Shown here one piece after another: positions 1-45,636 of a stretch of 45,636 bases of DNA (positions are counted from its first letter, which is position 1; every line of letters starts with the position of its first letter). The position numbers and the translations under genes are program-made. Location of the stretch: contig JAMPGL010000033.1 in assembly GCA_023663945.1 (NCBI GenBank), positions 1 to 45,636 on the forward strand, in the 5' to 3' direction. Source of the DNA: Lachnospiraceae bacterium. Lineage in GTDB: Bacteria; Bacillota; Clostridia; Lachnospirales; Lachnospiraceae. Under the pieces are notes generated by a model, which did no database searches, was not told the origin of the DNA, and saw nothing but the letters and a program-made list of their open reading frames with translations.

Positions 1-297
1 TCAAACAGCAGCTACGGGCAGTAATATTATTGTGACAGCCATTTCTCCAAAATCTGCCGAAAGAGCATCAAAAGTCATGTCAAAAAGGAACATGACACGG
101 AGCTTTCCTGCATCCGGGACTGTAAGGCTGAATAGTTACGTAAGCAGCAAGGCATGGAATTTGACTCATTGCCCACGGAAGCAGAAGCTCCATCCCTGTT
201 TCATTTCTGCATGCAAAATCTCTTCCTAATCTTTCTCAGGAACCTTTCACGGCTTCTTACATATGATAAATTATACGGGAAAAGGCGGAAATCGAAA
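1..297. other. left edge, no supported gene
   Basis: I cannot support a gene in this stretch. On the minus strand a short open frame ends with a stop at 1-3 and is closed by an in-frame stop near 139, leaving about 45 codons without a recognisable domain or start signal. Plus-strand frames here also match nothing I know. It may hold decayed sequence at a rearrangement junction, since the usual neighbour of sigE and ymxH (sigG) is not here. Confidence 0.4.
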
Positions 298-531
298 ATG
301 CTGTTTTCAGAATTAAAATGCAAAGATGTCATCAATCTGCGGGATTGTAAAAAACTTGGGAGAATCTCCGATTTGGAATTTGATGAGTGCAGCGGACAAA
401 TCTGCAAGGTCATCGTTCCAAGCGGAAACAAATTTTTAAATATCCTTAGTTCTGACCCGGATTACGTGATTCCTTTTAAAGATATTAAACAGATAGGTCC
501 TGACATTATTATTGTTGATATACGATGTTAG
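298..531 (+). CDS. ymxH: YlmC/YmxH family PRC-barrel sporulation protein
   Basis: This 77-residue protein matches the YlmC/YmxH family: an N-terminal MLFSELKCKDVINL segment, then a small PRC-barrel-like beta domain with the G-R-I-S-D-L-E-F-D strand and a hydrophobic end (IIIVDIRC). Family members are small cytoplasmic proteins of unclear biochemical role, common in spore formers and often encoded next to sigE/sigG. The ATG at 298 was chosen over an upstream ATG at 154 because AAAGGCGG lies about 10 bases before it and because the family starts at this point. The gene faces sigE tail to tail, whereas in many Clostridia it follows sigE and sigG on the same strand. The assignment is by recognisable family sequence; the function is unknown. 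Confidence 0.85.
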   Translation: MLFSELKCKDVINLRDCKKLGRISDLEFDECSGQICKVIVPSGNKFLNILSSDPDYVIPFKDIKQIGPDIIIVDIRC

Positions 532-554
532 ACGCTGCCTCTGTCGAGACAACA

Positions 555-658
555 TTGCGCAAGTCCCAATGAGACAGCGCCTATACACAGTCCCTGTCAA
601 GGCGGCGTTGCTCAAATCTCAGCGTGACAGCGTCGCGCAATCTCAGCGTGACAGTGCC
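555..658. repeat. degenerate 26-bp tandem repeat between ymxH and sigE
   Basis: Four imperfect units of about 26 bases can be laid out at 555-581, 582-606, 607-632 and 633-658. The last two share the word CTCAGCGTGACAG and the first ends in GAGACAGCGCC. The second unit is the most divergent. The array fills the gap between the convergent genes ymxH and sigE and runs into the hairpin over the sigE stop codon. I see no reading frame that would explain it. Confidence 0.6.
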
Positions 659-673
659 CTAGGCACTGTCACG
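647..673. repeat. hairpin overlapping the sigE stop codon
   Basis: An 11-bp perfect inverted repeat, CGTGACAGTGC at 647-657 and GCACTGTCACG at 663-673, encloses a 5-base loop CCTAG. The sigE stop codon (659-661 on the minus strand) lies in the loop. No T-run follows on either strand, so a classic intrinsic terminator is not evident, but the structure is well placed to protect or end the converging ymxH and sigE transcripts. Confidence 0.6.
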
Positions 674-1402
674 TAAAAGTTCCTTCTTCAATCTTTTCAT
701 GATCTTCTTTTCCAGTCTGGATATGTATGACTGGGAAATGCCGAGCAGATCGGCTACCTCCTTCTGTGTCATCTCCTGTCCGTCCGGGGCTCCCAGCCCG
801 AACCTGAGATTGATGATGGTCTTTTCCCGTTCTGTCAATTTGTCAATTGCCTTGAGAAGCAGTTTTCTCTCCACCTCATTTTCCAGATCACGGTAAATCA
901 CATCCTCATCGGTTCCCAATATATCGGAGAGAAGCAGTTCGTTTCCATCCCAGTCCACATTCAGGGGCTCATCAATGGAAACCTCCAGCTTCGTCTTATT
1001 ATTGCGTCTTAGGTACATTAGAATCTCATTTTCAATGCATCGGGAGGCGTAGGTGGCAAGCTTAATATTTTTAGCAGGGTTGAAGGTATTGATGGACTTA
1101 ATAAGCCCGATGGTGCCTATAGAAATCAAGTCTTCCACTCCCACACCCGTATTATCAAACTTTTTGGCGATATAAACCACCAGACGCAGGTTATGCTCAA
1201 TCAAAATTGACTTTGCCTCGTCCTCGTACTCTGTCCCGAGATCGCTGATCACCGCATTTTCCTTTTCAACCTCTAAGGGCGGCGGAAGCACCTCCGAACC
1301 GCCTATGTAATGGACATCTCCCTGTCTTCCCATGAAAAACCCCGGCTCCCTGCGGTATATCTTAAATTGCAGCCTTCCGGGAATTGCTACCTTAAAAACC
1401 AT
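659..1402 (-). CDS. sigE: sporulation sigma factor SigE (pro-sigma-E)
   Basis: RNA polymerase sigma factor of the mother cell in early sporulation, made as an inactive pro-protein. The mature part begins near [14 protein letters not shown], matching the known processing junction region of pro-sigma-E, so about 29 residues form the pro-sequence. Region 2 ([25 protein letters not shown] and the [14 protein letters not shown] core) and the region 4 helix-turn-helix ([23 protein letters not shown]) are present. I chose the ATG at 1402, not the one at 1426, because AGGAGG sits 8 bases before it and the resulting 247 residues fit the family. It lies just downstream of spoIIGA, which encodes its protease. 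sigG, normally next downstream, is absent here. Identity is secure. Confidence 0.96.
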
Positions 1403-1435
1403 TTCCGGCTCCTCCTGTCTAATCATTTTGGCATT

Positions 1436-2248
1436 CTATATGGATAATTGGAACGGCAGAATCATCTGATAACTGCCCTTTCCTGACACGTTGCCTTTAA
1501 ACACAGCTATAATCACTTTTTCAAATTGTCTCTCCCCCGTACTCTCTATCACGGTCATCTCGTCAATCTCATATCCTTCTAAGAGACCTCTCTCCTTTCC
1601 GATGCTGTGATAGGGAATGATTTTATATTTTTCCGGTCTCATCCACCGTTTCATGTTTTCCCACACTTTCTCGTCAAGCACGGCTACCGGCTTATGGCTC
1701 ACCGGGTCTGACAGTCCGTTTCCGGTGTCAATCAGAGCTTTGACTTTCACCGGCTTTGCATCATCGCCCGCTATCACCACCGTGCAAAAACAGTTTTTCC
1801 TATTTTGTTCCCATCTTGCAATTCCTCCCGCGCAGAGCGCATATCCTGCAAATCCCAGCAATAACAGGAGCGGAAGCATATTTTCGTGCTTACCTAAAAA
1901 GGGGATTTTCCTTTTCAGAAAGAGCATGAACCCTCCCATTAAAAAGGAAAAGAAGTAGAGATACCCCATGATCCGGAACAGCTCTGCAAATCTTTTCGTC
2001 CGAAAGGTAATCTTTATCATCAGCATTCCCACCGGAAGCATTCCAAACAGCACTTTCGCTCCGTAGGACGCCCCCGGAATGCACAAAACCATGCAATATC
2101 CCAATGCCCCCGCCGTGCTTCCCGCCAAAATTGCCGGATATGTGGCAGTCCTTCCCAGAACTTTTGCGGTCAGCTTAAGCAGATACAGATCCATAACAAG
2201 ATTCAGTAAAAAGACACTATCGATATAGATGGTATTTGGCGTTTGCAC
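1436..2248 (-). CDS. spoIIGA: sigma-E processing peptidase SpoIIGA
   Basis: Membrane aspartic protease that cleaves pro-sigma-E in the mother cell after septation. The N-terminal half has about five hydrophobic segments starting at IYIDSVFLLNLVMDLYLL; the C-terminal half carries the D-T-G aspartyl protease motif in KALIDTGNGLSDP (about residue 174). I place the start at GTG 2248. A GGAGGTG ribosome site lies upstream of it (spacing about 14, somewhat long), the B. subtilis protein begins two residues before the same I-Y-(I/L)-D motif, and the predicted transcription start leaves only about 10 bases before the alternative ATG at 2269, which has no Shine-Dalgarno. It forms a two-gene operon with sigE, separated by about 33 bases from the chosen sigE start. 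Confidence 0.93.
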   Translation of the reverse strand: MQTPNTIYIDSVFLLNLVMDLYLLKLTAKVLGRTATYPAILAGSTAGALGYCMVLCIPGASYGAKVLFGMLPVGMLMIKITFRTKRFAELFRIMGYLYFFSFLMGGFMLFLKRKIPFLGKHENMLPLLLLLGFAGYALCAGGIARWEQNRKNCFCTVVIAGDDAKPVKVKALIDTGNGLSDPVSHKPVAVLDEKVWENMKRWMRPEKYKIIPYHSIGKERGLLEGYEIDEMTVIESTGERQFEKVIIAVFKGNVSGKGSYQMILPFQLSI

Positions 2249-2286
2249 CTTACAGCATTTCACCTCCATTTCTTATGTACCAGTTC

Positions 2287-2330
2287 ATTATAAACATTAA
2301 GGTCTTCATAATTTGTCAAAACAGTGTCAA
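2287..2330 (-). promoter_or_regulatory. spoIIG-type promoter with two Spo0A-box-like repeats
   Basis: Read on the minus strand, TTTGACA occurs twice, 11 bases apart (cores at 2325-2330 and 2314-2319), and a perfect TATAAT lies at 2287-2292. The spacing between the proximal TTGACA and TATAAT is 21 bp. In B. subtilis, spoIIG has consensus -35 and -10 elements held unusually far apart (about 22 bp) and is switched on by Spo0A~P bound at adjacent 0A boxes. The repeats here differ from the TTCGACA consensus by one base. The sequence elements are seen; control by Spo0A is inferred. Confidence 0.75.
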
Positions 2331-2415
2331 AAAAAGGTGTCATCCATCGCCTTTTTCGTACAAACCGGACCTTTCTTATATTCTTCTTTCAGAAAAAATT
2401 TTCTAAAATAATGCA

Positions 2416-2459
2416 AAAATCCTGCAAACAGGACTTCTTTTGCCCTCTTGCAGGATTTT
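2416..2459 (-). terminator. intrinsic terminator after the M18 aminopeptidase gene
   Basis: A 12-bp perfect stem (AAAATCCTGCAA with TTGCAGGATTTT) encloses a 20-base loop and, read on the minus strand, runs into TTTTTGCATTATTTT. It lies 23 bases past the aminopeptidase stop codon and separates that gene from the spoIIG promoter. Confidence 0.8.
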
Positions 2460-2481
2460 AAGATTTAAAAATAGTATGAAA

Positions 2482-3753
2482 TTATTTATTAAAAAACACC
2501 TTTAACGCCCTGACCAGATAGTCCACATCTTTGCTTCCCGCCGTTTCCACTGCGGAATGCATGGCAAGCTGGGGAAGTCCGATATCAACAGCTGGAACCG
2601 CCGTCTGCGCCATAGATATATTTCCAAGGGTGGAACCGCCCGGAATGTCCGAACGGTTATGATAGCTTTGACAGGGCACTCCTGCCTCCTTGCAGATGGC
2701 TCTCATCACTGCATCGGTATACCCGTCCGTGGTGTATTTTTGTCCTCCGTGATATTTAATCACAATTCCGCCGTTTAAAACCGGCTTGTTGGTCAAATCC
2801 GCCTTTTCCGGATGGCCAGGGTGAAGCGCATGGGCGTTATCCGCAGAAATCATAAAGCTGTCCGCAATCAGCCTCAGATAGTCCTCCCCCGTGCAGGACA
2901 AAGCTTCCCCAATCCTCATAAGGGTATCCTTCAAAAAGGTGGACGCCGCCCCTGCTCTGGTCAGGCTTCCCACCTCTTCATTATTAAATACGGCGCAGAC
3001 CGCTCCGTATTTGACCGGAACCGCGGCAAGAACCGCTTCCATGGAAGCATAGACGCATTCCAGATCATCTAACCTTGGAGAAATCATTAATTCATCCGAA
3101 GGACCTGCCAGCCTGCCCTTTTCCCTTACATAAAGGTACAAGTCGCTCCCTAAGATTTCCTCCTCCTCCCTTCCGGTCTGGCGGGCGATTTCCCTAAACA
3201 GAAATCCTTTTGCCCCCGTATCTCCCATCAGGGGCAGCAGGTCAATCTGGGGATTGTATTCCGTTCCTTTATTTATATCCCGGTTCATATGGATAGCAAG
3301 GCTTGGAATCACGCAGAGGTCTCTGTCAATATTTACATTCACGCAGACAGGCTCCTCTTCTCCGCACAGCACCACCCGTCCCGCCACGGACAGGCTCCTG
3401 TCAAACCAAGTGGAATAAATCATGCCTCCGTAAATTTCCGTATTTAAACGAAGATAATGATTTTCCGTCAAAAGCTCCGGGCTGGTTTTCAGCTTAAAGC
3501 AGGGGGAATCGCTGTGGGACGCCGCAATATGAAATCCCTGCATCTGCTCCTTAGGCAGCCGGAATGCTATGATAGAAGAATCATTTCTTTTTACATAGTA
3601 GCTGTTTCCCCTTTGAAGCTTCCACCGCTCCCTCTCCTTAAGAAGCTGAAATCCCACTTCCGCAAATCTCTTTTCCGCCGCCTCCACGGCATGGTAACAG
3701 CTTACGCTCTCTCCGATAAAATTCAGGCACTTCTGCGCCGTAGTTTCCTTCAT
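2482..3753 (-). CDS. M18 family aminopeptidase
   Basis: Zinc-dependent cytoplasmic aminopeptidase of family M18, which removes N-terminal (often acidic) residues from peptides. At 423 residues it is the usual bacterial length. Metal ligands are recognisable: H80 and D82 in AASHSDSPCFK, the NNEEVGS catalytic glutamate block, and the late D-N-A-H-A-LHPGHPEK segment. ATG 3753 is preceded by GGAAGGAG. It lies 79 bases downstream of ftsZ, with a hairpin between them, and ends at a terminator before the spoIIG promoter. It could be read through from ftsZ or have its own promoter; I see no clear one. Family assignment is firm, the exact substrate preference is not. Confidence 0.92.
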   Translation of the reverse strand: MKETTAQKCLNFIGESVSCYHAVEAAEKRFAEVGFQLLKERERWKLQRGNSYYVKRNDSSIIAFRLPKEQMQGFHIAASHSDSPCFKLKTSPELLTENHYLRLNTEIYGGMIYSTWFDRSLSVAGRVVLCGEEEPVCVNVNIDRDLCVIPSLAIHMNRDINKGTEYNPQIDLLPLMGDTGAKGFLFREIARQTGREEEEILGSDLYLYVREKGRLAGPSDELMISPRLDDLECVYASMEAVLAAVPVKYGAVCAVFNNEEVGSLTRAGAASTFLKDTLMRIGEALSCTGEDYLRLIADSFMISADNAHALHPGHPEKADLTNKPVLNGGIVIKYHGGQKYTTDGYTDAVMRAICKEAGVPCQSYHNRSDIPGGSTLGNISMAQTAVPAVDIGLPQLAMHSAVETAGSKDVDYLVRALKVFFNK

Positions 3754-3783
3754 ACTTCCATTCTCCTTCCATGAGTCAGCAAA

Positions 3784-3809
3784 GGCTGTACACCTTATGG
3801 TATACAGCC
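3784..3809 (-). terminator. hairpin between ftsZ and the M18 aminopeptidase gene
   Basis: An 11-base inverted repeat with one mismatch (GGCTGTACACC and GGTATACAGCC) around loop TTAT. On the minus strand it is followed only by TTTGCTG, so it is at best a weak terminator or an RNA-processing hairpin in the ftsZ-aminopeptidase gap. Confidence 0.5.
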
Positions 3810-3832
3810 CTATGTTAAATGATACATAAAAT

Positions 3833-5044
3833 TTACTTTCTTTGAAGAAAATCCGGAATCTTAAGGGGCTTGTCCGCTACATTGCTCCGCAGATCGCCCG
3901 GACTGGTAAGCGTGGACACCGGTCTCGGCGGAATTGCTGTCACCGGAGGCTGAACGGCTCTTCCGGGAATCCCGTTTACGCCCTCCCCTGCTCCCATACC
4001 GGAGGGTCTGAGATTGATGTTCGGCGTTACCGGCTTCACATACTTATTTGCAAATGTTCCATATCCTGAGATAGGCTTATTAGTAGGAATCGTTGCATCC
4101 TCCAAGCCTGTAGCGATAACGGTAATGGAACACATATCACTCTTGGACTCATCAAACATAGCGCCGAAGATAATGTTCACATCGTCTCCTGCTAATTCCT
4201 GCACATAGCTTGCCGCATCGGAAGCATCCGCCAAGGTAATATCGCCGGATACATTGATGATAACATGGGTTGCACCGGAAATATTGGTCTCCAAAAGGGG
4301 ACTTTCCACCGCCATCTTGACCGCTTCGCTTGCCTTGTCGTCTCCCTTGCCGGTTCCGATACCGATATGCGCAATGCCCTTATCCTTCATGACAGTCTGT
4401 ACATCCGCGAAGTCAAGGTTAATAACCGCAGGCACATTAATCAAGTCCGTGATACCCTGAACAGCCTGTTGAAGCACTTCATCTGCTTTCTTAAGGGCAT
4501 CCGGCATGGTTGTCCGTCTGTCAACAATCTCTAATAATTTATCATTGGGAATAACAATTAAGGTGTCAACATTGTCCTTAATCCGTTCAATACCGCTGAT
4601 TGCATTGATCATGCGGGCTTTCGCCTCAAAACGGAAAGGTTTGGTCACTACGCCTACCGTCAGTATGCCCATATCCTTCGCCAGCTTCGCAACCACCGGA
4701 GCCGCTCCGGTTCCGGTTCCGCCGCCCATGCCGCAGGTGACAAACACCATATCAGCACCCTTTAAAGCCGCCGCGATCTCTTCGCTGCTCTCCTCGGCCG
4801 CCTTCTCACCGATTTCAGGCTTTGCCCCGGCTCCAAGTCCCTTGGTAAGCTTCTCGCCAATCTGTAAAAGCTTCGGCGCCCGGCATAGCTGCAATGCCTG
4901 CTTATCCGTATTGATGCCGATAAACTCTACCCCTGTTATATTCTCATCCACCATTCTATTAACAGCGTTGTTACCTGCTCCTCCTACACCGATCACGATG
5001 ATCTTAGCAGCAGATTCAGCGTCGTTTGTTTTAATTTCCAGCAA
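3833..5044 (-). CDS. ftsZ: cell division GTPase FtsZ
   Basis: Tubulin-like GTPase that polymerises into the division ring. The glycine-rich [13 protein letters not shown] loop and the tubulin signature GGGTGTG (about residues 107-113) are intact. A variable proline/glycine-rich linker follows the globular domain, and the protein ends in a conserved peptide, KIPDFLQRK, which in the family binds membrane anchors. 403 residues is normal. The start is TTG at 5044, with AGGAGG eight bases upstream. It is the last division gene of the cluster, separated from ftsQ by 156 bases holding its own promoter. ftsA is not adjacent. Confidence 0.97.
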
Positions 5045-5136
5045 AGGTATTTCCTCCTATCATTCCTGAACATCCCCTACAATTCGACTGACCATTTACT
5101 ATTTTCAATACGGGCTCCGTCAGACTCATATAGACT

Positions 5137-5165
5137 ATCATATAATCTTTTCCCTCAATTATCAA
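5137..5165 (-). promoter_or_regulatory. sigma-A type promoter for ftsZ
   Basis: On the minus strand TTGATA (5160-5165) and TATGAT (5137-5142) are separated by 17 bp. Both differ from consensus by one base, and the spacing is ideal. This would give ftsZ a leader of roughly 85 bases and expression independent of the upstream mur genes. Confidence 0.65.
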
Positions 5166-5200
5166 CCACAAATTTAAGTTTTTTTCATTTTTCTTTATTC

Positions 5201-5995
5201 TTAAGGCTGTGATTCCTTCTCAAATGGGATATTTTTGGCATCCTCACTATAATTTTCCATGCGGAGCGTCCCTTTTTGCCCTGACAGCTTGGGAAGGACA
5301 TCCTGAAGAATCATGATTTTTTCATCCAGATAATCCCCTGTCCCTAAAGAAGCCCGTATCTCCCCAAAATAAAGCGTCAGGGAACCGTCGCTTCCAAAAT
5401 AAATCCTGTCGGTGGAAAGGCTGTATTTATTTACAAGCTGGGTAATGCTAAGGATCGACCGGAAGATGCTGGCATCCTCCACCGGAAGGGGCTCGTACAT
5501 TACCACATGGTCAAAGCTAAGCCCTGTCACCTGCGGAATGCCTGCGGTTTTTTGGGTTGAGCTCTCCACCACGATTCCATCTTTGTCAAAATACATGTAC
5601 CTCTCCAAATACTCCACATAGCCCGCAAGAGCTTTCTCGTATACCTCAATCTTAATGGTGTGGGGATCCACAACAGACACGTCCATCTTTTCCACAAAGG
5701 GAACCCCCTCCACGCTCTTGTTTTTATACTTGAGGGACAGCAGAAGGGAATTATTTCCGTAACTCCCTTCCATGACCATCCCGATAATCTCTTCGTTGGT
5801 GTAATGAACATTGCCCTCCACATACACCGTGGTCACCGTATAATTGGCAGCCACATAGCTGTATCCCGCAATCAGCAGGACTAGAAAGAGCAGAATCATT
5901 GCACCAATAATAAACAGACTCTTATGACCTGCCACATACGCGCCCATATTCATTTTTTGTGTCTGTTTTCTTTTTTTCTGTTTTTTTTTCGCCAT
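5201..5995 (-). CDS. ftsQ: cell division protein FtsQ/DivIB
   Basis: Bitopic divisome protein that links FtsL/FtsB-type partners to septal wall synthesis. The very basic, lysine-rich N-terminus (first 15 residues) is followed by one transmembrane helix (about 28-50) and an extracytoplasmic POTRA domain starting near VTTVYVEGNVHYTNEEI, then the FtsQ/DivIB beta domain. 264 residues fits. The start at 5995 lies 74 bases inside the end of murA and has no convincing Shine-Dalgarno. The overlap contains a run of nine A residues just after the start codon. In-frame ATGs at codons 15 and 17 are alternatives but also lack ribosome sites. Translational coupling to murA is likely. Confidence 0.9.
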   Translation of the reverse strand: MAKKKQKKRKQTQKMNMGAYVAGHKSLFIIGAMILLFLVLLIAGYSYVAANYTVTTVYVEGNVHYTNEEIIGMVMEGSYGNNSLLLSLKYKNKSVEGVPFVEKMDVSVVDPHTIKIEVYEKALAGYVEYLERYMYFDKDGIVVESSTQKTAGIPQVTGLSFDHVVMYEPLPVEDASIFRSILSITQLVNKYSLSTDRIYFGSDGSLTLYFGEIRASLGTGDYLDEKIMILQDVLPKLSGQKGTLRMENYSEDAKNIPFEKESQP

Positions 5996-7247
5996 ATTCT
6001 GTGTATATATTTACTCCCAGATTTTGAAAATCCCTGCAAATATCCTCGTATCCTCTTTCAATAAAGTGACGGTTTCCAACCACCGTCTCACCCTCTGCCA
6101 TACAGCCTGCGATCACCAGCGCCGCGCCTCCGCGCAGTTCATCCGCCATAACCTCACAGCCAAGCAGATAATCCACGCCGTTAATCACTGCCTGGCGCTT
6201 TCCCTGCAGGCGGATACGCGCCCCCATCTTCCGGAGCTGTTCCACAATCCGAAACCGGTTTTCAAACACCGTCTCCTCAATCACGCTTACCCCCGAAGCC
6301 TTAGTCAGGGCAACCATCAGCAGAGACTGCATATCGGTGGGAAATCCCGGATATACCTCGGTCTTAATCAAGGGCAGGGGATGCATTTTTCGGTCTGCCA
6401 TAACATTAATGCCATCCTTAGAAACGATGATTTCCGCTCCCGCAAGCTCCGCCGTCCTTAAAACACTCTGCATCTGCGCCGCAGGCGCATCCTCCAAAAA
6501 AATGTGTCCGCCGGTTCCTAAAACTCCCATCAGATAAGTCCCTGCAACAATTCTGTCCGCAGGGATCCGAAACCGGACGCCGTGAAGCGGATGTCCTCCC
6601 TGTATGATCAGAACCGAACCGCCGATTCCCTCTATCACCGCTCCCGCTTCCCTAAGAAACTCACATAACGCCGCGATTTCCGGCTCCTTTGCCGCATTTT
6701 GAAGAACGGTGACACCTTTTGCGCGGACTGCGGCAAGAATCACGTTTTCCGTGACCCCCACGCTGGATACGGGCGGCCGGATCACGGTTCCTTCTAATTT
6801 TCTGACTCTTGCAGTGAAACAGCCTTCCTTCTCATAAATATCCACGCCCATCTTCCGAAGCGCTCCTAAATGCATATCGATGGGGCGTTCTCCAATGACA
6901 CAGCCTCCCGGATACGCCATTGTGATTTCTCCCACTCTCCCCAGCATTGCGCCGAGAAGCATGATGGATGAACGCATGCCGGTTACGTTTTCGCCGGACA
7001 CGGTATCCTCAGACACATTTCTTGCATCTATGGTAATGGTACGGTCTGACCTGCTCACCCTGCATCCGATTCCTGAAAGCAGTTCCAGCATATGATGCAC
7101 ATCCGAAATCTTAGGGCAGTTTTCCAGCACACAGACATCCTCTACCAAAAGAGCGGCTGCCAGAATCGGCAGCACTGCATTCTTTGAACCCTGTATTTTC
7201 GTTTCTCCAAAAAGAGCGTTTCCTCCTCTGATATGAATAGAATCCAA
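5922..7247 (-). CDS. murA: UDP-N-acetylglucosamine 1-carboxyvinyltransferase MurA
   Basis: First committed enzyme of peptidoglycan precursor synthesis, transferring enolpyruvate from PEP to UDP-GlcNAc in the cytoplasm. It has the K-N pair in IQGSKNAVLPILAAALL and the catalytic, fosfomycin-reactive cysteine in YPGGCVIGERPIDMHLGAL. Length is 441; the last roughly 20 residues are lysine-rich and come from the stretch that overlaps ftsQ. The start is TTG at 7247, with AAGGTG upstream. It sits between ftsW and ftsQ, a place where many Clostridia have murG or murB. Identity is firm; whether a second murA paralogue exists elsewhere cannot be seen. Confidence 0.96.
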   Translation of the reverse strand: MDSIHIRGGNALFGETKIQGSKNAVLPILAAALLVEDVCVLENCPKISDVHHMLELLSGIGCRVSRSDRTITIDARNVSEDTVSGENVTGMRSSIMLLGAMLGRVGEITMAYPGGCVIGERPIDMHLGALRKMGVDIYEKEGCFTARVRKLEGTVIRPPVSSVGVTENVILAAVRAKGVTVLQNAAKEPEIAALCEFLREAGAVIEGIGGSVLIIQGGHPLHGVRFRIPADRIVAGTYLMGVLGTGGHIFLEDAPAAQMQSVLRTAELAGAEIIVSKDGINVMADRKMHPLPLIKTEVYPGFPTDMQSLLMVALTKASGVSVIEETVFENRFRIVEQLRKMGARIRLQGKRQAVINGVDYLLGCEVMADELRGGAALVIAGCMAEGETVVGNRHFIERGYEDICRDFQNLGVNIYTEYGEKKTEKKKTDTKNEYGRVCGRS

Positions 7248-7325
7248 ATTATCACCTTCTGCCTTCCGGTTAAAAAGTAAGACCTATTCTAAATATATGA
7301 CTTCCGGGAAGAAACGTATCTTGTA

Positions 7326-8498
7326 CTATAAATCTTTCAGCCGTATCCCTCTTCCTACGCTCAGCACAATTCCAATCTCAATCAGAAGGAATAACACCGC
7401 CGAGCCTCCGTAGCTGATAAAGGGAAGGGTAATTCCTGTATTGGGGATGGTGTTGGTGACAACCGCCACGTTTAAGATTACCTGAATGGCAATGTGCCCA
7501 AGCACCCCCACCACCAAAAGCGCCCCGAACAGATCCGGCGCATTGTTTGCAATCACCATAAACCTCCAAATCAAAAGGATAAACATAATCAGGATAGAAA
7601 CAGCTCCAAACAATCCCAGCTCCTCGCAGATAATAGAAAAAATCATGTCATTCTGCGCTTCCGGAAGGAAACCAAGCTTCTGCATGCTCATTCCAAGCCC
7701 CTTGCCTAAAATTCCTCCCGAACCGATGGCGTAAAGCGCCTGAAGCGTCTGAAATCCCTTTCCGCTGGCATACGCCTCCGGGTCTAACCACGCCAAAATA
7801 CGGGTTCCCCTGACTCCAAGCCAATCCGCGCCCGCCGCATGGGCAATCACATAGACTGCCAGCACGCAGACTGCCGTGCCGGCAAGCCCCAAAAGGATAA
7901 ACCGCTTATAGTCCGGACAGGAGACAAACAGCATCAACACGGCGATTCCAAAAATAATGATCGCGGAGCTCATATTCTCCGTAACCTTCCATACCAGAAG
8001 ACAGATGGGCATGGGAACCGCCAGCACGATCAGAAATCCCTTTCCGGTCCGAATCTTTCTGCCCATATGGCAGATAAGGCTTGCTAAGAATAAAATCATG
8101 CCCAGCTTCGCAATCTCCGCAGGCTGAATGGACATACCCATAATACGGAGCCACCTCTTGGCTCCGCCCGCCTCAAAGCCGAAAGGAATGATCAGCAGAA
8201 TCAAAACCGCCGAAGCAATATAACCCAGCAGGGCAAACTTTTCCCAGAAATGGTAAGGAATATTCGCTACCACCATCATTGCGGCAATCCCCAAAATGGT
8301 AGAAAAAAGCTGTCTTTTTAGGAAATAAGCCGGATCCCCGTACTGGAGCCCTCCGTCATAGCTGCTGGTTGAATAAAGCATTACCAGACCAAAGCCGAGC
8401 AAAAACAACACAATAAACAGAAGCGTGTAATCAAAAAATGATTCCTGCCCTCTGCCTGCCCTTCGTCCGTTTGCGTTCCTGCTTCTCCTGTCTGCCAC
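7326..8498 (-). CDS. ftsW: SEDS peptidoglycan polymerase FtsW/SpoVE
   Basis: Polytopic membrane glycosyltransferase of the SEDS family, which polymerises lipid II with a class B PBP partner. About ten hydrophobic segments follow a basic N-terminus. The family signatures GVRGTRILAWLDPE, the GSGGILGKGLGMS loop and the late PNTGITLPFISYGGSAVLF motif are all present. 390 residues is standard. The start is GTG 8498, with GGAG overlapping the end of murD; the murD stop is only two bases away, so the two are coupled. In a spore former this gene may act in vegetative division (FtsW) or in the spore cortex (SpoVE); sequence alone does not separate the two. Confidence 0.93.
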   Translation of the reverse strand: MADRRSRNANGRRAGRGQESFFDYTLLFIVLFLLGFGLVMLYSTSSYDGGLQYGDPAYFLKRQLFSTILGIAAMMVVANIPYHFWEKFALLGYIASAVLILLIIPFGFEAGGAKRWLRIMGMSIQPAEIAKLGMILFLASLICHMGRKIRTGKGFLIVLAVPMPICLLVWKVTENMSSAIIIFGIAVLMLFVSCPDYKRFILLGLAGTAVCVLAVYVIAHAAGADWLGVRGTRILAWLDPEAYASGKGFQTLQALYAIGSGGILGKGLGMSMQKLGFLPEAQNDMIFSIICEELGLFGAVSILIMFILLIWRFMVIANNAPDLFGALLVVGVLGHIAIQVILNVAVVTNTIPNTGITLPFISYGGSAVLFLLIEIGIVLSVGRGIRLKDL

Positions 8499-8500
8499 TT

Positions 8501-9862
8501 TTAAACTCCAATCTTTTCTACTAACTCTTTAAATACCTTTCCCCGCACCTCATAGTTGGGAAACATTCCCCAGCTTGCGCACGCCGGCGAGAGAAGAACT
8601 GCGTCCCCGGGCTGTGCCTGTTCTACGCAGATGGCAAACGCCTCCTCAAAGGTATCCGCCAAAATAATATTCTCCACCCCGTGAGCCTTTGCGCATTCGG
8701 CAATCTTCTCCCGGGTCGCCCCGATCAGCACAAGGGCTTTCACCTTGCCGTCAAATGCTTCAATCCAGGAATCGTACTCACTCTGCTTATCGTAGCCGCC
8801 GCCAATTAAGACCGTCGGCTTTGTCATGGCACGGATTCCCTGAATTGCGGCATCCGGATTGGTTCCTTTAGAATCGTTATAATAATCCACTCCGTTTTTG
8901 GATGCCACAAATTCAATCCGGTGCTCCACCGCCTTAAATTCCCGGACAGTCTTAAGGATAAGCTCCATGGGCACATTTAAGGCGTCTGCAATGGCAATCG
9001 CCGCCATCACATTTTCTACATTGCACATGCCCACCAGATTCATATTGTGGATATTCATAAGGCGTTCTGCCTTGCCGTTCTTTGCCAGAACGATTTCTTC
9101 TCCTTCCAGATAAATCCCCTCTATAAGCTTCCGGGCGGAAGAAAAGTAAATCACCCGGGCAGGACAAATCTTTCCAAACTCTCTGGTATATGCGTCCTCG
9201 TAGTTCAGCACGCACACGTCTCTCCCGGTTTGATTATGAGCGATCATCTGCTTCGTCTCCACATAACATTCCATGGTGTGATGACGGTTTAAATGATCCG
9301 GCGTTATGTTTAAGATGGCGGAAACATCAGGTCTAAAATCGTGTATAGTCTCCAGCTGAAAACTGCTGATCTCCGCCACGGTCACGCTCTCGTCCTTGGT
9401 CGAAAGGGCTGCCTCCGTATAGGGATTTCCAATATTGCCGACTACAAAGACGGACTGATAATACGCCTCCATAATCTGTCCTGTAAGCGTGGTTGTGGTA
9501 GTCTTTCCGTTGGTTCCCGTGATGGCGGCTATCTTCCCTTTGGCAAAGGTATAAGCCAGCTCAATTTCGCCCCATATAGGGATTTCTCTTTCCCGATACC
9601 AAGTCAAAAACTCTGCGTCAACGGGAATGCCGGGGCTGATGACTACCAGTGAAATCTCTTCTTTTACCTCTTCGGGGACTGTGCCTAAATAAATCTCCAA
9701 TTCCTTCCCGGCTCCGGCGTTCTGCCGGATAGTCTCCGGGTCAAGCTTTTCATTGCCGTCATACAAAACCGGCACGGCACCCACGGTATTTAAAAGGCTG
9801 ACGGCTCCTATCCCGCTTTTGCCGCTTCCAGCCACCAAAACTCTTTTTCCCTGTAGTTCCAT
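8501..9862 (-). CDS. murD: UDP-N-acetylmuramoyl-L-alanine--D-glutamate ligase MurD
   Basis: ATP-dependent Mur ligase adding D-glutamate to UDP-MurNAc-L-Ala. The N-terminal Rossmann part carries VLVAGSGKSGIGAVSLL, the central domain has the ATP loop GTNGKTTTTTL, and the C-terminal domain contains the NDSKGTNPDAA and SPACASWGMFPNYEVRG motifs. I place the start at ATG 9862 (453 residues), with AGAGGAAG upstream, instead of an ATG at 9904 that overlaps mraY and adds 14 charged residues absent from the family. It follows mraY by 28 bases and runs into ftsW. Confidence 0.96.
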   Translation of the reverse strand: MELQGKRVLVAGSGKSGIGAVSLLNTVGAVPVLYDGNEKLDPETIRQNAGAGKELEIYLGTVPEEVKEEISLVVISPGIPVDAEFLTWYREREIPIWGEIELAYTFAKGKIAAITGTNGKTTTTTLTGQIMEAYYQSVFVVGNIGNPYTEAALSTKDESVTVAEISSFQLETIHDFRPDVSAILNITPDHLNRHHTMECYVETKQMIAHNQTGRDVCVLNYEDAYTREFGKICPARVIYFSSARKLIEGIYLEGEEIVLAKNGKAERLMNIHNMNLVGMCNVENVMAAIAIADALNVPMELILKTVREFKAVEHRIEFVASKNGVDYYNDSKGTNPDAAIQGIRAMTKPTVLIGGGYDKQSEYDSWIEAFDGKVKALVLIGATREKIAECAKAHGVENIILADTFEEAFAICVEQAQPGDAVLLSPACASWGMFPNYEVRGKVFKELVEKIGV

Positions 9863-9890
9863 CTTTCTTCCTCTCTCCAAGAAATTCCTT

Positions 9891-10853
9891 CTAAGAAATT
9901 CCAAATAATGCCAGAATACACAGCATTGCCGTCACGAGGCAAAAGGCGGCTGTGATCGTCGTCTCCTTAAATCCGCACAGCTCGAAATGATGATGCAGAG
10001 GAGCCATTTTGAAAAGACGCCTGCCGCCGCTCAACCGGAAATATGCCACCTGAATAATCACCGACAAAACCTCCGCCACATAAATAAATCCCACAATCGG
10101 CAGATACAGCGGCATCTGCATCATATAAACACTGCCTGCTATAAATCCTCCAAGCGCCAGGGAACCGGTATCTCCCATAAAGACGCTTGCCGGATGCACA
10201 TTGAACAGCAGAAATCCAAGCAGCGCTCCCACAACGGCGCTGGTGATAGGCTCAATCCCCGCTCCTGTTCCAATGGAAGCAACGGTCAAAAACGTTGACA
10301 CCATAACCGTCACACTGCCTGCCAAACCGTCTAATCCATCCGTAAAATTGGTTCCGTTGGCTGTCCCTGCCACTACCAGAAACAAAAACGGGATTTCCAT
10401 CTGTCCTAATCTCAGATAATGTCCTTTTCCAAAGGGAATCTGCATCGCCTGAGGAAGCATTCCAATGTGAAACAAATACCAGGCAAATATCCCGGTGACC
10501 AAAAGCTGGCATAACATTTTCTGCCAAGGGCGGAGCCCCATGGAATTTCTTTGCACTACCTTGATATAATCATCCAAAAATCCAATCAGCCCAAATCCCA
10601 GCGTCAGAAAAAAGACCGGAACAATCTTGGGATACTCTTTTGCATACAACGCTGTTGTAACCGCCACGCTGACCAGAATTAAAATTCCTCCCATGGTGGG
10701 AGTTCCCGTTTTGATCAGATGAGTGCGGGGTCCATCCTCACGCACCGTCTGCCCGGCTTTTAAACGCCGCAAAAAGGGAATGATCACCGGTCCTAACAGC
10801 ACGCTGAGACCAAATGATACCAGCATCGGCATAATAATATGCTCCTTTGCCAT
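9891..10853 (-). CDS. mraY: phospho-MurNAc-pentapeptide transferase MraY
   Basis: Integral membrane enzyme moving phospho-MurNAc-pentapeptide to undecaprenyl phosphate, forming lipid I. It has about ten membrane spans and the aspartate motifs GFLDDYIKVV and TDGLDGLAG, plus the GDTGSLALGG loop and the MAPLHHHFE histidine motif. 320 residues from ATG 10853, which has AGAGG eight bases upstream; an in-frame GTG three codons earlier overlaps that ribosome site and is less likely. The gene begins 12 bases past the upstream PBP. In many relatives murE and murF lie between these genes; here they do not. Confidence 0.96.
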   Translation of the reverse strand: MAKEHIIMPMLVSFGLSVLLGPVIIPFLRRLKAGQTVREDGPRTHLIKTGTPTMGGILILVSVAVTTALYAKEYPKIVPVFFLTLGFGLIGFLDDYIKVVQRNSMGLRPWQKMLCQLLVTGIFAWYLFHIGMLPQAMQIPFGKGHYLRLGQMEIPFLFLVVAGTANGTNFTDGLDGLAGSVTVMVSTFLTVASIGTGAGIEPITSAVVGALLGFLLFNVHPASVFMGDTGSLALGGFIAGSVYMMQMPLYLPIVGFIYVAEVLSVIIQVAYFRLSGGRRLFKMAPLHHHFELCGFKETTITAAFCLVTAMLCILALFGIS

Positions 10854-10865
10854 TGCCTGCACCTC

Positions 10866-12665
10866 TCAATTATAATCCATTTTCTCCAAATAAGGAAGAA
10901 TATTTTCAAAAAGCTGCCGTACCACCGGTGCCGCTACCTGACCGCCGTAATAAACTCCCTGAGGGTTATGAATGATGGCAAGCGCAAGCACCTGCGGGTC
11001 ATCTGCCGGTGCAAAGCCGAGAAAGGATGCAATATATCTGCCGCTTCCCCGCGGGAGCGTCTGGCTTGTAGCCGTCTTTCCTCCCACTCTGGCTCCTTCT
11101 ACATATCCATTTTTACCTGTTCCGTTCTCCACCACCTGCTCTAAAATCATGCGCATCGTGGCGGAGGTCTCCTCTGACACAATCTGTTCTGCTTCCGGAT
11201 AGGAAAACTGCTCCATTTCCGTTTTCTGCCTGTCTGCGCTGGCAACCCCGAAGTGGGGAGTCACCCACTTCCCGCCATTGACGATTGAGGACGCCGTGGC
11301 CGCAAGCTGTATGGGGGTAATCTGGAAAGACTGGCCGAAAGATACGGTTGCAAGCTCAACTGCCTTCATATCTTCCATTTTATGCATAATCGTTCCCGCC
11401 TCTCCCGGCAGATCCACCCCGGTCTTCTCAAGCAGTCCAAACTGCTTGAAATACTTATAATAATTTTCCACTCCCAGCCTTAAGCCCACCGTGATAAAGA
11501 CTGGATTACAGGAGTTCATGGTAGCCTCCATAAAATTCTGCGAACCGTGCCCTGTGGTCTTGTGGCACCGAATCCGCCTGTCCTCCACCATAATGTACCC
11601 CGGACAGCTGAAGCGGTCTTCCACCGTGACGGCTCCGCCTTCCAGCCCTGCCGCCGCAGTGATGATCTTGAACGTAGACCCCGGCTCGTAAGTGTCGCTG
11701 ATACATCCGTTGCGCCACATTTGATTTAAAAGCTCCTGCTGTTTTTCCTGAGATAAATTCTCCTGAGAAATATTCTCCTGAGAAAGATTCTCCTGAGAAA
11801 TGTCCTCATTTGTTTCTTCCCCGGCGGTTCCCATAAGCAGTTTCTCCGGCAGTTCGTAGGGATTATTTAAATCAAATTCCGGGACATCTACCATTGCCAT
11901 AATCTCTCCGTTTTGAGGATTCATGACCAGGATGGATACCCGCTCCGCCTGCTTGGTCTCCATCACCTGTTTTGCAAGCTGAGTGGCATAGCTTTGAATA
12001 TTAATGTCAAGGCTCGTATAAAGATCTTTTCCCGCCACCGGTTCAACTCTCTCTTCCCCGGCTTCGCTGATTTCCACCCCTCTTGCATCGGTAACCGTGA
12101 GAATGGTTCCCTCCTGCCCTTTCAGATAGTCTTCATATTTTACTTCAAGACCGATGATTCCCTGATTATCTCCGCCTGTAAAGCCCAGCACCTTTGAGGC
12201 AAGCTCTCCGTAAGGGTAATAACGCTTGTAATCTTCATCCACCTTTACTCCGTCAAGGTCATAAGCGCGGATGGCATCCCCTTTTTCCTTCTCCACATTG
12301 CTTTTGATTCTTTCGATGGCGGAATACTTTTCCACACGCTTTTGCACGTATTCCTCCGACAAGTCAAGCTCCTTGCTGAGCACCTCCACGATCCGGTCCG
12401 GGTCTTTGATCTGATTGTGAATCACGGAAATCGTGCATACGGTTTTATTGTCCGCGATAACATTTCCATTGGTATCTAAGATTCTTCCTCTTGCCGCCTT
12501 AATGCTCCGTTCCCTCTCATGGAGATCCTTTGCCTGCTCTGTATAGTAATCAGACTGAAACACCATCAGATATACCAGTCTGCATGCCAATACCAGAAAA
12601 AGCGCCAGACAGGCAAAAAAGACGCACACAATCTTTTTCCGGATAAAGGTTTTGTGATTTACCAT
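10866..12665 (-). CDS. class B penicillin-binding protein, SpoVD/FtsI-like, with KTA motif
   Basis: Transpeptidase of the SpoVD/FtsI (PBP2) type: basic N-terminus, one membrane helix (about 11-36), dimerisation domain and a transpeptidase domain. The active serine motif is S330-T-F-K333 and the second motif is S385-C-N387. The third motif, KTG in nearly all such enzymes, reads K530-T-A532 (VGGKTATSQTLPRG). An insertion of four SQEN(L/I)-type repeats (about residues 288-307) precedes the catalytic serine. ATG 12665 has GAGG five bases upstream, inside a predicted hairpin. It is the second of two adjacent class B PBPs, one probably for division and one for sporulation (SpoVD); which is which is not decided here. 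Confidence 0.9.
   Translation of the reverse strand: MVNHKTFIRKKIVCVFFACLALFLVLACRLVYLMVFQSDYYTEQAKDLHERERSIKAARGRILDTNGNVIADNKTVCTISVIHNQIKDPDRIVEVLSKELDLSEEYVQKRVEKYSAIERIKSNVEKEKGDAIRAYDLDGVKVDEDYKRYYPYGELASKVLGFTGGDNQGIIGLEVKYEDYLKGQEGTILTVTDARGVEISEAGEERVEPVAGKDLYTSLDINIQSYATQLAKQVMETKQAERVSILVMNPQNGEIMAMVDVPEFDLNNPYELPEKLLMGTAGEETNEDISQENLSQENISQENLSQEKQQELLNQMWRNGCISDTYEPGSTFKIITAAAGLEGGAVTVEDRFSCPGYIMVEDRRIRCHKTTGHGSQNFMEATMNSCNPVFITVGLRLGVENYYKYFKQFGLLEKTGVDLPGEAGTIMHKMEDMKAVELATVSFGQSFQITPIQLAATASSIVNGGKWVTPHFGVASADRQKTEMEQFSYPEAEQIVSEETSATMRMILEQVVENGTGKNGYVEGARVGGKTATSQTLPRGSGRYIASFLGFAPADDPQVLALAIIHNPQGVYYGGQVAAPVVRQLFENILPYLEKMDYN
11746..11805. repeat. 15-bp in-frame minisatellite in the PBP gene
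   Basis: Four tandem 15-base units begin TCCTGAGA at 11746, 11761, 11776 and 11791 and differ at a few bases. On the coding strand they encode a five-residue repeat of the type (N/D)-(L/I)-S-Q-E ahead of the catalytic domain. The unit length is a multiple of three, so gain or loss would not shift the frame. Confidence 0.85.
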
Positions 12666-12668
12666 AGA

Positions 12669-12718
12669 AACCTCATAGAAAAGGTATTATTACAATCTAT
12701 TACCTTTCCTACGAGGTT
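12669..12718 (-). promoter_or_regulatory. intergenic hairpin covering the PBP ribosome binding site
   Basis: The 70-base gap between the two PBP genes holds an imperfect inverted repeat of about 20 bases per arm (AACCTC paired with GAGGTT, AAAGGTA with TACCTTT, with a few mismatches between). The minus-strand GAGG that serves the downstream PBP start at 12665 is in the stem. It could attenuate, process or translationally control the second PBP relative to the first. There is no T-run, so it is not a typical terminator. Confidence 0.5.
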
Positions 12719-12735
12719 ATTCTTAAAACTGTCTG

Positions 12736-14982
12736 CTATTCCGGCGTATCAGCCGGTTCTTCTATCCCCGGCGTCTCTCCTGCGCTTCTTTCTCCCTCAA
12801 TATCTACTCCTAACATATATCCGGTAACCGGGTCTACATAGTTTCCAGTGGCGGGATCCACCGCGTAACCGGTCTCCGGGTCAATGGGAAAGTCCTTCCA
12901 CGGCTCATTCGGCGTCGGCTCAGCTTCCGCGGAGGGTTCTCCCTCTCCGGTTCCCTCCGGAGATTCTTCGCTTGTCCCTTCCCCGGTTTCTCCGTCTTCT
13001 CCTTCCGCCGTTTCCCCTTCTTCCGTTCCCGGCGCAGGCGCTGTCATAATTTCAATCTGAAGCTCGTTAAGCTCCTGTATTTCCTTTTCTGATAATTCTT
13101 CTGTCATGTAAATTCCCATATAGGGAAGAACTTCTGTCAAAATACCGCGCACAATTCTGGTGGCATACTTTGCATCATCCATGATGGCGTTGCTCACATT
13201 CGGACGGTCAACCACCACATAGATTGCAACCTGTGGGTCATCTGTCGGAGCATAGCCCAAAAAGGAAAGCACATACTCTTTTGCCGAACGGGGCACTGTC
13301 TGAGCTGTCCCTGTCTTGCCGCCAATCATATATCCTGCCGGGCGCGCGGTCTTTCCTGTCCCATTTTCCCCGGACACCACAAGATTGCACATTTCTCTGA
13401 CCCTGTCGGAGGTAGTCTCTGAAATCGTCTGCCGAAGCACTCTGGGCTCTATATTCTGCACGGTTGCCCCCGAAGGGCTGACAATTTTTTTCACTACATG
13501 GGGCTCATAATAGTATCCGCCGTTAATCAGCGAGCAAAACGCCGACATCATCTGAATCATGGTGCAGTTATACCCCTGCCCGAAGCTGCAGGTAGCAAGC
13601 TCCGAGGAATGCATTGTATTTTTATTATAAATCAGGCTTGCCGTCCTTGCCTCCCCTGCGAGGTCTATATTGGTCTTAAGCCCCAAATTGAACATATGCT
13701 GGAACTCTGTGAATGTCTCTACCCCGGTAGCGCTTGCCACATACATCATATTGACGTTGCAGGAGCGCTCAATCCCCTCGGAAACGCTCAATTCCCCATC
13801 GCCCCAAGTATTGTGGCAGTGGATTTCATGCCCGCCAATTTCAAGCACCCCCTTACAATTGTACCGCTCATTTCCCGTAATGCTGCCACTCTCAATCCCC
13901 GCCGCCACCGTAAGGGGCTTGGAAACCGAACCCGGCTCATAGGTCTCGCTGATGCAGAAATTTTTCCACAGGGCATTTAACTGACGGTACATGGCTTCGT
14001 TGTTGTTTGTCAGCTGTGAAAGATTTTCTTCATTAATGTATTCTCCGGTTCTTTCCCCCGCCTCGTTTAAGATTGGCATTCCAATCAAAGCATCCAGATT
14101 TCTCGTATCGTTTAAATCAAATACCGGGTAGCCTGCCATAGCAAGCACCTCTCCGCTGTTCACATCCATAATGATACAGCCCAAATTGTTTGCGCCGTTC
14201 CCCTCGTGAAAACCATCCCGGTATTCCTCATCAAACTTCCGCAGATACTTTTCCACAATGCTTTGAATATTGATGTCAATCGTGGTAATAATGCTGTTTC
14301 CATCCACCGCCGGAATGGTGGTTCTCTCCAGATTAGAATCCCCGTTCAGATAACCGTATTCCCTGCCCGGCGTTCCCGACAGCACATCATTGTAAAATTC
14401 TTCCAGCCCGTAAGACCCTGCATTATCACTGGTGGTAAAGCCAATCACATCACAGGCAAGGCTTCCTCCGGGATAACTTCTCTTATACTCCTCCTCAAAC
14501 CAGATTCCCTTGACCAGCGATTTGTCTTCATTGATCAGCCCCATAAGTCCCTGTATCTGCTCAAATTCCAGTCGTTTTGCCAGCACATAATACCGTGATG
14601 TTTCACTGTTTGCCGCTATGTAAGAACGGACTGCAGAAACATCCGCCCCAATCTGGGTTCTCAGTGCTTCTAAAGTGGGTTCCAGATAGGACTCGTCCTG
14701 AGACACTGCCACCGCATCCAAAATCACATTGTAAACCTTTTCACTGGATGCCAGAATGCTTCCGTTTGTATCAAGGATTGACCCCCGTTTATAGGGGAGC
14801 GACGTGCTGTCATACTTTTGCTGGGAAAGCACCTGCTTTTTGTACCTCTCTCCGTTATCTCTGGTAATGATGAATAAACGGTAGGATAACCCCACAAAAG
14901 CCAGTAGTACCAAAATAAACAGTACTACCAGCTTCTTTTGCATTTTAATTGTGAATCTGTTCTTTTTCCTTCTGCCTTCCAA
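12736..14982 (-). CDS. class B penicillin-binding protein, FtsI/SpoVD-like, with acidic tail
   Basis: Septal or cortex transpeptidase: basic N-terminus, transmembrane helix (about 18-38), dimerisation domain, and catalytic domain with S352-V-S-K355, S407-C-N409 and K556-T-G558. Beyond the catalytic domain there is a long acidic Glu/Gly/Thr-rich tail and three copies of an eight-residue DPxTGxx(V/L) repeat (about 701-724), unusual for the family. I prefer TTG 14982, which follows GGGTG and gives a typical RRKKNRFT start; GTG 15012 would overlap ftsL and has no ribosome site, and ATG 14943 lies directly at the membrane helix. Its position right after ftsL fits a division role (FtsI/PBP2B). Confidence 0.9.
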   Translation of the reverse strand: MEGRRKKNRFTIKMQKKLVVLFILVLLAFVGLSYRLFIITRDNGERYKKQVLSQQKYDSTSLPYKRGSILDTNGSILASSEKVYNVILDAVAVSQDESYLEPTLEALRTQIGADVSAVRSYIAANSETSRYYVLAKRLEFEQIQGLMGLINEDKSLVKGIWFEEEYKRSYPGGSLACDVIGFTTSDNAGSYGLEEFYNDVLSGTPGREYGYLNGDSNLERTTIPAVDGNSIITTIDINIQSIVEKYLRKFDEEYRDGFHEGNGANNLGCIIMDVNSGEVLAMAGYPVFDLNDTRNLDALIGMPILNEAGERTGEYINEENLSQLTNNNEAMYRQLNALWKNFCISETYEPGSVSKPLTVAAGIESGSITGNERYNCKGVLEIGGHEIHCHNTWGDGELSVSEGIERSCNVNMMYVASATGVETFTEFQHMFNLGLKTNIDLAGEARTASLIYNKNTMHSSELATCSFGQGYNCTMIQMMSAFCSLINGGYYYEPHVVKKIVSPSGATVQNIEPRVLRQTISETTSDRVREMCNLVVSGENGTGKTARPAGYMIGGKTGTAQTVPRSAKEYVLSFLGYAPTDDPQVAIYVVVDRPNVSNAIMDDAKYATRIVRGILTEVLPYMGIYMTEELSEKEIQELNELQIEIMTAPAPGTEEGETAEGEDGETGEGTSEESPEGTGEGEPSAEAEPTPNEPWKDFPIDPETGYAVDPATGNYVDPVTGYMLGVDIEGERSAGETPGIEEPADTPE
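12811..12882. repeat. three 8-residue DPxTGxx(V/L) repeats in the PBP tail
   Basis: The C-terminal tail reads DPETGYAV, DPATGNYV, DPVTGYML in direct succession, each unit 24 bases. The units are diverged at the DNA level, so this is an older repeat kept at the protein level. I do not recognise a named domain. Outside the membrane, an Asp/Thr/Gly-rich repeat could bind cations or wall, but this is a guess. Confidence 0.7.
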
Positions 14983-14995
14983 ACCAACACCCGCT

Positions 14996-15490
14996 TTATT
15001 CCGGAATCTCACCGGTCTGTCTTACATAATCACTGCTCTCACCGTGGAAAGGAATGATCTGCCCCTCTTTGGCATAGCTCATGCCAAGCTCCTGAATCGC
15101 AATTCTCTTGACCTCATCCAAGTTGACGCTGCTGATAATCCGGTCATAATTCTCGTCATTGCTCAGCTTCAATTCGTTCAAGGTGCTTTCCATTCTGGAA
15201 ATATTCTTAATGCTGCTTGTGATGTCCGCTTTCAGCGTCAGGTATCCAGTAAGGATAAACGCCGCCGTCACCATAGCTCCAACCAAAAACAGCACATATC
15301 CAATATTCATATAGAGGGCACGATCTCTGTTCTTGCGCACATGCTTCTTGGTGCGCCGTACAGTTTCCTGCTTTTTCGGCACAACATAAATTCTCTCCTC
15401 CTGTGCCAGTCTTCTGGCGGCAGTGTTTCCCTGAACGTAAATGCTGTTTCTGTATTCATTTTTATGTCTTTCCCTTGCATTTACCGCCAT
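14996..15490 (-). CDS. ftsL: cell division protein FtsL-like
   Basis: Small bitopic protein in the ftsL position between rsmH and the class B PBP. It has a long basic cytoplasmic N-terminus (about 60 residues, with R/K clusters), one transmembrane helix (about 62-84) and an extracytoplasmic coiled-coil-like segment (TSSIKNISRMESTLNELKLS) that in the family pairs with FtsB/DivIC and FtsQ/DivIB. 164 residues is within the range for Clostridia. ATG 15490 has AGGAGG five bases upstream. Assignment rests on architecture and position, since FtsL sequences are poorly conserved. Confidence 0.85.
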   Translation of the reverse strand: MAVNARERHKNEYRNSIYVQGNTAARRLAQEERIYVVPKKQETVRRTKKHVRKNRDRALYMNIGYVLFLVGAMVTAAFILTGYLTLKADITSSIKNISRMESTLNELKLSNDENYDRIISSVNLDEVKRIAIQELGMSYAKEGQIIPFHGESSDYVRQTGEIPE

Positions 15491-15508
15491 GTCACCCTCC
15501 TGCTATCA

Positions 15509-16450
15509 TCAATTAATGCTTTTCTCAAAAATCCGAAGCTTTGCACTTCCTGCTCTGCTGTTTTCTTTTAATTCCTCTTCTCCCGGCAAAATCGGCTTCG
15601 ATGTGGCCACCTTTCCCCTGCTGGTCTTTCCGCACACACACACCGGAAAGTCAGGCGGGCAGATACACGGATTCTGCGCCTGTCTAAATTCTGTCTTTAC
15701 AATCCGATCTTCCAAGGAATGGAAGGTAATAATGCAAAGCCTCCCTCCGGGGTTCAGCAGATTGATCAATTCTCCGATAGATTCTTTCAGCACCTCCAGC
15801 TCTCTGTTGCATTCAATGCGGACTGCCTGAAATGTCCTCTTGGAAGGATGCCCTCCCGCCGTACGCATTTTGGCAGGAATTGCCGAGCGTATGATCTCAT
15901 TTAATTCTCCTGTAGTCTCAATCGGTCTCTCCGCTCTTGCCTTCACAATATATTTGGCAATGTTTTTGGCAAACCGTTCTTCTCCATAATCTCTGATTAC
16001 CCGATACAGCTCCATTTCACTGTATTCGTTTAAAATATCCCGCGCACTTTTGGACTGCCTTTGATCCATCCGCATATCCAGAGGGGTATCAAACCGATAA
16101 GAGAATCCTCTCTCCTTTGTATCAAGCTGGTAGGAAGACACCCCAAGATCAAGCACCATGCCGTCAATTCCCGTAATTCCCAGTGCCAAAAGCGCCTCCT
16201 TGGTATTCCGATAATTGTCTCTCAGGATGGTCACCCGGTCTCCAAACGCGGAAAGCCGTCTGCCCGCCGCTTCTATCGCCGCCTCGTCCTGATCAATGCC
16301 AATCAGCCTTCCGCCCTCTCCCAGCCTTGAAGCAATCTCAGCGGAATGCCCGCCTCCTCCTAACGTGCCGTCTACGTAAGTTCCGTCCGGCTTTATCTTA
16401 AGCCCTTCAATTGTCTCTGTAAGCAATACCGATTTATGCTCAAATGTCAT
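15509..16450 (-). CDS. rsmH: 16S rRNA (cytosine(1402)-N(4))-methyltransferase RsmH
   Basis: SAM-dependent methyltransferase (formerly MraW) acting on C1402 of 16S rRNA in the decoding centre. The SAM-binding motif [20 protein letters not shown], the [13 protein letters not shown] block and the C-terminal [12 protein letters not shown] motif are present. 313 residues from ATG 16450, with GGGAG five bases upstream; a TTG four codons earlier overlaps that site. It directly follows mraZ, with which it is almost universally paired. Confidence 0.97.
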
Positions 16451-16462
16451 TGCCGCTCCCAA

Positions 16463-16894
16463 CTAAATCCCAATTCCAAGTTCGATCATGTGTCTGGAGA
16501 TTTCTTCCATATCCTGATAGGTCACAGTTCCTTCCCATCTCTCTTTGCTCCAGATTTCCACTCTGCTGCCCACACCCACTAGTACTGCGTCCTTGGTAAT
16601 TCCTGCAAAATCCCGAAGCACCGCCGGAAGGAGAATCCTCCCCTGCTTGTCCACCTCCACGCTGGCGGCTCCCGCCAGAAAGAATCTCGTGAACTGCCTT
16701 GCCTCTTTATCAATCATCGGTAAGCCGTGTAACTTCTCTTCAAAAGCCTGCCACTCAGGATCATCGAACACAAACAGACAGCCGTCCATTCCCTTTGTCA
16801 CCACAAATTCATCACCTAATGCTTCCCTGAATTTGGAAGGAATGATCAGTCTGCCTTTTGCATCAATTGTATGGTTGTATTCTCCCATAAACAT
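16463..16894 (-). CDS. mraZ: transcriptional regulator MraZ
   Basis: DNA-binding protein with two AbrB-like swapped-hairpin domains, the first gene of the division/cell wall cluster. Both signature blocks are visible: MGEYNHTIDAKGRLIIPSKF near the N-terminus and VEVDKQGRILLPAVLRDFAGI in the second half. In studied bacteria MraZ forms a ring-shaped oligomer and binds repeats upstream of its own operon. I use ATG 16894, giving the usual MFMGEYNHT start; ATG 16900 is also possible. An array of candidate MraZ boxes lies upstream at 16985-17032, so autoregulation is likely. Confidence 0.95.
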   Translation of the reverse strand: MFMGEYNHTIDAKGRLIIPSKFREALGDEFVVTKGMDGCLFVFDDPEWQAFEEKLHGLPMIDKEARQFTRFFLAGAASVEVDKQGRILLPAVLRDFAGITKDAVLVGVGSRVEIWSKERWEGTVTYQDMEEISRHMIELGIGI

Positions 16895-16984
16895 GTGCAT
16901 CACCCATTCCTGAGGTTTCGGCCGGCTTATCTGCCTCTAATCGGTATCAAAAGCGGTCTGCCACGGAAAGCCTGGATAAATTCA

Positions 16985-17032
16985 CCACTTTTACCCACAT
17001 TATATACACTATCCTCCACTTTCCACCACTTT
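16985..17032 (-). promoter_or_regulatory. mraZ promoter region with MraZ-box array
   Basis: On the minus strand AAAGTGG occurs at 17026-17032, 17016-17022 and 16985-16991, with weaker GTG-containing copies in phase between them (17007-17012, and around 16994-16998). The GTG cores fall at about 10-bp steps, one helical turn. A perfect TATAAT lies at 16999-17004 in the middle of the array, but there is no matching -35, as if MraZ or another protein sets activity. AAAGTG-type repeats are the known MraZ targets in Mollicutes. Sequence is seen, regulation inferred. Confidence 0.75.
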
Positions 17033-17070
17033 TAGGTACATTCTACCCTATTTTCCGCCCGGAAGCAAGC

Positions 17071-17104
17071 AAAAAAAAGCACCCTGTCCGTACCGACAAG
17101 GCGC
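17071..17104 (-). terminator. intrinsic terminator after lgt
   Basis: On the minus strand GCGCCTTGTC pairs with GACAGGGTGC (10 bp with two G-U pairs) around a 6-base loop, followed directly by eight T. It is a strong rho-independent terminator about 100 bases after the lgt stop, isolating lgt/ychF from mraZ. Confidence 0.85.
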
Positions 17105-17130
17105 ATAAATACTGGATTTTGAGCCAAAGC

Positions 17131-17176
17131 AACAATATCTAGTGCCACGCTGCCAGACGCATCACTAGATATTGTT
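17131..17176. repeat. 14-bp perfect inverted repeat downstream of lgt
   Basis: AACAATATCTAGTG (17131-17144) and CACTAGATATTGTT (17163-17176) form a perfect 14-bp stem with an 18-base loop. On the plus strand TAAAAATTTT follows, on the minus strand no T-run. It lies between the lgt stop and the canonical terminator at 17071-17104. It could be a second terminator, an RNA-stability hairpin or a small mobile palindrome. Confidence 0.7.
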
Positions 17177-17205
17177 TAAAAATTTTATAAAATTTTTGTA
17201 ATTTT

Positions 17206-18078
17206 TTATCCTTCGTCTCTCCTGCCCTTTTTCTTTTGCCTCATCCGCACCAAAAGGTCGCAGAGAATTGAACTTACACACAAGACTATCGCAAGCACCT
17301 GTGATACCGGAACCTGCGTTCCCGGAATAAAAAGCTGGTCTGTCCGGATTCCCTCAATCCAGGCGCGCCCTAAACCGTAACCGCCCAGATACAAAAGCGC
17401 TATCTCCCCTTCAAATTTTTTGTGCTTATAATAAAGAAGCATCAGGATTAACAGCCCCAGATTCCAAAGGCTTTCATACAAAAAGGTGGGATGAACCTGA
17501 ATATAATTAGTCCCCTCCGCAATGTGCTCCGCCAAAGATTCCGATATGTCGATGGAACGCACCATATCAATGGGAAGCCTCATGGCAAACAGATTATCCG
17601 TGTACTGTCCAAAGACCTCCCGGTTGGTAAAGTTTCCCCACCTGCCGATTGCCTGTCCCAAAATCAAGCCCAGCACGCCCGTATCCGCCATCCGAAAGGC
17701 ATTTTGCTTTTTCAGCTTTGCATAGATAAAAAGCGTGGTAAACGCCGCGATCACGCCGCCGTAAATAGCAAGACCGCCCTCCCGCAGATTTAAAATGCTG
17801 AGCAGATTATTTTTGTAATTGTCCCACTCAAAAACCACATAATAAATTCTGGCTCCGATAATGGAAAAAATCACCGCATAAATGGAAAAATCCCAATAAA
17901 CTTCCGGATCCTGCCCGGTCACCTTTGCCCACCGTGCCGCCATCATAATTCCCGCAATCACGCCAATGCCGATGATCACGCCGTACAGCGCAATCTCAAA
18001 GCCGAAAACGCTGAAGCTTTTCGGCACATTTCTCAAATAAATTCCCATATTGGGAAATGCAATATCCATTAAATCCAT
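17206..18078 (-). CDS. lgt: prolipoprotein diacylglyceryl transferase Lgt
   Basis: Membrane enzyme transferring diacylglycerol from phosphatidylglycerol to the lipobox cysteine of prolipoproteins, the first step of lipoprotein maturation. It has about seven membrane spans, the REGGLAIYGGVIA segment and the Lgt signature GRWGNFTNREVFG, with the conserved late G-GYGLGRAWIEGIRTDQL block. 290 residues is typical. ATG 18078 is preceded by GGAAGG. The gene starts 28 bases past ychF and is probably co-transcribed with it. Confidence 0.96.
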   Translation of the reverse strand: MDLMDIAFPNMGIYLRNVPKSFSVFGFEIALYGVIIGIGVIAGIMMAARWAKVTGQDPEVYWDFSIYAVIFSIIGARIYYVVFEWDNYKNNLLSILNLREGGLAIYGGVIAAFTTLFIYAKLKKQNAFRMADTGVLGLILGQAIGRWGNFTNREVFGQYTDNLFAMRLPIDMVRSIDISESLAEHIAEGTNYIQVHPTFLYESLWNLGLLILMLLYYKHKKFEGEIALLYLGGYGLGRAWIEGIRTDQLFIPGTQVPVSQVLAIVLCVSSILCDLLVRMRQKKKGRRDEG

Positions 18079-18106
18079 AGGAAACCTTCCTTTATCTCAT
18101 ATCCGG

Positions 18107-19204
18107 TCAGACATTAAACCGGAACAAAATCACATCCCCGTCCTTCACTACATACTCTTTGCCTTCCATTCCTACCAGTCCCTTTTCTCTGGCAGCCGCA
18201 AGAGACCCCTGTTCCAAAAGATCCTTGTAATTGACTACCTCCGCCTTGATAAATCCCCGTTCAAAATCCGTATGTATCTTGCCTGCCGCCTGAGGCGCCT
18301 TGGTTCCAATCTTGATCGTCCATGCTCTGGTCTCGTCCTCCCCTGCCGTCAAAAAGCTCATAAGCCCAAGCAGACGGTAGCTGGCACGAATCAGCTTCTC
18401 AAGCCCGGATTCCTTAAGCCCTAAATCCTCCAAAAACATTGCCTTTTCTTCCTCGTCAAGCTCCGAAATCTCCTGCTCAATCTGCGCACAGATCACAAAC
18501 ACCTCGCTGCCGTTTTCGGATGCAAAATCACGTACCCGGCAGACCCCTTGATTGGAAGCTCCGTCATCCGCAAGATCCTCCTCCCCCACGTTGGCTGCAA
18601 AAATAACCGGCTTGTAGGTTAACAGATTATACGATTCCAAAAGCAACTTTTCATCCTCATCATCTGTCACATAACTTGCCGCCAGTTTTCCCTCTTCCAG
18701 ATGCGCCTTCAGCGACTCCAAAAGCGCAGCCTCCTTGGCAAGAGACTTGTCCATTCTTGCCGCCTTCCCGGTCTTGGCAATTCTCCGTTCCAGTATTTCT
18801 ATATCCGAAAAAATCAATTCCAGATTAATCGTCTCAATATCTCTTAACGGGTCAATCGTTCCATCCACATGCACCACATTGGAATCCTCAAAGCAGCGCA
18901 CCACATGGACTACCGCGTCTACTTCCCTGATGTTGCTGAGAAACTGATTTCCAAGCCCCTCTCCCTTGGAGGCTCCCTTAACCAGACCCGCAATATCCAC
19001 AAACTCTATGACTGCCGGAGTTACCTTTTTGGAATGATACATATCTCCCAAAAGCTTTAACCTCTCATCCGGAACCGCCACAATCCCCACATTGGGGTCG
19101 ATGGTGCAGAACGGATAATTTGCCGACTCAGCTCCCGCTTTAGTGAGGGAGTTAAACAAAGTACTCTTTCCCACATTGGGTAATCCTAAGATTCCTAATT
19201 TCAT
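18107..19204 (-). CDS. ychF: redox-responsive ATPase/GTPase YchF
   Basis: Obg-family P-loop NTPase (YchF/OLA1), ribosome-associated and known to prefer ATP. G1 is GLPNVGKST, the switch region contains YPFCTIDPNVG, G3 is DIAGLVKGAS, and the C-terminal TGS domain ends in the very conserved KDGDVILFRFNV. 365 residues matches the family exactly. It sits ahead of lgt. Identity is firm; the physiological role in ribosome function or stress is known only in outline for the family. Confidence 0.97.
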   Translation of the reverse strand: MKLGILGLPNVGKSTLFNSLTKAGAESANYPFCTIDPNVGIVAVPDERLKLLGDMYHSKKVTPAVIEFVDIAGLVKGASKGEGLGNQFLSNIREVDAVVHVVRCFEDSNVVHVDGTIDPLRDIETINLELIFSDIEILERRIAKTGKAARMDKSLAKEAALLESLKAHLEEGKLAASYVTDDEDEKLLLESYNLLTYKPVIFAANVGEEDLADDGASNQGVCRVRDFASENGSEVFVICAQIEQEISELDEEEKAMFLEDLGLKESGLEKLIRASYRLLGLMSFLTAGEDETRAWTIKIGTKAPQAAGKIHTDFERGFIKAEVVNYKDLLEQGSLAAAREKGLVGMEGKEYVVKDGDVILFRFNV

Positions 19205-19283
19205 AATATTCTCACATCTCCTTTGATTTTCTGCCTAATCCTAACATGATAACGCAATTATTTGTTCTACGCAGGCTTAAATG

Positions 19284-19598
19284 CTAAATCATCTTATTTT
19301 CATAATCCTGCAGTTCATGAAAAATATTATCCACGAAAACCGTATCCCCTTCCACTCTGTAAAGCATAAAATATCTGTGGGACATAAAATTCATCCGCCT
19401 GTATCCAAGTTTTTTCAGATGCTGGTTCTCACACATTTTTAGACTTTCTGCAACATGCGTCAGAGAAGTTATCGTTGCTTCAAAATCATCTATCAGATTA
19501 CATACTGCCTGCTCATTCTTCTTTTCAAACAAAAGATAGTGTAAAAAATTATCCATATCTGTTTCAGCATCTTCTGTAATAATTACTTTATAATCCAT
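19284..19598 (-). CDS. type II toxin, RelE/ParE family
   Basis: A 104-residue protein with the RelE/ParE fold pattern: an N-terminal VIITEDAETDMDNFLHYLL helical hairpin, a central helix, and a C-terminal beta sheet with GYRRMNFMSHRYFMLYRVEGDTVFVDNIFHELQDYENKM in which conserved Arg and Tyr positions are retained. Family members are either ribosome-dependent mRNA endonucleases (RelE) or gyrase poisons (ParE); the sequence does not settle which. The gene overlaps the antitoxin by 11 bases and is downstream of it, the usual order. It is complete, so the pair is probably functional. Confidence 0.85.
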   Translation of the reverse strand: MDYKVIITEDAETDMDNFLHYLLFEKKNEQAVCNLIDDFEATITSLTHVAESLKMCENQHLKKLGYRRMNFMSHRYFMLYRVEGDTVFVDNIFHELQDYENKMI

Positions 19599-19890
19599 AT
19601 TTTCCCCTCAAATCGGAGATTACCATATCTGCTTCACGGCATCTTCCTTCTTCACAATGTTCTCTGGATTGCCTTAATTTCTCCAGCAGTTCTTCTTCTG
19701 TCATTGCTCTGTATGGATTACTCTCTGTCGTATCTCTCTTTCTGATTTCAAAAGGAAAACCGTTATTTGCAACAGCCAGTGTCAAAAACATTTTGATTGC
19801 AGATGTGGTATCAGTGCCAAGATCTTTAAACAGCATATCCGATTTTCGCTTTAAATCGTCATCTACTCTCACTTGAATTGTGCTTGCCAT
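19588..19890 (-). CDS. type II antitoxin, RelB/DinJ family
   Basis: A 100-residue ribbon-helix-helix protein: TIQVRVDDDLKRKSDMLFKDLGTDTTSAIKMFLTLAV is the RelB/DinJ DNA-binding domain, followed by the typical NNGFPFEIRK turn and a charged C-terminal toxin-wrapping segment rich in Glu and Arg. It neutralises the toxin of the overlapping downstream gene and should repress their shared promoter. ATG 19890 has AAGGAG six bases upstream. The pair is inserted between ychF and the HD-GYP gene with no other accessory genes around it. Confidence 0.88.
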   Translation of the reverse strand: MASTIQVRVDDDLKRKSDMLFKDLGTDTTSAIKMFLTLAVANNGFPFEIRKRDTTESNPYRAMTEEELLEKLRQSREHCEEGRCREADMVISDLRGKYGL

Positions 19891-19968
19891 AATGAACTCC
19901 TTCCAAAATATCTCTTCCTTATATTTTCACTTTTACCCCATATCATACATAATTTCCAAGTTCTATCC

Positions 19969-21294
19969 CTAAAACTCTTTCAACACCTCTTCAATTTCCC
20001 CGGCGGACGCCAAAAAAGCCTCTGCCGCTGCCGGATCAAAGTGCGTGCCGGATTCACTGCGTATAATTCCGTATGCCTTTTGAAGCGGCATTGCCTCCTT
20101 ATAACAGCGCTTGGAAGTGAGCGCATCAAAAACATCCGCTACCGCCATAATCCGCGCGCATAAAGGTATTTCCTCACCTTTTACTCCATCCGGATATCCG
20201 TTTCCATTCCACCACTCATGATGATATGCCGCCATATCCACTGCCATATCCAGATATGCGGACTGTCCTAACTGGTTCTCAGCCTGTTTCAGCAGCTCAC
20301 GTCCTGCCGCGGCATGACTTTTCATAATCTCAAATTCTTCTTCCGTTAACCTCCCCGGTTTATTCAGAATTGCATCCGGAATATGTATTTTTCCAATGTC
20401 GTGCAGCGGCGCGGCAACGACCATATCCGATATATACTGGGGTGTTAAAATGCCGGAAAACTTATTTTGTGCTTTCAGCGTATTTGCTATAATCTCCACA
20501 TATCTTGCAGTCCGCTTGATGTGGCCGCCCGTATTCTCATCCCTGCTCTCCACAAGATCCGCCATCATTGCAATCATGTTAAACTGCATGGACGAAACCT
20601 GCTCATAGTAATAAGAACGCTTATTCCCCTGCATGACAAGGACAATCATTGCAACCGTCAGTACAAATGCAGTTACTCCAAATACGCAGGCATCCCATGC
20701 AAACTGACCGCTTACCGCATAGCCGTACCCGGCTTCCTTCATTTCCCTGTTTAGTTCAGTCTGTCTTGCCATAATATTGGAAAAGGATAAAAGCAGGATA
20801 CCCGACACATACAGCAGGCTCTCCTCCCACTTGTGAAGGTGGCGTTTGTTCATGTTTTCCCGAAACCAGCTCCGCCAGTCCTTCCCTTTTATAAAGAAGA
20901 GTAAAAGAACAAGCGCCAGCACGCCATACATGAACAAGCTGTAATACAGCGCCGTCCTCTCAGAAAATCCAAGCAGATTCGGCACCATCACAAAGACCGG
21001 TACCACAAGCCCATTTAAAATACCCGGAATTGGAAGGATCAGCAAAAATCCACGCAGACGATGTGATTTTCTTCCCAAAACAATATTCAGACCGCCCGCC
21101 GCAAGTGCCGCAAATGTTGCAATATCTTTTCCAAGAAGGAAAAACAATAGGATAACGCTGACGATGCTGACCAGATAAAATATTTTTTGTTTTTGAACCT
21201 CCATCCCCGGCTCCAAAAATACATATCTTTCAATCAGAAAAATGCCTGTGACTACCGTCATCACTTCCAATATGTTACTGAGTTCTGCCAACAT
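19969..21294 (-). CDS. HD-GYP domain membrane protein
   Basis: The N-terminal half (about 1-225) has seven or eight hydrophobic segments of unknown sensory type. The C-terminal half is an HD-GYP domain with PLHDIGKIHIPD (HD at about 299), the HHE motif and NGNGYPDGVKGEEIPL (GYP at about 367), so the metal ligands and signature are complete. HD-GYP proteins usually hydrolyse cyclic di-GMP or related dinucleotides. I see no GGDEF or receiver domain. ATG 21294 has AAGGCGG upstream. It is separated from rsgA by 75 bases and may have its own promoter. The signal it senses is unknown. Confidence 0.88.
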   Translation of the reverse strand: MLAELSNILEVMTVVTGIFLIERYVFLEPGMEVQKQKIFYLVSIVSVILLFFLLGKDIATFAALAAGGLNIVLGRKSHRLRGFLLILPIPGILNGLVVPVFVMVPNLLGFSERTALYYSLFMYGVLALVLLLFFIKGKDWRSWFRENMNKRHLHKWEESLLYVSGILLLSFSNIMARQTELNREMKEAGYGYAVSGQFAWDACVFGVTAFVLTVAMIVLVMQGNKRSYYYEQVSSMQFNMIAMMADLVESRDENTGGHIKRTARYVEIIANTLKAQNKFSGILTPQYISDMVVAAPLHDIGKIHIPDAILNKPGRLTEEEFEIMKSHAAAGRELLKQAENQLGQSAYLDMAVDMAAYHHEWWNGNGYPDGVKGEEIPLCARIMAVADVFDALTSKRCYKEAMPLQKAYGIIRSESGTHFDPAAAEAFLASAGEIEEVLKEF

Positions 21295-21369
21295 AAATCC
21301 GCCTTTCCCTTAACATTCCATTAAAACTCAGCCTATGTCTTCTAATTTTCTGTTATCAAATAACTTCTC

Positions 21370-22245
21370 TCAATATCTCTTTCTATTCTTCAATTCCTCA
21401 TACAAAATCGAATAATTGTGATACCGGACTCTGCTGATTTCTCCCCGCGCCAATGCATCCTTTACTCCACATGACGGTTCGCTCAAGTGGGCGCATCCGC
21501 CAAAACGGCAGTCCTTTTCGTATTTTTCAAATTCCGGATAAAATCCCTGCAGTTCCTCCTTCTCCATCGCTCCCAGACCAAGAGAAGTAAATCCCGGCGT
21601 ATCCATGAGAAAGGTATCTTGCGGGAGCGCAAACAACTGAGCATGTCTTGTGGTATGCTTTCCTCTCTCAATCTTCCGGCTGATCTCCCCGGTCTCCATA
21701 TTTGCCTGAGGGTAAAGGGCATTGATGATGGTGGACTTTCCCACGCCGCTTGGTCCCGCCGCCACGGTGGTTTTGCCCGTAAGGCAGGCTCGTATCTCTT
21801 CAATTCCCTGATTCCTTGCCCCGCTCACAAAAAGCACCCGGTATCCGCATCCGCTGTACGCAGCAAGGAGCTCATCCTGCTCTTCCTGTGAGGCAATGTC
21901 CTTTTTGTTAAAGCAGATCACTGCCGGAAGCTTCTGTTTTTCCATGGAGATTAAAAAGCGGTCCAAAAGATTATAGTTGGGATCCGGCTTTACAATTGCA
22001 AAAATGATCAATGACTGGTCTACGTTAGCGCACGCCGGTCTTATGAGCGCGTTTTTCCTTGGAAGGATCTTTACGATATTTCCTGTAAGCTCCGTCTCTG
22101 ATACAAGCTCAATCTCTACGTTGTCGCCCACTAACGGCTTGATCCCGTCTTTTCGGAATATTCCCTTTGCCTTGCATTCTATCAGTCCTAAGCCGGTGTG
22201 CACATAATAAAACCCGGCTATCCCCTTGATGATCTTTCCCTGCAA
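21370..22245 (-). CDS. rsgA: ribosome small subunit GTPase RsgA
   Basis: Circularly permuted GTPase assisting late 30S assembly. An N-terminal OB-fold is followed by G4 (CFNKKDIA), then G1 (GPSGVGKSTIIN) and G3 (DTPGFTSLG), the diagnostic permuted order, and a C-terminal zinc knuckle in CRFGGCAHLSEPSC. 291 residues from TTG 22245, chosen because GGAGGGG lies just upstream; the ATG at 22269 would place that ribosome site inside the gene. It is the last gene of the murE-priA-...-prkC operon and follows prkC closely, as in many Firmicutes. Confidence 0.95.
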   Translation of the reverse strand: MQGKIIKGIAGFYYVHTGLGLIECKAKGIFRKDGIKPLVGDNVEIELVSETELTGNIVKILPRKNALIRPACANVDQSLIIFAIVKPDPNYNLLDRFLISMEKQKLPAVICFNKKDIASQEEQDELLAAYSGCGYRVLFVSGARNQGIEEIRACLTGKTTVAAGPSGVGKSTIINALYPQANMETGEISRKIERGKHTTRHAQLFALPQDTFLMDTPGFTSLGLGAMEKEELQGFYPEFEKYEKDCRFGGCAHLSEPSCGVKDALARGEISRVRYHNYSILYEELKNRKRY

Positions 22246-22295
22246 AAACACCCCTCCATGTTTTATCATATTGTTTACAATATTTACCGTCTTCT

Positions 22296-24506
22296 CTATT
22301 CTGCCACAAAAGTAACCGGACGGCGGATTTCCTTAGTCTCCGTACTGCCTCCCTCCGTACTCTCCACTCCATCACCGTCAATCGTGCTTGCGCCGTCAAT
22401 GACATTCACATATTGATAAAGAATCACTCCCGTCTGGGATTTAATTCCTGTAATGTTCTGCTGCTCAATGGGGAAGGACGCTGTCTGGGTGCTCCAGAGC
22501 TGTGTCCCGTCATCCGCCATCAGCGTTACCGTAACAAGCGTTCCTCCACGGAAATTCGGGTCTTCTTCCGCCGTGGGCGCTGTGATGGTATCCGAAAACC
22601 GGAAAGTAGACTGGATAGGCCCTATACTGATGCTGATGTCCACCTTTTCGCCTGCCTCCGCATAAGACCCCACGGAATAACTCTGATAGCATACCAGCCC
22701 TGTCAAGTCTGCATTCTCATTGTTGACTTCGGAGACGGTTCCCAATTGAAGCCCTGCTTCCACCAGAACTGCCATTGCCTCCTCCTCGGATCTTCCCATC
22801 AGATCGGGCACTCTGACCTTTTCCGTATCTTTTCCAAGACTGATGGTTATGGTTACCGCCGCACCGCTGGGTGCCTTTTCCCCTGCCTTGGGAGACTGTG
22901 TGACAATCTTACCCGCCTCGATATATTCGTCATAAGCTTCCGTCTTGTTGACTGCAAATCCCTTTTTATCCAGTTCGGCAGTCGCCTCCGCTTCGGTCAT
23001 TCCCACCACGTCAGATACTACCACTCCCTCAGAACCGGCACTGACTGTGAGAACCACATTGCTTCCCTCTTCCACCATATCTCCCGGGTCAACGCTTGCT
23101 TTCATGACAATTCCCTGCTCATAATCAGTGCTTTCCTGATATTCAATCTCCGGCGTCAGTCCAATATTCAAAAGCGAAACCTTAACCTCATCCACATTTT
23201 TGCCTACTACCGTGATCATTTCTACCTTAGGCTTTTCTTCCTCCTGCTCTTCCTCTACTTCCTCTTTATTTCCAAAGTCGAAAACGCCAACCGCTCTTCC
23301 TACCAGAAAAAGAACAATGCACCCGATAAGGATTGCCGCAATCACCGCAAGGATGGTCGTGATTCTTTCCATCTTGGGTTCGTACTCGTCCTCTTCCTCC
23401 TCGTCGTCGTCGTTTTCGTACTCATATTCATATTCGTACTCTTCGTCTTCCTCTTCTTCCGGTTCTTCCTCCACTACATAAGTCTTCCCCGCAGGCTTCT
23501 TTGCACTCTTTTGAGCTGAACTCTTTTGCGCGTTTTGTTTTACTTCCTTTTCGGTGCGGAGATGCATAGCCTCTTCCAAAGCATCCCGTTTGTGGGACTG
23601 CTTTTTGATCCGTTCCATCTCACTGTCGCTGATCATCTTGGTAGAGCCTTCCTCATCCGGATTGACCACTTTCACAAAATCCTCATCCGGCGTCATCAGG
23701 GAACGCTTCAAGTCGGTAATCAGCTCTCCCATGGACTGATAGCGTCTGTCGGGACTCTTCTGACAGCATTTAAATACAATCTGTTCCACGCTCACCGGAA
23801 TCTCGGACACATATTCTCTGGGAGAGGGCATCTCCTCCTGAATATGCTTAATGGCAATCGCCACGGTTGTTTCTCCATTAAAAGGAACCCTGCCCGTGAG
23901 CATCTCAAACATGGTTACGCCCAGCGAATAAATATCACTCTTTTCGTCTGAATAGCCGCCTCTTGCCTGCTCCGGCGATGTGTAATGAACCGACCCCATC
24001 ACATTGGAGGTAATGGTGTTGCTGGTCGCTGCCTTTGCAATGCCGAAATCCGTAACCTTAACCTTACCTTCCTTGGATATGATAATGTTCTGGGGCTTAA
24101 TGTCTCTATGAATAATATGGTTGTTATGAGCCGCCTCAATTCCCATGCTCACCTGTATTGCAATGCTGACTGCCTCCTTAACCGACAGCCTTGCCTTCTT
24201 TTCGATATACTTTTTGAGAGTAATGCCCTCTACCAGCTCCATTACGATATAGTAGATTCCATTTTCCTCTCCCACATCATATACATTTACAATATTGGGA
24301 TGCATCAATCCTGCTGCCGCCTGAGCCTCTATTCTGAATTTGGATACAAAATTGGCGTTCTCCGAAAATTCCTGTTTCAGAACCTTTACCGCCACAAACC
24401 GATTCAGCTTATGATCCTTCGCCTTATATACATCCGACATTCCGCCTGTACCGATTTTTTCAAGTATTTCGTACCGATCTCCGATTATCATTCCGATTTT
24501 AATCAT
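22296..24506 (-). CDS. prkC: PASTA-domain Ser/Thr protein kinase PrkC
   Basis: Membrane kinase sensing muropeptides or lipid II and controlling wall synthesis, division and germination in relatives. The N-terminal kinase domain (about 11-270) has the glycine loop, K41, HRDIKPQN with catalytic D135 and the DFG at 153-155. A juxtamembrane segment with a very acidic EEEEDEEYEYEYEYE stretch leads to the transmembrane helix (about 383-403), then three PASTA repeats (about 428-492, 495-558, 560-632) and a roughly 100-residue Ser/Thr-rich C-terminal domain. 736 residues. ATG 24506 has GGAG upstream. Its phosphatase lies directly upstream, the conserved pairing. Confidence 0.96.
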   Translation of the reverse strand: MIKIGMIIGDRYEILEKIGTGGMSDVYKAKDHKLNRFVAVKVLKQEFSENANFVSKFRIEAQAAAGLMHPNIVNVYDVGEENGIYYIVMELVEGITLKKYIEKKARLSVKEAVSIAIQVSMGIEAAHNNHIIHRDIKPQNIIISKEGKVKVTDFGIAKAATSNTITSNVMGSVHYTSPEQARGGYSDEKSDIYSLGVTMFEMLTGRVPFNGETTVAIAIKHIQEEMPSPREYVSEIPVSVEQIVFKCCQKSPDRRYQSMGELITDLKRSLMTPDEDFVKVVNPDEEGSTKMISDSEMERIKKQSHKRDALEEAMHLRTEKEVKQNAQKSSAQKSAKKPAGKTYVVEEEPEEEEDEEYEYEYEYENDDDEEEEDEYEPKMERITTILAVIAAILIGCIVLFLVGRAVGVFDFGNKEEVEEEQEEEKPKVEMITVVGKNVDEVKVSLLNIGLTPEIEYQESTDYEQGIVMKASVDPGDMVEEGSNVVLTVSAGSEGVVVSDVVGMTEAEATAELDKKGFAVNKTEAYDEYIEAGKIVTQSPKAGEKAPSGAAVTITISLGKDTEKVRVPDLMGRSEEEAMAVLVEAGLQLGTVSEVNNENADLTGLVCYQSYSVGSYAEAGEKVDISISIGPIQSTFRFSDTITAPTAEEDPNFRGGTLVTVTLMADDGTQLWSTQTASFPIEQQNITGIKSQTGVILYQYVNVIDGASTIDGDGVESTEGGSTETKEIRRPVTFVAE

Positions 24507-24535
24507 ATTTCATCTCCATCCAACCTTGTTTCGCA

Positions 24536-25270
24536 TCATTCTCTGGCAAACGCATCAATGATGATCACCGTAATATTATCTTTCCCGCCGTTATTGTTGG
24601 CGGCATCAATCAGCCTTTGCGCCTTTTCTTCCATGGACACCGGCTCTCTTAAGATTGCTCCGATCTCCTCATCCTCAAGCATATTCGTGAGCCCATCCGA
24701 GCATATCAGTACCAGCTCTCCGGGCTTAAGCTCCTCATGGAAAAAGTCAATCTCCACCGTATCTAAGGCGCCGATTGCTCTGGTAATAATGTTCTTATCC
24801 GGATGGTTCCTCGCCGCCTTTCTGTCAATGCCGCCCATCCGCACCATTTCTTCTACCAGCGAATGGTCTCTGGTAATCTGTCTGACCTCACTGCCGATAA
24901 TATATAACCTGCTGTCCCCCACGTTCGCCACCTGTAGATAATGCCCTAAACAGGTTGCCGCTACTACTGTCGTTCCCATTCCCGAAAGGCTTTCGTCTTC
25001 GTCCGCCTTTCTGCGGATCTGGTCATTGGCAATCCGTATCGCCTTGCTTAAAATGCGTACCGGATTCTTTTCAAAACACCCCCGCACCTCTCTGATGATC
25101 GTTTCCACTGTACACTTGGACGCAAAATCTCCCGCATTGTGTCCGCCCATTCCGTCAGCCACAATAAATAAATTAGGAAGATTTCCTATAGGCGACTCTG
25201 AAACATAAACATAGTCCTGATTTAGTTTTCGCTTTTTCCCTATATCTGTGACAGAAAAGGATCGTATCAC
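24536..25270 (-). CDS. prpC: PP2C-type protein phosphatase (Stp/PrpC)
   Basis: Mn-dependent Ser/Thr phosphatase that reverses PrkC phosphorylation. The PP2C motifs are intact: N-Q-D-Y near the start, VADGMGGHNAGDFAS, GTTVVAA, VGDSRLYII, TRDHSLV, CSDGLTNMLEDEEI and GGKDNITVI. 244 residues is the usual size. The start is GTG 25270, which overlaps the TGA of rlmN in a GTGA junction and has AAGGAGG seven bases upstream, so translation is coupled. The order rsmB-rlmN-prpC-prkC-rsgA is conserved widely in Firmicutes. Confidence 0.96.
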   Translation of the reverse strand: MIRSFSVTDIGKKRKLNQDYVYVSESPIGNLPNLFIVADGMGGHNAGDFASKCTVETIIREVRGCFEKNPVRILSKAIRIANDQIRRKADEDESLSGMGTTVVAATCLGHYLQVANVGDSRLYIIGSEVRQITRDHSLVEEMVRMGGIDRKAARNHPDKNIITRAIGALDTVEIDFFHEELKPGELVLICSDGLTNMLEDEEIGAILREPVSMEEKAQRLIDAANNNGGKDNITVIIIDAFARE

Positions 25271-26310
25271 GTTGTTCCCTCCTTCAGCGCCTTCTGCCGT
25301 CTGCGAAGCTGACCGCAGGCGCCGTCAATATCTCTCCCCATTTCCCTTCTAATAGTAACATTTATTCCATTTTTTTCAAGTTTATTTTTAAATGCCAGAA
25401 TTTCCGGCTTCTTCGAGCGGTTAAACTCCCTCTCTTTTACCGGGTTTACCGGTATCAGGTTCACATGACAATTCAGCCCCTTTATCAGCGCACAAAGCTC
25501 TTCGGCATCCTTTCGCGTGTCATTTACGCCCTGAGCAAGTGCGTATTCAAAGGTGATTCTTCTCCCTGTCTTTTCAAAATAATAGGCGCAGGCTTCCATC
25601 AGTTCCTTTATGGAATACCGATTTGCAGCCGGCATCAGGGCTTTCCGCTTTTCATCGCACGGTGCGTGAAGCGACAGGGCAAGCGTAATCTGCAATTGTT
25701 CATCAGCCAGCCTGCGCATCTCGGGCACCAGCCCGCAGGTGGACACCGTTATGTTTCTCTGGCTGATATGTAAGCCGTTTTCATCGGTTAGGAGCCTTAG
25801 AAACTTAAGCAGATTCTCATAATTATCCAAAGGCTCCCCGGTGCCCATCACCACCACGTTGGACACCCGCTCCCCGCTAAGAAGCGTGACAGCGTAAATC
25901 TGATCCAGCATTTCGGAGGAAAGAAGCGACCTTTCCAGTCCCCCTAATGCGGAGGCGCAGAAAGCGCATCCCATCCGGCATCCCACCTGAGAGGAAATGC
26001 AGACGCTGTTTCCGTGTTTATATTTCATCCACACGCTCTCCACCAGACATCCATCCGAAAGCTCAAACAAATATTTGGCGGTTCCGTCAATGGCGGATTT
26101 CTGTATCTTTACCGGCTTTACCGCCGTATATGCAAAGTTCTCAGCAAGCTTATCCCGAAGGGACAAGGGCAGATTGCTCATCTCCTCATATCCCCGCGCC
26201 AGCTTTCCATGCATCCACTGATAAAGCTGTTTTGCACGGAAAGATTTTTCCCCCATCTCTTCCAGTTCCTTTTGAAGTTCCTCTAATGTCAGTGATTTTA
26301 TATCCTTCAT
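25267..26310 (-). CDS. rlmN: dual-specificity 23S rRNA/tRNA methyltransferase RlmN
   Basis: Radical SAM enzyme that methylates C2 of A2503 in 23S rRNA and A37 in some tRNAs. The CxxxCxxC cluster motif is in GCRMGCAFCAS, the VVMGTGEPLDNYEN motif and the resolving cysteine near GRDIDGACGQLR are present. 347 residues from ATG 26310, which gives the usual MKDIKSLTLEELQ start and has AGGAAAGG upstream; a TTG at 26334 overlapping rsmB is less likely. It is coupled to prpC. Confidence 0.96.
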   Translation of the reverse strand: MKDIKSLTLEELQKELEEMGEKSFRAKQLYQWMHGKLARGYEEMSNLPLSLRDKLAENFAYTAVKPVKIQKSAIDGTAKYLFELSDGCLVESVWMKYKHGNSVCISSQVGCRMGCAFCASALGGLERSLLSSEMLDQIYAVTLLSGERVSNVVVMGTGEPLDNYENLLKFLRLLTDENGLHISQRNITVSTCGLVPEMRRLADEQLQITLALSLHAPCDEKRKALMPAANRYSIKELMEACAYYFEKTGRRITFEYALAQGVNDTRKDAEELCALIKGLNCHVNLIPVNPVKEREFNRSKKPEILAFKNKLEKNGINVTIRREMGRDIDGACGQLRRRQKALKEGTT

Positions 26311-26327
26311 ATGAATGTCTGCCTTTC

Positions 26328-27695
26328 CTAACAAGTCCGAACCAGCCGGGAGATAAAGAAGCCATCCGACTTGTGTATCCCCGGAAAAAGCTGAATTTTA
26401 CCGTCCTGTTCCTCTTCCTTTAGTTCCTCCGGCAGGTAAGGCGCCAGACTTTGGCATTTAAAAGGATGCTCTCCGGTAAACCACTCAATCATACGTTCAT
26501 TTTCAACCGGATTCATAGTGCAAGTGCTGTAAATCAGGATTCCCCCCGGCTTTACATATCTCCATGACGCTTTCAATATCCGTCTCTGCAAAAGCGCCAG
26601 CTCGTCCAGCCCTTCTCTGCTGATGCGGTATTTAATATCTCGCTTCTTTCCCATAATTCCAAGCCCGGAACAGGGCAGATCCGCCAGCACTGCATCCGCT
26701 TTTTCAAACAGACTTTCATCCGGAGTCTGTGCATCCCAGACTTCCGCCGTCATGTTGACTACGTTCATTCTTTTTATATTATCTCTAATCAAAGACGCCT
26801 TATACTCTGTCAAATCTCTGGAAATCACTATCCCACGCCCTTCCAGCTTTTCCGCCATATACAGGCTTTTTCCGCCGGGTGCCGCGCACACATCCACTAC
26901 CAAAAGCTCTCCGGACTTGTTTTCCAGCTCTTCCACTCCCGCCGCATCCACTGCCAGCATGCTGCTCACATCTTGAACCACAAACAAGCCCTCCTCATAT
27001 CCGGGAAGGTTTCCCACTCCGTCCGTTCCGGTTAGTGTATATGCCAACGGATGATAAGGATGCCTCTCGGCATGAATCTTCCGCTTTGAAAGCTCTGCAA
27101 GCCACCGCCCCCTCTCTTCTTCGGAGGTTTTTGAGGAAAGGCGCACCGTCACCGGATGTTCCTTTAATGCTCCCTGTAGGACAGCCTGCGTTTTCGCTTC
27201 CCCATAGGCATCCTCCCAAAATCCAATCAGCCATTCGGGCATGGAATATTGGATGGAAAGCGCCCTTCTTCTGTCTCTTTCCGGATTCGGATACTCAATA
27301 TGCTCCCGATTCCTTGCAATATTCCGAAGCACCCCGTTGACAAACCCGGACAGCCCCCGGAAACCTCTCTTTCCGGCAAGCTTTACCGCCTCGTTGCAGA
27401 CGGCGCTGTCCGGAATCTGATCCATAAAAAGGAGCTGATACACGCTAAGGCGCATCAAATTCCGAATCAGGGGCTTCATCTTCAAAACGGATACTTTTGA
27501 AAACTGATCCAGCACATAATCAATCTGAATGAGCCGTTCCAAGGTACCCTCCGTCACCCTTTTTACAAAAGCCTTATCTCTTGCATCCATGTAATTATAC
27601 TTATCAAGCACATTTCGGATTACCAGATGGCTGTACTTCCCGTTTTCCAGAATTTCCATCAGTATATCCAGCGCCAGTTCTCTTACATTTTCCAA
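26328..27695 (-). CDS. rsmB: 16S rRNA (cytosine(967)-C(5))-methyltransferase RsmB
   Basis: Two-domain enzyme: an N-terminal NusB-like RNA-binding domain (about 1-140, RELALDILMEILENGKYSHL onward) and a C-terminal SAM methyltransferase domain with VVDVCAAPGGKSLYMAE and the two catalytic cysteines in DLPCSGLGIMG and YSTCTMNPVENE. 455 residues is standard. The start is TTG 27695 with AGGAG five or six bases upstream; no alternative has a ribosome site. Confidence 0.95.
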   Translation of the reverse strand: MENVRELALDILMEILENGKYSHLVIRNVLDKYNYMDARDKAFVKRVTEGTLERLIQIDYVLDQFSKVSVLKMKPLIRNLMRLSVYQLLFMDQIPDSAVCNEAVKLAGKRGFRGLSGFVNGVLRNIARNREHIEYPNPERDRRRALSIQYSMPEWLIGFWEDAYGEAKTQAVLQGALKEHPVTVRLSSKTSEEERGRWLAELSKRKIHAERHPYHPLAYTLTGTDGVGNLPGYEEGLFVVQDVSSMLAVDAAGVEELENKSGELLVVDVCAAPGGKSLYMAEKLEGRGIVISRDLTEYKASLIRDNIKRMNVVNMTAEVWDAQTPDESLFEKADAVLADLPCSGLGIMGKKRDIKYRISREGLDELALLQRRILKASWRYVKPGGILIYSTCTMNPVENERMIEWFTGEHPFKCQSLAPYLPEELKEEEQDGKIQLFPGIHKSDGFFISRLVRTC

Positions 27696-27757
27696 ATTAT
27701 CTCCTCACCAGTCTATGCCTTCTTCTGCCGGATACGTAACTTTGGGGCATTTCCCTG

Positions 27758-28480
27758 TCAATCATTTCTTCTCCGGTTTCCGCTCAGAATAATCAGCCGT
27801 AAAAGCTGTAAAATGGAGGATGCCGCCGCCGCAACATAGGTCAGCGCCGCCGCTCCCAGCACCCGCTTACAGTCGTCCACCTCATCACCCGTCATAATTC
27901 CATAATTCCCAAGCATCTTAAGGGCTCTGCCCGATGCGTTAAACTCTACCGGCAGAGTAATCACCTGAAACAGCACGGCTAAAGAAAACACCCAGATGCC
28001 AATCTGCGCCAATGAAAAGTATCCTCCTCCCGGAAGGTCAAACCCGATTCCCAAAATCAGCCCTAAAATCACCAACGGCAGTCCCAGCTTGGAACCGATA
28101 TTCGCCGCAGGGACTAACGCCGAACGGAATTTCAACGGAAAATAGCCTTCCTTATGCTGTAAGGCATGACCGCACTCATGGGCGGCAACGCCGATAGCCG
28201 CAACAGACCGGGAATCATAAACCGTGTCCGATAATCTGAGCACCTTCTTGGAAGGATCGTAATGATCCGTCAATTCTCCGCTGACATGCTGTATCTGCAC
28301 ATCACTGATCCCCGACATCTGCAAAATCCTTTTGGCCGCCTCCGCCCCTGTCATGCCGCTTCTGGCACGCACCCGCGCATATTTGCGGTAGGTGGAATTT
28401 ACCCTGCTGCTTGCCGCAATACAGAGAACAGCACCAATCAGAACCAATAAATAAGTGGGGTCATAATAATATCCGTACAT
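27758..28480 (-). CDS. YugP-type zinc membrane metallopeptidase
   Basis: A 240-residue membrane protein of the YugP family. It has a membrane segment near the N-terminus (YLLVLIGAVLCIAAS), a cytoplasmic domain, the zinc motif HECGH in AIGVAAHECGHALQHKEGY, and two or three further hydrophobic helices at the C-terminal half. The natural substrate is not known for this family. ATG 28480 has GGAGG six bases upstream and overlaps the fmt stop by one base (TGATG). Its place between fmt and rsmB is conserved in many Clostridia, which suggests co-regulation with translation and envelope genes more than a shared pathway. Confidence 0.88.
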   Translation of the reverse strand: MYGYYYDPTYLLVLIGAVLCIAASSRVNSTYRKYARVRARSGMTGAEAAKRILQMSGISDVQIQHVSGELTDHYDPSKKVLRLSDTVYDSRSVAAIGVAAHECGHALQHKEGYFPLKFRSALVPAANIGSKLGLPLVILGLILGIGFDLPGGGYFSLAQIGIWVFSLAVLFQVITLPVEFNASGRALKMLGNYGIMTGDEVDDCKRVLGAAALTYVAAAASSILQLLRLIILSGNRRRND

Positions 28481-29415
28481 CACATACCTCCTAACGTCAT
28501 TCCCGGCTCCACATCATAACCGAGAAGAAAATCCTTGACAGCCATGCGCTTTTTGCCCTCCAATTGGACAGAATAAATACGCAGGGCATCTTTTCCGCAC
28601 GCCACATCCAGATAGTCCTTTCCAACCTGCACAATCTCTCCCGGAAGCTTTCCGCCTCTCTCCTCTATCACATCCGCTTCCCATATTTTTAAAGTCTTTC
28701 CCTTGTAGGAAGTGTATGCGCTCGGCCAGGAATTTAATCCCCGGACCAGCCGTTCCAATATAGCGGCTTCCTTCTGCCAATCCACTCGTCCCATCTCCTT
28801 ATATAACCGCGGAGCGTAGGAGGACTGCGAATCATCCTGCTTCCTTGGAGTCACGGCGCCCGCTTCAATCAGAGGAACCGCCTCCACAATCAATTCCGCT
28901 CCCGCCTTCATCAGCTTATCATGAAGGCTCTCCCCCGTCTCTTTGGGTTCTATAGGAACAACCCTCTCAAGGAGCATATCCCCGGTATCCAGCCCCTTTT
29001 CCATCTGCATAATGGTAACGCCGGTCTTTTGCTCTCCGTTTAAAACAGCCCACTGGATAGGCGCCGCTCCCCGGTATGCCGGAAGAAGCGATGCATGAAT
29101 ATTCACGCACCCGAAAGGGGGCATCGTCAAAATCTCCTCCGACAGGATCTGTCCGAAAGCGGCTATCACAAAAAGCTCCGCCGGGTACTCCCGAAGCTTC
29201 TCTATCGCTTCCTTTTCTTTTATTTTTACCGGCTGTAAAACCGGAATATTGTGCCTGAGCGCACACTCCTTAACCGGAGTCATCTGTATTTCTTTTCCCC
29301 TGCCCTTTTGCTTATCCGGCTGGGTCACCACCGCCGTAACCTGATGTCCCGCCTTAATCAGCGCTTCTAAGGGCGCCACTGCAAAATCCGGAGTTCCCAT
29401 ATATACAATTTTCAT
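28480..29415 (-). CDS. fmt: methionyl-tRNA formyltransferase
   Basis: Formylates initiator Met-tRNA using 10-formyl-THF. The N-terminal formyltransferase domain contains VYMGTPDFAV, the active-site NIHASLLPAYRGAAPIQWAVLNG segment and GLDTGDML; the C-terminal OB-like domain binds tRNA. 311 residues is typical. ATG 29415 has AAGGAAG upstream. It directly follows def, the deformylase that removes the same group, and is coupled to the protease gene downstream. Confidence 0.97.
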   Translation of the reverse strand: MKIVYMGTPDFAVAPLEALIKAGHQVTAVVTQPDKQKGRGKEIQMTPVKECALRHNIPVLQPVKIKEKEAIEKLREYPAELFVIAAFGQILSEEILTMPPFGCVNIHASLLPAYRGAAPIQWAVLNGEQKTGVTIMQMEKGLDTGDMLLERVVPIEPKETGESLHDKLMKAGAELIVEAVPLIEAGAVTPRKQDDSQSSYAPRLYKEMGRVDWQKEAAILERLVRGLNSWPSAYTSYKGKTLKIWEADVIEERGGKLPGEIVQVGKDYLDVACGKDALRIYSVQLEGKKRMAVKDFLLGYDVEPGMTLGGM

Positions 29416-29444
29416 AAGAAATTCTTCCTTTCCGCGATTTCCCT

Positions 29445-29927
29445 TTACTCCTCTTCTTCCTGCAGATCCGCCGTATTAACCAGCTCGCCTTCCACCCGTT
29501 CCACATAAAGATGACCTTCTAAATGTTCCACCTCATGGCAGATTGCCCTTGCAAGGAGCTCTGTCCCTTCCAGTTCATATTTTTCCATATTTTCGTTGTA
29601 CGCCTGCACCCTTACATAATTGGGACGAGTGACAACGCCGGACTTGCCCGGAACCGAAAGACAGCCCTCGTACCCCGTCTGTTCCCCCGAAGTTTCCAAG
29701 ACCACCGGGTTAATCAGGAGAACTGGATCCTCCCCTGTCACATCGATCACTACGATTCTTTTTAAAATCCCGACTTGAGGCGCCGCCAGCCCTACGCCGT
29801 CCGCCTCATACATGGTCTCAAACATATCGCCGATAAGTTCTCTGGTACGTTCGGTCATTTCTTTTACTTCTTTGCAGGTTTTGTTTAAAACCGGATCTCC
29901 TATTTCTCTTATGTTTCTGATTGCCAT
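29445..29927 (-). CDS. def: peptide deformylase
   Basis: Metal-dependent removal of the N-formyl group from nascent proteins. All three motifs are present: GVGLAAPQVG, EGCLSVPG with the metal cysteine, and HEVEHLEG with the two metal histidines and catalytic glutamate. 160 residues from ATG 29927, which gives the standard MAIRNIREIGDPVL start; ATG 29936 three codons earlier is also possible. It lies 16 bases after priA and 29 before fmt. Confidence 0.96.
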   Translation of the reverse strand: MAIRNIREIGDPVLNKTCKEVKEMTERTRELIGDMFETMYEADGVGLAAPQVGILKRIVVIDVTGEDPVLLINPVVLETSGEQTGYEGCLSVPGKSGVVTRPNYVRVQAYNENMEKYELEGTELLARAICHEVEHLEGHLYVERVEGELVNTADLQEEEE

Positions 29928-29943
29928 CTTTCCCATCCCTTTC

Positions 29944-32175
29944 TTAATAACTGCTCATGGGGTCAAAATCAAACTGTACCATTTCCTTTTTTCGTTCCAT
30001 GCGTGCAGTAAATTGTTCCATCCTGTCTCTGATTTTTATCAGCAGATCCTCATCGGCTGATTTACAGTATATCATAAAACGATACACATCGTTAATTTTT
30101 CCAATGGATGCTTTTGCCGGTCCAATAATCGAAGCTCTCTCATCTATCCCTTTTCCCAATTCCGCCAGCTTCTCCGCCAGCTTCATCCCGGTTTCCTCCG
30201 ACGGCGAAGCCACCAGCACGGCAAGCATATGGGAAGCAGGCGGATATGAGCCGATTTCCCGGTAAAGAATCTCTTCCTCATAAAAAGCATTATAATCCTG
30301 CGCCGCCGCGCGGACAATACTGTAGTGCTCCGGACGGTAAGTTTGTATAAGCGCCTCCCCCGGCTTACTGCCTCTGCCCGCTCTTCCTGCCGCCTGTGTG
30401 AGAAGCTGAAAAGTCCGCTCTCCGGCGCGGTAATCATTGTCATTTAAGGACAAATCCGCCGCCAGCACGCCCACCAGCGTCACATTGGGAAAATCATGCC
30501 CCTTCACGATCATCTGGGTTCCTACCAGCACATCCGCCTCCCCCTCTGAAAAGGCGGATAAAATCTTTTCATAGCTTCCCTTTTGACGGGTAGTGTCTCC
30601 GTCCATGCGCAATACCCGGATTCCCGGAAAATATTTATAAAGCTGCTGTTCAATCTGTTCCGTCCCCGCCTTAAACCCGGAAATATAGGGAGATGCACAG
30701 GAAGGGCACTTGGAAACGCTTCCGGTCTCATAACCGCAGTAATGACAAACCAGCTTTCCTCCCATATGCTGGGACAGCGACACGTCGCAGTGAGGGCACT
30801 TCATGACATATCCGCAGGAACGGCAGGAAATAAATCCTGCATAGCCCCTCCGGTTTAAAAACAGCATAATCTGTTCCTTTTTAAAAAGCCGGTCCTGAAT
30901 CAATTCCTGAAGCTTTTTGCTGAAGATTGACCGGTTTCCCTCCCGCAGCTCCTTCCGCAGATCCACAATAGACACCGGAGCAAGGCTTCCTCCGGTAAGC
31001 CTGCTGTTTAACGTAAACAGTCTGTATTTTCCTTCTCTGGCGCGATAATAGGCTTCCAGCGAAGGGGTTGCTGAGCCCAGCACCAGACTTGCCCCTTTCA
31101 GCCCTGCGAGATATTCCGCCGTCTCTCTTGCGTGGTACTTGGGCGCGGTCTCACTCTTATAACTTGCCTCATGCTCCTCGTCCATCACAATCATTCCCAA
31201 ATTTGGGAACGGCACAAACAACGCCGACCTGGGACCGATAATCACATCCAGCTCTCCCTCTGCGGCGCGCCTGCACTGGTCATACTTTTCTCCCGCCGAC
31301 AGGGTTGAATTGATCACCGATACACGGTCTCCGAATCTCTTATAAAAACGAAGCAGAGTCTGATAAGTCAGCGCAATCTCCGGTATCAGAACAATGCACT
31401 GCTTTCCCCTGTTTATCATTCCCTCAATCAGGGATAAATAGACCTCTGTTTTTCCGCTTCCTGTAATTCCATGTATCAGATATGTTCCCCGAATCCCCTG
31501 ATCGTAATCGGAAAGAATCTCCCTTCTTACCGTCTCCTGCTCCTTGGAGAGCTGTAATCCTGCCTCCCTTGCAGTTTCCAGCTTGACAGGGTTTCTATAA
31601 TAATTTTCACTTTCAACAGCAATTACTCCCTGCATCATAAGACTTCTAAGCGTTGCAGGCGATACATTTAGTTTTCCGGTCACAAGCTCATAGGGAAGCT
31701 CGCTCTCCCGGCATAATTCCTCCAGCACTCTTGCCTTGGCGCTCTGATGCTTTCGCAGTGCTTCCCCCAATACCGCCCTGGTCTCCTCCACGGTAAAAAG
31801 CCTGCGTATTCTCTTTTTTTCCTTTAATTTCATATCCCGTTTGACAGGCAGAACCGTCTTTAATGCGGCAATCATGGTGGAACCATAGGTTTTGCGCATC
31901 CAGACTGCAAGGCGTATGGCATCCGCCTCGGCGGATACGCTTCCCTTTACCACTCCCGCAATCCGCTTCATTTTATCCTCGGGAAACCCGGCTTTGTCCG
32001 TCACCTCAATCACATACCCCTGACGAAGGTGGTTTCCGTTTCCAAAGGGAACCTGCACGCACATCCCTGTTTCCAGCTTTCCCAAAAGTGAATCCGGTAT
32101 CCGATACTGAAACGGGCGGTCCACCTTTTCGTGGGAAATATCAATTATGATATTTGCATATCTTCCCTCTGTCAT
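29944..32175 (-). CDS. priA: primosomal helicase PriA
   Basis: 3'-to-5' DNA helicase that rebuilds replication forks. It has an N-terminal 3'BD-type DNA-binding region (VDRPFQYRIPDSLLGKLETG), Walker A in GITGSGKTEVYL, the DEEH box in IVMDEEHEASYKSE, a cysteine-rich zinc domain with paired CxxC motifs (about 435-480), and the C-terminal helicase lobe with GTQMIVKGHDFPNVTLVGV. 743 residues. Its ATG 32175 overlaps the murE stop as ATGA. It is followed by def and fmt as in most bacteria. Confidence 0.96.
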   Translation of the reverse strand: MTEGRYANIIIDISHEKVDRPFQYRIPDSLLGKLETGMCVQVPFGNGNHLRQGYVIEVTDKAGFPEDKMKRIAGVVKGSVSAEADAIRLAVWMRKTYGSTMIAALKTVLPVKRDMKLKEKKRIRRLFTVEETRAVLGEALRKHQSAKARVLEELCRESELPYELVTGKLNVSPATLRSLMMQGVIAVESENYYRNPVKLETAREAGLQLSKEQETVRREILSDYDQGIRGTYLIHGITGSGKTEVYLSLIEGMINRGKQCIVLIPEIALTYQTLLRFYKRFGDRVSVINSTLSAGEKYDQCRRAAEGELDVIIGPRSALFVPFPNLGMIVMDEEHEASYKSETAPKYHARETAEYLAGLKGASLVLGSATPSLEAYYRAREGKYRLFTLNSRLTGGSLAPVSIVDLRKELREGNRSIFSKKLQELIQDRLFKKEQIMLFLNRRGYAGFISCRSCGYVMKCPHCDVSLSQHMGGKLVCHYCGYETGSVSKCPSCASPYISGFKAGTEQIEQQLYKYFPGIRVLRMDGDTTRQKGSYEKILSAFSEGEADVLVGTQMIVKGHDFPNVTLVGVLAADLSLNDNDYRAGERTFQLLTQAAGRAGRGSKPGEALIQTYRPEHYSIVRAAAQDYNAFYEEEILYREIGSYPPASHMLAVLVASPSEETGMKLAEKLAELGKGIDERASIIGPAKASIGKINDVYRFMIYCKSADEDLLIKIRDRMEQFTARMERKKEMVQFDFDPMSSY

Positions 32176-33704
32176 AAACTCTTTCGTCTTTCCTTAAGAA
32201 TCTCTGCAATCAGCACTCTCTCATCCATAGGGTATTTCACCCCTTTAATCTCCTGATAATCCTCATGACCCTTTCCCGCCAGAACAATAATATCACCCGG
32301 CTGTCCGTGGTCGATGGCGTATGCAATGGCTTCTTTCCGGTCGCAAATCTCAACATACGCGCCTTCCGTCTTTTGGATTCCTGTTTTAATGTCCTCAATA
32401 ATCGCCTGCGGTTCTTCATTCCGTGGATTATCCGATGTGATGATGGTAAGATCCGCGTAAGTCCCGCTCACCTCTCCCATCCCAAATCTCCGATCCTTAG
32501 AACGATTTCCCCCGCACCCAAACAGACAGACCAGTCTTGCCGGCTGATATTCCCTAAGAGTCGTCAAAAGACTCTTAAGGCTCATTTCATTGTGCGCATA
32601 ATCAATCAACAGCGTAAACTGATCCGACACGGGAACCATCTCAATCCTGCCCTTTACATGCGCCCCCAAAAGTGCCTTTTGAATCTGCAAATCTTCCACT
32701 TGAAAATGGCTGCACACGGCGATTGCCGTCAAGGCATTATACACGCTGAATCTTCCCGGCGTGGGAACCTCCACCCTCAAATTCATCTTTCCGCCAACCG
32801 TGAAATCAATCCCCAGCTCTCCCGGCTTCTTGATTAATTCCAGATTATCCGCGTAAAAATCTGCCTTATGGTCAAACCCATAAGTTTCCAGCCTGCAGGT
32901 GTGCCCCTTAAGCACTGCCTCCGTGTGTTTATCATCTATATTCACGATTCCAAGCCTGCACTGCTGAAATAAAAGCCCTTTGCACGCCTGATATTCCTCA
33001 AAATCCGCATGTTCGTTAGGTCCGATATGATCCGGCTCCAAGTTGGTAAAGATACCGATTTCAAAGGTAAATCCCTGGGTTCTGTGAAGCTTAAGCCCTT
33101 GCGAGGCAACCTCCATCACCACAAGCTGACAGCCCTCCTCCTCCATCTCCTTAAAGTACTTCTGCAGCAAAAAGGATTCCGGTGTAGTGTTTGCCGCCGG
33201 GATATGCCTCTCTCCTATAATGGTCTCTATCGTTCCCACCAGCCCGGTCTTATATCCCGCGCTTTCCAAAATCGACCGTATCAGATAAGTCGTCGTCGTC
33301 TTTCCTTTTGTTCCGGTAATTCCGATGACCTTCAGCCTGTCAGCCGGATGCCCGAAATACGCGGCAGAAATAAACGCCATAGCATAGCGCGTGTCCTTCA
33401 CGCGGATCACGGTAACATCATGTCCCTGTGAGAACTCACTTTCTCTTGGAAGTTTACTTCCTCTTGGAAGCTTGCTTCCACTTGGAATCTGAACCTCCTT
33501 TTGAACCACCAGCACCGAAGCGCCCTTCTCTACCGCCTCACAGGCAAAATCGTGTCCATCCGCATTATAACCGCAGATGCAGATAAACAGACAATCCTTC
33601 ACAATCTTTCGGGAATCATAGACAACTTCACTGACCTCCCTTTCTACGGTTCCCTGTATGCATTCGTAAGTAATCCCTTTAAGCAGTTCTTTACATTGAA
33701 ACAT
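32172..33704 (-). CDS. murE: UDP-MurNAc-tripeptide synthetase MurE (meso-DAP type)
   Basis: Mur ligase adding the third stem residue. The ATP loop is GITGTKGKTTTTYLI and the substrate-specificity motif reads DNPR (in TSDNPRNEEP), which in the family marks meso-diaminopimelate enzymes rather than lysine enzymes. 510 residues from ATG 33704, preceded by GAGG six bases upstream; ATG 33716 is the alternative. A short insertion of (GSKLPR)-type repeats lies in the N-terminal domain near residues 74-91. Unlike the usual gene order it is not with the PBPs and mraY but heads a long operon with priA, def and fmt. Confidence 0.96.
   Translation of the reverse strand: MFQCKELLKGITYECIQGTVEREVSEVVYDSRKIVKDCLFICICGYNADGHDFACEAVEKGASVLVVQKEVQIPSGSKLPRGSKLPRESEFSQGHDVTVIRVKDTRYAMAFISAAYFGHPADRLKVIGITGTKGKTTTTYLIRSILESAGYKTGLVGTIETIIGERHIPAANTTPESFLLQKYFKEMEEEGCQLVVMEVASQGLKLHRTQGFTFEIGIFTNLEPDHIGPNEHADFEEYQACKGLLFQQCRLGIVNIDDKHTEAVLKGHTCRLETYGFDHKADFYADNLELIKKPGELGIDFTVGGKMNLRVEVPTPGRFSVYNALTAIAVCSHFQVEDLQIQKALLGAHVKGRIEMVPVSDQFTLLIDYAHNEMSLKSLLTTLREYQPARLVCLFGCGGNRSKDRRFGMGEVSGTYADLTIITSDNPRNEEPQAIIEDIKTGIQKTEGAYVEICDRKEAIAYAIDHGQPGDIIVLAGKGHEDYQEIKGVKYPMDERVLIAEILKERRKSL
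33435..33488. repeat. 18-bp in-frame minisatellite in murE
   Basis: Three tandem 18-base units at 33435-33452, 33453-33470 and 33471-33488 share a CTTGGAA core. On the coding strand they encode six-residue repeats of the type LPRGSK in a loop of the N-terminal UDP-binding domain. Its unit length keeps the frame. Confidence 0.85.
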
Positions 33705-33746
33705 TGCTTTCCTCATTTCTTTCTGAATAAATTTTTACCTTATAAT

Positions 33747-33775
33747 AAGATAGCACGATTATCCATGTTTTTCAA
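33747..33775 (-). promoter_or_regulatory. sigma-A type promoter of the murE-rsgA operon
   Basis: On the minus strand TTGAAA (33770-33775) and TATCTT (33747-33752) are 17 bp apart, about 40 bases before the murE start. It is the only clear promoter upstream of ten closely packed genes from murE to rsgA. Confidence 0.6.
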
Positions 33776-33794
33776 TCTTTGCCTATGAGATATG

Positions 33795-33812
33795 TATAGT
33801 AAACGAAATAAC
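33795..33812 (+). repeat. 18-bp motif shared with the MITE-like element end
   Basis: The 18 bases starting TATAGTAAACGA match the left end of the palindromic element at 42931-42948 with one mismatch. I find no inverted partner nearby, so this is either a solo end of the same element or a shared short signal. Confidence 0.55.
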
Positions 33813-33965
33813 AGTATATGTTTCTAAATTTTTCCCGTGTACTTAATTTTTTGTTAAGATGATTTTAGACTTTTATCATAAATCAGACACACTTTAAACA
33901 CATTTTACCTTTATGATATTAACCAAGATAGTTGAACAACTCACTATCTCCCCCCTCATAAGAAT

Positions 33966-33999
33966 GTAAAAGCCTCCGGCATCCCCCGGAGGCTTTTAC
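33966..33999. terminator. orphan bidirectional terminator hairpin
   Basis: A 14-bp perfect stem (GTAAAAGCCTCCGG with CCGGAGGCTTTTAC) around CATCCC, with T-rich ends on both strands. No gene ends here: murE starts to its left and the ATPase gene starts to its right. Its core (CCTCCGGCATCC and the GGAGGCTTTT arm) recurs in the terminator at 35492-35520 after the ATPase gene. Confidence 0.8.
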
Positions 34000-34062
34000 G
34001 ATGTTAATCCCCGCAAGCAACGAGTCAAGTGCAGCTTGCATACATTTGACCTTATACTATGG

Positions 34063-34169
34063 AATAGAAAAGTGTTAAAAGTTGCAAAAATCTCTTCTTA
34101 ACGGTTGTTTTTCTTCTTTTCATGTGGTATTCTACAATAGAAAAATGTTAAAAGTTGCAAAAATCTCTT
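34063..34169 (+). repeat. 34-bp direct repeat upstream of the ATPase gene
   Basis: Two copies, 34063-34096 and 34136-34169, begin AATAGAAAA and end GCAAAAATCTCTT and differ at one position; the period is 73 bases. Each is preceded by a TATACT- or TATTCT-like word, so this may be a duplicated promoter or leader segment. The second copy lies just before the ribosome site of the ATPase gene. Confidence 0.8.
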
Positions 34170-34186
34170 GCAAATGGAGTTTTCCC

Positions 34187-35482
34187 ATGGAAATTAAACG
34201 TGATTTTTATTTAAATAAACTAATCAAACGCCAAAATAACGGACTGGTTAAAGTAATTACCGGCATTCGGAGATGCGGTAAATCCTATCTCCTAAATACA
34301 CTTTTTTACCGTTATCTTTTGGAAAACGGCGTGCCTGCTGGGCATATTATCCGCTTTGCTTTTGATTCTGCCGATGATTTATATCTAATTGGAGAAAATT
34401 TAATCGAACTTGAAAAGAAAAATAAAAAAGCTGATCCCGAAAAATTCATAGCATATATTCGTTCCAAAACAACAGACTCAGGGACATATTATCTTCTTCT
34501 TGATGAAGTGCAAATGCTTGACTGTTTTGAAACCGTTTTAAACGGGTATCTCCGCAGAGATCATATGGACGTATACGTTACCGGAAGCAATGCCAAATTT
34601 CTTTCCAGCGATATTATAACGGAATTTGCCGGCAGAGGTGATGAAATCCATATGTATCCCTTAAGCTTTTCTGAATTTATGTCCGTCTATCCGGGCGATA
34701 AATATGAAGGGCTTTCACAATATATGCTGTACGGCGGGATTCCAATGGTCGTTCTAAGAGATGAAGAGGCTGACAAAGCTGCCACCTTAAACAATCTGTT
34801 TGAAGAGATCTATATCCGGGATATTTTTAAACGGAACAAGATTAAAAATCCGGGAGAATTGGAAGATTTACTCAATATTTTATCATCCGCCGTTGGTTCA
34901 CTGACAAATCCCGAAAAATTGAAAAACACCTTCCGAAGCGTCAAAAAATCCAGAATTACGGCAACAACCATTAAAAAATATCTGGATTACTTTGAAGATT
35001 CCTTTCTAATGGAGTCTGCGCAAAGATACGACATTCGCGGAAAAGCATATATTGAGACTCCCCGTAAATACTATTTTTCTGATTTGGGTCTGCGAAATTC
35101 GCGCATCAATTTCCGTCAATTTGAACAGACTCACGTGATGGAAAATATCCTCTACAATGAACTGCGCATGAGAGGCTACAACGTGGATGTAGGCGTTGTG
35201 CCAATTGCGCAAAAGGACTCTGACGGAAAAGTAACCCGCAGACAGCTTGAAGTCGATTTTGTATGCAATGCCGGCACAAGCAGGTATTATATCCAGTCAG
35301 CATACTCCCTGCCTGATGCGGAAAAACAGGAGCAGGAAGTCAGACCCTTCCGAAAAATCGACGATTCCTTCAAAAAAATTGTCGTAACAAAAGATATTGT
35401 TCCCCTGCACTATGACGAGCATGGGATTCTCATCATGAATGTTTATGATTTTCTTCTTGACCCGGCAAAGCTTGAATACTGA
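34187..35482 (+). CDS. AAA ATPase with DUF4143 domain
   Basis: A 431-residue P-loop ATPase: Walker A in TGIRRCGKSYLLN, Walker B in YYLLLDEVQML, the sensor-like VYVTGSNAKFLS motif, and a C-terminal DUF4143 (restriction-endonuclease-like) domain with LYGGIPMVVL and the ELRMRGYNVDVGVV and LEVDFVCNAG segments. ATPases of this type are common and often multicopy in gut bacteria; no cellular function is established. ATG 34187 with GGAG seven bases upstream is preferred over a TTG at 34082 that would translate the direct repeat. It is the only plus-strand gene within about 40 kb (from 532 to 43076) and is bounded by similar terminators, so it looks like an inserted cassette. Confidence 0.9.
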   Translation: MEIKRDFYLNKLIKRQNNGLVKVITGIRRCGKSYLLNTLFYRYLLENGVPAGHIIRFAFDSADDLYLIGENLIELEKKNKKADPEKFIAYIRSKTTDSGTYYLLLDEVQMLDCFETVLNGYLRRDHMDVYVTGSNAKFLSSDIITEFAGRGDEIHMYPLSFSEFMSVYPGDKYEGLSQYMLYGGIPMVVLRDEEADKAATLNNLFEEIYIRDIFKRNKIKNPGELEDLLNILSSAVGSLTNPEKLKNTFRSVKKSRITATTIKKYLDYFEDSFLMESAQRYDIRGKAYIETPRKYYFSDLGLRNSRINFRQFEQTHVMENILYNELRMRGYNVDVGVVPIAQKDSDGKVTRRQLEVDFVCNAGTSRYYIQSAYSLPDAEKQEQEVRPFRKIDDSFKKIVVTKDIVPLHYDEHGILIMNVYDFLLDPAKLEY

Positions 35483-35491
35483 GCAGATGAT

Positions 35492-35520
35492 AAAAACCTC
35501 CGGCATCCCCGGAGGCTTTT
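35492..35520. terminator. bidirectional terminator between the ATPase gene and recJ
   Basis: A 12-bp stem with one mismatch (AAAAACCTCCGG with CCGGAGGCTTTT) around CATCC, flanked by A-run and T-run. It lies between the convergent ATPase and recJ stop codons and is near-identical to the hairpin at 33966-33999. Confidence 0.85.
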
Positions 35521-35524
35521 CCGC

Positions 35525-37306
35525 TCAACAATACCCCTTCATCTCCATCTGCACGCGCTCTCCTCCGCCGTAGCTGTCAATTCCGGGGCTATAAGCAACA
35601 CTGACTGGCATATCCCCTTCCCTGACTCCTTTCTGGTACAGCATTTCCGCTTTTGCCGCTCCAAACCGCTCCGTCAGGAAAGCATCAAACGTATCCAGAT
35701 TTCCATAATAAATCATCTCATAACAGGCTCCTGCTTCGCTGATTCGGTATTTGCCGATATTTTTATTTTTCCCCACCTTCCGTCCGGTAAGCAGACTGAT
35801 ATTCTTTCTGGCAAAAACAGGTCTGCGGTTCCCCGTGCCGAAAGGCTCTAACAGCGTCATCTCTTTGATAAAGCTTATGTCCGCATACGCAAGGGGCAGT
35901 TCCATATCTATTTTCAGCTTTTCTTCCAAGTCTTCCTCAGTCAGGCTGCAATTTTCATTTAATTTCTTCCGGAAAATTTCCACGGAAGCCTCATCTCGAA
36001 GGGAAAGCCCTGCCGCCTTTTTGTGTCCGCCGTATTTGGTAAACAAGTCCTTACAGGACGACATCTCCTCGTACATAGAATATTCATCGATAGAGCGTCC
36101 GCTGCCCTTGATTTCCTCTTCCCCGCGGGTCAGGACAAAAGCGGGCTTCCCGTACCGCTCCCGGATTCTTCCTGCAATGATTCCCGCCAGGCTCTCGTGG
36201 CAGTCGGGCAGATAGATGACCAGCACCTTATCCCGCTCCATCCCCATCTCTTCCACCTGCGTAACCGCCTGCATGACTCCCTGCTCCGTCATCTGCTTTC
36301 TGCTGTCGTTTAAGCTTTTCAGCTCACCGGCAATCATCACCGCTTCCCGGAAATCCCCGCACTCAAATAATTCCAGCGCGCGCCTTGCCGTATCCAGCCG
36401 TCCGGTTGCATTCATGCAGGGTCCTAAAACATAACCAATGTGATACGCCGTCAAAGCCCTGTCATTAATATTATTTGCCATCAAAAGAGCTTTCAGCCCC
36501 TGATTGGAAGTCTGCCTCATAAGGCGGAGCCCTTCCTTTACCAGAATCCGGTTTTCATCCCGAAGCTCCATCACATCACAGACTGTGGCAAGCGCCTCAA
36601 AACAGAGCATCTCCTCCTGAAATTCTCTGTTTTCACTTTCCTTCAATGTCCCCTCTTTTTCAAAAAGAGCCTTCATCAGTTTTGCCGCTATCACCGCTCC
36701 GCAGACCTGTTTAAAAGGATACTCACACTCCGGCTGTTTGGGATCCACTACCACATCTGCCGGCGGCAGGATATACTCCCGTACCCCATCCTTTTCCTCA
36801 AAGGGAATTTCGTGATGGTCTGTAACCACCACCGTCATGCCGTTTTCCTTGGCGGTTTTAATCTGGTCATACGCCGCAATTCCGTTATCGCAGGTAAGAA
36901 TGGTGTCAATCCCGTCCGAAACCGCCTCTTCAACCAGACGCTCATTCAGTCCATACCCATCCCTGATTCTATGGGGAATTGCCACATCCGCGTTTCCGCC
37001 CAGCATACGGATTCCCTTATGCAGGATAAAAGAAGCGCAGATGCCGTCCACATCATAATCCCCAATAATCCGCACAGGCTTTTTCTGCCGAATCTTTGCC
37101 CTGATTATTTCAACTGCCTTTTCCATATCCTTCATCAGGAATGGACTATACAAATCATCTGTCGTCCCGTTTAAATATTTATCAATCTCCTCATCGGAAA
37201 TCAAATCCCGGTTTCGGATTATTCTTGCAAGCATGGGCGTAATTTGATACCGCTGTGCCAGCCCGTTAAAATCCGCCCTCTTTGCCATAACTACCCACTT
37301 TGCCAT
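35525..37306 (-). CDS. recJ: single-stranded-DNA-specific exonuclease RecJ
   Basis: 5'-to-3' ssDNA exonuclease of the DHH phosphoesterase family, acting in recombination and repair. Motifs: IIGDYDVDGICAS, the VVVTDHHEIPFE DHH block, a DHHA1 domain with GGHKKAAGLSL and an OB-fold near the C-terminus. 593 residues. ATG 37306 lies six bases after the secDF stop; a second ATG at 37288 also repeats the ATGGCAAAG start and cannot be excluded. It is the last gene of the SCIFF-secDF-recJ group. Confidence 0.95.
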   Translation of the reverse strand: MAKWVVMAKRADFNGLAQRYQITPMLARIIRNRDLISDEEIDKYLNGTTDDLYSPFLMKDMEKAVEIIRAKIRQKKPVRIIGDYDVDGICASFILHKGIRMLGGNADVAIPHRIRDGYGLNERLVEEAVSDGIDTILTCDNGIAAYDQIKTAKENGMTVVVTDHHEIPFEEKDGVREYILPPADVVVDPKQPECEYPFKQVCGAVIAAKLMKALFEKEGTLKESENREFQEEMLCFEALATVCDVMELRDENRILVKEGLRLMRQTSNQGLKALLMANNINDRALTAYHIGYVLGPCMNATGRLDTARRALELFECGDFREAVMIAGELKSLNDSRKQMTEQGVMQAVTQVEEMGMERDKVLVIYLPDCHESLAGIIAGRIRERYGKPAFVLTRGEEEIKGSGRSIDEYSMYEEMSSCKDLFTKYGGHKKAAGLSLRDEASVEIFRKKLNENCSLTEEDLEEKLKIDMELPLAYADISFIKEMTLLEPFGTGNRRPVFARKNISLLTGRKVGKNKNIGKYRISEAGACYEMIYYGNLDTFDAFLTERFGAAKAEMLYQKGVREGDMPVSVAYSPGIDSYGGGERVQMEMKGYC

Positions 37307-37312
37307 AATACC

Positions 37313-39541
37313 CTATGCCGCTTTCTGCGGAAATACTTTGCGCAGTACCAGCCACAAAGCACCTGTGATACATACGGAAGAATACGTACCGCAGAGGATG
37401 CCTGCCATCAGAGGCAGTGCAAACTCTTTTACGGAAGAAACGCCGAACACATAAAGCGCCGCAACCATAATGAACGTGGTCAGTGACGTGAAAATACTTC
37501 TGGACAGAGTCTGCGTAATACTTTCGTTCACCATGCCCTCCAGAGATTCCTTTCTTCCCAGAGTGCCTAAGTTTTCTCTGATACGGTCAAAAATTACGAT
37601 GGTGGCATTCACGGAGTAACCTACGATTGTCAGCATACATGCAATGAATGTATTTCCCACTGACACTCTCACGATTGCATAAAAGGCAAGCACCACCAAT
37701 ACGTCATGCACAAGGGCTATCACGGAGCTTGCGCCGAACCGAATATCCTTAAACCGTATCCAAATATAAATCAGCATACAAAGCGTAGCAATCACTACCG
37801 CCCAGACTGCATCCGACTTCATCTCACTGCTGACCGTGGAGCTGATAGTTTCCGTGGTAATCTTTTCTGCATCCACGTTAAACTTCTCAACCATTGTATT
37901 CTTAAAGGTCTCTCTCTCATCCACATTCAGGGAACGGGTCTTAAAGATCACTTCGTTTGTCCCCTCAATCTTCTGCGTCTGTACGTTTCCATCTCCGGTA
38001 ATGTCTTCAATCAGCGGAACTACCTGAGAATCAATATCCCCAAGTGCCATATCCTCATTAAAAGTTACATTGGTGGAAGTACCGCCCACAAATTCCAAAC
38101 TGAAATTTAAGGTATTTCCGGTCTGCGCCTTGCCGATTCCCATAAATACAAAGCCCGCCAGAATTACCGCAATGGACGCTCCAAAGAAGATTTTCCGTTT
38201 GGAAGTAAAATCGATTGCCTTTCTCTCCTTTGCCGTTCCATACAGCTTTGCGCTTTGAAGCCCTACGGCGTAAAAAGCCTTCAAGATTAATCTGGTCACA
38301 ATCATAGCCGTAAACATGGATAAGAAAATACCCAGCGCTAACGTTGCCGCAAATCCCTTAATCGTGCCGGAACCCATAACGCCCAAGATCAGCGCCGCAA
38401 GCAGGGTTGTCACATTCCCGTCAATGATTGCCGAGGTTGCCTTCTTAAATCCGGTATCAATGGCTGATTTCACGGTTTTGCCTTTTGCAATCTCCTCCCG
38501 GATACGTGCAAAAATAATCACGTTGGCATCCACTGCCATACCGATGGAAAGGATAATACCCGCAATGCCGGGGAGCGTCAAGGTAATCTCAAAAGCATCC
38601 AGCAGGATAATCATAAGCTCCACATATAATGCCAGTGCAAGGCTGGCCGCAACGCCGGACACATAATAAACCGCTATCATAAAAATCACAATAATCAAAA
38701 AGCCCACAAGCGCCGCCTTGATGCTGGTTGAAATCGCTTCCTCACCCAGCTGTGCGCCTACAATCTTGGAATGCAGTTCCTCTAACTGAATCTTCAATCC
38801 GCCGATACGGATGGTGGAAGCTAACTGCTCAGCCTCCGATGCGGTAAACCGTCCGGTAATCTCAGCCTGTCCGTTTGAAATTACGGCGTTTACGCCGGGA
38901 GCGCTGATAATCTCACCATCATAGTAAATGGCAATGCTCTCTCCCTTTTGATAAGCCTCTCTGGTTGCATCTGCAAACTTGGTGGTTCCCTCGTCCGTCA
39001 TGCTGAGCTCTACCGCAAACTGGCTGTTCTGCATATCATCCGTTATGGAACGGTGCTGGGCGTTTTTCACATCCGTACCTACCAATATAATAGAGCCATC
39101 CTCTTCTAAGGCTTCTATGGTCTTATACATCTCATAGGTGCTTCGATTGTAGTTAAGGCTCCCATCCGATGCCGTTTCCCGGATAAAGTACAAGGATCCC
39201 GGCTTACCAAGCTCCTCCAAAATCGCGTTGGCATCCGACACGCCGGGAATCTCAATGTTCACCCGGTCGTCTCCTTCTTTGTAAACAATCGCCTCGGAGC
39301 TGTACTCTTCCACACGCTTTTGCAGCTTGTAAATCGTATCCGACATATCCTCGGCACTTGGAGCCTCGTCCCCCACCGCCTGATAAGTGATGCTCACACC
39401 GCCTTCCAGATCAAGCCCTAGGTTGATGCTTGCTGCTGAACCGGCTCCATTTGCGCCAATTCCCACTGCCGCCGTATAGCCAAAACCGGCAAGAAGCAGT
39501 ACCAGCACCACCAGCGTGATAATTGCTTTATTCTTCTTCAT
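37313..39541 (-). CDS. secDF: protein translocase SecD-SecF fusion
   Basis: Fused SecD and SecF subunits that use proton motive force to pull exported proteins across the membrane. The SecD half has the INLGLDLEGGVSITYQA motif, a large extracytoplasmic domain and a six-helix block with GMAVDANVIIFARIREE; the SecF half repeats this with FSLEFVGGTSTNVTFNED and VGYSVNATIVIFDRIREN. 742 residues from ATG 39541, with AAGGAG nine bases upstream, overlapping the maturase gene by 14 bases. Linkage of secD/secF with SCIFF genes is common in Clostridia, and the coupling may reflect export, though this is unproven. Confidence 0.96.
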   Translation of the reverse strand: MKKNKAIITLVVLVLLLAGFGYTAAVGIGANGAGSAASINLGLDLEGGVSITYQAVGDEAPSAEDMSDTIYKLQKRVEEYSSEAIVYKEGDDRVNIEIPGVSDANAILEELGKPGSLYFIRETASDGSLNYNRSTYEMYKTIEALEEDGSIILVGTDVKNAQHRSITDDMQNSQFAVELSMTDEGTTKFADATREAYQKGESIAIYYDGEIISAPGVNAVISNGQAEITGRFTASEAEQLASTIRIGGLKIQLEELHSKIVGAQLGEEAISTSIKAALVGFLIIVIFMIAVYYVSGVAASLALALYVELMIILLDAFEITLTLPGIAGIILSIGMAVDANVIIFARIREEIAKGKTVKSAIDTGFKKATSAIIDGNVTTLLAALILGVMGSGTIKGFAATLALGIFLSMFTAMIVTRLILKAFYAVGLQSAKLYGTAKERKAIDFTSKRKIFFGASIAVILAGFVFMGIGKAQTGNTLNFSLEFVGGTSTNVTFNEDMALGDIDSQVVPLIEDITGDGNVQTQKIEGTNEVIFKTRSLNVDERETFKNTMVEKFNVDAEKITTETISSTVSSEMKSDAVWAVVIATLCMLIYIWIRFKDIRFGASSVIALVHDVLVVLAFYAIVRVSVGNTFIACMLTIVGYSVNATIVIFDRIRENLGTLGRKESLEGMVNESITQTLSRSIFTSLTTFIMVAALYVFGVSSVKEFALPLMAGILCGTYSSVCITGALWLVLRKVFPQKAA

Positions 39542-40937
39542 CTTTCTCTTCTCCTTCCAAATCGGCAAGTGCCGCCTTTATCATAATCGCACATTCGATA
39601 CGCTTTTTTTGCAGTTCACAGCCTAAATCATAGGCATCATTGATATGTCCGTGGAAATTGTAGGAATTAGCCGCGCATCCGCCACTGCAATAAAACTTCG
39701 CAAAACAGTTTCTGCACTTTTCTTTGGCGTATACATTACAGGTTTTAAACTCGTCCCGGATCTCTGACGCTGTAACGCCCTCATCCACATTTCCCATTTT
39801 AAATTCTTCCTTGCCCACGAACTGGTGGCAGGGATACAAATCCCCCCACGGCGTCACCGCCAGATACTCCGTTCCCGAACCGCATCCGGAAAGCCTCTTT
39901 GCCACACAGGGACCACCTTCCAAGTCTATCATAAAATGAAAGAAATTAACACCTTTTCCCTGTTTTTTTCTATTTAAAAGTTCTACGGCAAGCTTATCGT
40001 ACTCTTCGAGCAGCGCAGGGATGTCTTCCGTCCGGAGCGCATAATCGTCTTCCGGTGCCGCCACTACCGGCTCCACCGAAATCTGCTCGAATCCCAAATC
40101 TGCCAGATGAATCACATCCTTCGAAAAATCCAGATTGTTCCGGGTAAAGGTTCCCCGCACATAATAATTCATCTGATTGCGGCTCTCGGCGGTCTTCAAA
40201 AACTTCGGCACGACGCTGTCATAACTCCCCTGTCCGCCCCGGAAAGGACGCATCTTGTCGTGGATCTCCTTTCGCCCGTCGATGCTGAGGACTACATTGG
40301 ACATTTCCCGATTGACAAATTCCAAAATCTCATCATTCAGCAGAATCCCATTGGTGGTAAGCGTAAAACGGAACTTTTTGTGATTCGGCTCCTCAAGGCT
40401 CCTGCCGTAAGCAACCAGATCCTTTACCACCTGCCAGTTCAGCAGAGGCTCCCCTCCAAAAAAATCGACTTCCAAATTTACACGGTTTCCTGAGTTTTTA
40501 ACCAAAAAATCCAGAGCCTTTTTGCCAACCTCGAAGCTCATAAGCTCCCGTCTTCCATGATATTCGCCCTCTTCCGCAAAGCAATATTTGCAGGCAAGGT
40601 TGCAGTCATGGGCAATATGCAGGCAAAGAGCCTTTACAACCGTTTCTCTCTTTTTAAAATCTATAATATAATTCTCGTAAATATCGGGCGCATACAGCAT
40701 TCCCGCTTCCTTCAGCTCCCAAATCTCTTCATGCGCCTCCTGAATATCCTCTCCGGCACAGCACCCCTTCAATCTGTCCAAAAGGAGCACGCTTATTTCT
40801 TCTTTTGATTTTCCGGCATTTATTGCCTCCTCCACCAAGGGAACTGCCTCGTAAACCACATCATCCACCACATGAACGGAACCGCTGTTCACATCCAGAA
40901 CAATGTTATAGCCGTTATTCTTATATTGATGTATCAC
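39528..40937 (-). CDS. thioether cross-link-forming SCIFF peptide maturase (radical SAM, SPASM)
   Basis: Radical SAM enzyme that installs thioether links between Cys and another residue of the SCIFF peptide. An N-terminal precursor-recognition-like domain (about 1-90), the CxxxCxxC cluster motif with C112, C116 and C119 (HDCNLACKYCF), the VDFFGGEPLLNW block, and a C-terminal SPASM/auxiliary cluster region rich in cysteines (CGSGTEYLAVTPWGDLYPCHQF, then CRNCFAKFYCSGGCA). 469 residues. The start is GTG 40937 with AGAGG upstream. It directly follows the SCIFF peptide gene, separated by a hairpin. Homologues (CteB/ScfB type) have been characterised in vitro; the role of the product in the cell is not known. 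Confidence 0.96.
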   Translation of the reverse strand: MIHQYKNNGYNIVLDVNSGSVHVVDDVVYEAVPLVEEAINAGKSKEEISVLLLDRLKGCCAGEDIQEAHEEIWELKEAGMLYAPDIYENYIIDFKKRETVVKALCLHIAHDCNLACKYCFAEEGEYHGRRELMSFEVGKKALDFLVKNSGNRVNLEVDFFGGEPLLNWQVVKDLVAYGRSLEEPNHKKFRFTLTTNGILLNDEILEFVNREMSNVVLSIDGRKEIHDKMRPFRGGQGSYDSVVPKFLKTAESRNQMNYYVRGTFTRNNLDFSKDVIHLADLGFEQISVEPVVAAPEDDYALRTEDIPALLEEYDKLAVELLNRKKQGKGVNFFHFMIDLEGGPCVAKRLSGCGSGTEYLAVTPWGDLYPCHQFVGKEEFKMGNVDEGVTASEIRDEFKTCNVYAKEKCRNCFAKFYCSGGCAANSYNFHGHINDAYDLGCELQKKRIECAIMIKAALADLEGEEKDEEE

Positions 40938-41022
40938 GTTTCTTATCCTCTCTCACGAAAGCATCGCGCGGCTTCTTTAATCTTCCGCCTGTCCCATCTA
41001 AAGCCGCCTGATTGGACAACAA

Positions 41023-41048
41023 TAAGCAGCGGCGTAAACCGCTGCTTA
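41023..41048 (-). terminator. attenuator hairpin between the SCIFF peptide and maturase genes
   Basis: A perfect 10-bp stem (TAAGCAGCGG with CCGCTGCTTA) around a 6-base loop lies 23 bases past the SCIFF stop. Only a short T-poor tail follows on the minus strand, so partial termination or RNA stabilisation is more likely than a full stop. That would give many more peptide than enzyme transcripts. Confidence 0.7.
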
Positions 41049-41070
41049 CATTCACTCCCTGTTTTGATGC

Positions 41071-41214
41071 TTATTTTGCCTTCTCACAACTCTGATTTCC
41101 TACGGTGCAGGAAGTCTTGCAGGCTGACTGGCAGGATGTCTGGCACTCACCGCATCCTCCCTTTTTCATGGATTCCTTCAAATCTCTTGTTGCCAGTGTT
41201 TTAATACGTTTCAT
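41071..41214 (-). CDS. SCIFF RiPP precursor peptide
   Basis: A 47-residue peptide with the conserved leader MKRIKTLATRDLKESMKKGG and six cysteines (C21, C24, C28, C32, C36, C43) in the C-terminal half: the six-cysteines-in-forty-five family. T37 is present in the position that, with C32, forms the thioether in the studied homologue. ATG 41214 has AAAGGAG eight to ten bases upstream. The maturase is the next gene. The family is nearly universal in Clostridia but the function of the mature peptide is unknown. It carries no obvious protease or transporter partner in the immediate neighbourhood other than secDF. Confidence 0.95.
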   Translation of the reverse strand: MKRIKTLATRDLKESMKKGGCGECQTSCQSACKTSCTVGNQSCEKAK

Positions 41215-41279
41215 AATCTAATCTCCTTTATTTCCTTTTCCATCTGTATCTGATGAGTAAAATTACTTAATTTCCATAT

Positions 41280-41308
41280 AGTATAGCATAGATGTATATT
41301 TTGGAAAA
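41280..41308 (-). promoter_or_regulatory. candidate promoter of the SCIFF operon
   Basis: On the minus strand TATACT (41280-41285) is a good -10 element; 17 bp upstream the -35 position reads TTTTCC (41303-41308), a poor match. This would give a leader of about 60 bases before the SCIFF start. The weak -35 suggests either an activator or a different sigma factor. Confidence 0.5.
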
Positions 41309-41385
41309 GCATTTTATAAAAAAATTGAGTTTAAATTGCACCTTTCAATTGCACTCGTTAAAAGCTCCTTCTTAGTTAATAAGCT

Positions 41386-42720
41386 TTACCCCGTCTCTTC
41401 GCCCTCTGCCGTTTCCTCATCCGGCTCCCTGCCGTCTTCCGCCATCTCATCAGCCTGCTCTTCCTCTGCATCCGGCTCTTCCGGCAGAATCACTAATACC
41501 TTGACAATCCGGTTTTGGCTGACCTCTTTTGCCTGCAGAATAATTCCCTGCGGCGTGGAGATCATCTCTCCCTCCTCCGGCAGACGGTCAATGGTCTCGA
41601 TGATAAGCCCTCCGATGGAGTCATAATCCTCCGATTCAAACTCCGTCCCCAGCTCATCATTTATATCGTTTAACTTCATGCTTCCTTCCACAAGGTAAGT
41701 CCGTTCCTCTACCTCCTGAATCAGCTCCTCCTCGTCCGCATCATACTCGTCCCGGATTTCTCCCACGATTTCCTCCAGCAGATCTTCTAAGGTGATCATG
41801 CCCACTGTTGCGCCGTACTCATTTAGGACAAAGGACACGTTGGCACACTTTTCACGCATCTCCATCAACAGGTCTGCCGTCTTTTTAAACTCATAAGTGT
41901 AATATGCCTGACGGATAATATCCGTGATTTTAAAGTTTTCCTTATCCTCCACCAGAATAAAGTCCTTGATGTTGATCATTCCCACCACATTGTCCTTATC
42001 CCCGCTGTAAACAGGAATCCTGGTGTACATGCATTCCTTGAACAGCGCGAGAACCTCCTCGTAGGCGGCATCCTCGTCAATCACCGCCATATCGATCCGG
42101 GGGATCATTACATCCTTTGCCACGGCATCGCCAAAATCAAACACGTTGTATATCATTTCCCGCTCTTCCGACTCGATGACCCCATCCTCGTGGCTTACCT
42201 CCACATAAGTCCGAAGCTCCGTCTCCGTCATAGCTGTCCGTCGGTTCAAATCAATATGTAACAGCTTCATAATCCCGTTTGCCAGCTTATCAATAATAAA
42301 GATTACCGGCGTGAGAACCTTGACCAGAACCGAAATAACCGCCGCATAGCCAAGCGCCAGCTTTTCCGAATAGCCCATAGCCGCATTTTTGGGGACAATC
42401 TCGCCAAATATGAGAATCACCACCGTCAGAATGCCGGTTGCAATCCCCACCGGAACGCTGACCTTAAGGGCAAGCGTGGTTGCAAGGGAAGACGCATACA
42501 GATTGACAATGTTGTTGCCTATCAGGATAGCGCTGAGCATCTTGCCATACCTCTCAAGCACATCGAGAGCCTTCTGCGCCTTTTTATTGCCCTCGTCGGC
42601 AAGTGCCTTAAGCCTTACCCGGTTGACCGTCGTAAGCGACGTTTCCGCAGAGGAAAAAAAAGCAGACAACATCACCAGAATCAATAAAGCAAACAATTGC
42701 ATGACACCATCGGTATCCAA
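41386..42720 (-). CDS. CNNM/HlyC-CorC family transporter-like protein (hemolysin family)
   Basis: A 444-residue membrane protein: DUF21/CNNM transmembrane domain (about 1-190) with ADEGNKKAQKALDVLERYGKML and SAILIGNNIVN, two CBS domains (about 205-330) around MIPRIDMAVIDEDAAYEEVL and VSFVLNEYGATVGMITLEDLLEEIVGEI, and a CorC/HlyC C-terminal domain followed by an acidic tail. Homologues take part in Mg2+ transport or efflux; haemolysis is a historical name. The start is TTG 42720, with AGGAG upstream; ATG 42702 lacks a ribosome site. It reads away from TIGR04086, with a repeat-rich spacer between them. Confidence 0.92.
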   Translation of the reverse strand: MDTDGVMQLFALLILVMLSAFFSSAETSLTTVNRVRLKALADEGNKKAQKALDVLERYGKMLSAILIGNNIVNLYASSLATTLALKVSVPVGIATGILTVVILIFGEIVPKNAAMGYSEKLALGYAAVISVLVKVLTPVIFIIDKLANGIMKLLHIDLNRRTAMTETELRTYVEVSHEDGVIESEEREMIYNVFDFGDAVAKDVMIPRIDMAVIDEDAAYEEVLALFKECMYTRIPVYSGDKDNVVGMINIKDFILVEDKENFKITDIIRQAYYTYEFKKTADLLMEMREKCANVSFVLNEYGATVGMITLEDLLEEIVGEIRDEYDADEEELIQEVEERTYLVEGSMKLNDINDELGTEFESEDYDSIGGLIIETIDRLPEEGEMISTPQGIILQAKEVSQNRIVKVLVILPEEPDAEEEQADEMAEDGREPDEETAEGEETG

Positions 42721-42767
42721 ATTAAAATCACTCCTCTATTTCAATTTCTGTCCGCAATGCCGCCAGC

Positions 42768-42864
42768 AGAATATTCTACCCAATAGGATATCCTATCTAA
42801 TTAGGATATTCTATCTAATCATGGTAAAATATCCATCCGAATAATATATACATCTGGATATTCA
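42768..42864. promoter_or_regulatory. array of GGATATTC-type dyads upstream of the CNNM gene
   Basis: AGAATATTCT (42768-42777), AGGATATCCT (42785-42794), AGGATATTCT (42803-42812), AAAATATCCA (about 42825-42834) and TGGATATTCA (42855-42864) are five 10-base dyads. The first three are 17-18 bp apart. Two of the steps also form an 18-bp tandem repeat (42784-42801 and 42802-42819). The position, just upstream of the CNNM coding region, suggests an operator for a dimeric regulator. I do not recognise the regulator. Confidence 0.55.
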
Positions 42865-42929
42865 TAGGGACAGTTTATGGAAATATTACAATATCGGGCA
42901 TTCTCTGTCAAGTTCGGACATATGATTAA

Positions 42930-43034
42930 TTATAGTAAACGACATAACTAATTGCTCATTCCGGCTCTTGCAAAAGCCATATGTGCAAGCTTTTACAAGG
43001 TCAGAATGGCAATTATTAATGTCGTTAACTATAA
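42930..43034. mobile_element. MITE-like palindromic element, about 105 bp
   Basis: The two ends (TTATAGTAAACGACAT and ATGTCGTTAACTATAA) are near-perfect inverted repeats, and the similarity continues inward so that almost the whole 105 bases can fold into one long imperfect hairpin. Inner complementary words are CTAATTGCTCATTC against GAATGGCAATTA and GCAAAAGCCATATG/CATATG-like arms. It has no coding capacity. It fits a non-autonomous miniature element or a REP-type palindrome. Its right end is 43 bases from the TIGR04086 start. Confidence 0.65.
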
Positions 43035-43076
43035 AAAAAGAGTATCTAAATTTAAAAACAATGAACGGAGGCAGCC

Positions 43077-43451
43077 ATGCCAAGTAAAATCAATTTAAGC
43101 TCACGCCTTACCTTTATACTCAAATGCCTGCTTATTTCCTATCTTCTCACCACCGGCTTTCTTCTCCTGCTTGCCCTGATGCTGTACCGTTTCGGGCTTT
43201 CAGAGAAAATTGTGTCCATCTGCATCATTGCCATCTACATAATCGTAACCTTTCTTGCCGGATTCTGGGCAGGCAGGCGGGAAGGAAGCCGGAAATTTTT
43301 GTGGGGACTGCTCATGGGAGGCATGTACTTTTTAATCTTGATTCTGGTTTCTCTGGTGGTAAACCACGGAGTCTCCTCTCTGGGCGGAAACTTCTTCACC
43401 GTGCTTCTTTTATGCACTGGAAGCGGAATGCTGGGCGGAATGGTCAGCTGA
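43077..43451 (+). CDS. TIGR04086 family membrane protein
   Basis: A 124-residue protein with four predicted membrane helices, a basic N-terminus and the conserved GFWAGRREGSRKFLWGLLMGGMYFLILILV middle region with a TGSGMLGGMVS end, matching the TIGR04086 family. This family is found in Clostridia, often close to SCIFF genes, and its function is unknown. ATG 43077 has CGGAGG five bases upstream. It is monocistronic, ending at a strong terminator. Confidence 0.9.
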   Translation: MPSKINLSSRLTFILKCLLISYLLTTGFLLLLALMLYRFGLSEKIVSICIIAIYIIVTFLAGFWAGRREGSRKFLWGLLMGGMYFLILILVSLVVNHGVSSLGGNFFTVLLLCTGSGMLGGMVS

Positions 43452-43495
43452 TGTGACCGTTCTTTTCGGAACAGCCGGTTAATCTGACCGATGAG

Positions 43496-43523
43496 AAAAG
43501 CGCAGACCGAAATCTGCGCTTTT
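43496..43523. terminator. terminator after the TIGR04086 gene
   Basis: AAAAGCGCAGA and TCTGCGCTTTT form an 11-bp perfect stem with a 6-base loop, with A-run and T-run on the two sides. It lies between the convergent TIGR04086 and XRE regulator genes and can serve both. Confidence 0.85.
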
Positions 43524-43558
43524 ACCTATGTTCCAATCAATGCTCTATTTTAAATTGC

Positions 43559-43939
43559 TTATTCTTCAGTTTTATCCTTGCTGTCCTTCCGTTCCCGCAC
43601 CTTATTTCCCGCTACGGTGCATATCTCCTGTACTGATTTCAAAATAGCCTCCACATGGGTAAGCTGTTCCGGACTGAAGAATTCCAAACACTTTGCCGTT
43701 GCCCCGGATAATTTACTGCTGTCCTCTCCTGTGACCAAATAATCGGTGCTGACAGACAACGCTTTCGATATTTTATAAAGAATTTCTACTGAAAAGCCTT
43801 TCTTGCCAACCTCGATCTCATACAAAAATTTTGCAGAGATACGAATCTTTTCAGCAAACGCATCTCTCGTGTAACTGTTTGCTTCGCGTAATGTGCGGAT
43901 TCTTAATCCGATTTCTGAGTATGGTATTTCATAAGCCAT
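43559..43939 (-). CDS. XRE-family helix-turn-helix regulator
   Basis: A 126-residue DNA-binding protein. Residues about 9-65 form a Cro/C1-type helix-turn-helix (IGLRIRTLREANSYTRDAFAEKIRISAKFLYEIEVGKKGFSVEILYKISKALSVSTDYL), followed by a short C-terminal region with no sensor domain I recognise. ATG 43939 has AGGAGG about eight bases upstream. It is transcribed away from agrB, with a 282-base spacer that holds paired operator-like repeats, so it may repress or be co-regulated with the Agr genes. It is the only regulator gene inside the window near agrBD; an AgrA-type regulator would have to lie beyond the right edge. Confidence 0.85.
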   Translation of the reverse strand: MAYEIPYSEIGLRIRTLREANSYTRDAFAEKIRISAKFLYEIEVGKKGFSVEILYKISKALSVSTDYLVTGEDSSKLSGATAKCLEFFSPEQLTHVEAILKSVQEICTVAGNKVRERKDSKDKTEE

Positions 43940-44039
43940 ATGCTCTTCCTCCTGTTCTGTGCCTGTTTAGCAGGCGCCCTTTGGGCTCCTACAGTTGTCC
44001 TTTCTATTATGACACATTTTCAAGCGGATTTCTATACGC

Positions 44040-44137
44040 TTTACCGAATGGCGTTTTTCCTTTACTAAGCGGAAAAGAAGATTCATTTTCTTTGCCATTT
44101 TTTCCGTTCGGTAAGAAAAACCTGACGTTTAGTAAAG
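44040..44137. promoter_or_regulatory. four half-site operator array, LytTR-like, between the XRE gene and agrB
   Basis: On the plus strand TCCGTTCGG (44103-44111) and GACGTTTAG (44124-44132) fit the LytTR half-site pattern (T/A)(A/C)(C/A)GTTN(A/G)(T/G), fully and with one mismatch. Their GTT cores are 21 bp apart. On the minus strand the related words CCGCTTAGTAAAG (from 44072 leftward) and CCATTCGGTAAAG (from 44051 leftward) are also 21 bp apart. Two pairs thus point in opposite directions, one toward agrB and one toward the XRE gene. AgrA-type regulators bind such direct repeats at this spacing. Confidence 0.7.
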
Positions 44138-44139
44138 TT

Positions 44140-44170
44140 TTGGCTTAAGAACAAAAATTCATTTTATAAT
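44140..44170 (+). promoter_or_regulatory. agrBD promoter
   Basis: A perfect TATAAT lies at 44165-44170. The best -35-like word, TTGGCT (44140-44145), is 19 bp upstream, too far and too poor for strong unaided activity, and directly follows the operator half-site at 44124-44132. This is the layout of an activator-dependent promoter. Confidence 0.6.
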
Positions 44171-44221
44171 GAACAAGACTCAAGCGTTTCCAAAAAATAC
44201 TTATTTACAGGAGAATCAACT

Positions 44222-44797
44222 ATGCGTGAATTTTTAAAGACACAATACCAGTTCAGCGATTTTCAGGTTGCACAGCTTAATTATTTAGGCAAAACACTTG
44301 CATCTGAATTTAGCAAATTGTTTATCATGGGAATTATCTTCAAGGACATTCTGAGCGTTTACGCCTTTGCCGTAGTCATTATGATGCTGCTTCGCTCCTC
44401 CACCGGAGGACTGCACTGCCGGAAATATATTTCCTGCTTTTTCGTTACGTTTACTTATATGTTCCTGTCTCTGGCTGTCCTGCCGGCGATTCCAATCAAT
44501 AAACTGGTGCAGATGATTTTACTATTTTTCTGTATTTTGTGCAACTACTATATTGGACCGGTGACCTCTGCCGTTCACCGTCCTCTGTCCGAAAAGACCA
44601 TTCGCCGTGTCCGCGGACAAGCGTTTGTGATTATTTTCTTTTACCTTACCCTCACGTATATAACCCCGGAAAATCCTTACATTACAGCGGGATTTTGGGT
44701 GATTATATTGCACACAGCACAGCTTGTGGCTGCCAAACTATTAAAAATCATGAAAGGAGTAAATCACTATGAAAAACAAACTTATCAAATGGAGTAA
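44222..44797 (+). CDS. agrB: accessory gene regulator AgrB, peptide-processing protease
   Basis: A 191-residue membrane endopeptidase that cleaves the C-terminal tail of AgrD and closes its ring. Catalytic H65 and C72 are in SSTGGLHCRKYISCF, seven residues apart as in known AgrB; there are four to six hydrophobic spans. ATG 44222 has AGGAG eight bases upstream. The end overlaps agrD by 29 bases, which couples their translation. The regulator and sensor of a full agr system should be near; the sensor is on the opposite strand downstream. Confidence 0.95.
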   Translation: MREFLKTQYQFSDFQVAQLNYLGKTLASEFSKLFIMGIIFKDILSVYAFAVVIMMLLRSSTGGLHCRKYISCFFVTFTYMFLSLAVLPAIPINKLVQMILLFFCILCNYYIGPVTSAVHRPLSEKTIRRVRGQAFVIIFFYLTLTYITPENPYITAGFWVIILHTAQLVAAKLLKIMKGVNHYEKQTYQME

Positions 44798-44897
44798 ACC
44801 GATTCTGTCTGCATGCATCTTATTAGGCACGTGGGTAAGTTTTGGTATCACCAGCATCATCTTTTTTGGGGAATACGAATATCCTACCGAAGACTGA
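44769..44897 (+). CDS. agrD: AgrD-type cyclic autoinducer precursor, predicted serine lactone
   Basis: A 42-residue peptide: an amphipathic basic N-terminus (MKNKLIKWSKPILSACILL), a central segment, S29-I-I-F-F33, and an acidic tail GEYEYPTED. In AgrD proteins a cysteine five residues before the AgrB cleavage site forms a thiolactone; here that position is S29, and the only cysteine (C16) lies in the membrane-binding leader. A serine lactone ring is known in Staphylococcus intermedius-type pheromones. The tail with alternating Glu/Tyr and Pro fits the AgrB recognition segment. ATG 44769 has AAGGAG nine bases upstream. Identity rests on context and layout; the exact pheromone ends are inferred. 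Confidence 0.9.
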   Translation: MKNKLIKWSKPILSACILLGTWVSFGITSIIFFGEYEYPTED

Positions 44898-44940
44898 CAA
44901 AGAAAAAGAAACCCTTTCTTAAGCGGTTTCTTTTTCTTTG
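44898..44940. terminator. bidirectional terminator formed by the end of the agrC coding sequence
   Basis: CAAAGAAAAAGAAACC and GGTTTCTTTTTCTTTG form a 16-bp perfect stem with an 11-base loop directly after the agrD stop. The agrC stop codon (44919-44921, minus strand) lies in the loop and its last codons (RKEKETA) form one arm, so this terminator is partly made of coding sequence. Confidence 0.8.
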
Positions 44941-45636
44941 CGGATTGTAAAGGATAACCAGTTTTCTCCTTCAATCTCCGCATTGTCACAGACTATTTCC
45001 AACCCATATTCATCACAGATCAGCTTCACATTGTATAGTCCTAATCCCCTGCCCTCGCCCTTTTGGCTGTAACCCTTTTCCCAGAATGCGCCCAGCTCCT
45101 TATAGCTGATATAAGGGCTTTCGTTTCTGACCTCAATCCAAAACCGGTCACTCTCAATTATGGAAACATGCAGCTTGTTTCTCTCCCCGTCAGCCAGAAG
45201 CGCTTCCACCGCATTATTCATCAAATCTCCAAGTATCTCTACTATCTTGTAGCAGGGCACGCCAATCTCCAATTCCTGCACAATCACTTGATATGATACC
45301 TCAACCCCTTTTTTGTAAAACTCATTGAAACGACCATAAAGAAAACCTGCAATCACAGAATTTCCATCGGATAACAGCTTATAAAAACGATTCTCTTTCA
45401 TAACTGCATCTCCATAACTATCCAACGCGTCCGCCAGCTCCTCGTAAGTGTGATATTTCAAATGCAGGCTGTGCAGCATGCTGATATGATTATTAAACTC
45501 ATGCTGTCTCATACGAATATCGTCAATCATTCCCTTAAAAGAATCTGAATATACTTTTTGCATCCGCAGTTCTGTTTCGACCTCTTTCGCTTTTAATTTA
45601 TATTTGTTTAGCTGTCCCGATAAAGTAAATATAAAA
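44919..45636 (-). CDS. agrC: AgrC-like sensor histidine kinase, partial
   Basis: The C-terminal part of a GHKL-type sensor kinase; the reading frame is open to the window edge, so the N-terminal membrane sensor domain is missing here. The dimerisation segment holds the phospho-acceptor motif in RQHEFNNHISMLHSL, the N-box is EILGDLMNNAVEALL and the G-box GEGRGLGLYNVKLICDEYG. These match the AgrC/ComD family, which senses cyclic peptides. It reads toward agrBD on the opposite strand. The expected partner is an AgrA-like LytTR regulator further right, not visible. Confidence 0.9.
   Translation of the reverse strand, partial: FIFTLSGQLNKYKLKAKEVETELRMQKVYSDSFKGMIDDIRMRQHEFNNHISMLHSLHLKYHTYEELADALDSYGDAVMKENRFYKLLSDGNSVIAGFLYGRFNEFYKKGVEVSYQVIVQELEIGVPCYKIVEILGDLMNNAVEALLADGERNKLHVSIIESDRFWIEVRNESPYISYKELGAFWEKGYSQKGEGRGLGLYNVKLICDEYGLEIVCDNAEIEGENWLSFTIRKEKETA

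Follow-up and report, generated by a model that had tools for sequence, protein, structure and literature searches.

An Agr-type locus at the end of a Lachnospiraceae contig

We analyzed a stretch of 45,636 nucleotides of DNA from a Lachnospiraceae bacterium (the window, contig C34 of its genome), the end of which carries an Agr-type quorum sensing locus. The agrB gene (44222..44797, plus strand) encodes a membrane peptidase/cyclase that matches PF04647 (E=5.2e-19) and has intact H65 and C72, residues whose catalytic role we take from the staphylococcal enzyme. Its 3' end is overlapped by 29 nt by agrD (44769..44897, plus strand), which starts with ATG and encodes a 42-aa propeptide, MKNKLIKWSKPILSACILLGTWVSFGITSIIFFGEYEYPTED, with a serine at the position of the ring nucleophile. 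A preliminary description of this DNA had reported an open reading frame with S29 and a lone cysteine in the leader, and we recovered it exactly (plus strand, 42 aa, C16). The AGC codon of S29 lies at 44853-44855, in a GITSIIFF stretch that is followed by GEYEYPTED, and the codon of C16, the sole cysteine of the peptide, lies at 44814-44816 within the leader.

The peptide shows the layout of an AgrD, namely a basic amphipathic leader, a ring stretch and an acidic tail with a conserved proline, as judged from the alignment and, for amphipathicity, by eye only. Homologous peptides occupy the same spot beside AgrB in relatives, so the reading frame goes beyond chance. Profile searches at E<=1 returned no NCBIfam model for the peptide, TIGR04223 included, and two Pfam models, both of which scored far under their cut-offs. 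Judged by its place, layout and partner the peptide is nonetheless an AgrD, as had been proposed, and one that falls outside TIGR04223. No Rfam family reached its gathering score within 42500-45636, and a plasmid collection held no near match to 44100-45636.

The tail of staphylococcal AgrD follows the pattern |DExExP (|D-E-x-x-x-P, the bar marking the cut). The |G-E-x-x-x-P tail of the window peptide parallels it, and this similarity of pattern supports a presumed cut between F33 and G34. S29 would then be residue 5 before the cut, the predicted lactone ring S29-I30-I31-F32-F33 would be encoded at 44853..44867 (plus strand), and the C-terminal tail GEYEYPTED (44868..44894, plus strand) would be removed by AgrB. 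The G, E and P of GEYEYP are invariant in 56 of 56 aligned peptides, which largely reflects how the anchor of the alignment was built.

Upstream and divergent from agrB lies a gene for an XRE-family HTH regulator (43559..43939, minus strand; HTH_19/HTH_3). The control region between the two (43940..44221) contains elements that resemble ACYGAAT or ATTCAGT, represented in the window by ACCGAAT, TTCGGTAA and TTTAGTAAA. Such elements are conserved between the XRE gene and agrB among 21 aligned upstream regions, the window included, and they may serve as operator for an XRE or a LytTR regulator. Downstream and convergent with agrD lies a gene for a GHKL histidine kinase of the AgrC-like kind (44919..45635, minus strand; HATPase_c_5), which is cut by the end of the contig so that the window encodes its C-terminal 238 aa. 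The fragment matches residues 189-422 of the kinase at the Parablautia muri locus (L071) at 54%. A search of the window's genome recovered neither the N-terminal half of the kinase nor a close regulator.

The gene neighborhood was surveyed in 34 loci plus the window with the P. muri genes as queries, so that the query locus is itself among the 35. The query kinase is of the GHKL type and the query regulator combines Response_reg with LytTR. A recurrent order emerged: XRE(-), agrB and agrD(+), kinase(-), LytTR regulator(-), XRE(-). The upstream XRE gene was found in the same place in 33/35 loci, window and query counted, at 46-82% to the L071 gene. A kinase was present in 30/35 loci and convergent in all 30, the regulator in 27/35 and the downstream XRE gene in 22/35, several of the misses being due to contig ends. 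The closest relative (L059, 83% in AgrB) gave no kinase match in the ~950 nt before its contig ends and has another open frame there, and L090 gave none within ~1860 nt. At L069, the XRE gene is separated from a membrane gene further upstream by three genes (1487-4110), which look to us like an IS66-type insertion.

At E<=0.001, 32 of the 37 genomes examined from the window's genus had an AgrB relative. The sample of 397 family genomes gave 63 with such a relative, many of these matches being weak. The AgrD alignment found matches at E<=0.01 in 29/37 genus, 30/397 family and 14/391 class genomes; in the family and class genomes, many of the weak ones fall within long frames and probably arose by chance. 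Named genomes, when scanned, returned 34 loci, including those of Parablautia muri (strain D42-62, L071), Lachnospiraceae bacterium 10-1 (L069) and Acetatifactor, as well as one locus titled Alistipes that may be mis-binned. P. muri belongs to the Lachnospiraceae (Lachnospirales), and with such named relatives the host most likely belongs to this family too and is probably not the gut-type Clostridium it had been taken for.

Serine and cysteine share the ring position of AgrD

We determined the ring residue in a search that was anchored on AgrB (loci L001-L092 and L169-L172) and placed no condition on the residue at -5 from GE. Exactly one GE...P peptide was found in 80 of 95 AgrB loci. As many of these loci come from the same genomes, distinct peptides are the meaningful unit, and the ring position of the 58 distinct AgrDs is occupied by Ser in 50, by Cys in 8 and by no other residue. 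When AgrB was required to score >=100 bits, a peptide was found in 77/83 loci, giving 55 distinct sequences (Ser 49, Cys 6). The GE...P peptide was missing from 15/95 loci. Three of these lie at contig ends (L005, L064, L091), L092 has no such peptide within 342 nt, and L043 and L045 lack the exact anchor and carry Ser as read by eye. Nine distant AgrBs (40-72 bits; L049-L056, L058) are also without one; at two of these nine an AgrD with another type of tail was seen by eye, with Cys at L053 and Ser at L055.

An HMM-based table of 56 distinct AgrB-adjacent peptides gave a similar picture (Ser 50, Cys 6 at -5 from GE), although its model was seeded with 18 hand-picked peptides and the residue-blind count is the fairer of the two. 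The entropy of the ring column is 0.49 bits, whereas columns -6, -4 and -3 have 2.76, 2.66 and 2.02 bits; variation is also limited at -2 and -1 (F/L, 0.96 and 0.75 bits). The serine codons are AGY in 47/50 and TCN in 3/50 peptides (L028, L037, L172). Among the tree rows of the window's own genus the AgrD has Ser in 30/31, L025 being the single Cys. The alignment of close relatives that the preliminary description had proposed therefore shows mostly Ser, not a position that is clearly Cys, and S29 does sit where the ring nucleophile is expected. T28 was considered as a nucleophile and rejected; its column, -6, varies (A, T, P, V and others).

An independent set came from the TIGR04223 AgrDs. 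The 110 loci, a part of all matches that was mostly picked by score, yielded 84 distinct anchored peptides, 15 loci being unanchored and the remainder duplicates. At the matching position, 68 peptides of this genus and order sample have Cys, 15 have Ser and one has Ile, which identifies the column as that of the known ring nucleophile. The Ile row (L260) is probably mis-anchored, and three of the 15 Ser rows are ambiguous, with a Cys immediately after the Ser (L110, L222, L245). The loci without an anchor have Cys in 12 and Ser in 3 cases (L266, L268, L272) as read by eye. On these alignments, Ser recurs in place of Cys also outside the AgrD clade of the window.

Nine TIGR04223 Ser rows have no Cys in the stretch that was read (L099, L101, L208, L229, L233, L249, L261, L264, L265), and these nine represent several sequence types. 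Over both sets, the ring Ser of L034, L036, L040, L110, L222 and L245 is preceded by a Cys at a distance of one or two residues or directly followed by one (CS, CAS, SC), and the identity of the ring closer is ambiguous there.

The leader column that holds C16 in the window is Cys in 37/56 homologues, often as LLxxC, and does not look like that of a ring closer. Counted as any Cys at -33 to -8, a window that may include residues before the true start, a leader Cys accompanies 40/50 Ser rings and 3/6 Cys rings; L023, a Ser row, contains masked letters. It occurs with Cys rings and is missing from 10/50 Ser rings, which argues that the leader Cys is not a substitute for the ring residue. In three congeners (L003, L019, L004) the AgrD has no cysteine at all and could not form a thiolactone.

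The serine-type agrD is conserved and probably served by the same AgrB fold

We compared ten pairs of agrD genes and obtained dN/dS values of 0.06-0.22 in 8 of them, to which the overlap of the first codons with agrB adds constraint; the remaining 2 are saturated at synonymous sites. On the AgrB tree (58 rows), the Ser/Cys label requires a minimum of five changes, and starred branches force at least four of them. Shuffled labels needed 6.7 changes on average, and 13-15 of 500 shuffles were equally low. The tree is a quick one without bootstrap, and the placement of its five long end branches is unsure. As read from these sequences, agrD is a conserved gene that has not decayed, and its Ser, which most relatives share, genuinely characterizes a bacterial lineage.

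The AgrB His and Cys seven residues apart (H65/C72) are found in 57/57 readable rows of 58. We looked for AgrB columns that separate Ser-type from Cys-type precursors and none emerged but L5, which leans by type (Ile in 5/7 Cys types and 5/51 Ser types). Together, the constant presence of H65/C72 and the single leaning column suggest that one AgrB fold serves either nucleophile. A sequence search of solved structures with AgrB returned no match at E<=1. In a phage collection, one record (MT839371.1, 587-961) contains a partial AgrB at 36.5%; this 4658-bp "Bacteriophage sp." entry from human faeces may be a mislabelled bacterial fragment.

The window's genome has a second agr locus (L093, G000:C41:5000-9500), a Cys-type agrBD with its AgrB and a GHKL kinase nearby. 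Its TIGR04223 AgrD (G000:C41:6504-6593) resembles that of the window in the position of the ring residue relative to the tail, in the adjacent AgrB and in the nearby GHKL kinase, and differs from it by a Cys ring and a YQPKLP tail. Two ring chemistries may thus coexist in this genome. A kinase-regulator pair on another contig (L275 and L277, G000:C47:23935-25918) shows 31% and 35% identity to the P. muri genes; one AgrB search matched only the window's own AgrB.

A five-residue serine lactone is the favored product

We consider it likely, with good confidence, that this agrD encodes the precursor of a five-residue serine lactone, S-I-I-F-F with a short N-terminal tail, that would be sensed by an AgrC-like kinase. 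The ring prediction of the preliminary description thus stands as the best reading. AgrB would cut AgrD between F33 and G34 by means of H65/C72 and keep F33 as an acyl-enzyme thioester, which the hydroxyl of S29 would attack to close the five-residue lactone. Trimming of the leader would leave a tail of roughly one to four residues. The AgrC-like kinase encoded convergently with agrD, whose gene adjoins that of a LytTR response regulator in most relatives, would sense the secreted cyclic peptide. The sequences show the gene and its place, the column that admits Ser and Cys only, the intact catalytic residues of AgrB and, in relatives, the genes for kinase and regulator; where AgrB cuts, how the ester closes, and how the peptide is trimmed, secreted and sensed are inferred. 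Speaking against this reading are the fairly conserved leader cysteine column, the lack of a kinase match at L059 and L090, and the kinase half and close regulator that were not recovered from the window's genome. In S. aureus, the leader of AgrD is described as being trimmed by MroQ. Rce1-like proteins (PF02517) have eight matches in the window's genome.

AgrB might instead cleave AgrD without closing a ring, so that the signal would be a linear peptide. Serine is in general chemistry a weaker nucleophile than cysteine, which speaks for such a product, but a column that admits Ser and Cys only would lack an evident reason without closure, and lactones are described for related systems. We hold a linear signal to be decidedly unlikely. 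A serine lactone of a different ring size, made by a cut elsewhere than at F33|G34, would find precedent in clostridial AIPs with six-residue rings, which are among the published signals of a 2025 primer (PMC12312760, in excerpt). Against this, Ser or Cys stands exactly at -5 from GE in 58/58 distinct anchored peptides, which fits the usual five-residue ring, and another ring size appears very unlikely to us.

A large thiolactone closed via C16 is extremely improbable. It would make use of the one cysteine that the window AgrD has, in a leader column where cysteine is frequent among homologues, but the three cysteine-free congeners could not form it, a leader Cys coexists with a ring Cys in L025, L035 and L082, and the ring would comprise 18 residues, versus at most 9 in the table of the primer (PMC12312760). 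Finally, agrD might be a decayed copy that lost its Cys in a dead system, for which the second, Cys-type agr locus of the genome speaks. We give virtually no credence to decay in view of the Ser in 30/31 genus rows, the low dN/dS and the intact AgrB, and this objection to the serine lactone fails.

Relation to known serine-closed signals

Serine lactones had initially been regarded as confined to a few staphylococci, a view that proved too narrow. The table of the 2025 primer lists serine-closed signals for E. faecalis (GBAP, QN[SPNIFGQWM]) and C. difficile agr2 (NSA[SSWVA]) as well as for S. pseudintermedius (PMC12312760). For C. difficile agr2 the ring is a sequence in a table and not chemical proof (PMC12312760), but with its listing the claim that such a ring would be a different pheromone class in a gut-type Clostridium is not supported. 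The points made there on detection and on stability to thiols are general chemistry. According to the excerpted text of a 2013 review, which also has C. difficile agr2 in its list, the S. pseudintermedius lactone RIPT[STGFF] was biochemically determined, and Cys in place of its ring Ser lowered RNAIII expression (PMC3673130). A Listeria paper remarks, in the part available, that Ser replaces the central cysteine in some cases (PMC4916163), and for C. difficile agr in general an excerpt speaks of a supposed thiolactone (PMC7497831).

The agr system of Staphylococcus intermedius/pseudintermedius shares with the window AgrB and AgrD, a Ser ring residue and a Phe-Phe ring end, and its STGFF resembles the SIIFF of the window. 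In contrast, staphylococcal agr is arranged as agrBDCA with a divergent RNAIII transcript, according to the excerpted primer (PMC12312760), whereas agrBD of the window faces a convergent kinase and XRE regulators lie near agrBD in most of its relatives. Clostridioides difficile agr2 is likewise listed with a serine-closed five-residue ring and belongs to a gut clostridium; it differs in being a four-gene locus, and the likeness rests on the listed ring only. The Fsr system of E. faecalis produces, like the window as predicted, a lactone from a serine to the C-terminal residue, and FsrB is regarded as the counterpart of AgrB (PMC12312760), but the GBAP ring has nine residues and the fsr gene layout is different.

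A Ser-type Agr clade of Lachnospiraceae had no description among the literature matches listed, and the excerpts of PMC3673130, PMC10626739, PMC10838665, PMC10885120, PMC12312760, PMC7497831, PMC4916163 and PMC7028047 do not describe one. Serine-ring chemistry is already known and has also been predicted for a gut clostridium, and the novelty here is modest. What is new, as read from the sequences, is that Ser is the usual ring residue in a mostly Lachnospiraceae AgrD clade, that the quick tree calls for at least four switches between Ser and Cys, and that Ser also occupies the position in 15 of the 84 TIGR04223 AgrDs sampled in the order.

Implications for Agr signaling in gut Lachnospiraceae

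Taken further, serine lactones might be the default pheromone chemistry of the whole gut-Lachnospiraceae Agr clade, an extension whose chances we judge to be evenly balanced. The AgrB scaffold would then take Ser or Cys, with at least four switches between them, oxygen-ester and thioester channels would run side by side in such cells, and the ester could better withstand a gut rich in thiols and sulfide. How one AgrB fold closes rings with either nucleophile is directly testable on related members of both types, such as L025 beside L027 and L028. With the two-letter Ser/Cys column as a simple guide, signal rings could be read straight from genomes. If the extension is true, a sizeable share of the Agr signals in Lachnospirales would be lactones that are missed by thiolactone-directed chemistry.
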